A DNA stretch of 64,000 nucleotides from Natronobacterium haloterrestre (GTDB lineage Archaea; Halobacteriota; Halobacteria; Halobacteriales; Natrialbaceae). Shown here piece by piece: positions 1 through 64,000 of this stretch. Location: NCBI RefSeq assembly GCF_900112205.1, contig NZ_FOKW01000003.1:310001-374000 (forward strand). The letters are read 5' to 3'. Under the pieces are notes generated by a model. It had not been told where the DNA came from. It ran no database searches and saw only the letters and a list, made by a program, of their open reading frames with translations. Position 1 is the first letter of the stretch; each line of letters opens with the position of its first letter. The translations under genes were made by a program, and so were the position numbers.

Positions 1-949
1 CGATGCGTTCGGCCAGCAGCGAGACGAGCAGGTTCTTCTCGTCGCTGTCGAGCGCAGCGACGACGAGATCCGCCTCGTCGACGTGCTCGCGTATGAGAAA
101 CTCCGCATCGGTCGCGTCGCTCTCCATCACCATCGTATTCGGCAGCGCCTCGGCGACTTCCCGGGCGCGCTCGTGGTCCCGTTCGATCAGTCGCGGCCGG
201 TAGCCGTGGTCCTCGAACTCCCGGGCGGTCTGGTAGCCGACCTCGCCGCCGCCCACGACCACGACCTCGTTGCCCTCTTCGCTCGCCGGTGCAGCCACGT
301 CTCTGGCGAAGTCGGCGACGGAACTGGTACTTCCGATGACCACGATTCGATCGCCTGCCTGCAACACCGTATCCCCGGTCGCGACGATCATCTCGTCGTC
401 CCGGAAGACCCCTGCGAACGTCAGCGAGTCGTATCGGTCGGCGTCGCTCACCGTCGATCCGGCGACCGGACTTTCCGGACAGACTTCGAACTCCGCCATT
501 CTGACCAGTCCGCCGACGAACGTGTCGACGTCCTGGGTCGCGGGCAGGTCGGAGATTCGAACGATCGCTCGCGCCGTCAACAGGTCCGTACAGACCATGA
601 AGTCGACGCCGAACGCCCCCTGGGATCCCTCCCAGGTCTCGAGCAGGGTTCGGCGGCGCACGCGGGCGATCGTAAACGCGTCGCTGACGGTTTTGGTTGC
701 ACCGCAGACGACGACGTTCGCTTCGTCGTCGTCCGTACAGGCGATGACGAGGTCGGCCCGTTCGACGTCCGCTTCCTCGAGCGTTCCCAGTTCGGTGCCG
801 TCGCCCCGGAGCGCGAGCACGTCCCTGGAGTAGGTCAGTTCCTCGACGACGTCGGGGTCGCGGTCGACGACGACGACGTCGTGGGACTCCTCGAGGTTGT
901 GGGCGATGGTCCGACCGACTTCCCCGGCTCCGACGATGACTACGCGCAT
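1..949 (-). CDS. trkA: TrkA-type potassium uptake regulatory protein (3' end beyond window)
   Basis: Cytoplasmic NAD(H)-binding regulator of Trk/Ktr-type K+ channels. The first 316 residues are visible. An N-terminal Rossmann domain has the dinucleotide motif VIVGAGEVG (residues 4-12) and an acidic residue after the second strand. An RCK_C-like ligand domain spans about residues 150-215, and a second Rossmann motif, VVVVGGGEVG, lies near 229-238. This is the duplicated RCK_N-RCK_C layout of full-length TrkA (about 445 residues), so roughly 130 residues lie past base 1. The start ATG follows the family N-terminus directly. It is divergent from the permease at 1417. The partner channel gene is not in the window, so the cation partner is inferred from the family. 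Confidence 0.9.
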   Translation of the reverse strand, partial: MRVVIVGAGEVGRTIAHNLEESHDVVVVDRDPDVVEELTYSRDVLALRGDGTELGTLEEADVERADLVIACTDDDEANVVVCGATKTVSDAFTIARVRRRTLLETWEGSQGAFGVDFMVCTDLLTARAIVRISDLPATQDVDTFVGGLVRMAEFEVCPESPVAGSTVSDADRYDSLTFAGVFRDDEMIVATGDTVLQAGDRIVVIGSTSSVADFARDVAAPASEEGNEVVVVGGGEVGYQTAREFEDHGYRPRLIERDHERAREVAEALPNTMVMESDATDAEFLIREHVDEADLVVAALDSDEKNLLVSLLAERI

Positions 950-1416
950 CGTTTCCTCCGGACAGTTCGTTGTATCATGGGCGTGAGTATTAGTGTCATC
1001 GTATCGACCCGCCAGTCTCTTTACGACGGTCGCTCGGATCACCGCCGCTCTCTTGGCGCTTGACCTTTGCGTTTGGGGCTTATCAATCCGCTATCTCAGC
1101 GGAACCTATAACGTTGTCGATCGGTTTTTGGATCGCAAAACAGGGTCGGAAGAGATTATCGATCGGCAAGAGATCGGCGCTGAAACCGTAATAATCGGAA
1201 TCGACAGGTGCGAGTCGACGCGCTCGCACTCCCCGGATGGACAGTGAACAAACGAACCAATTAAGGGTTGGCTATCACTTGTTCCAGATGTTCTGGCACT
1301 GCCCCCGTGAGAGGGGCTGTTCGACGCGACCAGTGCGGCGAACCGAACGAAAAGACGGACTACTCGAATATGTCTATTCGAACGCTGAATCGAACACGGA
1401 CGATCGGGAGGACAGT
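950..1416. promoter_or_regulatory. Divergent intergenic region and leader of the first permease
   Basis: This 467-base gap carries no gene I can support. Visible elements are a TATA-like tract near 1103, an AATTAAGGG tract at 1259-1267 inside an inverted repeat (GAACAA at 1246-1251 and TTGTTC at 1279-1284), and then two perfect small hairpins: CCAGA/TCTGG at 1284-1296 and GCCCC/GGGGC at 1301-1317. If the TTAAGGG tract is the promoter, the permease has a leader of about 125 bases, long for a haloarchaeal mRNA. A GGAGG Shine-Dalgarno at 1408-1412 precedes the ATG at 1417. Confidence 0.4.
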
Positions 1417-3804
1417 ATGAGTGCCGACGAAGAACTCGCGAAGGACATCGGCCCGCTCGCCGCGCTGACGATCGGGATCGGGACGATGATCGGTGCCGGA
1501 ATCTTTGTGCTTCCCGGAACGGCCGTCGGGGAACTCGGTCCGCTCGCTTCGCTCGCGTTCGTCATTGGCGGCTGTATCGCCCTTCTAACCGCGCTGTCGG
1601 CGTCGGAACTGGGGACCGCGATGCCCGTTTCCGGCGGGGCATACTACTACGTCAACCAGGGGCTGGGCCCGCTGTTCGGCTCGATCGCCGGCTGGGGGAA
1701 CTGGATGGGACTTGCCTTCGCCTCGGCGTTTTACATGTACGGTTTCGGCGAGTACGTGAACGGTTTCGTGGCCGTCTCCGGCGTGACGGTCGGCCCGCTT
1801 GCCCTCAAGCCGGCTCAGATCATTGGTCTGGTCGGTGCCGTGTTCTTCATCGCCGTCAACTACGTCGGGGCGAAAGAGACGGGACAGATCCAGAACGTCA
1901 TCGTCATCACCCTACTCGCGATTCTGTCGGTTTTCACCCTGTTCGGCCTCCTCAACGCGGACGTCGAGACGCTGCGACCGTTCGATCCCTTCGGCTGGGA
2001 TCGGCTGTTCCCGGTGACGGGACTCGTGTTCGTCTCCTATCTCGGCTTCGTCCAGATCACGTCGGTCGCCGAGGAGATCCAGGATCCCGGACGGAACCTG
2101 CCACGGGCCGTCATCGGCAGCGTCGTGATCGTAACGGCCGCATACGCCCTCATCCTCCTGGCGATGCTCGCCGCCGTCGAACTGGACCTCGTGGCGAACA
2201 ACGAAACCGCCGTCGTCGAAGTCGCCGAACTGTTGATCGGCCCCCTCGGTGCGGCCGCGCTGTTGTTCGGCGGCCTGCTCGCGACCGCCTCGAGCGCGAA
2301 CGCCTCGATCCTCGCGTCCTCGCGGATCAACTTCGCGATGGGCCGGGACAAACTCATCACGCCGAAGATCAACGAGGTTCATCCCCGGTTCTCGACTCCG
2401 TACCGCGCGATCGGAGCGACCGGCGTGCTCATTCTGGCGTTTATCGCGCTCGGCAACCTCGAGTTGCTCGCCAGCGCGGGCAGCGTATTACATTTGATCG
2501 TCTATGGACTCCTGAACCTCGCGTTGATCGTGTTCCGCGAAGCCAACCCCGAGAGCTACGACCCGGATTTCACCGTTCCCCTGTACCCGATCACGCCGAT
2601 CCTCGGAGCGATCTTCTCGTTCGCACTGATCGTCTTCATCGAGCCCGTCGTGATCGGGCTATCGCTCGCGTTCGTCGCCTTCGGCGTCATCTGGTACCTC
2701 GGCTACGCCCGGTCACAGATCGAATCGCCCGGCGTCCTCGCCCAGTACGTCCTCGAGCGCTCCGAGGAGTTGCCCGACGCCGCCGTCTCGGCGACCACCA
2801 GCGTCCAGCCCGAGGGGAACGACTACCGCGTGATGGTCCCGCTCGCGAATCCGGCCCACCAGCACAACCTCATCACGCTCGGTTCGGCCATCGCGGACCA
2901 GCACGACGGGACGGTCGTCGCCCTCAACATCGAGACCGTGCCCGACCAGACCTCGCTCAAGGCCGCCCGCGAACAACAGGAGTACGAAGCCGCCAAACAC
3001 ATCCTCGAGCAAGCGCGGGACGACGCCGAAACCTACGGGGTTGACGTCGAAACGCACGCAGTGCTCTCCCACCGTGGCTTCGAGGAGGTATTCGACTCCG
3101 CAAACCGGTACAACGCTGACCTCTGTGTGATGGGCTGGGGCCCGGAGGCGGCCGGCTCCCCGGGCCGGGTGGAAACGCCGATCGACGAACTCGCCCACTC
3201 GCTGCCGTGTGACTTCCTGGTCTTCAGGGATCGCGGGTTCGATCCGTCCCGCATCCTCCTGCCGACCGCAGGGGGGCCGGACTCCGACATCGCCGCCGGG
3301 GCCGCACGCACGCTGCGGGACCAGTACGACGCCGAGGTCACGCTGCTTCACGTCGCCGAGGACCCCGCGGCGGGCCGGCAGTTCCTGACCGAGTGGGCCG
3401 CCGAACACGGCCTCGAGGACGCGGAGATCGCGGTCGAAAGCGGCGACGTCCAGACGGTGATCGCAGACGCCGCCGAGGACGCGACCATGCTGATCGTCGG
3501 CGCAACCGAAAAGGGACTGCTCTCCCGGCTCGTTCGGGGGTCGCTCGTGCTTGACGTCCTCGAGGACGTGGAGTGTTCGGTGTTGCTCGCGGAGAAGAGT
3601 CACACCCGGAGCCTCCGGGAACGAGTGTTCGGGAGCGATCGAACCGAGACGGAAGAAACCGGCGTCACGCCGGAACCGGCGACCCCGGAAGTCGAAGCCT
3701 CGGGTTCGGATTCGGATTCGGACTCGGACCGGGATCCCGACTCGACGACGGACCCGACTTCGGACGCGAAATCGGAGTCCGACTCGACCGTCGAGCAACC
3801 GTAA
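1417..3804 (+). CDS. APC-superfamily amino acid permease with two C-terminal Usp domains
   Basis: Predicted amino acid/cation:proton symporter of the APC superfamily in the cytoplasmic membrane. It has 795 residues. Residues about 10-430 carry some twelve hydrophobic helices, with the APC first-helix signature [16 protein letters not shown]. Two universal-stress-protein folds follow in the cytoplasm (about 460-605 and 610-745), then a Ser/Asp-rich tail encoded by a degenerate GA(T/C)TCG repeat. Neither Usp domain keeps the full G-2x-G-9x-G(S/T) ATP motif; the second reads [15 protein letters not shown]. The start is the ATG preceded by GGAGG; the reading frame stays open further upstream, but the paralogue at 4028 begins at the equivalent residue. 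Substrate cannot be read from sequence. Confidence 0.88.
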
Positions 3805-4027
3805 CGCGCCACCGCCTGATTTCGAATCGCAAATAACGCCTCCCCTCGCTTCGGATTCGTACCTATATTTGGTTATAGTTTCGCCATCGAATACATTAAG
3901 GGAGGGTGTGCCCTCAGTGCCGATACCGAACCATGTCGAGTATACGCCAACCGTCTCCTGCCGAAGTCGACGTATTTGCCGTCTCGAACGTCCGATCGCG
4001 CCTCCGCCCGCCAGGTGGTGAAGGAGG
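3805..4027 (+). promoter_or_regulatory. Leader and promoter region of the second permease
   Basis: The gap contains AT-rich tracts (TATATTTGGTTATAG near 3864-3878) and ATTAAGGG at 3895-3902, matching the tract upstream of the first permease. It is followed at once by a perfect hairpin (GAGGG 3902-3906, CCCTC 3911-3915, loop TGTG). AAGGAGG at 4021-4027 abuts the ATG with no spacer, an unusual geometry for a Shine-Dalgarno. Confidence 0.4.
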
Positions 4028-6340
4028 ATGACCGACGGGGATCAGGAACTCGCCAAGGACCTGGGGCTGATCTCGGCCCTCGCGATCGGTATCGGGACGA
4101 TGATCGGCGCAGGGATCTTCGTTCTGCCCGGCGTCGCGGCCCAGGAGGCCGGGCCGGTCGTCGTCCTCTCGTTCGTCATCGGTGGGTTGATCGCGATGAT
4201 CAACGCGCTCTCGGTGAGCGAACTGGGGACGGCGATGCCCAAGGCCGGTGGCGCGTACTACTACATCAACCGCGCGCTCGGTCCCCTGTTCGGGTCGATC
4301 TCCGGGATGGGTGACTGGATGGGGCTTGCCTTCGCCAGTGCCTTCTACTGTATCGGGTTCGGCGGCTACCTCGCGACCTTCCTCGGGGACGTCGTCGTCC
4401 CCCTTCCGGGCGTCGGCGAGGTCGCCGTCCTCCCGACGATCGCGCTCGGCCCGCTCGTCCTCTCGGAGGTACAGGTCGGCGCGTTCGTAGCGGGCCTCGC
4501 GTTCGTCGGGGTCAACTACATGGGTGCGAAAGAGACCGGCGGCGTCCAGACCGCGATCGTCGCGCTGTTGCTGACGATCCTCACCGTCTTCTCCCTGCTC
4601 GGGTTCTTCTCGTTCGACTGGGGCACCGTGATGGTCGACGACACCGTCGCCCCGTTAGGCTACGGCGAGATCCTGCCCGGAACCGCCCTCGTCTTCGTCT
4701 CCTTCCTCGGGTACGCGAAGATCGCGACGGTCGGCGAGGAACTGAAAAATCCCGGGCGGAACCTCCCGATCGCAATCGTCGGCAGCGTCGCCATCGCCAC
4801 CGTCATCTACGCGATCATCGTCGGACTGCTCGTCGGGATCATCCCCTACGACTCGATCAGCGACCAGACGCCGATGTCCGACGCCGCCGAGATCATCTTC
4901 TCCGGAAACCTCGGCGTGATCGGCGTGACCTCGATCACGCTCGGCGCACTGCTGGCGACCGCCTCGAGCGCGAACGCCTCGATCCTCGCGTCGGCCCGGA
5001 TCAACTTCGCGATGGGACGGGACAAGATCGTCACCGCGTGGCTCAACGAGATCCACCCGCGGTTCGCGACGCCGTACCGTTCGATCGCGGTCACCGGCGG
5101 GATGATCCTGCTTTTCATCGTCGTCCTCGGCAACGACCTCGAGGTGCTGTCGAAGGCCGCGAGCATCCTGCATCTGGTCGTCTACGCGCTCATCAACGCC
5201 GCGCTGATCGTGTTCCGCGAGGCCGACGTCCCGGAGTACGATCCCGACTTTACCGTTCCGCTGTACCCGATCACGCCGATCCTCGGGATCGTCTTCTCGC
5301 TGGGACTGATCGGCTTCATGAAGGAGATCGAGATCGCGCTCAGCCTCGTGTTCGTCGTCGGCGCGGTGCTCTGGTACGGGGTCTACGCCCGCCACGAGAC
5401 CGATCGGGAGGGCGTCCTGAGCAACTACATCCTCTCGCGCTCCGAGGAGATGCCCGACCTGGCGGTCTCGGCCGCGAACGCGGCCCGTCCGTCCGGAAAC
5501 GCGGAGCATACGGTCGTCGTCCCGGTGTCGAACCCGCGCACCGAGTCCTCGCTGCTGTCGCTGGCGAGCGTGATCGCCAAGGCCAACGACGGGGCCGTCG
5601 AAGCCGTCCACATCGTGGAGGTCCCGGACCAGACGCCCCTCGAGGAGGGCTCCGAGCACATCCAGCGGATCGACGAGGAGTCCCAGCAGTTGATGGAACG
5701 GGTCCGCGAGAGCACGGAGACGCTCGACGTCCCCGTCGACGTCAAGACCGTGGTCTCGCACCGATCCGTCGAGGAGATCTTCGACGTCGCCCGACGGGAG
5801 AACGCCGACACCGTTGTCATGGGCTGGGGTCCCGGCCGCGCGTGGTCGGCCGGCCGCGTCGAGAGCCCGCTCGACGAACTCACCCACGACCTGCCCTGTG
5901 ACTTCCTCGTGTTCGACGACCAGGGCCTGGAGACCGACCGCGTGCTCGTCCCGACGGCCGGCGGCCCCGATTCGGACCTGAGCGCCGAAGTCGCCCGGGA
6001 CATGCGCGAACAACTCGGCTCCGAGATCACGCTGTTGCACGTCGTCGACGAGGACGAACGTGCCGAGGGTGAACGATTCCTGACCGAGTGGGCCGCGGAC
6101 CACGGCCTCGAGGACGCCCGGATCCTGATCGACGACTCCGGCGACGTCGAGGGCGCGATCGCCGAGGCCGCCGAGGACCACTCGCTGATCGTCATCGGTG
6201 CGACCGAGCGGGGGCTGCTCTCGCGGCTCCTGCGCGGGTCGCTCGCCTACGACGTGATCAACGAGGTCGACCGGTCGGTGATCCTGGCCGAACGGCCGAC
6301 GGGCCGCTCGCTGCGGGAGCGGCTGTTCGGTCGCCGATAA
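4028..6340 (+). CDS. APC-superfamily amino acid permease with two C-terminal Usp domains (paralogue)
   Basis: Tandem paralogue of the upstream permease, 770 residues, colinear along its whole length. It has an APC transporter domain of about twelve helices starting with [17 protein letters not shown] and a conserved segment [19 protein letters not shown], then two Usp folds from about residue 485. It lacks the Ser/Asp tail of its neighbour. The second Usp module again lacks the canonical ATP-binding glycine pattern. Duplication with divergence of the leader and tail suggests different regulation or substrate range. Family assignment is firm; substrate is unknown. Confidence 0.88.
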   Translation: MTDGDQELAKDLGLISALAIGIGTMIGAGIFVLPGVAAQEAGPVVVLSFVIGGLIAMINALSVSELGTAMPKAGGAYYYINRALGPLFGSISGMGDWMGLAFASAFYCIGFGGYLATFLGDVVVPLPGVGEVAVLPTIALGPLVLSEVQVGAFVAGLAFVGVNYMGAKETGGVQTAIVALLLTILTVFSLLGFFSFDWGTVMVDDTVAPLGYGEILPGTALVFVSFLGYAKIATVGEELKNPGRNLPIAIVGSVAIATVIYAIIVGLLVGIIPYDSISDQTPMSDAAEIIFSGNLGVIGVTSITLGALLATASSANASILASARINFAMGRDKIVTAWLNEIHPRFATPYRSIAVTGGMILLFIVVLGNDLEVLSKAASILHLVVYALINAALIVFREADVPEYDPDFTVPLYPITPILGIVFSLGLIGFMKEIEIALSLVFVVGAVLWYGVYARHETDREGVLSNYILSRSEEMPDLAVSAANAARPSGNAEHTVVVPVSNPRTESSLLSLASVIAKANDGAVEAVHIVEVPDQTPLEEGSEHIQRIDEESQQLMERVRESTETLDVPVDVKTVVSHRSVEEIFDVARRENADTVVMGWGPGRAWSAGRVESPLDELTHDLPCDFLVFDDQGLETDRVLVPTAGGPDSDLSAEVARDMREQLGSEITLLHVVDEDERAEGERFLTEWAADHGLEDARILIDDSGDVEGAIAEAAEDHSLIVIGATERGLLSRLLRGSLAYDVINEVDRSVILAERPTGRSLRERLFGRR

Positions 6341-6529
6341 CGGGTTTCCTTTCTTCCGTCCGCTCGGTCGGTAACCGTTCATGTCCCGTCCTGTCCGCCG
6401 CTGTCCGGTCGCGGGTCCCCCTCGTCGATCCGAGCGTGTCTCTCGAGTCCTCGAACCCTCGAACGGGTCGGCCACTCCTGTTACTCAATCAAAACTTTTG
6501 TCCGGCCCGATCGTAGGGCCCGTATTTCG

Positions 6530-7885
6530 ATGCGCTGGCACGAGCGATCGAGGCGGCGGACGCTGACCCTTCTCGGGAGCTTCGGTACCGCCACCCTCGC
6601 TGGATGCACCCTCGGTGTCGAAGCCGATCCGTCGTTCGACCATCCGGGGCAAGTCCACGTGGACGAGCCGTTCGAAATGAGGATCGAGGACGTCCCCGAC
6701 GGGGACCCACTCGAACTCGTGCTCGAGGGAGGGGACGGGACCGGAGACCGCTTCGGCGCGGCAGTCGAACTCGAGGTGGACGGCGATCCCGTCGACGTGA
6801 ACGATGCAGCCGTCGTCGGGGGCGACGTACCGGCTGACCTCGAGGTCCCGACCACCGTGGCCCTGCTCCAGTTCGCCGACGTGTCGTGGTGGGAGTTTCA
6901 TTACGGCGGCCGAAGGCGACAGGGGTCCTTCGAGTGGCCCGACGAGCGAACGCTCCGGTTCGTCCTGCGAAACCCGGCAGGCGACGAACTCGGATCGACA
7001 TCGGTCCGGCGACAGTACCCCGCGGTCGAGAGCGTCGAGCCCGACGGCGATCTCGTGGGAACGGCGTTCGAACCCGAGCGAAACGGGGAGGCGTCGGGAA
7101 TCGTCGTCCTCCATGGCTCCGATGGCGAGCGGTGGGATCACGTCGCCGCGTTGCTGGCCCGACACGGGTACACTGCCCTCGCCCTCGAGTATTTCGACGG
7201 GCCTGGACTCCCCGACGATCTGGTCGAAATCCCGCTCGAGTACGTCGAGCGCGCGATCGACTGGGTGCTCGACCGTGACCGGGTGACCGGCGACCGCGCG
7301 GGGCTCTGGGGCGTCTCGAAGGGCGGCGAACTCGCCTTGCTCGCGGGGAGCCGGCTCGACTCCGTCGGCCCCGTCGTCTCGATCGCCGGCAGCGGCCTGG
7401 TCTGGGAGGGTGGAGCGTCGGCCGACGACCTCCCGGAGACCTCCTCGTGGTCGATCGGCGGCGACCCCGTTTCCTATCTCACGCTGAGCGACGTGGACTG
7501 GGAACCGGGACCGAACTCCCCGGTCGTCGAACTCTTCGCCGACGCGCTCGAGGTCGCCGACGGGGCGGCTATCGACGAGGCGACGATCCCCGTCGAAGAA
7601 ATCGAGGGGCCAGTTCTGCTGGTTTCGGGGGGCGACGACCGGCTGTGGCCCGCGGAACGCCTACAGAACGTCGCCGTCGCCCGGCTCGAGTCGGCCGACC
7701 ACCCGTCTCATCGGCACCTCGTCTACGAGGATGCCGGCCACGGGATCTTCCAGCCGTACTTTCCGCTCGAGGAAACCTACGGCCGTGGGTACGGCGGTAC
7801 GCTCGCGGCGAGTGCCGAGGCCGCACACGACCACTGGCCTGACGTACTGACCGCGTTTTCGGCCCTGGATGTGCCGGCCAGGTGA
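6530..7885 (+). CDS. Tat-exported lipoprotein hydrolase, acyl-CoA thioesterase/BAAT-like
   Basis: 451 residues. The N-terminus has arginines at 8-10, a hydrophobic stretch and a lipobox ending at Cys26, so it is probably Tat-exported and lipid-anchored on the outer face. Residues about 35-165 form a beta domain like the N-terminal domain of acyl-CoA thioesterase/BAAT proteins. The rest is an alpha/beta hydrolase with nucleophile elbow GVSKGG (Ser263), an acid in SGGDDRLWP and a late histidine in DAGHGIF. The family cleaves or transfers acyl thioesters, but an extracellular CoA thioesterase makes little physiological sense, so the true substrate may be another ester or amide. It stands alone, with the NOP5 gene downstream on the same strand. 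Confidence 0.8.
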   Translation: MRWHERSRRRTLTLLGSFGTATLAGCTLGVEADPSFDHPGQVHVDEPFEMRIEDVPDGDPLELVLEGGDGTGDRFGAAVELEVDGDPVDVNDAAVVGGDVPADLEVPTTVALLQFADVSWWEFHYGGRRRQGSFEWPDERTLRFVLRNPAGDELGSTSVRRQYPAVESVEPDGDLVGTAFEPERNGEASGIVVLHGSDGERWDHVAALLARHGYTALALEYFDGPGLPDDLVEIPLEYVERAIDWVLDRDRVTGDRAGLWGVSKGGELALLAGSRLDSVGPVVSIAGSGLVWEGGASADDLPETSSWSIGGDPVSYLTLSDVDWEPGPNSPVVELFADALEVADGAAIDEATIPVEEIEGPVLLVSGGDDRLWPAERLQNVAVARLESADHPSHRHLVYEDAGHGIFQPYFPLEETYGRGYGGTLAASAEAAHDHWPDVLTAFSALDVPAR

Positions 7886-7937
7886 GGGCGATCCCCGTCG
7901 CTTTTCCGGCCGAACGGCTCCAGTCACTTCGAGAACG

Positions 7938-7947
7938 CATATACAAC
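7938..7947 (+). promoter_or_regulatory. TATA box of the NOP5 gene
   Basis: CATATACAAC lies 22-31 bases before the ATG at 7969, the spacing expected for a leaderless haloarchaeal transcript. This is the reason for choosing 7969 over the in-frame GTG/ATG starts upstream. Confidence 0.55.
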
Positions 7948-7968
7948 CGGAGCGACTACTCCCCGGCA

Positions 7969-8865
7969 ATGACCACGACCGATCCCGCGAACGCGGGCTG
8001 GTTCTCCGAGGCCGATCCGGACGACCCCGAGTCGGCCGCCGAGGCCGTCCGGGACGGTTCCGCCGACGAACCCCGAGACTGGCCCGCGCTGGCCGTCGAG
8101 GCGGGCTTCGCCGACGACGAGGACGAGTACTACGACGCCCTGAAAGAGGCGACGACCGCGGCGACCCGCGCGGCGGTGACCGAACGAGAGGCCGCCGACG
8201 ACCGGCAACTCGTCCACGCGGTGCGGGCGATGGACGACTGCGAACGGACGGCGAACGAACTCGCCGAGCGACTCGCCGAGTGGGGCGGTACCGTCGATCC
8301 GGACGTCGGAACCGGCATCGACTACGCGCGGGAACTGGCCGCTCGAGACGGAAACGGGGCCGACCTCCCGGGCGACGGCGGGGACCGGATCCGCTCGCTC
8401 GCCGAACGTGTCGCGGACCTGGCCGACGAGGCCGAGGACCTCCGGGAGTTCGTCGAGCGACAGACGCCGACCGTCGCGCCCAACCTCGCCGCGCTCGCGG
8501 GCCCGGTCCTCGCCGCGCGGCTGATCTCGCTGGCCGGCGGCCTCGAGGAACTCGCGAAGAAACCCAGCGGCACGGTCCAGGTACTCGGGGCCGAGGACGC
8601 CCTGTTCGCTCACCTGCGGGGCCACGCCCCGTCCCCGAAACACGGCGTCATCTACGTCCACGACGCCGTCCGGGGGACCCGCCCCGAGGACCGCGGCTCC
8701 GCGGCGCGGGCCGTGGCCGGCAAACTCTCCATCGCCGCACGGGTCGACCACTACTCGGGCGAGCGCAAGCCCGAACTCGACGCGGAACTCGAGGAGCGCA
8801 TCGAGACGATCCGGGCGCGAGCGGACGGCGACGACGCGGCGACGGGAGGTGAGGGCGATGACTGA
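7969..8865 (+). CDS. nop5: NOP5/NOP56-family C/D box sRNP core protein
   Basis: Scaffold of the archaeal C/D box small RNP, which guides 2'-O-methylation of rRNA and tRNA. It bridges L7Ae-bound guide RNA and fibrillarin. The 298-residue protein has an acidic helical N-terminal half and a Nop domain in the C-terminal half (segments near ALFAHLRGHAPSPKHGVIYV and GKLSIAARVDHYSGE). It is shorter than crenarchaeal Nop5, as is usual in haloarchaea. It ends in an 8-base overlap with the fibrillarin gene, so the two are translated together. Confidence 0.92.
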   Translation: MTTTDPANAGWFSEADPDDPESAAEAVRDGSADEPRDWPALAVEAGFADDEDEYYDALKEATTAATRAAVTEREAADDRQLVHAVRAMDDCERTANELAERLAEWGGTVDPDVGTGIDYARELAARDGNGADLPGDGGDRIRSLAERVADLADEAEDLREFVERQTPTVAPNLAALAGPVLAARLISLAGGLEELAKKPSGTVQVLGAEDALFAHLRGHAPSPKHGVIYVHDAVRGTRPEDRGSAARAVAGKLSIAARVDHYSGERKPELDAELEERIETIRARADGDDAATGGEGDD

Positions 8866-9505
8866 CGCCCTGCCGGACGGCGTCGAGCGCCGCCGGTTCG
8901 ACGGCGCGGAACGGCTCGCCACCCGTGGCGAACCCGTCTACGGCGAGCCGACCGATCGGGAGTGGCGCGCCTGGAACCCCGACCGGTCGAAGCTCGGCGC
9001 GATGCTCGAACTCGGGATGGACGTCGGCCTCGCCGGCGGCGACGAGGAGACGGTCCTCTACCTGGGGGCTGCGAGCGGGACGACGGTGAGCCACGTCGCG
9101 GACTTCGCGGGGCCGACCTACGCCGTCGAATTCGCCGCCCGCCCGACGCGGGACCTGCTGTCGGCAGCCGAGTCCCGACCGCGGCTATTCCCGCTGCTTG
9201 CCGACGCACGAAAGCCCGAGACCTACGCCCACGTCGTCGAAGCGGACGTCGACGCCGTCGTCCAGGACGTCGCGACCCGCGGACAGGCCCGGGTCGCCCT
9301 CGAGAACCGGCGGTTCCTCGCCGACGACGGGCGGCTCCTGCTTGCCGTGAAGGCCCGCAGCGAGGACGTCACCCGCGACCCCGAGGACGTCTTCGCGGAC
9401 GTCCGGGAGGAACTCGCCGAGGGGTACGAGATCCTCGAGCAAGAACGGCTCGAACCCCACCACGCGGACCACCTGGGGATCGTCGCGCGGCCGCTCGAGG
9501 GGTGA
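8858..9505 (+). CDS. flpA: Fibrillarin-like rRNA/tRNA 2'-O-methyltransferase
   Basis: SAM-dependent methyltransferase of the C/D box sRNP, 215 residues, near the usual archaeal length. SAM motif I is YLGAASGTTVSH near residues 68-79, followed by the fibrillarin-specific segment FAGPTYAVEF and the acidic motif ending in DVDAVVQDVA. The chosen ATG has a GGAGG five to ten bases upstream inside the end of nop5 and overlaps the nop5 stop, a coupled arrangement conserved for this pair across archaea. Confidence 0.95.
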   Translation: MTDALPDGVERRRFDGAERLATRGEPVYGEPTDREWRAWNPDRSKLGAMLELGMDVGLAGGDEETVLYLGAASGTTVSHVADFAGPTYAVEFAARPTRDLLSAAESRPRLFPLLADARKPETYAHVVEADVDAVVQDVATRGQARVALENRRFLADDGRLLLAVKARSEDVTRDPEDVFADVREELAEGYEILEQERLEPHHADHLGIVARPLEG

Positions 9506-9572
9506 ACGTGATGCCGTTCGCCCGCCCCGCTCCGGCCGGCCCGGGTCGCTCTCGCCCGCCCGATGCAGGAAG

Positions 9573-9580
9573 CATATGTA
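9573..9580 (+). promoter_or_regulatory. TATA box of the beta-propeller lipoprotein gene
   Basis: CATATGTA lies about 23-30 bases before the ATG at 9603, fitting a leaderless transcript and favouring that ATG over the one twelve bases upstream. Confidence 0.5.
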
Positions 9581-9602
9581 GGCGGGCCGAATGGGACCGT
9601 TC

Positions 9603-10871
9603 ATGAGAGACGAACGCGCTCGGCGCGGGTTCCTGCGGACGGCCGCAGTCGTCGGCACCGTCGGACTGGCCGGCTGTGCGGCCGAATCCGACGACAGCCC
9701 GAACCCCGACGACGAGTCCCCCGACCTCGACCTCGACCTCGAGTTCGACGGCTCCGACGGCGACGAGGAGCCGCCGGACGCCTGGCCCTCCTTCCAGTTC
9801 GACACCGGAAACACCGGTTTCACCGCGGCGTCCGGCCCGATCGACCGGGCCGAGACCCGGTGGGAGTTCACGACCGGGAGCGCGGTCTACAGCAGCCCGG
9901 CAGTCGTCGACGGGTTGGTCTACGTCGGCAGTAGTGACGGCCACCTGTACGCGATCGATGCCGACTCCGGCGACGAGGAGTGGGCCTACCGGACCGGGGA
10001 CGACGTCTCGAGCAGCCCCGCGGTCGCCGACGACACCGTCGTCGTCGGGAGCCACGACGGGACTGTCTACGCGTTCGCCGCGGATTCCGGCGACGAAGAG
10101 TGGACGTTCCAGACCGGCGAGATGGTCGCGAGCAGCCCGACGATCGTCGACGGGACGGTCTACATCGGGAGCAACGACGGCTCGCTGTACGCACTCTCCC
10201 TCGAGGAGGGCGAGGAGGAGTGGGCCGTCGACACCGCGGGCTCGATCCAGCGCGCGCCCGCGATCGCGGACGGGACGGCCTACGTCGGGAGCACGGACGG
10301 CCACCTGTACGCGGTCGACGCCGACTCCGGCGACGAAGAGTGGGCGTTCGAGACCGACGACTGGATCCAGAGCCGACCCACGGTCGCCGACGGCGCGGTC
10401 TACGTCGGGAGCAACGACGACTCGCTGTACGCCCTCGAGGCCGACTCGGGCGACCTCCGGTGGGAGTTCCCGACCGAGGGGTCGGTGACGAGTTCCCCGG
10501 CGGTCGCCGACGGTGTCGTCTTCTTCGGCAGTTACGATACCAGGGTGTACGCGGTCTCGGCCGCAGCGGGCGACGCGCCGGCGGACGGAAATCCCCGTCC
10601 AGAGTCGTTCTACTGGTACCACACCGGCTTCTTCGAGGTGCGAAGCAGCCCCGCCCTCGCCGGGGACACCCTCTACGTCGGCAACGAGGACGGCACGCTC
10701 ACGGCGCTCGAGGCCGAGACCGGCGACACGCGCTGGCAGTTCTCCGGCGAGAACTGGGTGGCCAGTTCGCCGGCAGTGGTCGACGGCGCGGTGTACGTCG
10801 GCAGCGGCGACGGATCGGTGTACGCCCTCGAGGAGTCCGGGAGCGAGGAAGCGAACACCGAGGAGGAGTAG
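9603..10871 (+). CDS. PQQ-repeat beta-propeller lipoprotein
   Basis: Exported lipoprotein of 422 residues. The Tat signal RRGFLRT is followed by a hydrophobic stretch and lipobox AGC (Cys25), then a very acidic linker. From about residue 65 to the end the protein is a series of roughly 40-residue units of the type SSPAVVDGxVYVGSxDGxLYALDADSGDEEW, about eight copies, as in PQQ enzymes and BamB. Quinoprotein catalytic residues are not evident, so this is probably a binding or scaffold propeller rather than a dehydrogenase. The near-identical repeat units suggest internal homogenisation. The partner is unknown. Confidence 0.85.
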   Translation: MRDERARRGFLRTAAVVGTVGLAGCAAESDDSPNPDDESPDLDLDLEFDGSDGDEEPPDAWPSFQFDTGNTGFTAASGPIDRAETRWEFTTGSAVYSSPAVVDGLVYVGSSDGHLYAIDADSGDEEWAYRTGDDVSSSPAVADDTVVVGSHDGTVYAFAADSGDEEWTFQTGEMVASSPTIVDGTVYIGSNDGSLYALSLEEGEEEWAVDTAGSIQRAPAIADGTAYVGSTDGHLYAVDADSGDEEWAFETDDWIQSRPTVADGAVYVGSNDDSLYALEADSGDLRWEFPTEGSVTSSPAVADGVVFFGSYDTRVYAVSAAAGDAPADGNPRPESFYWYHTGFFEVRSSPALAGDTLYVGNEDGTLTALEAETGDTRWQFSGENWVASSPAVVDGAVYVGSGDGSVYALEESGSEEANTEEE

Positions 10872-10920
10872 ACAACCGGCCGACGAGAGCGGTTCCGGCC
10901 GTACGCTCCGACTCCAAACC

Positions 10921-10928
10921 GTATTTAC
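10921..10928 (+). promoter_or_regulatory. TATA-like box of gshA
   Basis: GTATTTAC lies 25-32 bases upstream of the ATG at 10953, compatible with a leaderless start. Confidence 0.4.
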
Positions 10929-10952
10929 TGTCGGCGGCGAAACGGGGACACG

Positions 10953-12035
10953 ATGGAACGCGGGTCGCCGGATTCGTTCACGCGCATGGGCACGCTGGGG
11001 ATCGAGGAGGAGTGTTTCGTCGTCGACGAGCGCGGTCGGCCGACGAGCGGCACCGACGAACTCGTCTACGAACGCGATCCCCCCGAGATCCTCGAGGATC
11101 GCCTCGATCACGAACTGTTCAAGTTCGTCATCGAGACCCAGACGCCGCTGATCGAGGACCCCGGAAACGCCCGCGAGGCTCTGCGCGAGATCCGACAGGC
11201 GCTGCTCGATCACGCCCACGCGGCCGGCTACGACGTCGCCGCCGCCGGCCTCCACCCGCTCGCGAAGTGGCGCGAACTCGAGCACGCCGAGAAACCCCGC
11301 TATCGCTCCCAGTTGGACCGGATCCAGTATCCCCAACACCGGAACACGACAGCCGGCCTCCACGTCCACGTCGGCGTCGACGACGCCGACAAGGCCGTCT
11401 GGATCGCGAACGAACTCCGGTGGTACGTCCCGATCATGCTCGCGCTGTCGGCGAACTCGCCGTTCTGGAACGGGTTCGACACCAGGCTCCAGTCGGCCCG
11501 CGCGAAGATCTTCGAGGGACTGCCAAACACCGGGATGCCGACCTACTTCGAGGACTTCGAGGACTTCGATCGGTTCGAGCGCCGGATGCTCGAGACCGAC
11601 TCGATCAACGACCGGGGGGAACTCTGGTACGACGTGCGCCCCCACACCGCCCACGGGTCCGTCGAGATCCGAACCCCGGACGCCCAGGCCGACCCGGACG
11701 TCGTGATGGCGTTCGTCGAGTACTCCCACGCGCTCGTCGAGGCCCTGGCCGAAGAGTACGAGGACGGCACGAGTCCGAGTCGACACCGGCGGGAACTGCT
11801 CGACGAGAACAAGTGGCGGGCGATCCGGCACGGCCAGGAGGCCGCCCTGATCGACCGCGACCTCGAGAGCACCGTCGACCTCGGCGAACTCGTCGACCGG
11901 GAGTGCGAACGACTGGGGATCGACGGCATCAAGGAGATCTACGAGCGCGAGAGCGGCGCAAAGAGGCAGCGGCGACTCCTCGAGGACGAAGGACCGGACG
12001 CGCTCTGCGAGTCGCTACTGCTCGAGGCGGAGTAG
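10953..12035 (+). CDS. gshA: Glutamate-cysteine ligase-like protein (GCS2 family)
   Basis: ATP-dependent carboxylate-amine ligase, 360 residues, of the GCS2/YbdK type. Haloarchaea use this enzyme to make gamma-glutamylcysteine, their main low-molecular-weight thiol. Visible signatures are the opening [10 protein letters not shown] with the nucleotide/metal acidic residues, the [11 protein letters not shown] segment with metal-binding His, and the later substrate region VEIRTPDAQ. It is cytoplasmic. It ends two bases before the converging stop of the doxX-like gene. Confidence 0.88.
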
Positions 12036-12037
12036 CC

Positions 12038-12625
12038 CTAGCCGAGCAGGTAGCGCAGCCAGGGGTTTCGTCTCACGACTCCTGCCTTCTCGAGTCTCGC
12101 GTCCAGGCCCATGACGCGGCCCGCACCCCACGCCGCGAGGCCGAACAGCAACAGCAGGTAGACGAACGTACTGTCGACGAAGTAGCCGTGTTCGACGGGG
12201 AAGCCGGCCGCGAGCCCGCCCTGCCAGGCGGCGGTCCAGAAGAACAGCATCTGGATCGCACCCATCAGCGCGGCGAACCGGAAGAAGACGCCGAAAAGCA
12301 GCGCCAACCCGATGAGGACCTGCCCGAAGACGACCAGCGGATCGACGATCGCGGTGTAGTCGGCGAACCAGGTGAACACCCCGTATAGCGGGTTGGCCTC
12401 GGCGATGGCGTTGTTCAGGAAGCCCGCCGAGGACCACGCCAGCGGATCGCCCCAGCCGCCTTCGGCCCACTTCTCGAGGCCGGCCTGGAGGAACACCCAG
12501 GCCATCACGATCCGAAGGCCGAATATCGAGTACGCCAGCCAGGTGTCCGAGTACCGAAGCGAGATGTTTCGTCCCAGCAGGGACGTATCGAGCGTCTGTT
12601 CCGCGGGTCGCCGGTCGATTGCCAT
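12038..12625 (-). CDS. DoxX-family membrane protein
   Basis: 195-residue integral membrane protein with four hydrophobic helices. Typical DoxX features are the first helix with AWVFLQAGLEKW and the third/fourth helices around GQVLIGLALLFGVFFRFAA. DoxX proteins are linked to quinone or thiol redox partners, but the biochemical role here is not established. It converges on gshA with a 2-base gap, and the thiol link is only suggestive. An AT-rich tract (GTTAATAAAT) about 40 bases upstream of the start is the likely promoter. Confidence 0.85.
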   Translation of the reverse strand: MAIDRRPAEQTLDTSLLGRNISLRYSDTWLAYSIFGLRIVMAWVFLQAGLEKWAEGGWGDPLAWSSAGFLNNAIAEANPLYGVFTWFADYTAIVDPLVVFGQVLIGLALLFGVFFRFAALMGAIQMLFFWTAAWQGGLAAGFPVEHGYFVDSTFVYLLLLFGLAAWGAGRVMGLDARLEKAGVVRRNPWLRYLLG

Positions 12626-12721
12626 CGTTGGATCCCTCTGTATAACGGTTCTTCATTCGCGGAGTTAATAAATTTGTAACTAGGAAAACATGAATGTCGA
12701 GGGATCGGCTCGAGCACTCCG

Positions 12722-13972
12722 TTACTCGTCGACGACTTCGGACAGCACCTCGGCGACCGCGCGGTTGGTCGCCGGGCTGTAGTGACCGCCTTCGCCGCGG
12801 TCGACGTACAGCGATTCCACGTCCTCGTCGGCCGGCGAGAGCCGGCGTGCCATGTCGACGGTCTCGAGGGCGTCGTATCGATCGTCGAGGCGGTCGAGCA
12901 GGTCCCCGTAGATGGGCCCCCGTTCGGCCTCGTACTTCGCGTACCGGAGTTGCTGCACCATCACGAACACTGGGACGAACTCGTTCTCGGCGGCGTAGTC
13001 GACGAACCGCCCGATCAGCGCGTCGAACAGCGGTTCGTGGGTGTCGAACAGCCGTTCGTGGTACCGGACCCGTGGCCGTTCCATCCGCAGCGCCGACCGT
13101 GTCTGCGCCCGGTCGAAGTCGACGTCGATCCCCGGAATCGGTCGTCCGAGCCGCTTCTCGATCTCGATGCCGGCCTCGAGCAACGCGTATCGAACCTTCT
13201 CGGCGTCGTCGAGGAAGTCCGTCGCGTACGGGCGTGACGCGAGGTGAGGACGAAACCAGTGCTCGTAGTGGAAGTCCCGCTCCCGCAGGAAGTCGGCGTT
13301 CGACTCGAGATCGAGCAGGTCCGACTTCTCGTCGACCGGGCTCTCGATGCGCTCGAGGTCGCCGTCCTCGAGGGTGAACCGCGGTTTGACCGCGAGGACG
13401 TTACCGAACTCCTGGTAGTGTTTCCAGACGCTGAGGATACGGGCGATCGAGGAAGCGGTGACGACCACGAACACGTAGTCGGTGGGATCCTCGGGGTAGT
13501 TCCGCTCGAGGCGCAACAGCGCCTGGTCGAGCCCGTAGTTGCCCCCGCCGTAGTTGCCGACGTGGGTATCCAACCGCTCGGCCATGTAGTGCTGGAACGT
13601 CTCGTCGTCGTCGACCTCGCGGCAGAAACAGTACGAGTCGCCGTACGTCGAGACCGTGAGGTCCGCGTCGTCGTCCCGGTCCGCGGCGGGACAGACCCGG
13701 CTCCCGTGGTCGTCGGTCGAGTAGGTGACCGTGGTCCGGACCTCCTCGCCCGGCAGGTGGTCGCCGGTGTCTTTCTGTTTCTCGCGGTTCGGCTGGGGAC
13801 ACCACCCGAGTTCCGGGTCGAAGCTGCTGAACTTCTCGAGCAACTCCCGGTCGATTTCGGGAAACTCCTCCGTCGCGACCGAGGGGATCCGGTTCAGCGA
13901 CACGGAGGAGACGGCCTCGAGAACGACGACGCCGACGAGCACTGCAATCGCGATCGCTACGAACGGGAACAT
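12722..13972 (-). CDS. Membrane-anchored SGNH/GDSL-like protein
   Basis: 416 residues with one N-terminal hydrophobic segment (about 3-25) that would anchor a large outward-facing domain. The motif YGDSYCFC (GDS at 111-113) matches block I of SGNH hydrolases. A glycine/asparagine segment GNYGGGNYG and a late D391...H397 in DRGEGGHYSPA supply the other catalytic elements. This resembles AlgX/AlgJ-like O-acyltransferases or esterases of surface glycans. No glycosylation genes lie next to it, so the substrate is unknown. Confidence 0.6.
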   Translation of the reverse strand: MFPFVAIAIAVLVGVVVLEAVSSVSLNRIPSVATEEFPEIDRELLEKFSSFDPELGWCPQPNREKQKDTGDHLPGEEVRTTVTYSTDDHGSRVCPAADRDDDADLTVSTYGDSYCFCREVDDDETFQHYMAERLDTHVGNYGGGNYGLDQALLRLERNYPEDPTDYVFVVVTASSIARILSVWKHYQEFGNVLAVKPRFTLEDGDLERIESPVDEKSDLLDLESNADFLRERDFHYEHWFRPHLASRPYATDFLDDAEKVRYALLEAGIEIEKRLGRPIPGIDVDFDRAQTRSALRMERPRVRYHERLFDTHEPLFDALIGRFVDYAAENEFVPVFVMVQQLRYAKYEAERGPIYGDLLDRLDDRYDALETVDMARRLSPADEDVESLYVDRGEGGHYSPATNRAVAEVLSEVVDE

Positions 13973-14036
13973 CCGATACGATGTACGTTAGGGGCCGTAC
14001 CAAAGGGGATTGGCCCGGCAACTGCGATGTCGCTTC

Positions 14037-14576
14037 TTACTGACCTCGCCGGTCGTAGACCGCCGTCGATCGAGCGTCCGCCTCGCGCCGACGCTTGTGC
14101 GCAATCGCCGCGCTGTAGGAGCCGACGCCGAACGCAAGGAGGCCGACGATCAGCAGGAAGCCAGCGCCGATCTCGGTTCCGGCGGCGGCCGGTCCCGCGG
14201 TTCCGGTTTCGGGGCCGAACAGGAACGGCGACGCCAGGAGCCACAGCCCTGCGATGGCGGCGAGCGTCTCGACGCCGACGCTCCCGAGTTCCTGGTTCGC
14301 CCGCCGGTAGTAATTGTACGCGCCGAAGACGCAAAGCGCTACGCCGATCAGGGCGGCGTTCCAGGCGTGACTCTCGGCGAAGTCGATCGCGAGCGCTCCA
14401 GCGATCGTCACGACGCCGAGGAGGACGACGGCTACGGAGAGCAACGTCCCTCGCTGTTCGCGGTTCGGTCGGTACTCGATGACGTCCCGGTCAGTCCGGC
14501 GGTCGTCGGTGTGACTTCGCTCGTCGTGTTTCGCGTCCGGGTCGTGCTCGCTCGCATCCCAGTCAGATCCGGTCAT
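14037..14576 (-). CDS. Four-helix SPW-repeat-like membrane protein
   Basis: 179 residues: a charged N-terminal tail of about 45 residues, then four hydrophobic helices. The LLASPFLFG segment after the third helix and the repeated helix-pair layout are like SPW-repeat proteins. The start is the ATG giving MTGSDWD; an upstream in-frame ATG would add an unlikely basic extension. Function unknown. The neighbours (uspA, TauE) lie on the same strand but with separate gaps. Confidence 0.6.
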   Translation of the reverse strand: MTGSDWDASEHDPDAKHDERSHTDDRRTDRDVIEYRPNREQRGTLLSVAVVLLGVVTIAGALAIDFAESHAWNAALIGVALCVFGAYNYYRRANQELGSVGVETLAAIAGLWLLASPFLFGPETGTAGPAAAGTEIGAGFLLIVGLLAFGVGSYSAAIAHKRRREADARSTAVYDRRGQ

Positions 14577-14649
14577 CGCTCTCGACCGAAGCTGTACGCC
14601 GAGCCGAGACAAGTCTGGTGCCCGCCGCTGCAGGTCGCCCCACCGTCGC

Positions 14650-15075
14650 TCAGCGAACGACCGTCACCGGTACCGACGAGTGCCTGACGACGACTTCCGC
14701 GACGCTCCCGAGCAGAATTCGCGTGACGCCCGACCGGCCGTGGCTCCCCATCACTACGTGGTCGAAGTCGCTTTCCTCGGCGTACTCGATGATCTCCTGG
14801 GCCGGCGATCCGATCGCCACGTCGGTCTCGAGCGGACGGTCCCGGTCGGTCGCGATCGCTTCCGCGGTCTCGAGTCGCTCGCTGGCCTCTCCGAGCAGTT
14901 CCTCGAGCCGGTCGTCCGTCTCGTCGTCGGTCGACGAGTTGGGAATGAACGGAACCGCCGACGTGTCGACGACAGTTAGCGCGACGAACTCGCCGCGGGG
15001 AAAGAGGTCGAAGGAGTACTCGAGGGCGTCGCGGGCGGGATCGGAGTCGTCGAAGGGGACGAGGACGCGTGCCAT
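14650..15075 (-). CDS. Universal stress protein UspA, ATP-binding type
   Basis: Small cytoplasmic Usp protein of 141 residues. It begins MARVLVPFDDSDPARDA and carries the complete ATP-binding signature GSHGRSGVTRILLGS, unlike the Usp modules fused to the permeases at 1.4-6.3 kb. Usp proteins of this type bind ATP and act as dimers in stress signalling; the partner is unknown. The start was taken at the ATG that gives the family N-terminus. Confidence 0.9.
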   Translation of the reverse strand: MARVLVPFDDSDPARDALEYSFDLFPRGEFVALTVVDTSAVPFIPNSSTDDETDDRLEELLGEASERLETAEAIATDRDRPLETDVAIGSPAQEIIEYAEESDFDHVVMGSHGRSGVTRILLGSVAEVVVRHSSVPVTVVR

Positions 15076-15166
15076 CGCCGGGCTTTCCACTCCGATCGCC
15101 TTGAGTCTGGTACCTGTATCAGTCTCCGTCGCGGGAACTCCCTCCGGGCGGGAACTGACCGGCCGA

Positions 15167-15946
15167 TCACAGCGCCAGGTACGGACCGACTCCCAGCATC
15201 ACGACCCCGAGTGTGACTTTCAGTCGGTTCGGATCGACGGCGTGAGCGACTTTCCAACCGACGACGACACCGAACAACAGCGGCACGCTGACGACGACCG
15301 CCAGGGGGAGCAACACCGTGCCCTGGAGGGCGTAGCCGGCCGTCGCGAACGCCGCGATGAAGATCGACTGGACCTGCGCGACGGCGACGGCGAGCAGCAT
15401 GGGAACGCCGACCAGAACCAGCGTCGGGACGGCCAGAACCGGGCCGCCGATCCCCAGCAGGCCGCTGGCGACCCCGAGTCCGAACCCCAGGAGGGCGAGA
15501 GCCACCCGTCCGGTCGACGTCCCGATCTCGAGGTCGTAGACGGGGCTGAAGCCCCGACGAACCCGGTAGAGGATGACCCCGCCCACGAGCATCGCGACGC
15601 TGCCGAGCAGCGCCCCGAAGACCGCCCGATGGACGAAGGCGTTGACGTACGCGCCGACGAGCGCCCCCAGGACGCTCGAGAGGCTGAGAACGATCGCGAG
15701 CGCCCGCCCCTCGCCGGTTCGCATCTCGCCGGAGCGGAGGTACGCCGCACTGCCGACGAGGCCGGTGGCGACGAAGGTCGCGTGGGCGGTGCCGGCGACC
15801 TGTCCCGAGGAAAGCGGCGTCAGCGAGTAGAGCGCGATGGTCACGAAGATGCCCCCCGGACCGATCGTGGTGATGCCGATCCCCGAAAGGAAGGCGACGG
15901 AGACGAGCAGGAGCAACAGCGAAGCGTCGAAGGGGAATCCGAACAT
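15167..15946 (-). CDS. TauE/SafE-family anion exporter
   Basis: 259-residue membrane protein with about eight hydrophobic helices in two related halves. Family signatures are GIGITTIGPGGIFVTIAL in the first half and GIGGPVLAVPTLVLVG in the second. The family exports sulfite, sulfonates or related organic anions; substrate is not predictable here. The gene ends 91 bases before the uspA start on the same strand. Confidence 0.85.
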   Translation of the reverse strand: MFGFPFDASLLLLLVSVAFLSGIGITTIGPGGIFVTIALYSLTPLSSGQVAGTAHATFVATGLVGSAAYLRSGEMRTGEGRALAIVLSLSSVLGALVGAYVNAFVHRAVFGALLGSVAMLVGGVILYRVRRGFSPVYDLEIGTSTGRVALALLGFGLGVASGLLGIGGPVLAVPTLVLVGVPMLLAVAVAQVQSIFIAAFATAGYALQGTVLLPLAVVVSVPLLFGVVVGWKVAHAVDPNRLKVTLGVVMLGVGPYLAL

Positions 15947-16149
15947 CGGCCGCTATCGTGTCGTTCGTACCCGCGTCCGTGACTCTTCTCGTTGCGTATT
16001 CAACCACCTGGAGGGTAGAACCCCGTCGAGAGTGGCCGGCGATAGCAGGGGGAATCGATTTACTCGCCCTCGGTGGGCACCGCGCTCGCGCTCGCGCGCG
16101 TACGTGAACCTTTATAGGCCGTCGTCCACTACCCGAAAGCAGGTTTCTC
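15947..16149 (+). promoter_or_regulatory. gyrB promoter region
   Basis: TTTATAGG at 16111-16118 is a good archaeal TATA box, 32-39 bases before the gyrB ATG, so a short leader of about ten bases is expected. The alternating CG tract just upstream (near 16080-16100) is low-complexity. Confidence 0.5.
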
Positions 16150-18084
16150 ATGTCCCAGGAAAGCGAGTACGGCGCTGGACAGATCCAGGTCCTCGAAGGC
16201 CTGGAGGCCGTGCGAAAACGTCCGGCGATGTACATCGGCTCTACCGACTCTCGAGGGCTCCACCATCTGGTCTACGAAGTGGTGGACAACTCGATCGACG
16301 AGGCGTTGGCCGGCCACTGCGACGACATCACCGTCACCATCCACGAGGATCGGTCGGTGAGCGTCGCGGACGACGGCCGAGGCATTCCCGTCGACACGCA
16401 CGAGGAGTACGATCGCCCCGCGCTCGAGGTCATCTTGACGGTTCTCCACGCCGGCGGCAAGTTCGACAACAAGTCCTACCAGGTCTCCGGCGGGCTCCAC
16501 GGCGTCGGCGTCAGCGTCGTCAACGCCCTCTCGGAGCGACTCGAGGCCGAGGTCAAACGCGACGGCGGCGTCTACCGGCACGCGTTCGAGGCCGGCGAAC
16601 CCGTCGGCGACATGGAGCGAGTACGCGACATGGAGAGCGACGAGGAGACCGGCACGGAGATCCGGTTCTGGCCCGACGAGAGCATCTTCGAGGCCGACGA
16701 CTTCTCGTTCTCGACGCTGTCGAACCGGCTCCGTGAACTCGCCTTCTTGAACTCCGGCGTCCGCATCACGCTGCGCGACGAACGCGAGGAGGCCGCCGAC
16801 GCGGAGGGCATCGTCGAGGAAACGTACGAGTACGAGGGTGGCATCCGGGAGTTCGTCGAGTACCTGAACGAGACGCGCTCGGCGATGCACGAGGAGGTCA
16901 TCTACTTCGAGGACGAGGCCCAGAACATCCAGGTCGAGGTGGCGATGCAGGCCACCGAGGAGCTTCAGGGCTCGATCCACGCCTTCGCGAACAACATCAA
17001 CACCCGCGAGGGCGGCACCCACCTCACCGGGTTCAAAACCGCCCTGACGCGGACCGTCAACGACTACGCCAACGAGAACGACCTGCTCGGCGACCTAGAC
17101 GAGAACCTCAAGGGCGAGGACATCCGCGAAGGGTTGACCGCCGTCGTCTCGATCAAACACCCCGACCCGCAGTTCGAGGGCCAGACGAAGACGAAGCTCG
17201 GCAACTCGGAGGTCCGAGGGATCGTCGAGAGCGCCATGCACGAGGGCCTCGGCACCTACTTCGAGGAGAACCCCCACACCGCCGAGGCGATCATCAACAA
17301 GGCGGTCGAGGCCGCGAAGGCGCGCAAGGCCGCCCAGAAGGCCGAGGAACTGACTCGGCGGAAGTCGGCCCTCGAGTCGACATCGCTTCCCGGCAAGCTG
17401 GCCGACTGCCAGACGAAAGATCCCGGGGAGGCCGAACTGTTCATCGCGGAGGGTGACTCCGCCGGTGGGAGCGCAAAGCAGGCGCGAAACCCCGAGTTCC
17501 AGGCCGTCCTCCCCATCAAGGGGAAGATCCTGAACGTCGAGAAACACCGCCTCGACCGCATCCTCGAGAACGACGAGATTCGGAACATGATCACCGCGAT
17601 CGGCGCGGGGATCGGCGACGAGTTCGACCTGGAAGACGTCCGCTACGAGAAGATCATCATGGCGACCGACGCCGACGTCGACGGCGCCCACATCCGCACG
17701 CTCCTGTTGACGTTCTTCTACCGGCACATGCGGCCGCTGCTCGAGAACGGCTACGTCTACGCGACCCAGCCGCCGCTGTACCGCATCCGGTATCGCGGCG
17801 ACACCTACGACGCGATGACCGAACAGGAACGCGACGAGATCATCGAGGAGAAGTGCAACGGCAGTCCCTCGCAGGTCCAGCGGTTCAAAGGTCTCGGCGA
17901 GATGAACCCCCAGCAGCTCTGGGATACGACGATGGACCCGGAGAACCGCATCCTCAAACAGATCACGATCGAGGACGCGGCCGCCGCGGACAAGATGTTC
18001 TCCGTGCTGATGGGCGACGCCGTCGAGCCGCGCAAACAGTTCATCAAGGAGAACGCGCCGGAGGCCGAATGGATCGACATCTAA
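16150..18084 (+). CDS. gyrB: DNA gyrase subunit B
   Basis: ATPase subunit of type IIA topoisomerase, which with GyrA introduces negative supercoils. 644 residues, the short GyrB form without the long insert of proteobacteria. It shows the GHKL ATPase motifs [17 protein letters not shown] and [15 protein letters not shown], the transducer region, and the Toprim motifs EGDSAGG (from residue 434) and DADVDGAHI, ending in the [15 protein letters not shown] segment. gyrA follows 419 bases downstream on the same strand, separated by an unusual hairpin array. Confidence 0.98.
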
Positions 18085-18503
18085 CGAACTTTTACGCTGC
18101 GGGCGGTCGCTTCGCGACCGCACTCGGCAAAATCTCGAAAGAGCGCGAAGCGCTCTTTCGGACTGCGAGGGACCGGAGGTCCCTCGAGCAGTCGGCGCAA
18201 AGCGCCGACGACCTCGCGGGAGTGGTTCGAAAGGTGCCTCCGGCACCTTTCGTCATCACGAGACGCCTTCGGCGTCTCGAACGACTTCGCTCCCGCTTAG
18301 CGTCGATGAAAAGCACTCCTCCCTTCCCTCCGCGCAGCAAGCTGCGCTCGGCTCACGGCCTTCGACCGTTCGCCTTTCCGCGGTGCTTCGCACCGCGCTC
18401 TCCGGGTCGGTCGTCGGCCCGCTCGAGCGTCCGCAGAGCGGACGCTCTCGCGGATGCAATGCTCGCCAGCTAATTCGCACAAACTACGAAACCCAATGAA
18501 GAT
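18085..18503. repeat. Hairpin array between gyrB and gyrA
   Basis: The gap contains nine perfect inverted repeats, nearly all with 3-base loops. Stem arms are: 18103-18110/18114-18121 (loop TTC), 18136-18146/18150-18160 (GAA), 18166-18174/18178-18186 (GGA), 18191-18198/18202-18209 (AAA), 18228-18238/18242-18252 (TCC), 18259-18267/18271-18279 (TTC), 18332-18338/18341-18347 (AA), 18379-18386/18390-18397 (TTC) and 18425-18434/18438-18447 (AGA). An outer pair, GCGGGAG 18216-18222 with CTCCCGC 18290-18296, encloses two of them. The tract is open in several frames but shows no protein family. Confidence 0.85.
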
Positions 18504-21008
18504 ATGAGTTCAGACGTACCCGATCCCACAGACGTAGACGCTCGAGCGGTAGAGAACGTCCGCATCGAGGACGAAATGGAACAGAGCTACATCGACTACG
18601 CGATGTCCGTCATCGCGGGTCGTGCGCTCCCCCGCGTCGAGGACGGCTTAAAGCCCGTCCACCGCCGCATCCTGTACGCGATGCACGAGATGGGCGTCTC
18701 CTCGGGCAGCAGCCACCGCAAATCCTCCTCGATCGTCGGGGAGACGATGGGTGACTACCACCCCCACGGCGACAGCGCGATCTACGACACCCTGGTCCGG
18801 ATGGCCCAGGACTTCTCGATGCGCTACCCGCTGGTCGACGGCCAGGGGAACTTCGGCTCGATGGACGGCGACCCGGCCGCTGCCCAGCGGTACACGGAGG
18901 CCCGGATGTCGCCCATCTCGGAGGAACTGCTCGCGGACATCGAGAAAGACACCGTCGACTTCTCCGCGAACTACGACGACCGCCTGCAGGAGCCCGACGT
19001 CCTCCCCGCGGCGTTCCCGAACCTGCTGGTGAACGGCTCCTCGGGGATCGCCGTCGGGATGTCGACCAACATCCCGCCGCACAACTTAGGCGAGGTGATC
19101 GACGCCACCATCGAACTCATCGACAACCCCGACGCGACGGTCGAGGACCTGATGGAACACGTCAAGGGACCGGACTTCCCGACGGGGGCGAACATCGTCG
19201 GTCGCGACGCCATCTACTCCGCGTACAAGACCGGCCGCGGCCGCATCCGCGTCCGCGCCGAGTTCGAGGTCGAGGAGTGGAAGAACGGGCGCGAGCGGAT
19301 CGTCATCACCGAACTCCCCTTCCAGTCCAACAAGGCCCGACTGGTCGAGCGTATCGCCGAGGACGTCCACGAGGGCGAGATCGAAGGGATCTCCGACCTC
19401 CGCGACGAGTCCGACCGCGACGGCGTCCGCATCGTCGTCGAACTCAAACGCGGTGCGAACACCGAGGTCGTCAAGAACCGACTGCTCGAGAACCACCTCG
19501 AGCGTACCTTCGGCGTCATCAACCTCGCGCTGGTCGACGGCCAGCCTCAGGTACTCTCGCTGAAAGAAACGCTCGAGGAGTACGTCGCCCACCGCCGCGA
19601 GGTCGTCCGCCGGCGCAGCGAGTACGACCTCGCCGAGGCCGAGGATCGCGCCCACATCCTCGAGGGGCGGCTAAAGGCCGTCGAGAACGCCGAGGACGTG
19701 GTCGAACTGATTCGGGACAGCGAGACCCGGGACGACGCGAAGGAGGCCCTGCAGGACGCCTACGGCTTCTCGCAGGATCAGGCCGACCACATCGTCCGCA
19801 TGCAACTCGGCAGCCTCACGTCGATGGAGGCCGCCGAGATCGAAGACGAGTACGAGGAGGTCCAGGCCGAGATCGAGCGCCTGACGGAGATCCTCGAGAG
19901 CGAGCAGGAACTGCTCGAGGTCATCAAGGACGAACTCCGGGAGGTCAAAGACGAGTACGACGACGAACGCCGCACCTCGATCGTCGAGGACGAGGGGACC
20001 GTCACTCACGAGGACCTCATTCCCGAGGAGGAAGTCGTCGTCGTCATGACCGAAGACGACTACGTCAAGCGGATGCCGATCGAGACGTTCGACCCCCAGG
20101 GTCGAGGCGGTAAAGGGATCATCGGTGCGGACGTCAAGGACGAGGACCGCGTCGCCACCGTCTTCCGGGCGAACACCCACGACTACCTCCTGTGCTTTAC
20201 GAATCAGGGCCAGGTCTACCAGCTCAAGACCTACGAGATCCCCGAGATGGGTCGGACGGCACGCGGCAAGTCCGCGGTCAACATTCTCGATCTGGACGAC
20301 GGCGAGGACATCACCGCCATCGTCGACACCGACGCCCTCGAGGGCGACGAGTTCGTGACGATGGCTACCCGGAACGGCTACGTCAAGCGGACCGCCGGCG
20401 AGGAGTTCGACAACATCCGCTCGACCGGGATCATCGCGGCCGACTTGGAGGAAGGCGACGAACTCGTCGACGTCGAGGTCACCGACGGCTCGCAGGACCT
20501 CGTGATTGCGACCGAGGGCGGTATGACGATCCGGTTCGACGAGGACGACGTCCGCGCGATGGGCCGGAACGCCCGCGGCGTCAACGGGATCAAACTCCAG
20601 GACGACGACGCAGTCGCCGGGCTGGTCGCGGCCAACGGCGAGGACGGCGACGACCAGGCGCTGCTTACCGTCACCCGGAACGGGTACGGCAAGCGGACCC
20701 CGCTCGAGGAGTACAGTACCCAGTCCCGCTACGGGAAGGGGCTGATCGACATCAAGACCGAGGGCCGGAACGGCCCCGTGACCGCGATCAAGGCTGTCTC
20801 TCCCGACGACCATCTCGTGTTGATGAGCGAACGCGGCCAGATCGTCCGCACCCGCGTCGACGAGGTGTCGACTGTCGGACGGAACACGATGGGCGTAATC
20901 GTGATGGAGGTCGAAGACGAGGACGCCGTCGCAAGCGTCGACGTAATTCCTGCGGACACCGTCGAGGACGAAAGCGGTTCCGAAGCGGCCGACGGCGACG
21001 ACGAATAA
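18504..21008 (+). CDS. gyrA: DNA gyrase subunit A
   Basis: DNA cleavage and rejoining subunit of gyrase, 834 residues. The winged-helix domain has the catalytic tyrosine in RYTEARM (Tyr130). The quinolone-region stretch [12 protein letters not shown] keeps the canonical Ser. The coiled-coil gate lies near residues 440-490. The C-terminal beta-pinwheel has recurrent units ([41 protein letters not shown]). The tail is acidic. The ATG lies 26 bases after the hairpin array ends, with AT-rich sequence just before it. Confidence 0.98.
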
Positions 21009-21104
21009 CCGCCGCGTTCGAGTTTTCTCCCGGTTTTCGCGCTCTGAGCGTCGTCGGTCGATCCCGGTTAGGCTCGTCTCTCTCAGCAGGAGGCACGCTG
21101 GAAC

Positions 21105-21127
21105 CGACTCGAGTCCGTCTCGAGTCG
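21105..21127 (+). terminator. Candidate terminator hairpin downstream of gyrA
   Basis: CGACTCGAG and CTCGAGTCG form a perfect 9-base stem with a 5-base loop about 100 bases after the gyrA stop. No T-tract follows, so a termination role is only suggested by position. The rest of the 289-base gap to the next gene holds nothing else recognisable. Confidence 0.3.
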
Positions 21128-21297
21128 ACGGCGGTCGGACCGTCGGGGGCAGGGGTCGAGAGCGGGAGAGCGGGAAATCGGGAGACAGCGAGACGTGTGG
21201 AAACCGGAAGTCCGTAGAGACCGACGGAGCAGCGGCACCCCGCCCGGCGAAGGACGGAGAACGGCAGAAAGGTGGAGAGTGGAAACGCGAGTCCCGA

Positions 21298-21831
21298 TCA
21301 GTGGTCGGGCTCTTCCGCGGGGGCGACCATATCCTCGATCCGGAGGATGAGGATGTTGTTCGTGTCGTCCTTGCCGTCGACGCGTCCGTCGATGACGAGC
21401 TTCGAGAGCGGCGTCGGGCCGACGGTGACGGCGTCGTCCTCGGAGATATCGCTCATCGATCCCTGCATGTGGACCTCGGCGCGACAGAGCTCGGGGTGGT
21501 GGACGCTCGAGAGATCGATTTCCTCGACGAGGACGTCCTCGACGGGCTCGCCCTCGTGTTCGATCGGGACGGAGGCGGGATCGTCCATCTGCTGGATCTC
21601 GAGGGCCTCGTAGGCCGCCGCCGTCGGTTTGTAGCCGCCTTTCGGTCCGGGTACGCCCTCGACGAGCTGGAGGGCCTTGAGACTCTGCATCTGGTTGCGG
21701 ATCGTCCCCGGGTTCCGGTCGACCTGCTCGGCGATGTCCTCGCCCTTGATGGCGTCCTCCGACTCCTTGTGGAGGTTCGTCAACGCACGCAGGATCTTCT
21801 TCTGGCTCGGGGTCAGTTCGATTGATGACAT
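21298..21831 (-). CDS. Winged-helix transcriptional regulator (Rrf2/TrmB-like)
   Basis: 177 residues. The first about 75 form a winged helix-turn-helix: LTPSQKKILRALTNL, then EDIAEQVDRNPGTIRNQMQSL as the recognition region and a PKGGYKPT wing. The C-terminal 90 residues form a beta-rich domain (PELCRAEVHMQGS, VTVGPTPLSKLVIDG) that I cannot assign to a known ligand. The type is widespread in haloarchaea as an annotated Rrf2- or TrmB-like regulator; no Fe-S cysteine cluster is visible. Target unknown; it converges on gyrA. Confidence 0.7.
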   Translation of the reverse strand: MSSIELTPSQKKILRALTNLHKESEDAIKGEDIAEQVDRNPGTIRNQMQSLKALQLVEGVPGPKGGYKPTAAAYEALEIQQMDDPASVPIEHEGEPVEDVLVEEIDLSSVHHPELCRAEVHMQGSMSDISEDDAVTVGPTPLSKLVIDGRVDGKDDTNNILILRIEDMVAPAEEPDH

Positions 21832-21967
21832 AGCGAATTGTTCGTAATTGTATTCCTTAAACCCGGCGGGTGAGGCCGGTCGTTTTCTTCCGGATTTCGT
21901 CCTTCGCGCCGGGGAATCTAAGGCGTTTCCTTTGACGGTCGAACGGCCGCCCGCATTTCGGAAGTCG

Positions 21968-22900
21968 TCAGACGGAAGCCAGCCATCCCTCGAGTAAGAC
22001 GGCGGTGAGGACGTCCTCGAGGAGGAACATCAGGGCAAAGCCCATCGAGAAGGTGGCGGCGTTGGTGCGGGTGATCACGGCCTCCGCGTCGAACCGGATG
22101 AGTTCGGCGACCTCGATGAGGACCTGCAGGACGGCACCGATCGCCATCCCGAAGAAGACGGCAGCGAGAGCGGCCGACTGGGCGATGCTGCCGATCCAGC
22201 CGCCGAGGATGACCGGTCCGCCGGCGAGCAGCCCCATCCCCGCGAAGTGCCACAGCGGAGGTGTCTCGTGGTCGCGTGCAACGGCGACGACGACCGTCGG
22301 TCCCTCCATCACGTTGTGCATGATGAAAGCCAGTACGAGGAGTGTGAGCAGGGACGCGTTCCCCTGGACGTAGGCGACGCCGATGCCCAGCCCCTCGCCG
22401 ATGCTGTGGAGGCCGAGCGCGAACGCGACCAGGTAAGCGACCTCGAGACCGCTCTTTTCGCCCTCTGCGGCCGTGCGCTGTCGCCACCGGCTGACGAGGT
22501 ACATGACGGCGAACGTGGTCCCGATGCCGGCGAGCGCGAGCGTGAACACGACCGGGGTGGTGTTCGCTTCGCCGGCGTAGTCGGCGACGTCACCGACCAT
22601 CTCGACGGCGATGAACGCGAGGATTCCCGCTGCCAGCGTCATGAATCCGTGGACGTATCGAGTCCCGAGATTTCGGATGAACGGGAACCAGAGCATCCCG
22701 ATCGCGACGGGCACGATCCCCGCGATGGTGCCGATCACCGTCAACACGCGAACGATCTCGAGCGTCGTCGCGCCTTCGCCGGCCGAGAGGTCCCCGAACG
22801 GGGAGGTCAGGGAGAGGAGCCCGAACACGACCGCGAGGACGACGAACGGACCGATGGCGAGCAGCCACCGCGGCGGATCTCGGAGCGACCGGTCACGCAT
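21968..22900 (-). CDS. ZIP-family divalent metal transporter
   Basis: 310-residue membrane protein with about eight hydrophobic helices. The binuclear metal site of ZIP transporters is visible as HSIGEGLGIG in one helix and HNVMEGP in the next. Such proteins import Zn2+, Mn2+ or Fe2+ (some haloarchaeal members have been described as magnesium or manganese permeases). The gene is adjacent to a DtxR/MntR-like repressor on the same strand and has matching palindromic sites upstream, so it is probably repressed in metal-replete cells. Confidence 0.88.
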   Translation of the reverse strand: MRDRSLRDPPRWLLAIGPFVVLAVVFGLLSLTSPFGDLSAGEGATTLEIVRVLTVIGTIAGIVPVAIGMLWFPFIRNLGTRYVHGFMTLAAGILAFIAVEMVGDVADYAGEANTTPVVFTLALAGIGTTFAVMYLVSRWRQRTAAEGEKSGLEVAYLVAFALGLHSIGEGLGIGVAYVQGNASLLTLLVLAFIMHNVMEGPTVVVAVARDHETPPLWHFAGMGLLAGGPVILGGWIGSIAQSAALAAVFFGMAIGAVLQVLIEVAELIRFDAEAVITRTNAATFSMGFALMFLLEDVLTAVLLEGWLASV

Positions 22901-22954
22901 CCGGCCCGATCACCACCGTCGAAGCACACAGCAATAGCACTCCCATCATCCATG

Positions 22955-22972
22955 GTTTAGACCATTCTAAAC
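22955..22972. promoter_or_regulatory. DtxR/MntR-type operator upstream of the ZIP gene
   Basis: GTTTAGA-CCAT-TCTAAAC is a perfect 18-base palindrome about 55 bases before the ZIP start. On the transcribed strand a TATA-like CATAAG tract lies immediately upstream of it, so a bound repressor would block the start point. Confidence 0.65.
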
Positions 22973-22996
22973 TTATGCCTTTTCACGCGACTCGCC

Positions 22997-23014
22997 GTTA
23001 GAGTCGATCTAAAC
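22997..23014. promoter_or_regulatory. Second DtxR/MntR-type operator
   Basis: GTTAGA-GTCGA-TCTAAAC repeats the half-sites of the neighbouring palindrome with one base more between the inner arms. The two sites are centred about 42 bases apart. Confidence 0.5.
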
Positions 23015-23064
23015 CCGTATATTCGGCGACCGAGAAACAGCGAGAACGAGGGCCGAAGAGCGCT

Positions 23065-23745
23065 CTACTGCTCGAGTTCCGGCGGACGAGCGACTCGAAC
23101 GTGATGGGCAACTCGGTCGGGCAGGGAGACGGGCTCGTCGGCGTCGCTCGAGCGGGCCGTCACCATTCCGAAAGGAGCGACCTCGAGAATTTCGAGTTCG
23201 ACGCCGGGTTCGACGCCGTGGTCCGCCAGGTACGAGAGGATCTCCGGGTCACGGTCGGCGACCTCCTCGACGACGACCGTGTCGCCCTCCTCGAACTCCG
23301 CGATCGATTCGCCGTCGGGCCGTTCGGGAGGCTCGAGGTCGGCGCTCGGGATCGGCGAGCCGTGCGGATCGACGTCGGGTTCGCCGAGCGCGTCGGCGAC
23401 GCGAGCCTCGAAGTCCTCGCTGATGTGGTGTTCGAGTCGGTCGGCCTCGGCGTGGACCTCGGACCAGTCGTAGTCGAGATGCTCGGTGAGATAGGCCTCG
23501 AGCAGCCGATGGTGGCGGACGACCTCGAGCGCGACGGTCTCTCCCTCGTCGGTGAGCGTGACCCCGCGGTATTTCTCGCGGTCGACGAGCCCGCGCTCCT
23601 CGAGTTTGTCGAGCATGCTGGTGACCGTCGGCGACGTGACGTCCAGCTCCTCGGCGATCTCGGACGTCTTGATCCGGTCGTCCGTCCCGCGCTGGAGCTG
23701 GTAGATCGCTTTGAGGTAGTCCTCCATCACGTCGCTCAGCATCAT
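23065..23745 (-). CDS. DtxR/MntR/SirR-family metal-dependent repressor
   Basis: 226 residues in the classic layout: winged helix-turn-helix at about 1-70 (TSEIAEELDVTSPTVTSMLDKLEERGLV), a His/Glu-rich metal-binding dimerisation domain at about 72-130 (VVRHHRLLEAYL, EADRLEHHISEDFE), and a FeoA/SH3-like domain from about 145. It is the probable regulator of the neighbouring ZIP transporter and of itself: an imperfect copy of the operator lies 7-25 bases upstream of the start. Whether it senses Mn or Fe cannot be read safely; the position equivalent to Glu11 of Bacillus MntR is Lys here. Confidence 0.88.
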   Translation of the reverse strand: MMLSDVMEDYLKAIYQLQRGTDDRIKTSEIAEELDVTSPTVTSMLDKLEERGLVDREKYRGVTLTDEGETVALEVVRHHRLLEAYLTEHLDYDWSEVHAEADRLEHHISEDFEARVADALGEPDVDPHGSPIPSADLEPPERPDGESIAEFEEGDTVVVEEVADRDPEILSYLADHGVEPGVELEILEVAPFGMVTARSSDADEPVSLPDRVAHHVRVARPPELEQ

Positions 23746-23751
23746 ACACTC

Positions 23752-23770
23752 GGTTTAGGGCCGTCTAACC
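23752..23770. promoter_or_regulatory. Autoregulatory operator candidate of the DtxR/MntR-like gene
   Basis: GGTTTAGGGCCGTCTAACC is an imperfect palindrome with the same TTTAG/CTAA half-sites as the two sites upstream of the ZIP gene, directly upstream of the repressor start. Confidence 0.5.
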
Positions 23771-23958
23771 CTAAATCTATTGTCGTTCGAACTCGCTCGA
23801 ACTCGCGCGGATTCGTCCCCACTCGACCACCCGGCATGCTGATCCGTTACCCGAGGCGGCCAGGTTCGCGACCGGTTCGAAGTATGATTGGTGACAACAC
23901 CTAACACGCCGATAACGGTTCCAACACCTTTGTATCATAGGGTTTCAGAGTGTGGGGT

Positions 23959-25128
23959 ATGACTGAGAACGTCGTCGTGCTCGGTGCCGGGTACGCCGGG
24001 GCCGGCGCGATCAAGAAACTCGAGTCGGAACTCGGTGATTCCGCTCGCCTGACGTGGATCGCCGACGTAGACTACCACCTCGTCCTCCATGAGTCCCATC
24101 GGGTCATTCGGGATCCGTCGGTCCGATCGGACGTCACCTTCCCCGTCGACGACATCGCCGCACCGTCGACCCGATTCATCCAGGCCGAAGTCACCGGACT
24201 CGACGTCGACGACCGAGTCGTCGAACTCGACGGTGCCGAAGACGTCGAGTACGACTACGTCCTCGTCGCGCTTGGCACCCAGACCGCGTTCTACGGCATC
24301 CCCGGCCTCGAAGAGCACTCCCTGACGCTCAAGAGCCTCGACGACGCCCTCGAGATTCACGAAGCCGTCAAGGAAGCCAGCCAGGAAGCGACCCGCGGCG
24401 ACCCCGCACAGGTCGTCATCGGCGGCGCCGGCCTCTCGGGCATCCAGACCGCCGGCGAGATCGCCGAATTCCGCGACAACCACCGCGCCCCGATCGAGAT
24501 CCACCTCGTCGAAGCCCTCGAGGAGATCTTCCCCGGGAACGATCCCGAGATCCAGCAGGCACTGCGTGACCTGCTCGAGGACGCGGGCGTCCAGATCCAC
24601 ACGGACGACCCGATCACGGAGGCTACCGAGGACCACATCGAGTTCGACGAGGGCGATCCCCTCGAACACGACGTGCTCGTCTGGACCGGCGGGATCACGG
24701 GCCGGGACGCCCTCGACGACACCGACCTCGAGAACGAGCACAACCGCGTTACCGTCGAAGCCAACTTCCAGACCTCCGACGAACGCGTCTTTGCCGTCGG
24801 CGACTCGGCGATCGTCGACCAGGGCGACCAGCCCGCACCGCCGACCGCCCAGGCAGCCTGGCAGGCCGCCGAAGTCGTCGGGGAGAACATCGCCCGCGCA
24901 ATCGAGAACCGCCCGCTCAAGACCTGGGAACACGAGGACAAGGGGACGGTCGTCTCCGTTGGCGACAAGGCCGTCGCTCACGACGTCAAGCCCGCATTCG
25001 GTGTCTCGCTGCCCGTCGATACCTTCAGCGGCGTTCCCGCGGAAACCCTGAAGAAGCTGATCGCCGCCCGCTGGATCGCTGACGTCACCTCCTGGAACGA
25101 GGCCCGCAAGGCCTGGTCGTCGCTGTAG
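23959..25128 (+). CDS. ndh: Type II NADH dehydrogenase
   Basis: Membrane-associated, non-proton-pumping NADH:quinone oxidoreductase, 389 residues. It shows the FAD-binding opening VVVLGAGYAGAGA, a second Rossmann motif VVIGGAGLSGIQTAGE for NADH, and the FAD-closing segment RVFAVGDSA followed by PPTAQAAWQAAE. The length and order match NDH-2. The chosen ATG sits 20-30 bases after TTTGTATCATAG, a plausible TATA region, giving a leaderless start. It feeds electrons to the quinone pool used by the oxidase branch. Confidence 0.88.
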   Translation: MTENVVVLGAGYAGAGAIKKLESELGDSARLTWIADVDYHLVLHESHRVIRDPSVRSDVTFPVDDIAAPSTRFIQAEVTGLDVDDRVVELDGAEDVEYDYVLVALGTQTAFYGIPGLEEHSLTLKSLDDALEIHEAVKEASQEATRGDPAQVVIGGAGLSGIQTAGEIAEFRDNHRAPIEIHLVEALEEIFPGNDPEIQQALRDLLEDAGVQIHTDDPITEATEDHIEFDEGDPLEHDVLVWTGGITGRDALDDTDLENEHNRVTVEANFQTSDERVFAVGDSAIVDQGDQPAPPTAQAAWQAAEVVGENIARAIENRPLKTWEHEDKGTVVSVGDKAVAHDVKPAFGVSLPVDTFSGVPAETLKKLIAARWIADVTSWNEARKAWSSL

Positions 25129-25246
25129 CGGTCCCGTAGACCGATACGAAAAACAGACCGAACCTGACCACACCGGACCCGACTGAGCCGGATCCGACCG
25201 CCCCGCCCCGACCGAAATCGTACTCGAGCCCCGGACCGACTCGAGT

Positions 25247-25276
25247 TTCGTTCGCCTCTTTGTCTTTTCCTTTCCC
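25247..25276. terminator. Pyrimidine-rich tract between convergent genes
   Basis: A T/C-rich run (CTCTTTGTCTTTTCCTTTCC) lies between the converging ndh and acyltransferase genes. Oligo-T tracts terminate archaeal transcription; this one is interrupted, so the call is tentative. Confidence 0.3.
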
Positions 25277-25897
25277 CTAAGCGTCGCTCTCGTCGCTCTC
25301 GTCGCTCTCGTCGCTCTCGTCGCTGTCGGTTTCCTCCGACGGCGCGTCGTCGTCGGCGGTCCCCATCGGTCGCGCGGGTACACCCGCGACGGTGGTCCCC
25401 GGTTCCACGTCTCGCGTCACGAGCGAGTTCGCCGCCACCCGCGCGTCGGCACCGATCTCGACCCCCGGGAGGACGATCGCCCCCGCGCCGATCATCGCCC
25501 GTTCGCCGACGACGACTTCGCCCGTCCGGTACTCCTCCTGGAGGAACTCGTGACACAGCAACGTTGCGTCGTAACCGACGATCACGTCGTCCTCGAGCGT
25601 GATCAACTCCGGCCAGAACACGTCCGGCGTGGCCTCGAGCCCCCAGGAGACGCCCTGCCCGACCGTGACGCCGATTCGGCGCAGACACCACCGTCGGAGC
25701 CGCAGGCTCGGCGCGATTCGGGCGAGCCAGACGAAGACGTAGTTGATCGCGACCCGTAGCGGGTGTTTCGCGTCCGTCCAGTACGCAAGCGAGTTGCGCC
25801 GCCCCGGCGTCGGGTGCCGATCCACGCGGTCGTGTCTGGACAGGTCTTGGGAGGAAGCGTCCTCTGCCGTCGAATCGGGGTCCTGGTCGTCGGTCAC
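25277..25897 (-). CDS. Hexapeptide-repeat (left-handed beta-helix) acyltransferase
   Basis: 206 residues. A central left-handed beta-helix has hexapeptide turns (DDVIVGYDATLLCHEF, VVGERAMIGAGAIVLPGVEI, GADARVAANSLVTRDVEPG) and ends in PGTTVAGVPARP, as in O-acetyltransferases of the LacA/maltose acetyltransferase type. An amphipathic segment near residue 50-70 (INYVFVWLARIAP) may bind membrane. The C-terminal tail is a run of Asp-Glu-Ser units encoded by a 9-base tandem repeat. The start is GTG. The acceptor is probably a sugar or polyol; no partner gene is adjacent. Confidence 0.8.
   Translation of the reverse strand: MTDDQDPDSTAEDASSQDLSRHDRVDRHPTPGRRNSLAYWTDAKHPLRVAINYVFVWLARIAPSLRLRRWCLRRIGVTVGQGVSWGLEATPDVFWPELITLEDDVIVGYDATLLCHEFLQEEYRTGEVVVGERAMIGAGAIVLPGVEIGADARVAANSLVTRDVEPGTTVAGVPARPMGTADDDAPSEETDSDESDESDESDESDA
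25283..25327. repeat. 9-base tandem repeat inside the acyltransferase gene
   Basis: Five copies of GTCGCTCTC (the last with one change) encode the Asp-Glu-Ser tail on the minus strand. Such in-frame repeats expand and contract easily, so tail length probably varies between strains. Confidence 0.85.
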
Positions 25898-25959
25898 TGC
25901 CGGTGGTTCGACCTTTCACCACAAGAAACCGATCGATTGCGGTCGGATATGGGGGCGAT

Positions 25960-26799
25960 TTACCGTGCCGTCTCCGTCCGTTCCGACGGCTCCACACCGC
26001 TCGCGTCGCCGGGCCGCTCTCCCGGCCTCCCGACCAGATCGACGAACTCCGCTCCCGTCAGGTCACAGCGGTACGCCGGTTTGTACATCATGTTGTCGCC
26101 ACCCGCCGTGACCGCCCAGTCGTCTGCGATTCCCTCGCGGAGGTAGTACTGCGCCCGCTCGTTCCCCGGCTTGACGTAGTAGTCGCTGAGTCGAATCGGA
26201 TCGCGCTCGAAGAGCCCACCCGGTTCGCGGCCGTCGACGAACACGACAGTCTTTTCCGTCAGGTAGAGTTCTCCCTCGCGGGCACGCTTCGTGTGGGCGT
26301 TGTCGGGATGGGACGCTAAGATCGCCTCCCGATCGGCGGGCGGCGTCTCCGGCATAACGACGTCGACCGAGTCGACGGTGAAGTATCCGATCAGGTACCG
26401 ATGGGCCCGGTCGCCATCGGGTCGGCGAAGGCCAGCGTAGAACCCGACGACGTCGCCCGGCTCGAGTTCCCGGAGCCGCGAGACGTAGCCGCTCGTCCGG
26501 TGTTCGCCGTACGTAAGCGCCTCGAAGTTGGGGTCGCGGTGAAGCGGCCACGACTCGAGAGCCGCGCCGCTGACGCTCTCGGTACCGCCCCGGACCGGTT
26601 GCGGTTCGATCCGGGACGTCAGATCGGCCGCGGTTCGATCGTCGACCCGCAGGTCCCACGAGCCGAGCGTTTCCGTCTCGCTCGTTTCGCGGGTCTTCTC
26701 CGGGATCGGAACGTATTCGAAGCGTCCGTCGTCGTACAGCGGTCCCAGGGCCCCGAGGTTCGTGCTGTCCGCACCGACACCGGCGAGGACGACCGTCAT
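25960..26799 (-). CDS. Nmad3-like putative nucleotide-modification-associated protein
   Basis: 279 residues. The N-terminus MTVVLAGVGADSTNLG with DDGRFEYVPIPE, the central LEPGDVVGFYAGLR and YLIGYFTVDSV, and the later YYVKPGNERAQYYL and MMYKPAYRC segments resemble the family named nucleotide modification associated domain 3, known from phage and mobile-element DNA-modification loci. I make this call from remembered family features and cannot run a profile search. No methyltransferase, glycosyltransferase or phage gene is adjacent, so a role in DNA modification is an open inference. It is soluble, with no signal peptide. Confidence 0.5.
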   Translation of the reverse strand: MTVVLAGVGADSTNLGALGPLYDDGRFEYVPIPEKTRETSETETLGSWDLRVDDRTAADLTSRIEPQPVRGGTESVSGAALESWPLHRDPNFEALTYGEHRTSGYVSRLRELEPGDVVGFYAGLRRPDGDRAHRYLIGYFTVDSVDVVMPETPPADREAILASHPDNAHTKRAREGELYLTEKTVVFVDGREPGGLFERDPIRLSDYYVKPGNERAQYYLREGIADDWAVTAGGDNMMYKPAYRCDLTGAEFVDLVGRPGERPGDASGVEPSERTETAR

Positions 26800-26900
26800 T
26801 ACTCCCTACTGTGGCGAGTGCGGCGATAAACCCGGCGATAGCTGGTCTCCGAGTCTCGAGTCGACGACGCGTACTTCGGGCCAGTTCGCTCGGCGCTCGC

Positions 26901-27161
26901 TCAGCGCTCGTTCGAGCGCGAGGTATACAACAGCGGAATCAACAGCACGAGCAACAGCATCCCCATAACGGCGATCGCGATCCAGATCGTCGAAAGGAGC
27001 GTCTCCGGAATGATCCCCGCGACTTCGGCGAGCCAGAAGAGACTGTAGGCACCGGCAACCAGCAAGGCCCCGATGTACAACTGGAGTCCCAGCCGAAACG
27101 CGTGATAGACCGTCGTCTTCGTCACCGGCGTCGGAAAATAGTCGTCGAGCGACTGGATCAT
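26901..27161 (-). CDS. Small two-helix membrane protein
   Basis: 86 residues. A soluble N-terminal 25 residues (DDYFPTPVTKTTVYHAFRLG) are followed by two hydrophobic helices (about 28-48 and 55-80) and a short basic tail. It resembles small conserved haloarchaeal membrane proteins of unknown function. It is on the same strand as the Nmad3-like gene, 101 bases upstream of it, so the two could be co-transcribed. Confidence 0.6.
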   Translation of the reverse strand: MIQSLDDYFPTPVTKTTVYHAFRLGLQLYIGALLVAGAYSLFWLAEVAGIIPETLLSTIWIAIAVMGMLLLVLLIPLLYTSRSNER

Positions 27162-27916
27162 CCCGACCGATCACCCGCGTTACGCGGTCGGTACCGGGCC
27201 TCCGTCGCGGCTGTAAATACGCGGCCTCGAGTCCGGTTCCCCGTCGAACTCGAGCGTTCCACGATTCGATCGCTGTGGCTCCGGTCGACGCCGACGGGCT
27301 CGAGTACCGTGGGGGGGAGACCGTGCCGGTCCCGTCCTCGAGCCGGCGAAGCGGAGCCGAACACAGCCATCGATCGTTGCAAACCTAGTATCGGCTTTCG
27401 TTCGCCGATTCTTGAATCTTACTGGTAGTTGAATTTCACCGGATCGGAAACGTCGCCGCGGGAAGGTAGCAACCGAGCGACAGCATCGGCGGATCGACTC
27501 CCGCTCTCGAGGGGGCGTCGGCGTCCTCGATCCGGGTGGGCTCGACTCGGTGACAGGCGGTTCGACGCCGGTCGAAGAGCGTTCTCGCAGCGCGAAGTTC
27601 GCCCGCGGTCTCGAGGGACTCGAGAAAGGGAAAACCACCGGACGGCGCGGCTTCAAGGCGGTGCTGTAGTGGTTCCACACACGGCTAATTCTCAGATCTG
27701 AAACCGTCGTGGACAGTCGTTTTCACCGACGAGATACACTATGAGGTAAATATATGTACTCGTAGTCAACTGGTTGTTACCAGCACCAAAATCGACGGGT
27801 GGCGGGAAGGTGTGGCGGGGTGGTCATGCCTGGACCCCCAATCCCCGCACAGGTTCGACGTCCACGTGTGGGGACATAGGCCTTCCGGCGACCCTGGCTG
27901 TGGTGCTGTGAAAACA
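27162..27916. other. Non-coding stretch and pilin leader
   Basis: No recognisable gene lies here; open frames on both strands are Arg/Pro-rich and look like chance frames. The right part carries AAATATATG at 27748-27756, a likely TATA box for the pilin gene, then a perfect hairpin or operator, CTGGT/ACCAG (27770-27774 and 27779-27783, loop TGTT) at the expected start point. A leader of about 140 bases follows, including a CCCCGCACA...TGTGGGG pairing near 27843-27875. Confidence 0.4.
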
Positions 27917-28369
27917 ATGTTCGACGGAAGCAAAATCCGCGATAAACTGGTTGGATCGGACGAAGAACGGGCCGTGAGCCCCGTAATCGGAGTTATCCTA
28001 ATGGTGGCCATTACTGTAATTCTGGCTGCCGTGATCGCCGCGTTCGTACTCGACCTCGGCGATTTAAGTGAATCCGCCAATGCTGGGGTTGAATTCGATG
28101 AATCTGGATCTGAAGTGACCGTACGGATAATTGATGAAGGCAATACAGATTCGATCTACGTAGAAGCCCATGAGGGGTCTGATTCGGAATGGGTGGACAC
28201 AAGTGGTAGTCAGTCTAATGACGAAACTGCCTGGACTGTGGGTGACTCAGCGACGTTGGACTCAGATAGTCCATCAATCGGCGGTGATATCAGCAGTAGT
28301 ATCGATGAAATAATTATTTACGGTGAAGTTGATGGAGAGAAGCAAGTTATCCAAACTTGGGAACCCTAA
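27917..28369 (+). CDS. Archaeal type IV pilin (PilA-like), first of two
   Basis: 150-residue major or minor pilin precursor. A short basic/acidic leader is followed by the class III signal GSDEERAVSPVIGVILMVA, the H-domain that haloarchaeal PibD-type peptidase processes, then a hydrophobic helix to about residue 45 and a short acidic Ser/Asp-rich beta domain. The ATG was chosen by alignment with the next gene. GC content and codon use are lower than in housekeeping neighbours. It lies three bases before its paralogue and is surely co-transcribed. No ATPase or TadC-type platform gene is in the window. Confidence 0.9.
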   Translation: MFDGSKIRDKLVGSDEERAVSPVIGVILMVAITVILAAVIAAFVLDLGDLSESANAGVEFDESGSEVTVRIIDEGNTDSIYVEAHEGSDSEWVDTSGSQSNDETAWTVGDSATLDSDSPSIGGDISSSIDEIIIYGEVDGEKQVIQTWEP

Positions 28370-28372
28370 AAT

Positions 28373-28858
28373 ATGATGGACGGAAAAATCATTCGCGACA
28401 AATTGGTCGGCAATGAGGAGGAGCGAGGAGTCTCGCCTGTTATAGGAGTTATCCTAATGGTTGCAATTACCGTAATCCTGGCTGCAGTTATTGCAGCGTT
28501 CGTGCTGGATCTTGGAGATATGAGCGAGTCCGCCAATGCGGGTATCGAATTTGACGAATCTGGTGAATATGTAACCCCTCAAGTGATTGATGAAGGGAAC
28601 ACTGATTCAATCTATGTTGAAGTCGTGAATGGAAGTGGCGGTGCAGATTATATCGCTGTTAACGGAGATACATCTGATACGACTGAAGATTGGGAAGTCG
28701 GTGATTCAGTCCAAATCAACAGCGATGGACTAGGGGAAGACGAAGGCGAAATCAGTAATCTCGGCAGTCACGAACTTCAGAGCAGTGACACAGTTGATGA
28801 AATCATAGTTTATGGAGAAGTTGAAGGTGAACAGCAAGTCATCACAACCTGGGATTAA
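28373..28858 (+). CDS. Archaeal type IV pilin (PilA-like), second of two
   Basis: 161 residues, paralogue of the preceding pilin: NEEERGVSPVIGVILMVA and the same hydrophobic core helix, followed by a diverged acidic head domain ending EIIVYGEVEGEQQVITTW. The strong match of the first 65 residues with a looser head domain is typical of pilin families whose H-domain is under strong constraint. It is AT-rich relative to the window. The first Met is followed directly by a second; either may be used. Confidence 0.9.
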   Translation: MMDGKIIRDKLVGNEEERGVSPVIGVILMVAITVILAAVIAAFVLDLGDMSESANAGIEFDESGEYVTPQVIDEGNTDSIYVEVVNGSGGADYIAVNGDTSDTTEDWEVGDSVQINSDGLGEDEGEISNLGSHELQSSDTVDEIIVYGEVEGEQQVITTWD

Positions 28859-28878
28859 CTACTAGTACACTTCTACTT

Positions 28879-29195
28879 TTATTGGTACATCCTGCCCGCC
28901 TCGAGGAGCCGGTCGTGCGCTCGGCGTTTGACGTAGTAGCGGCCGTGTGTCGGATACTCGCCTTGCTCGTCTGGTACTGACAGCCCTTGATCTCGATCGG
29001 GATCTCTGGCTCCAGGAGGACGACGCCGTAGAACGGCAGCGACCGATCCGGCTCGAGGACGGCCGTTGTCTTCGCGTCGTGCCACTCGGCCGTCCGGTCG
29101 TCGACATACTCCAGGGCGTCGATCCGCTGGACGATCTCGCCCTCGAGGAAGTCACCACTGGCTTTCGCACTCTCGAGTTCCGACATCGGACTCAC
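28879..29195 (-). pseudogene. Broken nuclease-like gene (PD-(D/E)XK type suspected)
   Basis: The first frame reads through DALEYVDDRTAEWHDAKTT and ends its recognisable part with PIEIKGCQY, where the E-x-K pair is like a PD-(D/E)XK core. The family pattern then continues in another frame as DEQGEYPTHGRYYVKRRAHDRLLEAGRMY and stops. A one-base shift near 28980 separates the halves, and the C-terminus appears cut short. Similar small proteins are common in haloarchaeal plasmids and proviruses, so this looks like a decayed mobile-element gene. It starts at GTG 29195 (overlapping the stop of the tiny zinc-ribbon gene by GTGA) or ATG 29186. Confidence 0.5.
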
Positions 29196-29311
29196 AGAGG
29201 ACCACCTCGCGCACTGCGAACCTCTCGAGCACAGTCGGGACAGAGTCGACGGGTCGCGGGAATCGACTCTTCACACCGCTCGCACTCGTCGGAATCGACG
29301 ACACGGCTCAT
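29192..29311 (-). CDS. 39-residue zinc-ribbon microprotein
   Basis: A short frame encodes a protein with two CxxC pairs: ECERCEES and LCPDCARE, 11 residues apart, a compact zinc ribbon or knuckle. It overlaps the following broken gene by a GTGA stop/start, a real-operon arrangement. Tiny proteins of this kind are abundant in haloarchaeal mobile elements and are mostly uncharacterised. No other domain is present. Confidence 0.5.
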   Translation of the reverse strand: MSRVVDSDECERCEESIPATRRLCPDCAREVRSARGGPL

Positions 29312-29404
29312 CGACGACCACCGCCTTCATGGCCCGTTTTCTCAGTGATCCATCGCAGCCCTGTTAGATTCAAATAGCTGAACGTGGTCCCTGGACACAA
29401 GCAG

Positions 29405-29590
29405 ATGGGGAACGAGACAGAGGAACACGATTTTCTCGCCACCTGCGACGAATGTGGAAGAGCATATGCTGCCACGCTCACCGAAGATGAGGAGATTCTC
29501 CCGCTCGGGGCCCGGCCAGGTTGCAGATGCGGTGGAAAATCGTTCTCACCGGTGAACGAAGCGGATTTCGACGAAGCTTTTGACGACTGA
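29405..29590 (+). CDS. 61-residue zinc-ribbon protein
   Basis: A small acidic protein with CDECGRAY near the N-terminus and GCRCGGKSF in the second half, forming a four-cysteine zinc ribbon. The ATG giving MGNETEE is supported by a CAAATAG TATA-like tract 28-34 bases upstream. Its 3' end overlaps the tail of the opposing zinc-ribbon gene. Function unknown; perhaps a nucleic-acid or protein-binding adaptor by fold. Confidence 0.65.
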   Translation: MGNETEEHDFLATCDECGRAYAATLTEDEEILPLGARPGCRCGGKSFSPVNEADFDEAFDD

Positions 29591-29980
29591 TCGCTCGCCC
29601 TCGAGGACGGGCCACCGTCGGCCCGAATCTCGCGATCCTCGAGGGCTTCCTGTCCCTCTTCGTTGCTCGCTTGATGGCCGGATGGGCGATGGGCGTCCGG
29701 CTTTCGACGTGATAGAGCCGACTCGCGGGGACGAACTCTTCACACATCGGCCTCCTCCGTGACGGCCGGGCGACGTCTCGGGATCGGGAGCGTCGACGTC
29801 TTTTCCGGCTGCGGACCCGCGGCTCGATCGTCGGTAGCTATCGCACTCGGGACAGCGATGAGCGCGATCGCGATCGTCACCGAAGACCCGCGCGAATCGG
29901 TCGGTAACGTGACTTCCGCAGTGCTGGCACCTCGAGTCGGTGCCGGCCGACGGCCACTGAGTGACAGTCACGTCGACCAC
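29546..29980 (-). CDS. Small zinc-ribbon protein (DUF7563-like), C-terminus possibly frameshifted
   Basis: Residues 18-47 carry CQHCGSHVTDRFARVF and CPECDS, a haloarchaeal zinc-ribbon type seen in proteins of about 70-80 residues. From about residue 75 the sequence loses family character and becomes Arg/Ser/Pro-rich. A neighbouring frame has a stop at 29740-29742, exactly where such proteins should end, so a one-base slip in the GGAGGAGG run near 29751-29758 may have extended the frame. The start is GTG, with a good TATA box (TATAATTAAG) about 25-30 bases upstream. Confidence 0.5.
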   Translation of the reverse strand: MVDVTVTQWPSAGTDSRCQHCGSHVTDRFARVFGDDRDRAHRCPECDSYRRSSRGSAAGKDVDAPDPETSPGRHGGGRCVKSSSPRVGSITSKAGRPSPIRPSSEQRRGTGSPRGSRDSGRRWPVLEGERSVVKSFVEIRFVHR

Positions 29981-30002
29981 CCCACGACAGCCTGTCGACT
30001 AA

Positions 30003-30012
30003 CCTTAATTAT
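30003..30012 (-). promoter_or_regulatory. TATA box of the DUF7563-like gene
   Basis: On the minus strand TATAATTAAG lies 23-32 bases before the GTG start at 29980, fitting a leaderless transcript and suggesting the gene is expressed. Confidence 0.5.
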
Positions 30013-30089
30013 ACCGAAACCGAGAATTGGATTTTCAGTACGCTCGAGGGTATGAACGGCTAAGAGTTGACGTTTCGGAGAATTTCGAG

Positions 30090-30160
30090 TGGGACCGCCG
30101 AGAATTGAACTCGGGTCCTACGGACCCCATCCGCAGAGGATACCACTACCCCACGGTCCC
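30090..30160 (-). tRNA. tRNA-Pro (anticodon GGG)
   Basis: A complete cloverleaf can be folded by eye: acceptor GGGACCG/CGGTCCC with A73, a D arm with AGTGGTA, anticodon stem TGCGG/CCGTA with loop ATGGGGT (anticodon GGG), a four-base variable region, and T arm CCGAG/CTCGG with loop TTCAATT. CCA is not encoded. A TTTAAG tract (30188-30193) lies at the right distance for a TATA box. The gene borders an accessory stretch. Confidence 0.93.
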
Positions 30161-30277
30161 GCGTTTTGACCGAGGGCAGTCTGCCGTTTAAGCGTGTCGT
30201 TTCGATTCCGACTCGAGCCCGCCACCCATGACAGTTCGTGCCACTCCATTAGGACACCAGTGGTGCAGGGTTCCGCT

Positions 30278-30577
30278 ATGGACTGTGCGTTCTGTACGAC
30301 GCCGGTCGAATTCAGTCAGGCGAAAATGGCCTACCGGATCCTCGAACTCGAGGAGCCCGAGAACAAGTGGTGGCTCTGTCGGGACTGCGCCGGGATACGG
30401 TCCGAGGGAGCGAAGACGAAAGGGACCGTCGGCGGGCCGGGCGACTGCATCGACTGCGACGACCCCGCGGAGTACGGCATCGCGATCGTGAAGAAAACGC
30501 CTCGAGGGGACGTCGTAACGGACGGGACGGTTTTCCAGACCCTCTGCGAGGAACACTTCGAAGAACGCCGGGCCTGA
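30278..30577 (+). CDS. 99-residue cysteine-rich conserved protein
   Basis: A small soluble protein that begins MDCAFCTTPVEF. Further CxxC units occur at LCRDCAG and DCIDCDDP, and a final C..H pair in LCEEHFEE, enough for two zinc sites. It belongs to a haloarchaeal type without known function. The ATG was chosen because the first CxxC should be at the N-terminus; a weak TATA-like tract lies about 25-30 bases upstream. It converges on the KAS III-like gene. Confidence 0.7.
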   Translation: MDCAFCTTPVEFSQAKMAYRILELEEPENKWWLCRDCAGIRSEGAKTKGTVGGPGDCIDCDDPAEYGIAIVKKTPRGDVVTDGTVFQTLCEEHFEERRA

Positions 30578-30613
30578 GACTCCCGATCGGTGGCCCGTGG
30601 GGCGGAACGCGAG

Positions 30614-31636
30614 TCAGCCCTGCCAGGTCAACGCCGTCGCCGACCACGTGTAGCCGGTGCCGGCCGCCAGGAAACAGACCAGATCGCCGGGCTCGAGCAG
30701 CCCCTCGCGTCGGCCCTCCTCGAGCGCGATGATCTGATCGGCGCTCTGGACGTGACCGTACTCGTCCAGGTAGTGGCCGTCCGTCGCCGGATCGAGCCCC
30801 AGTTCATCGAATAGCCGCTCGTGGAACGACCGCTTCATGTGCGTGACCGCGACGAAGTCCAGGTCACCACGGGAAAAGCCCGACCGCTCGAGGGCCGTGT
30901 CGGCGACCTCGAGGTAGTTCGGCAGCGAGACGGGGGCGAGCCGCTCTTTCATCCCGTCGGGATCGGGCACGTCGAGCCGGTGCAGCCCCGTCGAGACCGT
31001 CTCCTCGCTGGGCGGTTCGATCGATCCACCGGCGGGCATGATCACGTCCTTCGAGAACGAACCGTCGGTGACGGCGGCGCTCTCGTGGACGACCGCCCGG
31101 CTTCGCTCGCCCGGATCGGACTCGAGCACCATCGCGCTGGCCCCCGAGCCGAAGTTGAACATGAACGACGACCGGTCGTTCTCGTAGTCGATCAGGTCCT
31201 CCTCGCGGCTCGCGGCGACGAGCAGGGCCGTGTCGACGTGGTCCGCGCGCAACTGCGCCCGGGTCTGGCGGACGGCGATCGGCGCGCCGGCACAGAGGGT
31301 GTAGCTCTCCGTGGCGTAGGCGTTCTCCGTCCCGAGCCGTTCGGCGACGTTCGCGGCGGCCGACCAGACGACGTGGTCCTTGTACTCGCTGCCGTGGTAC
31401 AACACCAGATCGACGTCCGCGGGTTCGAGGTCGGCGTCGGAGAGCGCTTCCTCGGCGGCCGCGACGCACATGTCGGTGGCGTGGTCCCCGTCGGGGGGAC
31501 AGACCCGCTTCTCGCGCAGGCCCATCTTCTCGCGGACGACGGATTCGGGGACGCCGCTCTCGGCGGCGATCTCCTCGGCGGTGACGGTCTCCTCGGGGAA
31601 GTACCGCCCGTAGCCGGTGAGCCCGACGGTCGTCAT
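30614..31636 (-). CDS. 3-oxoacyl-ACP synthase III-like (KAS III/FabH-like) enzyme
   Basis: Thiolase-superfamily condensing enzyme of 340 residues, about FabH length. Cys115 in SYTLCAGAP is the acyl-enzyme nucleophile, His266 (VTHMKRS) matches the first catalytic His, and GTGYTW near the C-terminus matches the FabH closing glycine loop. The usual Asn of GNT is replaced by His295 (YGHVQSAD), giving a predicted Cys-His-His set. The start ATG yields the family N-terminus TTVGLTGYGRYFPE. It follows the Liv-type transporter on the same strand. In archaea without fatty-acid synthase such enzymes act on CoA esters; the substrate is unknown. Confidence 0.8.
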   Translation of the reverse strand: MTTVGLTGYGRYFPEETVTAEEIAAESGVPESVVREKMGLREKRVCPPDGDHATDMCVAAAEEALSDADLEPADVDLVLYHGSEYKDHVVWSAAANVAERLGTENAYATESYTLCAGAPIAVRQTRAQLRADHVDTALLVAASREEDLIDYENDRSSFMFNFGSGASAMVLESDPGERSRAVVHESAAVTDGSFSKDVIMPAGGSIEPPSEETVSTGLHRLDVPDPDGMKERLAPVSLPNYLEVADTALERSGFSRGDLDFVAVTHMKRSFHERLFDELGLDPATDGHYLDEYGHVQSADQIIALEEGRREGLLEPGDLVCFLAAGTGYTWSATALTWQG

Positions 31637-31849
31637 CGGGACCACCCCGGGATTCCAGCGAGGGCCGAGTGCGTCGTGACCGTCAGACCCTCGAGGCTCG
31701 AGCGGGTCGGTGACCGAGGCGTCACGTTCGATCACCCGCCCGCTCGCCGGATCCCGCCTCGAGCGTCGCTCGACCGATCTTCCCGGAGCCGACTCCGTGG
31801 TCGACGGGCCGCCGGGCGGGGTCGTCAGCGTCTGCGTGAATCGAGAGCG

Positions 31850-33298
31850 TCATCGTCGGTATCGATCGAGGTAGTCGGGCAGTCGTTTCGCAACGGGACC
31901 GCCGATCCGATCGCGGACCGAGCCGAGCAGTCCGTTGGGGACGAACAGCACGAACAGGACGAAGACGATACCCAGGTACAGCTGGCTCCGTCCGTCGACG
32001 GCCCCGTTGATCACCTCGAGGAAGGAGACGCCCCCGACGTCGGCCTCCAGCACGCTCTCGGGCAGCCCCTCGCGGAGGTAGGGGGCGAGTCCGCCCTGCT
32101 CCGAGGAGAGGACGTCCTCGAGCCACTCGAAGAACGCCGAGCCGAAGAACGGGCCGGCGAGCGTCCCCAGTCCCCCGATGATCGCGACGATCAGGGCGTC
32201 CGCGGTCACGAGGAAGTAGAACGTGGTGTCCGGCGACGCGGCCCCCGAGTAGGCGGCGAACAGCGCGCCGGCGATCGCGGCGAAGAAGCCGCTGAAGCCG
32301 AACGCGGCCATCTTGTACCAGAACACGTTGTAGCCCACCGCGCGGGCGCGCTCCTCGTTCTCGCGGATGGCGATCATCACGCGGCCGAACGGGGAGTGGA
32401 TGATCCGCTGCATCGCGAAGTAACAGCAGACGACCACCAGCCCGATCGCGTAGTAGGAGGTCAGCGTCGCCGACACGTCGATCCCGAGCCCGAGGACGTT
32501 CTCGAAGCTGTCCCCGGCGAGGCGGCCGAGCGCGACCGACAGGGAGTCGACGTAGGGGACGCCGATTTCGGGCGTCGGGCCGCCCAGGTTCGGCCCCTCC
32601 TGGGGGTTCGCGGCGACGTAGCCCCAGTTGCGGATGAGTTCGTACAGCACCTGGGCGAACCCGAGTGTGATCATCGCGAAGTAGACGCCGGTGAGCCGGA
32701 AGGAAACGGCTCCGATCGCCAGCGCGGCGAGGAAGGCGAGGATGGCTCCGAGTAGCATCGTGATCACGAACGGCGTTCCCTCGGGCAGGAAGGGCACGTC
32801 CCCGTTGGCCACGAGGACGATGAAGTACGCCCCGATACCGTAGAACGCGGCGTGGCCGAACGAGAGGTAGCCGGTGTAGCCGCTGATGAAGTCGAAACTC
32901 ATCGCGAACAGCCCCAGGAACAGCATCGAGATCACGAACGTCGTCCCGGGGAGGAACGCGTCGAAGAACGCCGCCGGGGCGAACGACGCGACCCCGAGGT
33001 CGATCCCGGGCAGTCGCAACAGGACGCCGTACAGCGGCGGGTAGATCGCGAAGAACGCGATCACGAGCGCGTGAGCGGTGTGCTCCCGCAGGTAGCGGCG
33101 AACCCACCCGTTCTCGGCGAGCGGGCTCTCGGCCGTCGCGGTCGCGCCGTCGCCGAGGTCCCCTTCGTCGGCGGTCGCGTCCGGACCGGCGCTCGAGGCG
33201 GATTCGGTGCCGCCGTCGGTGGCCGTCCCGCTCGATGTGGAGTCGGCAGCGTCCGGATCGTGGCTCCGGTCGCCGTCACGAGTCGGGCTAATGGCCAC
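31850..33298 (-). CDS. livM: Liv-type ABC transporter permease (LivM)
   Basis: 482-residue inner-membrane permease of the branched-chain amino acid/amide (HAAT) ABC family. A Ser/Asp/Gly-rich cytoplasmic N-terminal extension of about 70 residues precedes eight to ten helices. It shows the family segments FISGYTGYLSFGHAAFYGIG and IIGGLGTLAGPFFGSAFFEW. It overlaps livH by 11 bases. The LivM stop overlaps an ATG of a 43-codon frame by ATGA. It forms the channel with LivH. Confidence 0.93.
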   Translation of the reverse strand: MAISPTRDGDRSHDPDAADSTSSGTATDGGTESASSAGPDATADEGDLGDGATATAESPLAENGWVRRYLREHTAHALVIAFFAIYPPLYGVLLRLPGIDLGVASFAPAAFFDAFLPGTTFVISMLFLGLFAMSFDFISGYTGYLSFGHAAFYGIGAYFIVLVANGDVPFLPEGTPFVITMLLGAILAFLAALAIGAVSFRLTGVYFAMITLGFAQVLYELIRNWGYVAANPQEGPNLGGPTPEIGVPYVDSLSVALGRLAGDSFENVLGLGIDVSATLTSYYAIGLVVVCCYFAMQRIIHSPFGRVMIAIRENEERARAVGYNVFWYKMAAFGFSGFFAAIAGALFAAYSGAASPDTTFYFLVTADALIVAIIGGLGTLAGPFFGSAFFEWLEDVLSSEQGGLAPYLREGLPESVLEADVGGVSFLEVINGAVDGRSQLYLGIVFVLFVLFVPNGLLGSVRDRIGGPVAKRLPDYLDRYRR

Positions 33299-34340
33299 CC
33301 ACCTCCTCGACGCCGTACAGCCCCTGTGGGCGGACGATCAATACGATCACCAGCAGGGCGAAAATCGTCACTTCGGGGAGGCCGGGGAACGCGACGATCC
33401 CCGTGTTGAACAGCCAGGTCGTAAAGGAGTCGGCGATCCCGACGATCACCGCCGCGGCCAGCGTCCCCTTGAACGAGCCGAGGCCGCCGATGACGACCAC
33501 GACGAACGCGTAGAGCAACGCGTCGATGTTCAACAGGACGCTCGGCCCCCACGTGGGGTCCCACATGAGGAAGACGCCGCCGACGGCCGCGAGCCCGGTA
33601 CCGAGCCCGAAGACGACGGTAAACGCCTTCCGGACGTCGATGCCGAGCGCCTCGACCATCTCCGGGTCCTCGCTGCCGGCCCGGATGTAGAGGCCGTACA
33701 GCGTCCGGTTCAGGAACGCCCAGACCGCCGCCGCGACGGCGACCCCGGCGACGATCGCGAACATGTAGAACCCGCGGATGCTCGCCCCGAGGATCGAGTA
33801 GAACGTCTCGAGGGCGTTCGGGATCGTCGCCGCCGCGCCGGTCCAGGTCGGCTCTGGCTGGATTCCCCGCGCGGAGGTGGCGATCCGGGCGCCCTCCTCG
33901 AGGATGAGGCCGACGCCGAACGTCAGTAGTATCTGGTACATCGGCGTCCGGTCGTAGATCGGCCGGACGAGCCCGATCTCGAGGACGCTCCCGACGGCCG
34001 TCATGAGCGCGAAGACGACCGCGGCGACGACGACGAAGAAGGCGACGCGGGCGTACGGGCCAGTGCCACTCGAGACGGCGAGCACCATCAGGACGCCGCC
34101 GGCGTACGCGCCGAGCATCGCGAACGCGCCGTGGGCGAAGTTGAGCACGCCCATCAGCCCGAACACCAGCGTCAGCCCGACGGCGATGATGAAGTAGATC
34201 GACGCCTTCCCGAGCCCCTCGATGAGGATGCGCGCGACGGTGTCGGGACGGAACAGTCGCGAGACGGCGTCGACGACGAGCGGGACGTCGGGGGCGACCC
34301 CGGACGCCGCGACCGCCAGTGCGGTTTCCGTTCCGGTCAT
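33288..34340 (-). CDS. livH: Liv-type ABC transporter permease (LivH)
   Basis: 350-residue membrane permease with about eight helices. Signatures are AVGLTLVFGLMGVLNFAHGA in the N-terminal half, typical of LivH, and VVIGGLGSFKGTLAAA near the C-terminus (the EAA-like cytoplasmic loop that contacts the ATPase). It overlaps livF by four bases upstream and livM by eleven downstream, so all are translated together. Confidence 0.93.
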   Translation of the reverse strand: MTGTETALAVAASGVAPDVPLVVDAVSRLFRPDTVARILIEGLGKASIYFIIAVGLTLVFGLMGVLNFAHGAFAMLGAYAGGVLMVLAVSSGTGPYARVAFFVVVAAVVFALMTAVGSVLEIGLVRPIYDRTPMYQILLTFGVGLILEEGARIATSARGIQPEPTWTGAAATIPNALETFYSILGASIRGFYMFAIVAGVAVAAAVWAFLNRTLYGLYIRAGSEDPEMVEALGIDVRKAFTVVFGLGTGLAAVGGVFLMWDPTWGPSVLLNIDALLYAFVVVVIGGLGSFKGTLAAAVIVGIADSFTTWLFNTGIVAFPGLPEVTIFALLVIVLIVRPQGLYGVEEVGGH

Positions 34341-35068
34341 GCCGACAGATACCTCCGGATGCGTTCGTCCTCGGCGGTGACGCCCTCGGTGTCGCCCGAC
34401 TCGACGACGGTCCCGTGGTCGAGCAGGTAGAACCGATCCGCGAGGTCCATCGCCAGCGGGAAGTTCTGTTCGACGAGGATCATGGTCGTGTCCGCGGAGG
34501 CTTCACGAAGCGCCTCGACGACCTGGTCGACGATCATCGGCGCGAGTCCCTCGCTGGGTTCGTCGACCAGCAGCAGGTCGTTGTCGCCGACCAGCGCGCG
34601 AGCGATCGCGAGCATCTGCTGTTGGCCGCCGCTCAGGTTCCGGGCCTCCTTTTCGCGGAACCGCTCGAGGTCCGGGAACAGGTCGAAGACGTACTCGCGC
34701 AGGGCCTCGTAGTCGCGGTCGGGACCGACGGAGACGCGGACGTTCTCCTCGACCGTGAGGTAGCCGAACATCCGCCGTTCCTCGGGCACCCACCCGATGC
34801 CGCGCCCGGCGACGTCGTGGGTGCTCTCGCCGGTGACGTCCTCGCCGCGAAACCGAACCGTGCCCTCGCGTGGCGGGGTCAGTTGCAGGATCGAGCGCAG
34901 CGTCGTCGTCTTCCCGACGCCGTTGCGCCCGATCAGGGCGACGATCTCCCCCTCGTCGACGGAGAGGTCGACCCCCTGGAGGACGTGGCTCTCGCCGTAG
35001 TAGGTGTGGACGCCCTCGAGTTCGAGCAGCGGGTCGGGGCCGTCGGCGGAGTCGCCTGGATCGCTCAT
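34337..35068 (-). CDS. livF: Liv-type ABC transporter ATPase (LivF)
   Basis: 243-residue nucleotide-binding subunit. Walker A is GRNGVGKTT, the ABC signature LSGGQQQM and Walker B LLLVDEPSEGL, with the LivF-typical downstream IVDQVVEAL. An acidic dozen residues precede the fold. It energises import by the LivHM channel as a heterodimer with LivG. Four-base overlaps connect it to livG and livH. Confidence 0.95.
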   Translation of the reverse strand: MSDPGDSADGPDPLLELEGVHTYYGESHVLQGVDLSVDEGEIVALIGRNGVGKTTTLRSILQLTPPREGTVRFRGEDVTGESTHDVAGRGIGWVPEERRMFGYLTVEENVRVSVGPDRDYEALREYVFDLFPDLERFREKEARNLSGGQQQMLAIARALVGDNDLLLVDEPSEGLAPMIVDQVVEALREASADTTMILVEQNFPLAMDLADRFYLLDHGTVVESGDTEGVTAEDERIRRYLSA

Positions 35069-35940
35069 CCGGCCGACACCCCCGGATCGAACTCGCCGCC
35101 GTCGGTCGCGGCTTCGCTCGCGCTCGAGGTGCCGTCGCCGGTCCCGTTCCCCTCGTAACCGCCGAGGTACGCCCGCTGGACGGCCTCGCTCTCCCGGATC
35201 TCGTCGGGTTCGCCCTGGGCGATGAGGTCGCCCTGGTTGAGCACCGCCACGCGGTCGCTGATCTCCATCACGACGTCCATGTTGTGCTCGATCAGCATGA
35301 CGGCGTGATCCTCGGCGACGTCCTCGATGATGTCCGTCACGCGGTCGACGTCCTCGCTCGAGACGCCCGCCGTGGGCTCGTCGAGCAACAGGACGTCGGG
35401 GTCGCCGGCCAGGGCGATCCCGATCTCCAAGTTGCGCTTCTCGCCGTGGCTGAGGTTCTCGGCCGGTTCGTCGGCGTACTCGAGCAGGCCGATCCGCTCG
35501 AGGATGGCGTCGGCTTCGGCGACGTGGTCCTCGAAGGCGTCGACGTTGCGCCAGAACCGCCAGGAGTCGCCGTCCCTGTGGGCCTGGACCGCCACGCGGA
35601 CGTTCTCGCGGACCGAGACCGTCGGGAAGATGTTCGTGACCTGGTACGATCGGTGGAGGCCGAGCAGCGCGGTCTCGTGAGAAGGGGCGTCCGTGATGTC
35701 GATCATGCCGTCAGAACCGGCCGCGCCGCCGTCGAGCCCCCCTCCACCCGACGGGGAGAACTCGATCGTCCCCCGGGTGGGCTCGAGTACGCCAGTGAGG
35801 AGGTTGAAGAAGGTGGTCTTGCCCGCGCCGTTCGGGCCAATGACCGAACAGAGTTCGTCCTCCTCGAGCCGGAAGTCGACCCCGTCGACGGCAGTGATCC
35901 CGCCGAACTCCTTTGTGAGATTCTGGGTCGAGAGTAGCAT
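35065..35940 (-). CDS. livG: Liv-type ABC transporter ATPase (LivG)
   Basis: 291 residues. It has Walker A GPNGAGKTT, signature LSHGEKRNLEIG and Walker B VLLLDEPTAGVS. Between Walker A and the Q-loop lies an unusual glycine-rich insert (about residues 62-80) that standard LivG lacks, and a Ser/Glu-rich tail follows the fold. It begins nine bases after the binding-protein gene and overlaps livF by four bases. Confidence 0.94.
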   Translation of the reverse strand: MLLSTQNLTKEFGGITAVDGVDFRLEEDELCSVIGPNGAGKTTFFNLLTGVLEPTRGTIEFSPSGGGGLDGGAAGSDGMIDITDAPSHETALLGLHRSYQVTNIFPTVSVRENVRVAVQAHRDGDSWRFWRNVDAFEDHVAEADAILERIGLLEYADEPAENLSHGEKRNLEIGIALAGDPDVLLLDEPTAGVSSEDVDRVTDIIEDVAEDHAVMLIEHNMDVVMEISDRVAVLNQGDLIAQGEPDEIRESEAVQRAYLGGYEGNGTGDGTSSASEAATDGGEFDPGVSAG

Positions 35941-35949
35941 TCGATCACC

Positions 35950-37317
35950 TCACCCCAGGTCGCAGGACGCGTCCTCGGCCGGAACCACGACCTCCTCTGC
36001 CGCGTAGGTCTCGACCGGTTCGCCCGGCATCACGGCCGCGTCCCAGGTGTCCTCGTACTCCTCGCTGGTCGGCACGGGCCAGGCGACCGTCATCTCGGAG
36101 GCAGCCTGGTTGTTGTGCTCCTGGAACGTGTACGCGTTCTCGCCTTTCGGCGTGTCCGTGACGGTCATCCCGTGCATGGCGTCGGCGATGTCCTCGCCCT
36201 CGGTCGACCCGCTCTCCTCGATCGCCTGGACGAGCGCCGACGCACCGACGAAGGTCCCGGCGCTGAACAGGTCCGGCACCTGGTCGTAGGCGTCGATGTG
36301 GAGATCGACGAACTCGTCGTTGATCGGGTTGTCGTACTGGTTCCAGTGGTACCGCGTCGTGAAGGGACCGAGCCCCGCGTCCTGAATGTCTTCGGCGGTG
36401 AAGTCCTCACCGAGGACCGCCTCGACCGTCTGCCCCGTGATCTGGGTCGTGACGAGCGCGGCGAACCCGCCGAAGGCCTGAATCTCGTCGTAGGACATCG
36501 CCGTCGGGAGGAACTCCGGCAGTGTGATGAACGTGAACCCGCCGACGACGCCGTCGGCACCCTGCTCGACGGCCTCGTCGAACATCCCCTCGAACTCGCT
36601 GTAGCCGGCCTCGACGAACCGCGGCTCGAGGACCTCGACGCCCTGGTTCTCGAGGACCTCCTGGTAGTTGTTCGCGACGCCTTCGCCGAACGCGCCCTCC
36701 GCGGCGAAGATCGCGACCGTCGAGACGTCGCCCTGTTCGGCGACGTATCTCCCGCCGGCGCGTGCGTCCATCGCCGTGTGTTCGCTCGCGCGGAACGCGA
36801 GGTCGTGACAGTGCTCGCTCGAGACGGTGATATCACCGTCCGCGGCCGGACCGATGATGAATGGCACGTCCGCCTCGTCGACGACGTTCGGGATGATCCG
36901 CCGGGCCGAGTCCGACGACGACGCGCCAAAGAGAAGGTCGACGTCTTCGTCCACGACGAGGCTCTCCGCGACGTTCTGAGCCGTCTCCGGATTGAACTCC
37001 GTGTCCTCGACGATGATCTCGAACGTCGGTCCGTCGTCGGGGTCGAGTTCGTACGACCCCGTCGTCATGTCTTCGATCGGATCGACCCCGTACTTGTACG
37101 CCAGCCCGGAGTAGAACCCCATCAGGCTGATCTGTCCGTAGTACTCGAGTTCGCCCGACACCGGCTGCAACGCGCCGATCGTTATCGTTTCGTCTTCCGG
37201 GTCGCCGCCCGCCTGTCCCCCTTGCTCGTCGAGACAGCCGGCGAGTCCACCGAGGCCGACCGCGGTCAGTGCACCCGTTCGCTTCAGCGCCCCACGTCGA
37301 GTGGTATTATATCCCAT
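35950..37317 (-). CDS. livJ: Liv-type substrate-binding lipoprotein
   Basis: 455-residue extracellular binding protein. The Tat signal TTRRGALKRTG leads to lipobox AGC (Cys28), then an acidic linker and a two-lobe periplasmic-binding fold of the amino acid/amide class (ITIGALQPVSGELEYYG, GPAADGDITVSS). It captures ligand for LivHMGF. The ligand need not be an amino acid; the flanking CoA ligase, hydrolase and KAS III-like genes favour a carboxylate or amide. First gene of the operon, behind a strong palindromic operator. Confidence 0.9.
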   Translation of the reverse strand: MGYNTTRRGALKRTGALTAVGLGGLAGCLDEQGGQAGGDPEDETITIGALQPVSGELEYYGQISLMGFYSGLAYKYGVDPIEDMTTGSYELDPDDGPTFEIIVEDTEFNPETAQNVAESLVVDEDVDLLFGASSSDSARRIIPNVVDEADVPFIIGPAADGDITVSSEHCHDLAFRASEHTAMDARAGGRYVAEQGDVSTVAIFAAEGAFGEGVANNYQEVLENQGVEVLEPRFVEAGYSEFEGMFDEAVEQGADGVVGGFTFITLPEFLPTAMSYDEIQAFGGFAALVTTQITGQTVEAVLGEDFTAEDIQDAGLGPFTTRYHWNQYDNPINDEFVDLHIDAYDQVPDLFSAGTFVGASALVQAIEESGSTEGEDIADAMHGMTVTDTPKGENAYTFQEHNNQAASEMTVAWPVPTSEEYEDTWDAAVMPGEPVETYAAEEVVVPAEDASCDLG

Positions 37318-37336
37318 ACTAAGCATAGGATGTGTT

Positions 37337-37373
37337 TATACCAACAATATTGGATGGGTTGGTATACCAACCC
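37337..37373. promoter_or_regulatory. Palindromic operator at the Liv-type operon promoter
   Basis: GGGTTGGTATACCAACCC (37356-37373) is a perfect 18-base palindrome. A further half-site, TATACCAAC, lies at 37337-37345, and CCAA...TTGG (37341-37353) links the two. The array is 20-56 bases upstream of the binding-protein ATG, overlapping the expected TATA region. Confidence 0.7.
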
Positions 37374-37457
37374 GAGGACGATAGTGGCCGGATCCACGTC
37401 TGAACGATCGAGTTAGGCGCCTAAAACAGGCCGAAAGTACCTCTCCGGCCGTTCGAT

Positions 37458-38159
37458 CTACTCGACGGACTCGAGTGCCTCGACGACCCGCCGGAGAATC
37501 TTCCGTTCGGCCCGACGAACGTTCTTCGAGACGGCGGTATCGGAGATGTCGAACTCGTTGGCGAGCATCTGCAGCGTGGCACCCCGGGGCTGATCGAAGT
37601 ACCCCTTCTCTGCCGCGACCCGCAGCGTATCACGTTCGACCGTCGAGAGTTCCCGACACCCCTCGAGTAGTTCGCGGGCGGCCTCGGCGTGTTCCAGGAC
37701 GTCGCCCCCGGCGTCGAACGCCATGACTTCCCGGCTTTCGAGCGAGTACTCGTTGTTTCGCTCGAGTTCCGCGAGCGCGGCGTCGGCGTCCCGCTCGTCG
37801 TCGAATCCGATATCCCAGCGTTCGCTTCCGTCCTGGATGTGGAACGGCCCCGTGATGTAGCCGCCGTTGGCCCTGATCGTCGCCATCGCGTCGGTCTCGT
37901 CGATAACCGTCTTGATCACCGCCCGCTCCTCCCGTTTCTTGAAGAGGTCACAGGAACGCATGGTCGGGTGCTCCTGGACAGCCGACAGCCCCGACTCGAG
38001 GACGGACCTGTCCTCCCCCTCCACGATCATCCGCGTCTCGAGTTCCCGACTGTGGCGGTCGAACTCCCACTGGAGCGTCGAGAACGACACGTCGTGATCG
38101 TCCGTCGTGTCGATGAACGGGCAGTCGTACTGCTCCATGTCCAGCGTAAGGTCGATCAT
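37458..38159 (-). CDS. Bat-type HTH transcriptional regulator
   Basis: 233 residues. The C-terminal about 60 form the HTH_10/bacterio-opsin-activator DNA-binding domain: ELSTVERDTLRVAAEKGYF, then LQMLANEFDISDTAVSKNVRRAERKI. The N-terminal 165 residues are the sensor-like region common to these haloarchaeal regulators (FDRHSRELETRMIVEG, IKTVIDETDAMATIRANGGYI). The ATG giving MIDLTLDMEQYD is preferred over one 27 codons upstream. Located between the CoA ligase and the transporter, it is the likely local regulator; no ligand is predictable. Confidence 0.82.
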   Translation of the reverse strand: MIDLTLDMEQYDCPFIDTTDDHDVSFSTLQWEFDRHSRELETRMIVEGEDRSVLESGLSAVQEHPTMRSCDLFKKREERAVIKTVIDETDAMATIRANGGYITGPFHIQDGSERWDIGFDDERDADAALAELERNNEYSLESREVMAFDAGGDVLEHAEAARELLEGCRELSTVERDTLRVAAEKGYFDQPRGATLQMLANEFDISDTAVSKNVRRAERKILRRVVEALESVE

Positions 38160-38226
38160 GAACGATCCTGTCGTTCGTCCCGACTTTGATATGTCACCAC
38201 TTGCCTCTGTCGGTGGGTCGACGGCG

Positions 38227-39801
38227 TCACTCCGGCTCACCTCCGTACCGATCCTTGACGGTCGCCCGGTCGAGCTTCGAGGGGCCGCTCGTCGGCATCT
38301 CGTCGACGAACTCGAGGTACTTCGGGATCTTGAATCGGGCGAGGCGGCCGTCGAGGTAGGCCTCGAGTTCCCGCAGGGTCAGCGGTGCCCCGTCTTCGGT
38401 CTCGGCGTCCTCGGCCGGTTCGACGACGGCCTTCCCGACCGTCCCCCACTGGTCGTCGGGGACGCCGATGACGAGGACTTCGGCGACGGCGGGGTGGTCC
38501 GCGATCTCGTCCTCGACCTCGGGCGGGTAGACGTTCTCCCCGCCGCTGATGAACATGTTCTTCTTCCGACCCTCGATGTGGTAGAAGCCGTCATCGTCCC
38601 GCCGGGCCAGATCGCCCGTCGAGACCCAGCCGTCGGCGAACGTCTCCTCGCCCTCGCCCGAGTCGCCCCAGTAGCCCGCCGCGGCGTGGGGGCCGGCGAG
38701 TTCGAGTTCGCCGATCTCACCCGTCTCGAGCGGCCGTCCGTCGTCGTCGACGACGCGGACGTCCGTGTGCATCACGGGCTTGCCGACGCTCGCGACCTTC
38801 TCGTTGTCCCACTCGTCGGGCATCGCGAAGTTGTTCGGCCCGCACTCGGTCAGCCCGTACCCCTGCGAGAACTCGACGCCGCGGTTTCGCCACGCGCGGA
38901 CGATCGCATCCCGGCAGGGACCCCCGCCGCTCTTGACGAAGCGAAGCGTCGACAGGTCCGCTCGCTCCCAGTCGTCGTGGCGGGCCATCGTCCGCAACAC
39001 CGCCGGGACCGCGACGAGCACCGTCGCACCGTGGCGATCGATCTGCTCCAGGACGCGGTCGGGTTCGACCTCGCGGTCGATGAGCAGCGTCCCACCCATG
39101 TTGAAAAACGGGAGCGTGAGGACGTTCCAGCCGCCCGTGTGGAAAATCGGGAACACCATCGGGGCGACGTCGTCGGGCCGCAGTCCCCAGGCCGTGATCG
39201 TGTTGAACGAGTTCCAGTAGATCGAGCCGTGGGTGATCGTCGTCTCCTTGGGCGTCCCCGTCGAACCGCCAGTGTGCAACAGGAGGTGGGGGTCCGAGAG
39301 CGACCGCTCGGCGGTTTCGACCGGAGTCCCGTCGTCCGGCATACGATCGGCATACAGGTCCCAGCCGCCCGCGATCTCGTCCGCCGCCAGTTCGAAGACG
39401 ATCGGATCGACGTCGGCCCGGGCCAGCGCGTGCTCGATCCGCTCGACGAACGGCGACTCGATGACCAGCAGCCGCGGCTCGACGAGATCCAGCAACTCGG
39501 CCAGTTCCGGCGGCGCGAGCCGATAGGACAGCGGCGCGAGGATCGCACCCAGCTTTCCAGTCGCGAAGAACAGGTCGAACGCCTCGACCCGGTTCCGGGA
39601 GACGACGGCGACCCGTTCACCCTCGTCGACACCGATCGACTCGAGCAGTCGCGCCGTCGCGTTGGCCCGTTCGTCGAGGTCGGCGTAAGTGTACGCTTCA
39701 CCCTCGGTCTCGTCGATCACCGCGGTCCGGCCCGGCGACAGCGACGCCCGGCGCCCGCTCCAGTCGCCGACCCACTCGTAGGGATCGGACCCCCAGTTCA
39801 T
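38227..39801 (-). CDS. AMP-forming acyl-CoA synthetase
   Basis: Adenylate-forming ligase of 524 residues that converts a carboxylic acid to its CoA thioester with ATP. It has the P-loop-like HTGGSTGTPKETTITHGS, the Y-G-L-T-E motif SQGYGLTECG, the WVSTGDLARRDDDGFYHIEGR segment and the C-terminal catalytic lysine region SGPSKLDR. Specificity is probably medium/long-chain or aromatic acid and cannot be fixed. Its ATG overlaps the hydrolase stop by four bases (ATGA), so the two form an operon. Confidence 0.9.
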   Translation of the reverse strand: MNWGSDPYEWVGDWSGRRASLSPGRTAVIDETEGEAYTYADLDERANATARLLESIGVDEGERVAVVSRNRVEAFDLFFATGKLGAILAPLSYRLAPPELAELLDLVEPRLLVIESPFVERIEHALARADVDPIVFELAADEIAGGWDLYADRMPDDGTPVETAERSLSDPHLLLHTGGSTGTPKETTITHGSIYWNSFNTITAWGLRPDDVAPMVFPIFHTGGWNVLTLPFFNMGGTLLIDREVEPDRVLEQIDRHGATVLVAVPAVLRTMARHDDWERADLSTLRFVKSGGGPCRDAIVRAWRNRGVEFSQGYGLTECGPNNFAMPDEWDNEKVASVGKPVMHTDVRVVDDDGRPLETGEIGELELAGPHAAAGYWGDSGEGEETFADGWVSTGDLARRDDDGFYHIEGRKKNMFISGGENVYPPEVEDEIADHPAVAEVLVIGVPDDQWGTVGKAVVEPAEDAETEDGAPLTLRELEAYLDGRLARFKIPKYLEFVDEMPTSGPSKLDRATVKDRYGGEPE

Positions 39802-40622
39802 GCGCGACCCTCCTCGAGGGGGTGTCGCGACAGGAACTCGCGGAGCCGCTCGTTGACCCACGCCGACTCCTCGATGAAAAAGAGGTGGGGACCGCCCTCA
39901 CATAGCGCGAGCGAGGCGTCGGGGAGCCGCTCGGCCAGCAGTTCCGCGTTCTCGACGGGGACGACCCGATCCTCGGTCCCGTGGAGGACCAGGGCCGGCA
40001 CCTCGAGGTCGGAAACGCGGTCGCTCTCGTCGAACGCCTCCACCGCCGCGGCCTGGGCGGCACGGGGCTCCTCGTCGGCGTCGCTCTCGAGCCGCCAGTC
40101 GACGATCCGGTCGACCAGATCCGGGTTCTCGTCGTAGAATCCGTCGGAAACGGCCGGTTCCATCCGGTAACGGATCGTCTCGCGCTCGTCTGCCCCCTCG
40201 GGAACGTCGAGCAGGCGTTGCTGGGTCCTCTCGGGGACCGGCTCGGCCTCCGGCCCGCCGGGACTCGTACAGAGCAGGGAGATCGTCGCTGCCCGATCGT
40301 ACTCGAGCGCGTACGTCTGGGCGATCATTCCGCCCATGCTCGCGCCGACGACGTGAGCTTCCTCGACGCCGACGTCGGCGAGGACGGCCTCGAGGTCGGC
40401 CGCCATCCCCTCGATCGTGTACGGGCCCGACGGCGCGTCGGACTCGCCGGTTCCCCGGTTGTCGGGCAGGATCGTCCGGTATTCCTCGGAGAGTACGCGT
40501 CGCTGCCAGCGCCACATCCATCGCCCGTACCCGAGGCCTTCGACGAAGACCACCGGCTCGCCGTCGGCAGGGCCGTCGACCTCGTAGGCGATCGAGGTTC
40601 CGTCCCTGTTAGCTGTTGGCAT
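39798..40622 (-). CDS. Alpha/beta hydrolase
   Basis: 274 residues of the alpha/beta hydrolase fold. Nucleophile elbow GASMGG, catalytic acid in HGTEDRVVP and His in EGGPHLFF are all in place. It opens with DGTSIAYEVDGPADGEPVVFVEGLGYGRW, the HG-type oxyanion region. Similar proteins include 3-oxoadipate enol-lactonase and other ester/lactone hydrolases. Coupled to an acyl-CoA synthetase, it may release the carboxylate that is then activated. Confidence 0.85.
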   Translation of the reverse strand: MPTANRDGTSIAYEVDGPADGEPVVFVEGLGYGRWMWRWQRRVLSEEYRTILPDNRGTGESDAPSGPYTIEGMAADLEAVLADVGVEEAHVVGASMGGMIAQTYALEYDRAATISLLCTSPGGPEAEPVPERTQQRLLDVPEGADERETIRYRMEPAVSDGFYDENPDLVDRIVDWRLESDADEEPRAAQAAAVEAFDESDRVSDLEVPALVLHGTEDRVVPVENAELLAERLPDASLALCEGGPHLFFIEESAWVNERLREFLSRHPLEEGRA

Positions 40623-40701
40623 ACCTTATACTGTGCAAGGACGTTCAAAGTATTACGGCGTTCGAGTATCAACCCCGGCAGAACAGCGCGGCCAAACCGA
40701 T

Positions 40702-41616
40702 TCAGACCAGAACCCGCTCGAGGTCGACGACGACGCCCGACCCGGCGTCTGCCGGGCCGACGAACTCGCCGAGACAGACCGCCGCGCCGTCTGGCGTGTA
40801 ACAGGCGACCAGTTCGCCGGACTCGATGCCGTCGTCGACTTCGATGACGCCGGGCGCGTAGACCGGCGCGCCCTCGGCGACTTCGCGGGCCGCGCTCGGC
40901 GCGATCGAAACCCCGGGAATACCCTCGAGGATGCGCTCGGCGGGGTCGACGACCTCGTACAGGGGTTCGGGGTCGTCGTCCTCGACCCAGAACGCCAGCG
41001 CGTCGAGGAACTCCTGGGCCGAGTGGAGGTCGCGATCGTCGAACGACGACGTCGCCGACCGCCGCAGATCGCCCATGTGAGCCCCCGTTCCAAGCGCCAG
41101 CCCCAGGTCGTGACAGAGTTTACGGACGTAGGTCCCGCTCTCGCACTCGATTCGGAGCAACAGCCGGCGGTCCTCGGCCTCGAGTACCTCGAGATCGTAC
41201 AGTTCCCGTACGCGCAGGCGGCGGGCGACCGCGCTCTTGCGCGGCGGTTTCTGGTAGATCGGCCCCTCGAACTCCGCGACGATCGACTCGGCGTCGGCCG
41301 GCACCGACCCGTGACACTCGAGGACGGCGACGTACTCCTTGGGCCCCTCGAGGAAGACCTGTGCGAGGCGGGTCGCGTCGCCGAGCATGACCGGGAGACA
41401 GCCCGTGACCTTGGGGTCGAGCGTCCCGGCGTGGGCGGCCCGATCGATCGACGCCTCGAGGCCGCGGTCCGCGAGCGTCCCGTCGACGGCGTCCCGCAGC
41501 CAGCCACTCACCTGGTGGGAGGACGGCCCAGGGGGTTTGTCGAGGTTGACGACGCCGAACGTCAGCAGGTCCGCGGGCGAGCGCTCGTCGGGTGGGTCGC
41601 GGAGGTCGCGCGTCAT
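40702..41616 (-). CDS. cbf5: Cbf5/TruB-family tRNA/rRNA pseudouridine synthase
   Basis: Catalytic subunit of the archaeal H/ACA sRNP, 304 residues. The catalytic aspartate is Asp67 in AHAGTLDPKVTGCLPV. The PUA domain occupies the last about 70 residues. The N-terminal NLDKPPGPSSHQVSGW motif is family-typical. It follows cmk with a 5-base gap in the archaeal order adk, DUF106, cmk, cbf5, and works with Nop10, Gar1 and L7Ae, none in the window. Confidence 0.95.
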   Translation of the reverse strand: MTRDLRDPPDERSPADLLTFGVVNLDKPPGPSSHQVSGWLRDAVDGTLADRGLEASIDRAAHAGTLDPKVTGCLPVMLGDATRLAQVFLEGPKEYVAVLECHGSVPADAESIVAEFEGPIYQKPPRKSAVARRLRVRELYDLEVLEAEDRRLLLRIECESGTYVRKLCHDLGLALGTGAHMGDLRRSATSSFDDRDLHSAQEFLDALAFWVEDDDPEPLYEVVDPAERILEGIPGVSIAPSAAREVAEGAPVYAPGVIEVDDGIESGELVACYTPDGAAVCLGEFVGPADAGSGVVVDLERVLV

Positions 41617-41621
41617 CGGAA

Positions 41622-42197
41622 TCAGAACTCGTACTCGAGGTCGATCCGGGCTTTCCCTTCGTCGCCGTCGGGATCGTACTCCTCGACCGCCGTGACGAGC
41701 ATATCGAGCACCGCGTCGGGTTCCCAGCGCGCCGTGTTCACGGAGAGATCGTAGATCGTCAGGTCGCGAATATCGATTCCGTAGTACTCCTCGTAGCGCT
41801 GGGCCTCGCTCGCTTCGCGGGCCTTGGTCTCCTCGGTCGCACGGACGGGATCCTTGTCCTCGCGCTCGGCGATCCGCTCGCCGCGGACCCGCGCCGGCGC
41901 GTCGAGCCAGAACCGGAAATCGGCCTGGTCGCCGGCCAGCCAGCCGGCGAGTCGTGACTCGAGGACGAGGTCGTCCTCCTCGAGGGCGATTTCGCGGAGC
42001 CGACGGTCGAGATCGCGATCGATCTCGTCGTTCTCCTCGGCGAGTTTGTTGAACTCGAGGGGTGTGTAGCCCCGTTCGTCGGCCAGTTCGCGGAAGATGT
42101 CGCCGCCGCTGACGTGGTCCAGGTCGAAAGCGTCGGCGAGCAGCTCCGCTGTCGTGCTCTTCCCGCTTCCTGGCGGGCCGGAGACGGTCAGTAACAT
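41622..42197 (-). CDS. cmk: Archaeal cytidylate kinase
   Basis: 191-residue nucleoside monophosphate kinase that phosphorylates CMP/dCMP. Walker A is GPPGSGKST (7-15), followed by SGGDIFREL typical of archaeal CMK; the lid segment is in [12 protein letters not shown]. Length is normal for the archaeal family. It sits between DUF106 and cbf5. Confidence 0.93.
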
Positions 42198-42298
42198 ATC
42201 CGATCTGCGACGTGGCGGCTAAAAGGGGTTTTGAAACGGGCGGCAGGTCACACCCTCCGGCCGTCGGGTCACGCCGTCATCGTGAGGGGGACACGGTT

Positions 42299-42322
42299 CC
42301 GGTGCCGGTGCCGGTGCCGGTG
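42299..42322. repeat. CCGGTG hexamer tandem repeat
   Basis: Four perfect copies of CCGGTG lie in the short gap between cmk and the DUF106 gene. No coding or regulatory role is visible. Confidence 0.8.
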
Positions 42323-42331
42323 TCGGACCGA

Positions 42332-43276
42332 TCAGGTCGGCGTCATATCGATGTTCAGCGACTTCCGGAGCAACTGCGTGAAACCCATCGAGCACAGGAA
42401 GTACCAGACGATCCACGCCCACATCGGCCCGAGCAGGCGCTCGTCCAGCGAAACTTCACCAGCGATGGGCATGATCATCCGCATCTCCGCGTCGGGGACC
42501 TCCCCGGTGAGGATGTTCCAGTACATCCACAGGAACAGCGGGATGGTAAACAGCATGATCCAGACCATCGGGCGGAACTGCTCTTTGAACATCCCGAGGT
42601 TGTCGGCCATCGCCTCCATCTGCTCCTCGCGAACCTCCTCGAGTTCGTTCTCGAGGCGTTCGATCTCGGCGTCGCTCGCACCGCGCTCTTCGGCCTCCTG
42701 TTTGCGCTCGCGGACGTTTTTCTGCTTTTCCTGCATGGCCTTCATCCGTTCCTGGTACTTGCCGATGATCTCGGGGTTCATCAGGTTCGCCTGCAGGAGC
42801 GTCGAGTACAGCCCCGTCAGCATCGCGACCGCGAGAATAACTGCGTAGAACGGCAGGGCAGCGTCTAGCGGTCCGAGGACCGTGTCGATCGCGCCGCCGA
42901 CCGTGTTTCGGACGGAGTCGAACCAGTACCCGATCATCAACAGGAGCGAGCCGACGCCGGCCATCTTGTCCCACTGTGACCACTGCGACTCCTCAGCGTC
43001 GACGTCGACATCGGGGACGTCGATCTCCTCGGCATCGCCGTCGAGAGCCTCGTCGTAGGCGTTCCGATCGGCGATCTCGAACCCCTCGTCGCCGTCGACC
43101 AACAATCCTTTCTCGATCAACCGGCCCCACTGCCCGCTCGTGAGCTCGTCGTTGACGTCTCCCCACTGAATCTCGCCGCCGTTCTCGTCGGCCGCCTCGC
43201 GGACCGCCTCGAGAGCGTCTGACATGGAGGCATCCTCGCGGACGAGGGCGTTGACCTTCTCGGCTGTACGCGTCAT
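42332..43276 (-). CDS. DUF106 membrane protein (EMC3/Oxa1-superfamily relative)
   Basis: 314 residues. An acidic N-terminal domain of about 100 residues is followed by a helix, a second helix ending LQANLMNPEIIGKYQERM, a charged cytoplasmic coiled coil (about 185-230), then two or three helices. This is the layout of archaeal DUF106 proteins, relatives of Get1/EMC3/YidC insertases that help insert membrane proteins. Conserved neighbour of adk and cmk in archaea; here adk is displaced by inserted genes. Confidence 0.88.
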   Translation of the reverse strand: MTRTAEKVNALVREDASMSDALEAVREAADENGGEIQWGDVNDELTSGQWGRLIEKGLLVDGDEGFEIADRNAYDEALDGDAEEIDVPDVDVDAEESQWSQWDKMAGVGSLLLMIGYWFDSVRNTVGGAIDTVLGPLDAALPFYAVILAVAMLTGLYSTLLQANLMNPEIIGKYQERMKAMQEKQKNVRERKQEAEERGASDAEIERLENELEEVREEQMEAMADNLGMFKEQFRPMVWIMLFTIPLFLWMYWNILTGEVPDAEMRMIMPIAGEVSLDERLLGPMWAWIVWYFLCSMGFTQLLRKSLNIDMTPT

Positions 43277-43352
43277 CTGGTGGAGCTAGTACACGTGCGG
43301 TATACAAGTGTTTATCTTCGGAGACCAGTCCAGATAAGTAGCTTCCCCCCAA

Positions 43353-43360
43353 CATTTAAT
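43353..43360 (+). promoter_or_regulatory. TATA box of the pilin-like surface protein gene
   Basis: TTTAATAT lies 28-35 bases before the ATG at 43388 within an AT-rich tract unusual for this genome. Confidence 0.45.
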
Positions 43361-43387
43361 ATCTTCATCCATATACTATATGAAATA

Positions 43388-45856
43388 ATGAGTGAGAGAG
43401 ACGAGGAGACATCCGGCATGAAAACGGACAACCGAGGGTTATCGCCACAAATAGGATTTGTCCTTTTATTCGGGATGGTGATCATTGGAGTGTTACTACT
43501 TGCGGCAACTGGATGGGTACTCCTCGACTCGCTCGAGTCCGAAAGCCAAGCGGAAATGACTCGGGCAACAGTGGAGATGACCAACCATGGAATCGCTACT
43601 ACTGCATCCACGGGACAAATGCAGACAATTCCATGGGAAGACGCACACTATCAGGACGACGGGGAAGTGTATATAATCTGGTACGATGACTCTCCGGAAG
43701 GCTCAAGTGAGATTGTCCACATCAACCCGCTGGGTGCGATCGAGTACGAATCGGCTGATCGGACGATCGCCTACCAAAGCGGTGCGAGTTGGGAACAGTA
43801 CGACGATGGGACCCAAGTGACGTCAGCGCCGGACGTTGGGTACGAGGACGGTGTCCTAGAGCTATATTTCGTGAAACTCGACCAGGAGTCCGTGAGTGGA
43901 AGCGAAGCCGTCGTCGAGTTGGATCAGTCCAGTGATCTCTCCGAGCGTATCTCTGATGCAACTGACGAGGCAGCACAAAACGGATATAACAATTTGACAA
44001 TAGTCGTTGATAGCAAATATCACGATGGATGGTATTCACACTTGAACTCCTCTTTCCAGGAGAACGAAAATACGACTGTCACACCACGCGCCACCGATGC
44101 GCCAGTAATCGATGGAACGGAGAATACGGTCCAAGTAACGATCGAAAACGCGACGGAAACGGAGCCACCCGAGTTTATCGTGGCTGAAGACCAGGTCTTG
44201 CCGTACACGGACGAACACGGGGATGCACACAGGTTCGTAGCAGACACCCACGGCGACCTCAAAATCAACGCGGACATCGAAAACGTCGGGGACGAGCGAC
44301 AAACACAGGACGTGACTGTCTCGATCGACAATCCGGACATCGAGGAAGCCAAAACCCTGACACTCGCTGGGGGAGAGGAAGAATCAATAAATATCACGGT
44401 TCCGGAGAGTGAACTGGACGAACTTGATTTCGGTGAGAACTACAACTACACGATCTCCACCGAAGACCACGAGGTGGAGAACAGTTCGTTCTATTATGCG
44501 AAAACCGATAGCTCGTATCTCAATGTCTCGCGTCCGCAAGTAAACGGTAACGAGGCGGATAGCGAAACAGACCCGACCACTATCGGTTCGGGCCAGGAGA
44601 ACGTTTCAATCGGTGCTGACGTTGGAAACATCGGCGCCGAAAACATTACTGGGAGCGATGTATCCCTGAGCCTCAAATCCCTAGACGAGGATATTATCTC
44701 AGCGTACGGTGAAGATCCATACAACATCTCCGACAATGAGAACCCGATCGTCAATCGGAGTTACGGCGAAAACGGCACTGTCGTCTGGAACACGAGCCGT
44801 ACGGAACTACTCGAGACCGAACACGAATTTACGATCACTGCCGAGGAAACTGGAGAGAACGTAACCGGGTACTTCAACGTCACACATGCGATAGAATCGG
44901 GAGACACGGAGGTGTTTACCCCTGCAAACTCGAGTGTCAACGTCTCGGTCATCGGGACCGAACTCGGTTATACACCTCGTCTGGTATGCATCGAACCCGG
45001 CTTTTTCGGGTGTAATGAAGACGGGTACCAAGTAGACTGGATCCCCTCTTTCACCAATATCTACACACAACCGGTCGACGAAAATGGCGATCCACTAGAT
45101 GATCCGGAGCGTCAGGCTGGGATGGACTGGGCCGACGAAAATCTCAATCAATGGGACGAACGACTCGAGACGTTCGATTACGACTTCACCACCGATGGAG
45201 ACAACCGGACCAGTTTGATGGTACAGACGACATCATACCTGGACTGTGACGAGTGGCAAGTAGCGGGTGAAGAAAATCGTGGCGGAACCACGTACCAACA
45301 TCGTTCGTGTCCGACGGACGAAGAACAAAACGAACTCGTCGATCTCACGGCTGATACCCAGACTGAAGAAACGAACGTTCGCGTTCTGAGCGAGGAGCAG
45401 AATACGATGCCCGAACTGGATCCCGGTAACGACGTGCAGATCCCAGCAAACGAACTGCTCGAACGTGATGGGGTCGATATCGACGTTACGGAAAACCCCG
45501 ACGGATCCGCAGACCTAGATCTGAGTGAAAACGAGTTCGTATTCGTCTTCGAGGCCACACACCACCCAGAGCAGTATAATTACAATCCGGAGCTAGATGA
45601 TCCGGGGCTATCAGCCGACGAGTACTGGCAGGAAGCCCACGATCGCGATGGTGATCCGAACTTCAACGACGTACTCGTCCACGTCGATATCGAACCTGGC
45701 GGGGACGGAATAAACCCGGGAGACACTGTACTTTTCCCCGAGGTAAATGATGGTGAAGTGCCAGACCTCGGCGCTGGGAATGGCGGTGAGGGAGGGGCTT
45801 CGGGGTACGATAGTGACGATATTGAAATCGGTTCTGACGAGATTATCATTGGATAA
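43388..45856 (+). CDS. Large pilin-like surface protein (DUF7289-like N-terminus)
   Basis: 822 residues. The N-terminus NRGLSPQIGFVLLFGMVIIG resembles a class III (pilin-type) signal followed by one hydrophobic helix; the rest should face outward. The long acidic region is beta-rich with repeated CARDB-like segments (LKINADIENVGDERQTQDVTV, VSIGADVGNIGAENITGSDV) and about twenty N-x-S/T sequons, consistent with an N-glycosylated cell-surface protein. Cysteines occur only in the last third. GC is visibly lower than in the flanking housekeeping genes. A shorter start 30 bases downstream (MKTDNRG) is possible. Role unknown; perhaps a minor pilin/adhesin. Confidence 0.65.
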   Translation: MSERDEETSGMKTDNRGLSPQIGFVLLFGMVIIGVLLLAATGWVLLDSLESESQAEMTRATVEMTNHGIATTASTGQMQTIPWEDAHYQDDGEVYIIWYDDSPEGSSEIVHINPLGAIEYESADRTIAYQSGASWEQYDDGTQVTSAPDVGYEDGVLELYFVKLDQESVSGSEAVVELDQSSDLSERISDATDEAAQNGYNNLTIVVDSKYHDGWYSHLNSSFQENENTTVTPRATDAPVIDGTENTVQVTIENATETEPPEFIVAEDQVLPYTDEHGDAHRFVADTHGDLKINADIENVGDERQTQDVTVSIDNPDIEEAKTLTLAGGEEESINITVPESELDELDFGENYNYTISTEDHEVENSSFYYAKTDSSYLNVSRPQVNGNEADSETDPTTIGSGQENVSIGADVGNIGAENITGSDVSLSLKSLDEDIISAYGEDPYNISDNENPIVNRSYGENGTVVWNTSRTELLETEHEFTITAEETGENVTGYFNVTHAIESGDTEVFTPANSSVNVSVIGTELGYTPRLVCIEPGFFGCNEDGYQVDWIPSFTNIYTQPVDENGDPLDDPERQAGMDWADENLNQWDERLETFDYDFTTDGDNRTSLMVQTTSYLDCDEWQVAGEENRGGTTYQHRSCPTDEEQNELVDLTADTQTEETNVRVLSEEQNTMPELDPGNDVQIPANELLERDGVDIDVTENPDGSADLDLSENEFVFVFEATHHPEQYNYNPELDDPGLSADEYWQEAHDRDGDPNFNDVLVHVDIEPGGDGINPGDTVLFPEVNDGEVPDLGAGNGGEGGASGYDSDDIEIGSDEIIIG

Positions 45857-46149
45857 AACACACTGTTGAACATCCCTTCTGTAGAGATCGGATCAGCGGA
45901 AACTGCGCGGTAGATTGGTTTTCTAAGCGGCGGTTGGTGGCGTACTACTTGAGTCACGTTGCGAATACGACCCGGAAGCGACCGACCGTTCAAACAGTTT
46001 ATCGCCGCCTGCAGGCCTCGAGCAGTTCTTACTATCGGTATTGGTCAGCCGACGACGACCGTGGTGCGGGGCCACAAACGGACGTAAACGGTCCTGAAGT
46101 GTCTGACCGAAGGTGGCCATTATTCTATCAGTGACTGTCCGATTAGCGT
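45857..46149. other. Gap between the two surface protein genes
   Basis: I see no supportable gene in this 293-base stretch. A 66-codon frame on the plus strand has no family character. The spacer shares the lower GC of the surrounding insert, and no insertion-sequence end or target duplication could be recognised. Confidence 0.4.
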
Positions 46150-47646
46150 ATGCCTTTCCGCAGTTCCGAGGGTGCAAGTCGGGCCCGTCGCGGGCAATCG
46201 ACGCTGATCGGCCTCGTCCTTCTCATCGGAATGGCCGCGGCCATCAGCACGAGCATGTTGCTCGTCGCGGGGACGACGACGGCCGACATTCAACAGGACT
46301 CCGAAGACGAGCGGGTCGAGAGCGCGTTCGTGGAACTGGGCCAGCAGATGATGACCACGTCGACCGAAAGCGACGTCGCTCGCTCGATCGACATCGACGT
46401 CGGTCAGGATGGTGCGGTCGTACGAGAGGACAGCGGAACGATCAACGTCTCCTCGGAAGCCCTCGAGACCACTGCGTTAGAGAACCTCACGATCGGAACC
46501 GTCGAGTACGAAGGGGAGGGTGGAACGACGATCGCGTACGAAGCCGGCGCGGTCTTCCGCGAGACGGGGAACGAAACTCGCGTCGTCTCCGCACCGCCTA
46601 TCCACTACGAGACGGAGACAGATACCCTCACGATGCCGGTTACGACGATCACCGGCGAGCAGGAACTCGGGACTGGTGACGTGCGTCTCGAGCACGCGGA
46701 GACGGAGGCGTTCAGGGAAGCGACCGTGGTCGAAAACGATAGCGTGACGATCACGATCGAGAGCGATTACTACCGCGGCTGGGAGTCGTTCTTCCGGAAT
46801 CAGGCCGGCGATACGTCGGTCCAGCGAGTGGACCACGAGAACCGAACTATCGAGGCCGAAGTGGGGTACATCGACCTGGAAAGCGCCTACGATTCGGGCG
46901 TGACCTACTCCGAGGAAGTGGACGACTTCAAAGACGAGTTCGGAGACGACGCTCGCGTCGGAAATATGCCCGAGATGGACCCGGTCATAGAGGAGATGCG
47001 AGAAGACGCAATCGAAGAAGCCAACGACAACCCGGCCCAAGACCTTGGAACGGTCACCGGTGACGTGAGTTTAGACGACGGGCTATACTACGCCGACGAG
47101 ATCGATCTGCAGGACTCGAACACGATCTCGGCGGACGCCTCTTCAGGTAACGTCACGATATTGGTCGACGGGGATGTTACGATCTCTGATCCCCATGCCG
47201 AAGTAACCGTAGACACGGAAGGCGAAGATAACGCGTTGCGGATTTATCTCACCGGGAATTTCAATATGGACAAAGGAAAGATCGCTCCCGATTCGTCCAT
47301 CGGCGAAACGAAATCCGAACAGTTGCAGGTGTACGGAACTTCTGACCTGGACGGTCGGTTCTGGGACGGGAACTTTAGCGGCACGTTCTACGCTGCGAGC
47401 AACGATTGGGAAGGGCCCAACGAGTTGACCGGCAGCGAGTACCAGGTCGACTTTCACTCTAATCCCGAATTTAACGGCGGAATCGTGGTCCACTCGGCCA
47501 ACATTCATGCCAGTGCGGCAGAATTCGAATACGACGACTCCCTCGAAGGTGGCGAATTCAACGCCTACCCGGGAGACTATACTCTGCCGCCGCAACTGAC
47601 CTACCTCAACGTCGCAAAACACGAAATCGAAATCGACCAGAACTAA
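46150..47646 (+). CDS. Pilin-like surface protein (DUF7289/DUF7305-like)
   Basis: 498 residues. The basic leader SRARRGQSTLIGLVLLIGM is followed by one helix, as in pilin-type signals. The first 230 residues resemble the N-terminal part of DUF7289 proteins. After a linker, the C-terminal region (GNVTILVDGDVTISDPHAEV, LRIYLTGNFNMDKGKI, YAASNDWEGPNELTGS) looks like the right-handed beta-helix/polymer-like DUF7305 region that often accompanies such proteins. Together with its neighbour it probably forms part of a surface pseudopilus or adhesin. It ends three bases before the converging adk stop. Confidence 0.65.
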   Translation: MPFRSSEGASRARRGQSTLIGLVLLIGMAAAISTSMLLVAGTTTADIQQDSEDERVESAFVELGQQMMTTSTESDVARSIDIDVGQDGAVVREDSGTINVSSEALETTALENLTIGTVEYEGEGGTTIAYEAGAVFRETGNETRVVSAPPIHYETETDTLTMPVTTITGEQELGTGDVRLEHAETEAFREATVVENDSVTITIESDYYRGWESFFRNQAGDTSVQRVDHENRTIEAEVGYIDLESAYDSGVTYSEEVDDFKDEFGDDARVGNMPEMDPVIEEMREDAIEEANDNPAQDLGTVTGDVSLDDGLYYADEIDLQDSNTISADASSGNVTILVDGDVTISDPHAEVTVDTEGEDNALRIYLTGNFNMDKGKIAPDSSIGETKSEQLQVYGTSDLDGRFWDGNFSGTFYAASNDWEGPNELTGSEYQVDFHSNPEFNGGIVVHSANIHASAAEFEYDDSLEGGEFNAYPGDYTLPPQLTYLNVAKHEIEIDQN

Positions 47647-47649
47647 CCG

Positions 47650-48285
47650 TTACGCCGCGTCTTCGATCGTCTCCCTGACGTCCTCCCAGACGTCCTCCGG
47701 CGCCTGCTCGCCGTCGACCCGCTCGAGCGTTCCCTTCTCGTCGTAGTACTCGATCACGGGCTCGGTGTTCTCGCGGAAGACGCGGAGTCGCTCTTTGACC
47801 GTCTCTTCGGTGTCGTCGTCGCGCTGGACGAGTCGCTCCTCGACTTCGGGATCCTCCGGCGGGTTGTACTCGAGATGGTAGATCTCGTCCGTCTCGGGGT
47901 CGAGTCGGCGGCCGGTCAGCCGGTGGACGAGTTCGTCCTCACTGACGTCCAGATAGAGGACGACGTCGAGATCGGCCATATCCTCGAGTTCCTCGGCCTG
48001 CTCGAGGTTTCGCGGGTAGCCGTCGAGGACGAAACCGTCGGCCTGGGAGAGCGCCTCGTCGACGATGGCGTTGACGACCTGGTCCGGAACGAGTTCGCCC
48101 TGGTCCATGTACTCCCGCGGCGTGTCGTACTCCGTGTCCATGTCCGAGATGTCCATGTCCTTGTTTGCACGGAGCGCGTCGCCGGTGGTGATGTGCTCGA
48201 CGTCGAACTCTTCGGTGATCTTTGCGCTCTGGGTACCCTTCCCTGCCCCGGGCGCGCCGAGGATCAGGATGCGTGGCCCTGCCAT
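47650..48285 (-). CDS. adk: Adenylate kinase
   Basis: 211 residues: P-loop GAPGAGKGT, AMP-binding TTGDALRANK, the FVLDGYPRN motif, and a lid beginning GRRLDPETDEIYH that lacks the four zinc cysteines. Converts ATP+AMP to 2 ADP. A TATA-like CTTTATG element lies 24-31 bases upstream. In archaea adk is normally followed by DUF106 and cmk; here about 4.4 kb of opposite-strand DNA intervenes. Confidence 0.96.
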   Translation of the reverse strand: MAGPRILILGAPGAGKGTQSAKITEEFDVEHITTGDALRANKDMDISDMDTEYDTPREYMDQGELVPDQVVNAIVDEALSQADGFVLDGYPRNLEQAEELEDMADLDVVLYLDVSEDELVHRLTGRRLDPETDEIYHLEYNPPEDPEVEERLVQRDDDTEETVKERLRVFRENTEPVIEYYDEKGTLERVDGEQAPEDVWEDVRETIEDAA

Positions 48286-48357
48286 ACATCACCGTTCAGC
48301 GGCGGCGCATAAAGGCTTAAAGAAACGGGCACGTCCGTACGCGTACGACGAACCATC

Positions 48358-48786
48358 ATGACTCGATTCGACGCGTCCGACCCGACGGAACGACGAAAAC
48401 TGTACGTCGACGGGATCACGGCCCACCGGAAGCGGGGCCACGGGTTTTTGACCCTCGAGGTCGACGATGACGTCCTGACCGACGACGGGGGCGACTCGAG
48501 CGAGGAGGGGCCCGACCCGGACCTCGGAACACCCTGGCTCCAGTTCGCGGACGGGACGATCAACCTCGACTGCACCGACGACGAACTCGAGACGCTCAAG
48601 TCGACGATCGGTGATTTCCCGGCGTTCAAGATCAACGAGGTCAACCGTCCTGAAGGAGCGGCCGGGACCAACGTACGGATCAGCGCGAAAGCCGATGGGA
48701 ATCGGATCGCCCAGTTCATCGACGCGGTGTTTCTGGAGGTGTACGAACTGCCCGAGACGTTCCGTGTGTGGGTCGTCGAGATCTGA
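48358..48786 (+). CDS. Conserved haloarchaeal protein of unknown function
   Basis: 142 residues, soluble, acidic. Recognisable blocks are the start MTRFDASDPTERRKLYVDGITAHRKRG and the C-terminal NRIAQFIDAVFLEVYELPET. It has no signal peptide, membrane segment or catalytic motif I can name. It is divergent from adk with a 72-base shared promoter region. The Ser/Glu/Asp-rich loop near residues 42-52 looks flexible. Confidence 0.7.
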   Translation: MTRFDASDPTERRKLYVDGITAHRKRGHGFLTLEVDDDVLTDDGGDSSEEGPDPDLGTPWLQFADGTINLDCTDDELETLKSTIGDFPAFKINEVNRPEGAAGTNVRISAKADGNRIAQFIDAVFLEVYELPETFRVWVVEI

Positions 48787-49151
48787 ATCGAGCGACCGCC
48801 GGGACTGAGCAGATCGGGCCTCGGTAGTTCCGACGTTGCGCGCAAGCGCTGGCTACACCCACGACGGCAAGGTGACCCTCGATTCGGGTCGTGGTCGGCA
48901 TTCTGTGCCCGAACTGGTTCGGGAGAGGGGATTCTCGACCCGAAAGTAGTTTTCATACATACAGGAGTGAGGTGAAAGGTCGACAGAAAAAAGTGCACGC
49001 GACCCTACGAACCCGTGAGGACTAATAGAAGGTCATCATGTATCATGGTACATCCCAACAATGGTCGAACAAGAGTGGAATGCGGGCGGTTTCCAAATAG
49101 ATAAGTGGCCCGGGACACCATCGACCGACATATAGACGGTCTTCAAAAGAG
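48787..49151. other. Gap upstream of the oxidase operon
   Basis: This 365-base gap has no gene. It contains a perfect palindrome CCCGAAC-TG-GTTCGGG (48908-48923), possibly a terminator or operator, an ATGTA/TACAT inverted repeat near 49038-49053, and CATATAG at about 49129-49135, the probable TATA box of coxB. The AAATAGATAAG tract near 49096 is a second candidate. Confidence 0.4.
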
Positions 49152-50252
49152 GTGAATACAATCTTCAGCGCACTACAACTTCCGATGGAGGTGGTCCCGA
49201 GGACGCGTGTCGACGTGTTCGAGGATATCTTCCTCGTATTCCTCGGGCTGGGTACGCTCGTCGGCATCGTGGTCATCGCGTACACGCTGTACAACGCGTA
49301 CAAGTACCGCGACACCGAGGATCGATCCGACGACGAGGACCTCCCTTCCGTCGGAGAGCTACCGACCGGTGGAAAGGGCGGAAAAAAACTGTTCCTGTCG
49401 TTCGGGCTGAGTGCCATCATCGTCATCTCGCTGGTCATCTGGACCTACGGGATGTTGCTGTACGTCGAAGACCCCGGAATGGAGAACCCGGGCGAAGACG
49501 CGATGGAAATCGACATCGAAGGCTGGGCCTTCGAGTGGGACTTCTACTACGAGAACGGCGTGGAAACGTCGTCGCTCGACGAAGGGCTGGTACTCCCGGC
49601 TGATAAACCGATCTGGATAGAGGTGACGTCGACGGACGTCTGGCACACGTTCGGCATATCCGATCTCCGGGTGAAAGCTGACGCCATCCCCGGCGAATAC
49701 GACCAGACCTGGTTCGTCGCCGACGAACCCGGCGAGCACACCGTGGAGTGTTTCGAACTCTGCGGGCCCGGTCACAGCGGGATGACGTCCGACGTTACCG
49801 TCTACGAACAAGATCGGTTCGACGAATGGATGGACGAACAACTGACCATGACGATCACCCTCGAAGACGAAAACGAGGAACGGGTAACCGACGGCTTCGA
49901 ACTCTCGCTCGAGCACCAGAACAACGACGAGTTCGAAGACGACCTTAGCTTCACCTTCGAGGACGACGAGTTCGAGAACGGGTCGATCACCATCGAGGAC
50001 ATCGAGCAGGGCGGCCCCTACGACGTGGAAATCACGTTCGAGGGCGACGAATTCGATGACGTCGAGGATACGATCGACTTCACCGGACCCGTCGACGAGA
50101 CCTACACCCTCGAGACTCCCGGCGGAGACGACGAGAACGGCGGCGAAGACGGTGGAAACGGCGACGAGGGTGACGAAAACGGAGAAGAGAACCAAACCGA
50201 CGATGAAAACACCGACGAAGAAACGACCGACGACGGAGGTGACGGCGAATGA
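49152..50252 (+). CDS. coxB: Heme-copper oxidase subunit II (CuA) with acidic C-terminal extension
   Basis: 366 residues from a GTG; an alternative ATG eleven codons later gives MEVVPRT, a plausible family start, but TATA spacing favours the GTG. Two transmembrane helices anchor an outward cupredoxin domain with all CuA ligands: the early His in WHTF and CFELCGPGHSGM (Cys, Glu, Cys, His, Met). After about residue 225 comes an extra beta-rich domain of about 85 residues and an Asp/Glu/Gly/Asn tail of about 45, absent from ordinary CoxB. It accepts electrons from a small blue copper protein or cytochrome. It overlaps coxAC by ATGA. Confidence 0.92.
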   Translation: MNTIFSALQLPMEVVPRTRVDVFEDIFLVFLGLGTLVGIVVIAYTLYNAYKYRDTEDRSDDEDLPSVGELPTGGKGGKKLFLSFGLSAIIVISLVIWTYGMLLYVEDPGMENPGEDAMEIDIEGWAFEWDFYYENGVETSSLDEGLVLPADKPIWIEVTSTDVWHTFGISDLRVKADAIPGEYDQTWFVADEPGEHTVECFELCGPGHSGMTSDVTVYEQDRFDEWMDEQLTMTITLEDENEERVTDGFELSLEHQNNDEFEDDLSFTFEDDEFENGSITIEDIEQGGPYDVEITFEGDEFDDVEDTIDFTGPVDETYTLETPGGDDENGGEDGGNGDEGDENGEENQTDDENTDEETTDDGGDGE

Positions 50253-52759
50253 GTGAGCTTCCACCGAGAACGTCGGTCAAGCGCTGGCTCGTTACGACCA
50301 ATCACAAGGACGTCGGCATCCTCTACATAACGACGGCACTGTTCTTCCTGCTGTTTGGCGGGGTGCTCGCGCTGGCGTTCCGAGCCCACCTCTGGGAAAC
50401 CGGCGGAACTGGGCTCCTGGCGGACCGCGAGTTCAACCAGGCCGTCTCGATGCACGGTCTCTTGATGGTCTTCTGGTTCCTGTCGCCGATCGCGACCGGT
50501 TTCGCGAACTACTTCGTGCCGCTCCAGATCGGTGCGGACGACCTCGCGTTCCCCCGACTGAACGCCCTGAGCTACTGGTTCTACCTGTTCTCGGGGATCA
50601 TGGTCGCCCTCTCTTTCTTCCAGGGGAGCGCCTACGCGGGCGGCTGGACGATGTACGCCCCGCTGAACGTCCCAACCTACACGCCGGCAATGCAGGCGAC
50701 AACCGGTGGGACGGCGACGATCCTCGGATTGGCGCTGTTCCTCATCTCGGTGACGGTCGGGACGGTGAACTTCCTCGTGACGATTCACCGCCAGCGCGCG
50801 GAAGGTCTCGGCCTCTGGAACATGCCGATCTTCACGTGGTCGTGGCTGTTGACCGCCTGGATGATGCTATTCGCGTTCGCGGCACTGTTCGCCGCGGCGC
50901 TGCTGTTGCTGTCCGACCGCCTGTTCCTGACCCAGTACTTCTCGACGGACCAGGGGTCGGGGCTGTTGTGGGGACACCTCTTCTGGTTCTTCGGCCATCC
51001 GGAGGTGTACATCGTCTTCTTCCCCGCGTTGGGAATCATGTTCGAGACGTTCCAGACCTTCTGTGGTCGACGACTCGTCGGCCGGAAGTGGGTCATCATC
51101 GCGATGGTCCTCGTGGCCGTTCAGTCGTTCCTCGTCTGGATGCATCACATGTTCCTGACGACGATCAACCTCGAGATCAAGACCCTGTTCATGGCGACGA
51201 CCATCGGGATCTCGCTCCCGTTCGACCTGATGGTCTTCGCCCTGATCTACACGATGGTCAAGGGACGGGTCCGGTTCACGACTCCGTTCCTGTTTAGTCT
51301 CGGCGCGCTCGTCCTGTTCATTCTGGGCGGGATCACCGGCGTCTTCCTGGGTGCCGTCGTGCTCGACTACGAGTTCCGTGGCACCTACTGGGTCGTCGCT
51401 CACTTCCACTACGTGATGGTCTCTGGCGTTACTGCGCTGGTCGGCGGGCTCTACTACTGGTGGCCCAAGATGACCGGAAAGATGTACTCCGAGACACTCG
51501 GGAAGCTCAACTTCGCCGTCTACTTCATCGGCTTTAACCTGCTTTACTTCCCGCAGTTCCTCGCGTGGGAGACGCCGCGACGCGTCTTCAACTACGCCGA
51601 GGGTGCACAGTTCTACCACCAGCTCTCGACCGTCGGGGCCTTCGTCTTCGGCGCGTCGTTCCTGATCATGTTCTACACGTTCGCCAAGAGCTGGGTCTCC
51701 GGTCCGGACGCGCCCGACAACCCATGGGAGTACTCCCGCACGGCCGAGTGGGCGGTCCCGTCGCCGCCGCCGCTCGAGAACTGGACCGGCCGGCCGAGCT
51801 ACGCCAGCGGCCGACTCGAGTTCGTCGACGACTCCGCGGCCGCGACCGACGGTGGCGTCGCTCAGGGCGAAGGGAAAGCAGCCGAGGCGACCGTCGCACA
51901 CGAGGAGGAACACGCCGACCACGCCAGCATCTGGCCGCTCGGGATCGGATTCGGGACGTTCGTGTTCTTCCTCGGGCTGGCCGGTATCACGCCCTACGTC
52001 GTCCAGTTCGCGGAGGGCGTCGCCGAAACCGTCGAGTACGAACCGACGCGAGAAGCGCTGTCCGGACTCGTCGGCGTCGCCGCCGAGCCGAACATCATCT
52101 ACCCGGCGCTGACGTTGCTGGGGATCGCGATCATGGGCGTCTCGCTGTTCAAGTTCGGCGTCGAGGAGTTCAACGTGCCCGAGCCCGCGATCGCCGAACG
52201 GTGGCCGTTCGAGGGCGTCGATAACACGAAGTTCGGCGTCTGGGTGTTCCTCGCCTCGGACGTCATGGTCTTCGGCGCCATCATCGGCGGCTACATCTTC
52301 CTGCGACTCCACATGGGCTGGGGTCAGTGGGAGAAGGTGCCGTTCGCCTCCTGGCCCGGCCTGCTGAACACCTACGTCCTGCTGACCTCGAGTTTCACGG
52401 TCATCCTGGCGCTGGTGTTCGCCGAGCGCAAGAACAAGAAGGGGCTGCTCGGTTCGATGCTCGCGACGCTCCTGCTCGCGTTCACGTTCATGGGCGTCAA
52501 GGCCTACGAGTACGGCTACAAGTTCTCCCACGGCGAGTACTGGTGGACCAGCATCGAGTACTCGGTCTACTTCGTCACGACGGGGCTGCACGCCCTGCAC
52601 GTGATCCTCGGGGTCCTGATCGCGCTGTTCATGGTCTACCGGATCGTGAGCGTCGACGCGTACCTCGAGGACCATCGTCCGGTCGAGTACTTCGGGCTCT
52701 ACTGGCACTTCGTCGACATCGTGTGGGTGTTCCTGTTCCCGCTGTTCTACCTGATGTAG
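50249..52759 (+). CDS. coxAC: Fused heme-copper oxidase subunits I and III
   Basis: 836 residues. Subunit I (about 1-470, twelve helices) has heme ligands His69 and His387, CuB ligands His250 and His299/His300, and the cross-linked Tyr254 in GHPEVY. The D-channel entry motif N87/D98/N105 is intact. The segment that should hold the K-channel lysine reads SLPFDLMVF with no Lys. A soluble acidic linker (about 500-560) leads to the subunit III part, about seven helices with TKFGVWVFLASDVMVFGA and the closing FVDIVWVFLFPLFYL. Such I-III fusions are common in haloarchaea. It reduces O2 and pumps protons. Confidence 0.95.
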   Translation: MSELPPRTSVKRWLVTTNHKDVGILYITTALFFLLFGGVLALAFRAHLWETGGTGLLADREFNQAVSMHGLLMVFWFLSPIATGFANYFVPLQIGADDLAFPRLNALSYWFYLFSGIMVALSFFQGSAYAGGWTMYAPLNVPTYTPAMQATTGGTATILGLALFLISVTVGTVNFLVTIHRQRAEGLGLWNMPIFTWSWLLTAWMMLFAFAALFAAALLLLSDRLFLTQYFSTDQGSGLLWGHLFWFFGHPEVYIVFFPALGIMFETFQTFCGRRLVGRKWVIIAMVLVAVQSFLVWMHHMFLTTINLEIKTLFMATTIGISLPFDLMVFALIYTMVKGRVRFTTPFLFSLGALVLFILGGITGVFLGAVVLDYEFRGTYWVVAHFHYVMVSGVTALVGGLYYWWPKMTGKMYSETLGKLNFAVYFIGFNLLYFPQFLAWETPRRVFNYAEGAQFYHQLSTVGAFVFGASFLIMFYTFAKSWVSGPDAPDNPWEYSRTAEWAVPSPPPLENWTGRPSYASGRLEFVDDSAAATDGGVAQGEGKAAEATVAHEEEHADHASIWPLGIGFGTFVFFLGLAGITPYVVQFAEGVAETVEYEPTREALSGLVGVAAEPNIIYPALTLLGIAIMGVSLFKFGVEEFNVPEPAIAERWPFEGVDNTKFGVWVFLASDVMVFGAIIGGYIFLRLHMGWGQWEKVPFASWPGLLNTYVLLTSSFTVILALVFAERKNKKGLLGSMLATLLLAFTFMGVKAYEYGYKFSHGEYWWTSIEYSVYFVTTGLHALHVILGVLIALFMVYRIVSVDAYLEDHRPVEYFGLYWHFVDIVWVFLFPLFYLM

Positions 52760-52918
52760 GACGGGGGTAACGGACGCCTCCGGTTTTCGTCTCGCTTTCG
52801 TTCTTCGGTCTTCTCTCACCGTTCGCTCGAGACTCCTAGGGGTGGCTACGTCTCGCGCACATGGCTGGTGTCGAGACTCGTGTGGGTCGGTGACGGTCCT
52901 CTCCGTTCATATGAGGAA

Positions 52919-52926
52919 GGTATAAG
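52919..52926 (+). promoter_or_regulatory. TATA box of the subunit IV gene
   Basis: GGTATAAG lies 26-33 bases before the ATG at 52952, matching leaderless spacing, so subunit IV probably has its own promoter. Confidence 0.55.
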
Positions 52927-52951
52927 TGGTCGCCACCCTCAATTGGGGGCA

Positions 52952-53218
52952 ATGGCTGAGATTCGAACGTACGCCCTGATCTACGTGGCACTGTTGCTCC
53001 TGGGTACGGGCAAGTTCGTGTTCTTCGAGTTCGATCAGTACTTCACGTATACGATGGCAATGGGGGGAACGATCCTGCTGGCGGTTACGAAGTCATTGCT
53101 GATCGCTGGCTTCTACCAGCACCTCGTCGAAGAACCGCGTTCGATCACGTACATGATGGGAGTCGCCGTGTTCATGGTCTTCCTGCTTGCCGTCGCGGCG
53201 GGCTACTCCATCCAGTAA
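52952..53218 (+). CDS. Cytochrome c oxidase subunit IV, prokaryotic type
   Basis: 88 residues with three hydrophobic helices: IRTYALIYVALLLLGTGKF, TMAMGGTILLAVTKSLLIAG and ITYMMGVAVFMVFLLAVAAG, the layout of the small CyoD/CtaF-like subunit. The family motif KSLLIAGFYQHL is present. It associates with subunits I/III in the membrane. Located 192 bases downstream of coxAC. Confidence 0.85.
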   Translation: MAEIRTYALIYVALLLLGTGKFVFFEFDQYFTYTMAMGGTILLAVTKSLLIAGFYQHLVEEPRSITYMMGVAVFMVFLLAVAAGYSIQ

Positions 53219-53579
53219 CGGTTCCGAACAGGTCTGCGGTCGTTTCTCTCGGCGTTTGGAACTGGTATCCGTTCTGTCCCGACTCGTTCCGTTCTGTCCC
53301 GACTCGTTCCGTTCTGTCCCGACTCGTTCCGTTCCGTTCCCCGTCTAACCCGTTCATATCCATCCCGCTCGTAGCGACTGTTCTGCAGTGACACAGGCTC
53401 CTGTATCGCCTCGAGCGATCCCCGGGAAAGTTCGAACCCGACCGAACGGACAAACGACTGTCGACGACGAACAAGGAAGGTGGAGGCGCAGAAACGGCCC
53501 GTCGGGACCGTCCGAGTACGGCCGCTCGAGTACGGAAACGAAAACGAGCCGGAAAAACCGGCAGGAGAAAACGGCTGCG
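53219..53579. other. Spacer after the oxidase genes, with tandem repeat
   Basis: No gene is supported in this 361-base spacer. Three perfect 20-base copies of GTTCTGTCCCGACTCGTTCC run from 53271 to 53330, followed by two extra GTTCC units. The remaining sequence shows nothing recognisable. Confidence 0.6.
53271..53330. repeat. 20-base tandem repeat, three perfect copies
   Basis: The unit GTTCTGTCCCGACTCGTTCC is repeated three times without a mismatch between the subunit IV gene and the FKBP gene. Confidence 0.9.
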
Positions 53580-54548
53580 TTACTCTTCGGCGCCTTCGAG
53601 CTCTTCGACGATCTCGTCGGCGTCGACGTCGGCGTCCTCGAGGGCGTCCTCGATGTCACCGCCGCCGGCACCGCCCATGCCGCCCATCATGCCGGGCATG
53701 CCCATGCCGCCCATGCCGTCGATGACTTCCTGGACGATGATGCGGTCGACGCCGATCTGGTCGATGATCTGCTGACCGATCTGCTGTTTGCCCATCATCC
53801 ACTGCTGGTTCATCGTCATCTGGGGCGTCGCCTCGAGGTAGAGGGTCTCCTTCTCGACGACCTCAGTCTCGAACTCGGGCTCGGCGTCTTCGTCGTCCTC
53901 GTCGGGTTCGACGGGGACCTCTTCCTCGACCTCGTCGGTCTCGATCCAGAGCTCGGGTTCCATGCCGAGCATCATCTCGAAGAGACCGGCGGCCTGCTGC
54001 TCGCGGTCGTCGACGACGTCGACGACTTCGTACTCGTACTCGACGTCCTCGCCGGCCAGCGGGTGGTTGAAGTCGACGCGGGCACGACCGCCGATGATCG
54101 TGCTGATGTAGCCCTGGCGACCGTCGACCTGGACGTTCGCGCCGGGGTAGCGGTCGTCCTCGTCGATTTTCTCGGCGCTGACGGTCTCGACGTTGTCGGG
54201 GTCGTATTCGCCGAAGGCGTCCTCGGCGGGGACCGCCACGGTACCCTCGTCACCGGGCTCGGAGCCGATGACGGCTTCTTCGACGTCCTCGAAGATGTGA
54301 CCCTCGCCCAGCACGATCGTGCGGGGCTTGAACTCCTGGCCCTGGTCGTCGACACCTTCTTCCTCGGCGACCTCGGGGTCGGTCGTGTCGACCAGCTGTT
54401 CCTCTTCGACGGTGTAGGCAGTGTAGTCGAGCTTGACGAAATCGCCTTCCTGAAGCCCCTCGGCTTCGGTCTCGGTTTCGTCTTCGGCTGCGGCTTCGTC
54501 GACGTCATCGGCCTGCTCGTCTAGCTCGGCCTCTTGATCCTCGGTCAT
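53580..54548 (-). CDS. FKBP-type peptidyl-prolyl isomerase, SlyD-like, with Met/Gly-rich tail
   Basis: 322 residues. A Glu/Asp-rich N-terminal 30 residues precede an FKBP domain with an IF (insert-in-flap) region: EGDFVKLDYTAYTVEEEQLV, LGEGHIFEDVEEAVIGSEPG, then FNHPLAGEDVEYEYEVVDV. The C-terminal 120 residues have a further alpha/beta part, then MNQQWMMGKQQIGQQ and a Met/Gly run (about 285-305) before an acidic end. Such tails in SlyD-like proteins can bind substrate or metal. It folds proline-containing cytoplasmic proteins. ATTTAAG is at TATA position before the start. Confidence 0.9.
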   Translation of the reverse strand: MTEDQEAELDEQADDVDEAAAEDETETEAEGLQEGDFVKLDYTAYTVEEEQLVDTTDPEVAEEEGVDDQGQEFKPRTIVLGEGHIFEDVEEAVIGSEPGDEGTVAVPAEDAFGEYDPDNVETVSAEKIDEDDRYPGANVQVDGRQGYISTIIGGRARVDFNHPLAGEDVEYEYEVVDVVDDREQQAAGLFEMMLGMEPELWIETDEVEEEVPVEPDEDDEDAEPEFETEVVEKETLYLEATPQMTMNQQWMMGKQQIGQQIIDQIGVDRIIVQEVIDGMGGMGMPGMMGGMGGAGGGDIEDALEDADVDADEIVEELEGAEE

Positions 54549-54636
54549 ACCTTGTACGTCCGCCCGTCTACATTTAAGTACGACGTTTTCCCGCGAGAGC
54601 GACCGATACTTACGACCGCTCGTCGTCGCAGCGAGT

Positions 54637-55275
54637 ATGTACGAGGTCGAAGTCAAGGTCCCGGCGGACTTACAGCGAGTCCGGGAACGGCTCGAGAGCC
54701 TCGAGGCCGGTGCGCGACCGCTGGAGAGCGTGATCCAGGTCGATACCTACTACGATGCACCCCATCGCTCGTTCCCCGAGACCGACGAGGCGCTTCGGAT
54801 CCGGTCGGAACGAACGGTGAGCGAGGCTGACGTGGGGGAGACCGAACCCTCCCAGGCAGAAGAAAGCGAGGGGGGCGAGGAGCGAACGAAGATCACGTAC
54901 AAGGGCCCGCTCGTCGACGACGAGTCGAAAACCCGGGAGGAAGTCGAGACCCTGGTCGACGACCGGACGGCGATGGACGCGCTCTTGACGAACCTGGGCT
55001 TCGATCCGGCGGCGACGGTCCGGAAGTCCCGTGATCGGTACGCCGTGTCGGTCGCGGACCTCGAGTTCGAGGACACGGCTGCCGAGACGTTGCTGGTCAC
55101 CCTCGACGAGGTCGACGGCGTCGGCGAGTACGTCGAAGTCGAAACCGAAATCGACGACGAGGGGGACCTCGAGACCGCACGGGAGGCTGCCTATGCTCTC
55201 CTCGAGCGGCTGGGACTCGATCCCGACGACGGGGTTCGGACCTCGTATCTCGGCCTATTGCTCGAGCGGTCCTGA
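54637..55275 (+). CDS. CYTH-domain protein (class IV adenylate cyclase-like)
   Basis: 212 residues. It opens MYEVEVKVPADL, the ExExK signature of CYTH proteins, and carries further acidic and basic tunnel residues (IQVDTYYDAPHRSF, EALRIRSE, KITYKGPL, YVEVETEID). The family hydrolyses or cyclises triphosphates; archaeal members are often thiamine- or inorganic-triphosphatase-like, so CyaB-type cyclase activity should not be assumed. An acidic low-complexity loop lies near residues 65-85. A GATACTTA TATA-like tract is 25-32 bases upstream. Confidence 0.88.
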   Translation: MYEVEVKVPADLQRVRERLESLEAGARPLESVIQVDTYYDAPHRSFPETDEALRIRSERTVSEADVGETEPSQAEESEGGEERTKITYKGPLVDDESKTREEVETLVDDRTAMDALLTNLGFDPAATVRKSRDRYAVSVADLEFEDTAAETLLVTLDEVDGVGEYVEVETEIDDEGDLETAREAAYALLERLGLDPDDGVRTSYLGLLLERS

Positions 55276-55336
55276 CGCCCTCGGCCCGCGATCGTATAAC
55301 CCACGGGTATCGGATCGGCGAAATCCCTTTCCGCAA

Positions 55337-55344
55337 GTTATAGA
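55337..55344 (+). promoter_or_regulatory. TATA box of the methionine adenosyltransferase gene
   Basis: AGTTATAG lies 25-32 bases before the ATG at 55369, the leaderless spacing. Confidence 0.5.
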
Positions 55345-55368
55345 ACCACGCTGTTCGAAGAGCCGGCA

Positions 55369-56574
55369 ATGAGCGAGCGGAATATTCGAGTCGAGCCGAT
55401 CGACCGGCAGGCAGTAGAAGACCAGGAGGTCGAGATCGTCGAGCGAAAGGGGATCGGCCATCCCGATTCGATCTGTGACGGCGTCGCCGAGAGCGTCGCC
55501 AGCGCCCTGGCCCAGGAGTACCTGGACCGGGTCGGCAAGGTGTTGCACTTCAACACCGACGAGACCCAACTCGTCGCGGGCGAAGCCGCGCCCGCGTTCG
55601 GCGGCGGCGAGGTCGTCGATCCCATCTATCTCCTGATCGTCGGCCGTGCGACCAAACGTTACGAGGGCCAGACGATTCCGACCGAGCGGATCGCGCTGAC
55701 GGCTGCCCGCGAATATTTGGAGGAGACGATCCCCCAACTCGAGTACGGCGAGGACATCATCGTCGACGTCAAACTCGGCGAGGGCAGCGGGGACCTGCAG
55801 GAGGTCTTCGGCGAGGACGAAGTGAGCGTCCCGATGGCCAACGACACGAGTTTCGGCGTCGGCCACGCGCCGCTGACGGAGACCGAGCGGATCGTCTCCG
55901 AGGCCGAACGCCGGCTGAACGGCGAGTTCGCCGAGGAGAACCCCTACCTCGGCCCGGACGTGAAGCTCATGGGTAAACGCGAGGGCGACAAGATCGACGT
56001 CACCGTCGCCGCGGCGATGATCGACGAGTACATCGCGGATCTGGACGAGTACGACCGGGCCGTCGAGTCGGTCCGCGAGTTCGTCGCCGAGGTCGCAGCC
56101 GATCACACGGACCGCGAGGTCGACGTCCACGTCAACACGGCCGACGACTACGACGAGGGTTCGATCTACCTCACCGTCACCGGCACGTCCGCAGAACAGG
56201 GCGACGACGGCTCTGTCGGCCGCGGTAACCGCGCTAACGGACTCATCACGCCGAACCGCTCGATGTCGATGGAGGCGACCAGCGGCAAGAACCCCGTCAA
56301 CCACATCGGGAAGATCTACAACCTGCTCTCGACAGAAATCGCCGAGTCCGTCGTGAGCGAGGTCGACGGCATCCGCGACCTGCGGGTCCGACTGCTCTCC
56401 CAGATCGGCCGGCCGATCGACCAGCCCCACGTCGCCGACGTCCACGTGGTCACCGAGGACGGCGTCACAATCGACGACGTCGACGGAGAGATCGAAGCGA
56501 TCGTCGACCGCGAACTCGCAGACGTCACGGAGATCACGCGCCGCGTGATCGACGGCGAACTCTCGACGTTCTGA
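55369..56574 (+). CDS. mat: Archaeal-type S-adenosylmethionine synthetase
   Basis: 401 residues, the archaeal MAT family, which is distant from bacterial MetK. Recognisable blocks are [62 protein letters not shown] and [14 protein letters not shown]. It makes SAM for methylation, including by the fibrillarin at 8.9 kb. A 22-base tandem repeat follows the gene. Confidence 0.96.
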
Positions 56575-56624
56575 GCGGTCCAGCCGGTCCGAATCTCGAG
56601 TCACGTTTTCCTCGCGGTTCCGCC

Positions 56625-56712
56625 CCAGTAGCCGCTGTCGTCCGATCCAGTAGCCGCTGTCGTCCGATCCAGTAGCCGCTGTCGTCCGATCCAGTAGCCG
56701 CTGTCGTCCGAC
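56625..56712. repeat. 22-base tandem repeat, four copies
   Basis: Four head-to-tail copies of a 22-base unit beginning CCAGTAGCCGCTGTCG, with a single change in the last copy, lie in the 276-base gap between mat and the MFS gene. The gap otherwise shows no gene. Confidence 0.92.
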
Positions 56713-56850
56713 ATCGCACTCCAGCGTCGCGTCCCACCGGATCAATCCCGGCGCGGTAGCGACAGCGCGGACCGGATCCGACAGAACGATTAGCCGGGCC
56801 CCCGTTCGTCGAGACGAGTTACGTTTCGAAATAGTACGGAGCGATCACCA

Positions 56851-58080
56851 GTGAACCTCCCCTCCATAGAGTCCAACCGGGTCGTGCTCGCGGTCGTCGC
56901 CAGCACCTTCTTCGTCGGGTTCGGCGGCGGGGTCATCTTCCCGATCCTGCCCAACCTCGGCGAGTACCTGGGGATCTCCGCGTTCATGGTCGGCTTCATC
57001 CTGAGCGCGAACCGGTTCACCCGGCTGGTGGCGAACGCGCCGGCCGGCGCGCTGGTCGACCGGATCGGCACCCGCACACCGTTTATCGCCGGACTGGCGA
57101 TCGAGGGGCTCGCGACCTCGATGTACGTCGTCGCGCTGTTCTCGCCGCTGCCGGAGTTCTGGTTCGTCGTCGCACGGGTTCTCTGGGGCCTGGGCAGCGC
57201 CCTCGTCTTCGCGACGGCCTACACCATCACGGCCGACGTCAGCGAGGCCGACTCGAGGGGGACGAGCATGGGCATCGTACGTGCGGGGATCACGTTCGGC
57301 TTCCCCGCCGGCCTGGTGCTGGGCGGGATCGTCAGCGACGTCTGGAGTAACGGGGCGGCGTTCGTCCTCGCGGCCTCGTTCGCGGGACTTGCGAGCGTCA
57401 TCGCGTACCTGATCGTCCCCGAAACGCACGTCGAGGGCGAACAGGAGTCGGTCAAGCCCTGGGACCTCGAGATTTCGGTCCCGGCAGTCACCGTCGGCCT
57501 CGTGAACTTCGGGCTCTACTTCGCGTACATCGGCGTGCTGTTCTCGACGCTCGTGCTCCTGCTCGATGCGCGTGCCGTCTCGATCTTCGGCCTCGACGCG
57601 CAGGGGTCGTCGGGCATGCTGATGGCCGTAACGGTGCTCACCGGGTCGGTGTTCACGCTCGGCGGCGGCGTCCTGAGCGATTCGGTCGGCGCTCGTGTGC
57701 CCGTCCTGCTGGGCTTTCTGCTCACCTCGTTCGTCGGGTTCGTCGCGCTGTCGGTCGGTCGGAGTTTCGAGGTGCTGGTACTGGCCTGCGTGCTGATCGG
57801 CGCGGGACAGGGCGGCGTCGGCGGCCCGCTGACGGCGCTGCTTGCCGATCTCACCCCCGAGGACAGGGTCGGTCGCGCGATGGGGACCAACAACGTCCTC
57901 GGCGACGTCGGGGGCGGACTCGGGCCGCTCGTCTCGCTCCCGCTCGTCGAGGCCGTCAGTTTCGAGTTCGTCTACGGAGTCAGCGCCGCCCTGCCGCTGC
58001 TCGCGGGAGTCGTCCTCGTCGCCGGTATCTACGCCCATACGGGCCGGATGAACCCCTCGATCGGCGAGTCGGCCGGGTAA
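56851..58080 (+). CDS. Major facilitator superfamily transporter
   Basis: 409 residues, twelve predicted helices in two six-helix halves joined by a charged loop near residue 195-205. The loop after helix 2 has the MFS motif A remnant GALVDRIGTRTPF, and the equivalent in the second half is GVLSDSVGARVPVLLG. The family exports drugs or moves small solutes; substrate unknown. The start is GTG with no Shine-Dalgarno. Separated by 54 bases from thiI. Confidence 0.85.
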   Translation: MNLPSIESNRVVLAVVASTFFVGFGGGVIFPILPNLGEYLGISAFMVGFILSANRFTRLVANAPAGALVDRIGTRTPFIAGLAIEGLATSMYVVALFSPLPEFWFVVARVLWGLGSALVFATAYTITADVSEADSRGTSMGIVRAGITFGFPAGLVLGGIVSDVWSNGAAFVLAASFAGLASVIAYLIVPETHVEGEQESVKPWDLEISVPAVTVGLVNFGLYFAYIGVLFSTLVLLLDARAVSIFGLDAQGSSGMLMAVTVLTGSVFTLGGGVLSDSVGARVPVLLGFLLTSFVGFVALSVGRSFEVLVLACVLIGAGQGGVGGPLTALLADLTPEDRVGRAMGTNNVLGDVGGGLGPLVSLPLVEAVSFEFVYGVSAALPLLAGVVLVAGIYAHTGRMNPSIGESAG

Positions 58081-58105
58081 TTCGACGGGCCACGCTCGTA
58101 ACCCC

Positions 58106-58113
58106 CTTATAGC
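58106..58113 (+). promoter_or_regulatory. TATA box of thiI
   Basis: CTTATAGC lies 22-29 bases upstream of the thiI ATG, compatible with a leaderless transcript. Confidence 0.5.
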
Positions 58114-58134
58114 CCCGGTCATCTATCCACGCCC

Positions 58135-59319
58135 ATGCGCCCCCCTGGAGCCGACACGGTCCTCGTCCGCCACGGCGACCTCAATACGAAGAGTAACACG
58201 GTCAAACGCTACATGGAAGACCTCCTCGCGGCGAACCTCGAGGCCTTGCTCGACGATCGATCCATCCCCGGCGAGGTCGAGCGCCGCTGGAATCGCCCCC
58301 TGGTCCATACCAGCGAGGACGCGATCGACGCCGCAACTGCAGCCGCGACGGATACCTTCGGCGTCGTCTCCGCGAGTCCCGCAGTGACCGTCAGCACGGA
58401 GAAAGCGCGAATCCTCGAGGTCCTCGAGGAGACCGCACGCGCGTGCTACGACGGGGGGACGTTCGCCGTCGACGCCCGCCGGGCCGACAAGACCCTCCCC
58501 TACGACAGCGAGGACCTCGCTCGAGAGGGCGGGGCGGCCATCTGGGACGTCGTCGAGGACGAGTGCGAGTTCGAACCGGAGGTCGACCTCGACGACCCGG
58601 ACGTCACGTTCGGCGTCGAGGTCCGGGAGGACCTCGCGTTCGTCTACCTCGAGTCGGTCTCCGGCCCGGGCGGGCTCCCGCTCGGGGCCCAGGAGAAGAC
58701 GATCGCGCTCGTCAGTGGGGGGATCGACTCGCCGGTGGCTGCCTACGAGATCATGAGACGCGGCAGCCCGATCGTCCCGGTCTACGTGGACCTCGGGCAG
58801 TACGGGGGGATCGACCACGAGGCCCGGGCGATGGAGACGGTCCGGACGCTCGCCGAGTACGCCCCGAACTTCGACATGCAGGTCTACGAGGTCCCCGGCG
58901 GCGAGACGGTCGATCTGCTGGTCGACGAGATGGAGGTCGGCCGGATGCTCTCCCTGCGGCGCTTCTTCTACCGGGCCGCGGAGGTGCTGGCCGAGCGCGT
59001 CGACGCCCACGGAATCGTCACGGGGGAGGCGGTCGGCCAGAAGTCGAGCCAGACCGTCCAGAACCTCGGGGTCACCAGCCGGGCGACGTCGCTGCCGATC
59101 CACCGACCGCTGCTGACCTGGGACAAACACGACATCGTCGACCGCGCCCGCGAGATCGGGACGTTCACCGACTCGACGATCGACGCGGGCTGTAACCGCG
59201 TCGCGCCCGACCGCGCGGAGACGAACGCACGCCTGAAACGGCTCCTCGAGAACGAACCGGGCGACCTGCTCGAGCGGGCCGAGGAGGCGGCGAAGGCGGC
59301 GTACCTCGTGGAACCCTAG
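58135..59319 (+). CDS. thiI: tRNA 4-thiouridine synthetase ThiI
   Basis: 394 residues: an N-terminal ferredoxin-like part, a THUMP RNA-binding domain at about 60-170 and a PP-loop ATPase with SGGIDSP (194-200). It ends before the rhodanese domain of enteric ThiI, as is usual in archaea. It makes s4U8 in tRNA and may help thiazole sulfur transfer. The conserved Cys in the catalytic domain (DAGCNRVAPDR) is present. Its stop TAG shares the tetranucleotide CTAG with the stop of the converging regulator. Confidence 0.95.
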   Translation: MRPPGADTVLVRHGDLNTKSNTVKRYMEDLLAANLEALLDDRSIPGEVERRWNRPLVHTSEDAIDAATAAATDTFGVVSASPAVTVSTEKARILEVLEETARACYDGGTFAVDARRADKTLPYDSEDLAREGGAAIWDVVEDECEFEPEVDLDDPDVTFGVEVREDLAFVYLESVSGPGGLPLGAQEKTIALVSGGIDSPVAAYEIMRRGSPIVPVYVDLGQYGGIDHEARAMETVRTLAEYAPNFDMQVYEVPGGETVDLLVDEMEVGRMLSLRRFFYRAAEVLAERVDAHGIVTGEAVGQKSSQTVQNLGVTSRATSLPIHRPLLTWDKHDIVDRAREIGTFTDSTIDAGCNRVAPDRAETNARLKRLLENEPGDLLERAEEAAKAAYLVEP

Positions 59320-59966
59320 TACAGGTACGACACCAGCGTCGTCAACAGTTTCCGCTCGGCCCGCCGGAGGTGGTCCTCGACCGTCCGCCGGCTGACCTCG
59401 AGTTCCCCGGCCAACGCCTCGGTCGTCGTCTCCCGCGGCAACTCGTAGTAGCCCCGCTCGACGGCCAGCGACAGCACCTCGCGCTGGCGGCCCGTCAGTT
59501 CCGGCAGGGCGTCGTCCAGCGTCAGCAGCGGCGAGGAGTGGGAAGGGACGGTGATCTCGCGTTTGCTGCGGACGTCGATGTGGAACCCGTCCTCGAGCAG
59601 GTCGACGTACAGGTCGGTGAGGCTGTCGGCCTCGAGCGCGAGGATCCGGCAGTGTTTGGTGCCGTCCTCGTACCGCAGCGGCGGCACGAGCAGACAGTTG
59701 TGGGCCGCCAGGTAGCGGTCGATGTGGCTCTCGTCGTGGCCTTTGAAACACGAACTCGTGATGACGACGGCTTCACCGTCGTGTCGGACCTGTTCCTCGA
59801 CCCCGACGGTGTCGCGGATCCGCGAGAGCAGCGGCTCGATCCGGGAGCCAGCGGCGTAGAGCAGGTCCGAGTGCTCGTTACACCAGAGTTCGATCCGGCA
59901 GTCGCCCCCTTCCGTCGGTTCCGTGTAGACCGTCGAGTCTGCGATGGCGAAGGTCGCTTCGTACAC
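59316..59966 (-). CDS. Bat-type HTH regulator, probable hut regulator
   Basis: 216 residues from a GTG start, chosen because the family begins VYEATFAIADSTVY and because a TATA box lies at the leaderless distance. The N-terminal about 150 residues are the sensor-like region (RIEPLLSRIRDTVGVEEQV, VITSSCFKGHDESHIDRYLA), with a Cys/His-rich stretch that could bind a ligand or metal. The C-terminus has the HTH_10 domain (LTGRQREVLSLAVERGYYELP, LAGELEVSRRTVEDHLRRAE). It is divergent from hutU with 87 bases between, which makes control of histidine utilisation likely by position. Confidence 0.85.
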   Translation of the reverse strand: MYEATFAIADSTVYTEPTEGGDCRIELWCNEHSDLLYAAGSRIEPLLSRIRDTVGVEEQVRHDGEAVVITSSCFKGHDESHIDRYLAAHNCLLVPPLRYEDGTKHCRILALEADSLTDLYVDLLEDGFHIDVRSKREITVPSHSSPLLTLDDALPELTGRQREVLSLAVERGYYELPRETTTEALAGELEVSRRTVEDHLRRAERKLLTTLVSYLY

Positions 59967-60053
59967 GTGGTACCAACGAGCACGCCTTAACATATAAAGC
60001 CACTTCCGAAGGGAACGTGACCGGTATTGGGTCGCCACGTGCTAGTACTAGAC
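59967..60053. promoter_or_regulatory. Divergent promoter between the regulator and hutU
   Basis: TTTATATG on the minus strand (59990-59997) serves the regulator; GGTATTGG (60022-60029), 25-32 bases before hutU, is the weaker TATA candidate for the operon. A TATA box that departs from consensus fits an activator-dependent promoter. Confidence 0.5.
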
Positions 60054-61850
60054 ATGGCAGAACAACGATCGTCGACGCAGGAACGGGATCGACTCGGCGA
60101 GCCGAGCGACCAGTGGCGTGAGTACCAGGGCGCGCCGACCGGTACCGACCTCGAGTGCGAGGGGTGGCGACAGGAGGCCGCACTCCGGATGCTCAACAAC
60201 AACCTCGATCCGGAGGTCGCCGAAAAGCCGGAAGAGCTGGTCGTCTACGGCGGCACCGGCCGGGCGGCCCGATCGTGGGACGCCTACGACGCCATCCTCG
60301 AGGAACTCCGGACGCTCGCGGACGACGAGACCCTCCTCGTGCAGTCCGGCAAACCCGTGGGGCGGTTCGAGACCCACGAGCGCGCGCCCCGCGTGCTGAT
60401 CGCGAACTCGAACCTCGTCGGCAACTGGGACGACTGGGAGCACTTCCACGAACTCGAGGCCGAGGGCAAGATCATGTACGGCCAGATGACCGCGGGCTCG
60501 TGGGCCTACATCGGTACCCAGGGGATCATCCAGGGGACGTTCGAGACGCTCGCCGAGTTGGCACGGCAACACTTCGAGGGCGATTTGAGCGGGAAAATCG
60601 TCGCGACCGCCGGGCTGGGCGGCATGGGCGGCGCACAACCGCTCGCGGTCACGATGAACGGCGGCGTCTGCGTCGCGGCCGAGGTCGACGACGAGCGGAT
60701 CGACCGACGCATCGAGACGGGCTACTGCATGGAGAAGGTCGACGGCGTCGACGAGGCGATCGAACGGGCTGAAGAGGCCGCAGAGGCGGGCGAGCCCTAC
60801 AGCGTCGGCGTCCACGTCAACGCCGCCGAGTTACACGAACGGTTCCTCGAGCGCGGGTTCGTCCCCGACGTGGTCACCGACCAGACCAGCGCCCACGACG
60901 TGCTCGAGGGGTACTACCCCGCGGGCTACACGGTCGAGGAGGCCGACGAACTCCGCGAGCGCGATCCCGAGACTTACCGCGAGGAGAGCCTCGAGACGAT
61001 GGAACGCCACGTCGACGGCATCCTCGAGTTACAGGAACGTGGCGCGGTCGCCTTCGAGTACGGGAACAACATCCGCGGGCAGGTCGAAGACCACCGGGAG
61101 GAACGCCCGTGGCCCGTTTCTGGCAGCGATCCCGACGAGCGAGGGTCGTTCGACTTTCCCGGATTCGTTCCCGCCTACATCCGCCCGCAGTTCTGCCGCG
61201 GGAAAGGGCCGTTCCGCTGGGTCGCGCTCTCGGGCGATCCGGCGGACATCCACCGCACGGACGAGGCCGTCCTCGAGCTGTTCCCCGAGAAGGACCACCT
61301 CCGGCGGTGGATCGAACTCGCTCAGGACGAGATCCAGTTCCAGGGGCTCCCCAGTCGGGTCTGCTGGCTCGGCTACAACACGGAGGGCGAGGGCGACGAG
61401 GAACTGACCGAGCGCGCCCGCTTCGCCCTGCGGATCAACGAACTGGTCGCCGAGGGCGAGATTTCGGCCCCGGTCGTGGTCACGCGCGACCACCTCGACG
61501 CGGGGTCGGTCGCGAGCCCCAACCGGGAGACCGAGGCCATGAAGGACGGCACCGACGCGGTCGCGGACTGGCCGATCCTGAACGCCCTGCTGAACTGCGC
61601 GGCCGGCGCGGACATCGTCAGCGTTCACGACGGCGGCGGCGTCGGCATCGGCAACGCCCTCCACGCGAACAACCACGTCGTCCTCGACGGGAGCGACCTG
61701 GCCGCCGAGAAGGCCCGCCGGGTGTTCACCACCGACCCCGGGATAGGCGTGATCCGCCACGCCGACGCGGGCTACGAGGAGGCACTTTCAGAAGCCCGCG
61801 AGTCGAACGTCGAGGTACCGATGGCAACGGAGGCCGATCTCGAGCGATGA
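60054..61850 (+). CDS. hutU: Urocanate hydratase
   Basis: 598 residues, slightly longer than bacterial HutU. Converts urocanate to imidazolonepropionate using tightly bound NAD+ as electrophile. The NAD site [11 protein letters not shown] is at about 186-196, the family block [10 protein letters not shown] near 66-75, and the active-site Cys region [17 protein letters not shown] in the second half. First gene of a hutU-hutG-hutI operon; its stop overlaps the hutG ATG by four bases. Confidence 0.96.
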
Positions 61851-62839
61851 GCGGAGACGACGACCTCGGCGACCGACTGACCGTCCACCCCGACTGGGAG
61901 GCGGACGGGGGGTGGCGAACGGTCGCGGCGGCGAGCGACCCGAACGACGAACTGTTCGGCCACGTGGTCGAGACGCCGCCGGCTGACGCCGGAGAGTCGG
62001 ACGCCGCGGCCGTCCTCGTCGGCGAACCCTACGACGGCGCGGTCATCGGCCGCGACGGCGCACGCGAGGGGCCGACGGCGATCCGGCGGTCGCTCGCGCG
62101 GGTGAAGACCCACCACTTCGACGGCGGTCCCGTCCGTTCGGTGGCCGACCTCGGTGACGTCCGACGGCTCGTCGACGGCCCGGAGAACGAGGGATCCGTC
62201 GCCGACGTCCAGTCGACCCTCGAGGCGACGACGGCGCTCGTCCACGACCGCGAGGCGCTCCCGGTCTTCCTGGGCGGGGACAACTCGCTTACGTACCCGA
62301 ACGTCGCGCCGTTGCTCGAGGACGCCGCCGTCGGCGTCGTTAACCTCGACGCACACCTCGACGTCCGCGAACCCGTCGACGGGCCGACCAGCGGCACGCC
62401 GTACCGCCAACTGCTCGAGGACGGACTCGACCGCTACGCCTGTCTCGGGGCGCGGCACTTCGAGACCTCGACGGCCTACCACGACTACGTCCGCGAGCAC
62501 CGCGGCGAGGTCGTCACCGCCGAGGAGGTCGGCGAAGATCCGGTCGCGGCGACGGGACGCGCGCTCGAGGCGATGGACGACGTCGACCGCGTCTACGTCA
62601 GCGTCGACTGCGACGTCCTCGACGCGGCGGCCGCGCCCGGTGTGAGCGCGCCGACGCCGGGCGGGCTGTCGACCCGCGAACTGTACCGGGTCCTGCGGGT
62701 GCTCGCCGGCGACGACCGGATCGCCGGTTTCGAGGTCGTCGAGTGTGCACCCGAACTCGACCGGCGGGACCTCACCGTCGACGCGGCGGCGCGAGCGGTC
62801 GCGCACTTCCTCGCCGGCTACCTGGAGGGGAGACGATGA
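61847..62839 (+). CDS. hutG: Formimidoylglutamase, arginase/agmatinase superfamily
   Basis: 330 residues. It hydrolyses N-formimino-L-glutamate to glutamate and formamide. Metal motifs are [17 protein letters not shown] and [11 protein letters not shown]. The first motif reads GGDNS where arginases have GGDHS, so one Mn ligand is Asn. The start is the ATG overlapping the hutU stop; the frame is also open through hutU, which is a shadow. Its stop overlaps hutI by ATGA. Confidence 0.92.
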
Positions 62840-64000
62840 CGGAGCGTACGTGCGTCGTCTACGGCGCGAGCGAACTGGTCGTCGGGCCGCCGTCCGGGGA
62901 CGGGGACGACAGCCCCCTCGAGACCCTCGAGAACGGGGCCTTCGCCGCGGTCGACGGCGAGGTCGTCGCCGTCGGCGAGACGGCCGAAATCCTCCGTGAG
63001 CATCCGCCGGAGAACGCCGACGTCGCGGTCGACGCCGACGGGAACGCCGTCGTCCCCGGCTTCGTCGATCCCCACACCCACGCCGTCTTCGCCGGCGACC
63101 GCTCGGACGAGTTCGAGGCCAAACTCCGCGGGAAGAGCTACCAGGAGATCCTCGAGGACGGCGGGGGGATCCTGCGGACCGTTCGGGCCACCCGCGAGGC
63201 GGGCGACGACGAACTCCTCGAGAACCTGCTCGGCCACCTCGACGCCATGCTCGCGCGGGGAACGACGACCGTCGAGGTCAAGTCAGGCTACGGCCTCGAC
63301 ACCGAGACCGAACTGCGCCTGCTCGAGGCGATCGATCGGGCCGACGACGCCCACCCCGTCGACCTCGTCCCGACGTTCCTGGGCGCTCACGCGGTCCCGG
63401 AGGGCGAGGAAACCGACGACTACGTCGACCGCGTCGTCGAGGAACAGCTCCCGACGGTCGAATCCCAGGGGATCGCCGAGTTCTGCGACGTCTTCTGCGA
63501 GGAGGGCGTCTTCGACGTCGAGCAGTCCCGGCGGGTCCTCGAAGCGGGCCGCGAGGCCGGACTGACGCCGAAGGTCCACGCCGAGGAGTTCACGCGCCTG
63601 GGCGGGGCGGAACTGGCGGCCGACCTCGGGGCCGCGAGCGCCGACCACCTCCTGCACGCGACCGACGAGGACGTCGAGGCGATGCGCGCGGCGGACGTGG
63701 TCCCCGTCCTGCTGCCGGGGACGGCGTTCGGCCTCGGTGCCGACTACGCCGACGCGCGGGCGTTCCTCGAGGCCGGCTGGCCGGTCGCGGTCGCGACGGA
63801 CTTCAACCCGAACTGCCACTCACGGAGCATGGGGTTCGTCCAGACGCTGTCCTGCGTCGAGATGGGCATGACGCCCGCGGAGGCGCTGCGCGCGTCGACC
63901 AGCGCGGCCGCCCGAGCGCTCGACCGCGACGACGGCACCGGGACGCTGGGAGTCGGCGCGCCGGCCGACGCGGTCGTCCTCGAGGCGCCGTCGTACGCCC
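62836..64000 (+). CDS. hutI: Imidazolonepropionase (3' end beyond window)
   Basis: Zinc/iron-dependent amidohydrolase that opens imidazolonepropionate to formiminoglutamate. 388 residues are visible, so about 20-40 are missing. The metal motif [12 protein letters not shown], the substrate segment [12 protein letters not shown], the second-shell HAEEF and the late [11 protein letters not shown] are present. The N-terminal beta domain starts [13 protein letters not shown]. It overlaps hutG by four bases. hutH (histidine ammonia-lyase) is the expected next gene but is outside the window. Confidence 0.95.

Follow-up and report, generated by a model that had tools for sequence, protein, structure and literature searches.

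Small two-hairpin elements, likely mobile, nested in the gyrB-gyrA spacer of Natronobacterium haloterrestre

The 419-bp spacer between gyrB and gyrA of Natronobacterium haloterrestre (positions 18085-18503 of the window, the whole 64,000-nucleotide stretch of DNA analyzed here) is filled by an array of hairpins. The array is likely to be a nest of small non-autonomous mobile elements that would move as single-stranded DNA and are not specially linked to gyrase. A base repeat, which carries hairpins too, lies directly behind gyrB; module B would have inserted into the base, modules C and A into B, and module D into the base. The spacer exists in nested states of presence and absence, the insertions have precise empty sites, and the elements are dispersed across the class, which supports the selfish palindrome mosaic that was one proposal of a sequence-only reading of this DNA.

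The hairpin array and its history in relatives

The spacer contains eight perfect inverted repeats with a loop of exactly 3 bases and arms of 8-11 bp, and a ninth hairpin with a 2-base loop (Table 1), in agreement with the nine perfect, mostly triloop repeats counted in the sequence-only reading. In 2000 dinucleotide shuffles, triloop hairpins with arms of at least 8 bp had a mean of 0.026 and a maximum of 2, compared with 8 in the spacer. Hairpin density was scanned in 1.24 Mb of the source genome (labeled G000), sampled by regions. The background is one such hairpin per 9.8 kb, and the gyrB-gyrA spacer is the densest 419-bp stretch in the scanned sequence. Hairpins also crowd together in a second array, at G000:C11:83866-84150, and in smaller clusters at C16:325953 and C20:268859. 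An Rfam search at a lax threshold returned sub-threshold chance matches only.

Table 1. Features of the gyrB-gyrA region in window coordinates. Labels beginning with L are spacers of relatives.
Feature	Position	Strand	Composition and occurrence
gyrB (upstream gene)	16150..18084	+	ORF; Pfam DNA_gyraseB, DNA_gyraseB_C, Toprim
Base element, 5' part	18085..18132	+	CGAACTTTTACGCTG, hairpin M1 (18103-18121), CTCGGCAAAA; directly behind the gyrB stop
Module B	18133..18300	-	CTAAG-hairpin-GAGGTC-hairpin-AGA; precise insert in L039, L065 and L079 relative to L012/L047
Module C	18163..18211	-	Interrupts B's linker; two hairpins, 18166-18186 and 18191-18209; shared by the window and L011, not in L039/L065
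Element A (module A)	18223..18284	-	TCGTT-hairpin-TGATGA-hairpin-AACCA; exact pattern match; empty site intact in L011, L039 and L065
Base element, middle	18301..18346	+	GATGAAAAGCACTCCTCCCTTCCCTCC, hairpin M2 (18332-18347); kept across relatives
Module D, 53 bp	18347..18402		Hairpin 18379-18397 and imperfect hairpin 18356-18370; in L010, L039 and the window, not in L011, L012 or L047
Base element, 3' part	18403..18470	+	CGGGTCGGTCGTCGGCCCGCTCG, hairpin M3 (18425-18447), then CGGATGCAATGCTCGCC; kept across relatives
gyrA (downstream gene)	18504..21008	+	ORF; Pfam DNA_topoisoIV, DNA_gyraseA_C
Triloop hairpins	18103-18121, 18136-18160, 18166-18186, 18191-18209		Arms 8-11 bp
Triloop hairpins (rest)	18228-18252, 18259-18279, 18379-18397, 18425-18447		Arms 8-11 bp
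Ninth hairpin	18332-18347		7-bp arms, 2-base loop
Outer pair	18216-18222/18290-18296		7 bp; two hairpins inside

Every module consists of two hairpins and is tiny, about 50-66 bp. Module B is 57 bp in relatives and is placed after CATCGAAG on the minus strand; in the window it is interrupted by modules C and A, and its hairpins are 18136-18160 and the outer 7-bp pair. The pair that the sequence-only reading saw enclosing two hairpins is thus one hairpin of module B, split by module A. Element A sits at CGAAG^C within the loop region of this hairpin, GCGGGAGCGAAGCTCCCGC. For modules C and D the edges can be placed up to 3 bp apart, and only one choice makes them fit the CGNNG target described below.

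The history of the spacer was read from 41 named Natrialbaceae loci in which the gyrB end was located. A homologous element stands between gyrB and gyrA in 10 of them, with conserved linkers and with hairpins that vary in number and sequence; the remaining 31 spacers are 0-91 bp long, contain no hairpin and lack the array. Alignment of the relatives' spacers resolves nested inserts with precise edges. The base element is alone in L012 and L047 and carries B in L079 and L028; L039 adds D to base and B, and L065 adds a degenerate A-type insert. Base, B and C are together in L011, and base, B, C, A and D in the window, the only one of the aligned spacers with element A inside the hairpin of B. 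These states show an order of events that, on the aligned sequences, would run from a short spacer through a dispersed base repeat to stepwise nested insertion of two-hairpin modules. In 10/97 genomes, which belong without exception to the same family, module B stands at a single fixed position within the base element, and this position documents only one insertion event for B.

Both gyrase genes lie on secondary replicons in Natrinema thermotolerans (L337, CP031304.1, a 987-kb plasmid) and Natronorubrum bangense (L059/L061), and in one such Natrialbaceae case the base element stands between gyrB and gyrA. N. bangense has a gyrA-like gene on the chromosome and also on the plasmid.

The base element is itself a dispersed repeat. 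Its pattern, CTTTTGCKCTGCG-N-CTCGGCAAAA, was found in 38/116 genomes across the class (control, 0), again with hypervariable triloop stems, and copies in this genome follow several genes besides gyrB. The slot of hairpin M3 covaries among relatives, with arms AGCGTCCGC/GCGGACGCT or GCGAGTTCGC/GCGAACTCGC. The loops of M1 are strand-biased (TNY in 46, the purine-any-A type, RNA, in 18), and its mismatches do not prefer G-T (6) over A-C (10). The element starts a few bases past the stop codon with the T stretch CTTTT. T stretches terminate transcription in Haloferax (PMC7237163), and because the stretch right after the stop codon resembles Haloferax transcript ends, the base element may act as a terminator. 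It also contains, at window positions 18310-18335, a pyrimidine tract that is conserved, CTCCTCCCTTCCCTCC; the other strand, GGAGGGAAGGGAGGAG, could form a G-quadruplex.

Element A: stems, distribution and target

Stem statistics were compiled from 161 distinct copies of element A, equal to 322 hairpins. Perfect hairpins account for 273/322, and 2930/2998 (98%) of the paired cells are Watson-Crick. The arms are 8-11 bases long, and the 322 hairpins contain 70 different 5' arms, all of which start with CG because the search pattern required it. Loops have three bases in 305/322 (95%), and 264 of these are of the type RNA (purine-any-A) or TNY. GNA is an ultra-stable triloop of DNA mini-hairpins. 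The same stem never occurs twice in one copy (0/161, compared with 11.0 expected from shuffling). Pairing-preserving change, the comparison that the sequence-only reading had proposed, is very strong. Scored on ungapped alignments, covariation reaches 0.359 for element A (shuffled, 0.148 ± 0.012; slid, ≤0.097) and 0.579 for the base hairpin M1 (shuffled, 0.125 ± 0.025; slid, ≤0.116). The linkers and geometry are conserved and the stems are freely replaced. The earlier statement that this is not a simple repeat family holds for the stems, which differ, and does not hold for the unpaired linkers, which are conserved repeats.

The loops of element A are strand-symmetric (TTC 65 and GAA 64; TCC 37 and GGA 33). 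Its mismatches are about equally G-T (23) and A-C (18), an argument that is weak for element A because copies run both ways relative to genes. The symmetric loops and the lack of a G-T preference are suggestive of a constraint at the DNA level. The TGATGA linker was considered as the C box of a C/D RNA and dropped, a D box not being seen in the consensus.

Element A is 54-66 bp long and has about 1-20 copies per genome. A first pattern search found it in 29/41 relatives, and an oriented pattern found it in 143/242 haloarchaeal genomes and 53/73 genera. The reversed-pattern control was 0 everywhere. Outside the haloarchaea, none of 124 genomes from other families in the phylum matched, nor did any viral contig in IMG/VR. 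Copies occur in both orientations, inside tnpB elements and elsewhere at many unrelated loci. A crude gene caller placed 56/64 copies between genes, a rough figure in which some "inside" calls are wrong, and the annotation of plasmid records likewise puts the copies mostly between genes.

Three copies lie in distinct gene settings. In plasmid phalar01 of archaeon DL31 (L340:801-879), element A stands at CGAAG^ within a gene with a pglZ domain and is in frame, which would add residues to the protein. A degenerate double-hairpin element breaks a tnpB reading frame at L162 (G000:C16:74600-74680). A copy in a strain used in the laboratory, on Haloferax mediterranei pHME505 (L339:1201-1241, record 7129-7169), occupies a tnpB-type hairpin site and is flanked by genes for a BCCT transporter and a solute-binding protein.

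Filled and empty pairs show that element A is inserted without target duplication. The site CCTCGGGG^CTTGACCCCGAGG (joined, CCTCGGGGCTTGACCCCGAGG) is a hairpin that IS1341-type tnpB elements (TnpB by Pfam) have close to their end; it is empty in 45/79 genomes, compared with filled copies in other elements of this type. The site CCGATGGCTGTG^CCACACAGCCGT (joined, CCGATGGCTGTGCCACACAGCCGT) is empty at G000:C26:87791 and filled at C26:90848, 3 kb away in the same genome. Over 64 distinct flank pairs, which are not 64 independent events because some are homologous to each other, the target is C(53/64) G(52/64) N N G(63/64) ^ C(58/64); in this genome as a whole, only 16% of G^C steps have CGNNG before them. 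A strict preference for hairpin loops was set aside in favor of CGNNG^C as the rule, loops (arms ≥7) being modestly enriched at 25% of sites compared with 9% of control sites. The empty IS-end hairpin has 23 matches in genome G050. Many of them form pairs with a spacing of about 340 bp, which suggests a short element in high copy number with this hairpin at its ends.

Proposed movement of the modules and competing explanations

Single-strand transposition of the IS200/IS605 type leaves no target duplication, a fixed 5' target, polarity and hairpin ends. Element A would insert 3' of CGNNG without duplicating its target, moving as single-stranded DNA folded into two hairpins, and the cutting and joining would probably be carried out in trans by an IS200/IS605-type TnpA (HUH) enzyme. 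Three TnpA genes are present in this genome. The hairpins upstream of them are unlike element A, and these loci were rejected as the autonomous partner, their ends not matching. Because the surroundings of the TnpA genes lack A-like ends, mobilization in trans is what we infer. The analysis found no transposase gene whose ends match element A, and a search for half-elements alone, as ends of longer IS, gave nothing above chance. The hairpins would act as DNA, a mutation in one arm being either copied to the other arm by template switching or lost by selection. More tentatively, and with somewhat less than an even chance of being right, these modules may form an element class recognized by shape. 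In this view the short linkers are conserved, while the stems of the two triloop DNA hairpins can have nearly any sequence and are rewritten fast yet stay perfect and mutually different; a single-strand DNA enzyme that reads the geometry and CGNNG would spread the modules class-wide.

The supercoiling-feedback and subunit-balancing roles raised in the sequence-only reading are contradicted by the 31 of 41 named Natrialbaceae spacers that lack the array and by the presence of the same elements at many unrelated loci. On these grounds a supercoiling sensor, with cruciforms between gyrB and gyrA feeding back on gyrase expression, is very improbable, even though the palindromes are perfect and their GNA/TNC triloops suit DNA folding (DNA fold -24.3 kcal/mol, z about -7). 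The array concerns mobile DNA and not gyrase, because one of its elements occurs across most haloarchaeal genera. Another reading takes the hairpins as RNA structures selected in the gyrB 3' region for termination, processing or stability, and multiplied by selection. The CTTTT start of the base element, its likeness to Haloferax transcript ends (PMC7237163) and the strand bias of the M1 loops speak for it, as do base element copies that, judged from sequence, also stand behind L10e-like, thermosome-like and regulator genes; but even in M1 G-T is not favored over A-C, and most relatives have a short spacer without the array. Element A also lies in both orientations, in tnpB elements, in a tnpB frame (the degenerate copy) and in the pglZ gene, with strand-symmetric loops, and no positive sign of an RNA processing role was found in the double-hairpin modules; the base hairpin may have such a role. 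Selection on RNA structure is an unlikely source of the array.

Instead of transposition, homologous recombination and gene conversion could have spread the modules, with dispersed base repeats and IS ends as the exchanging partners and the stem changes as conversion tracts. Such exchange would fit identical-stem copies, which often have shared repeated flanks (genomes G155, G041, G178 and G078), and module B, which is always at one base-element place. Element A, however, keeps the same ends although its flanks are unrelated (the hairpin of an IS, the base element, the pglZ gene and the hairpin of B), and most of its sites are alike; it is doubtful that recombination replaces transposition, at perhaps one chance in a few. 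Near-identical copies within one genome often have homologous flanks; because these flanks are often shared repeats, recombination may carry many copies and very likely contributes to the spread of what we take to be nested mobile elements.

Relation to known repeats and mobile elements

Element A has defined ends, a rule for its target and empty sites that match exactly, which makes the movement of transposase-free haloarchaeal repeats testable, for example in Haloferax mediterranei, and the same-stem exclusion together with near-perfect pairing constitutes a natural data set on palindrome evolution. A search of the open-access literature found no description of the element A family. The family could go unseen because elements with hypervariable stems tend to escape IS databases and repeat finders that work by sequence.

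MITEs share terminal repeats with a transposon and usually duplicate their target, whereas element A makes no duplication and no transposon with its ends was seen. The omega-RNA/right-end hairpin of IS1341-type tnpB elements is the host of the recurrent site GCCTCGGGG^CTTGACCCCGAGGC, and element A is a passenger in this hairpin, which stands without it in the 45 genomes counted above. The REP dimers, GTAG- and CGTC-tagged palindromes and REPINs likewise have paired hairpins and are mostly extragenic (PMC3733652, PMC3116915), and some REP dimers are inserted within palindromes, a parallel to element A (PMC3733652). Their stems are family-specific and often reach high copy in one species, in contrast to element A, with its 1-20 or so copies per genome over a whole class. 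The CGTC type has 8-9 bp stems, 4-5 base loops and a 3-bp tail, unlike the 8-11 bp arms and predominant triloops of element A. The double-hairpin elements of Allomyces mitochondria are two adjacent hairpins mobile as a unit (Paquin 2000, as cited in PMC2800124); their presence varies in close relatives, and they have no flanking duplication. They belong to fungal mitochondria, and the likeness to element A is one of form, with no sign of common descent.

Elements mobilized by IS200/IS605-type transposition, the features of which are summarized in PMC3119063, resemble element A in the short 5' target (CGNNG^), the lack of duplication and the hairpin ends. The closest haloarchaeal comparisons are the palindrome-associated transposable elements (PATEs) and SMR-A repeats described in Haloquadratum (Dyall-Smith 2011, PMC3119063). 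PATEs have near-terminal palindromes, and in the copies of element A that were examined 5 bases separate each end from the nearest hairpin; the filled and empty pairs of element A are PATE-like in lacking target duplication. Both are too short for a transposase, some PATEs being only 52 bp, and PATEs are haloarchaeal and linked to IS605-type elements (PMC3119063). PATEs have no terminal inverted repeats; the ends of element A, TCGTTCG/CGAACCA, are inverted repeats apart from one mismatch. PATE palindromes resemble IS605-type ones in sequence (PMC3119063); the stems of element A are replaced freely with only the linkers conserved, and its hairpins differ from those at the three TnpA genes of this genome. 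SMR-A repeats also lack target duplication, and their mobilization has been called "enigmatic" (PMC3119063). They insert in near-terminal palindromes of IS605-type elements, which for element A applies to the tnpB-associated subset of copies only. SMR-A repeats are about 110 bp long, >95% identical within a type and bounded by prominent terminal repeats (PMC3119063), whereas element A is about half as long, has 70 different stems and only near-inverted ends. Element A shares some defining features of PATEs and of SMR-A and departs from others.
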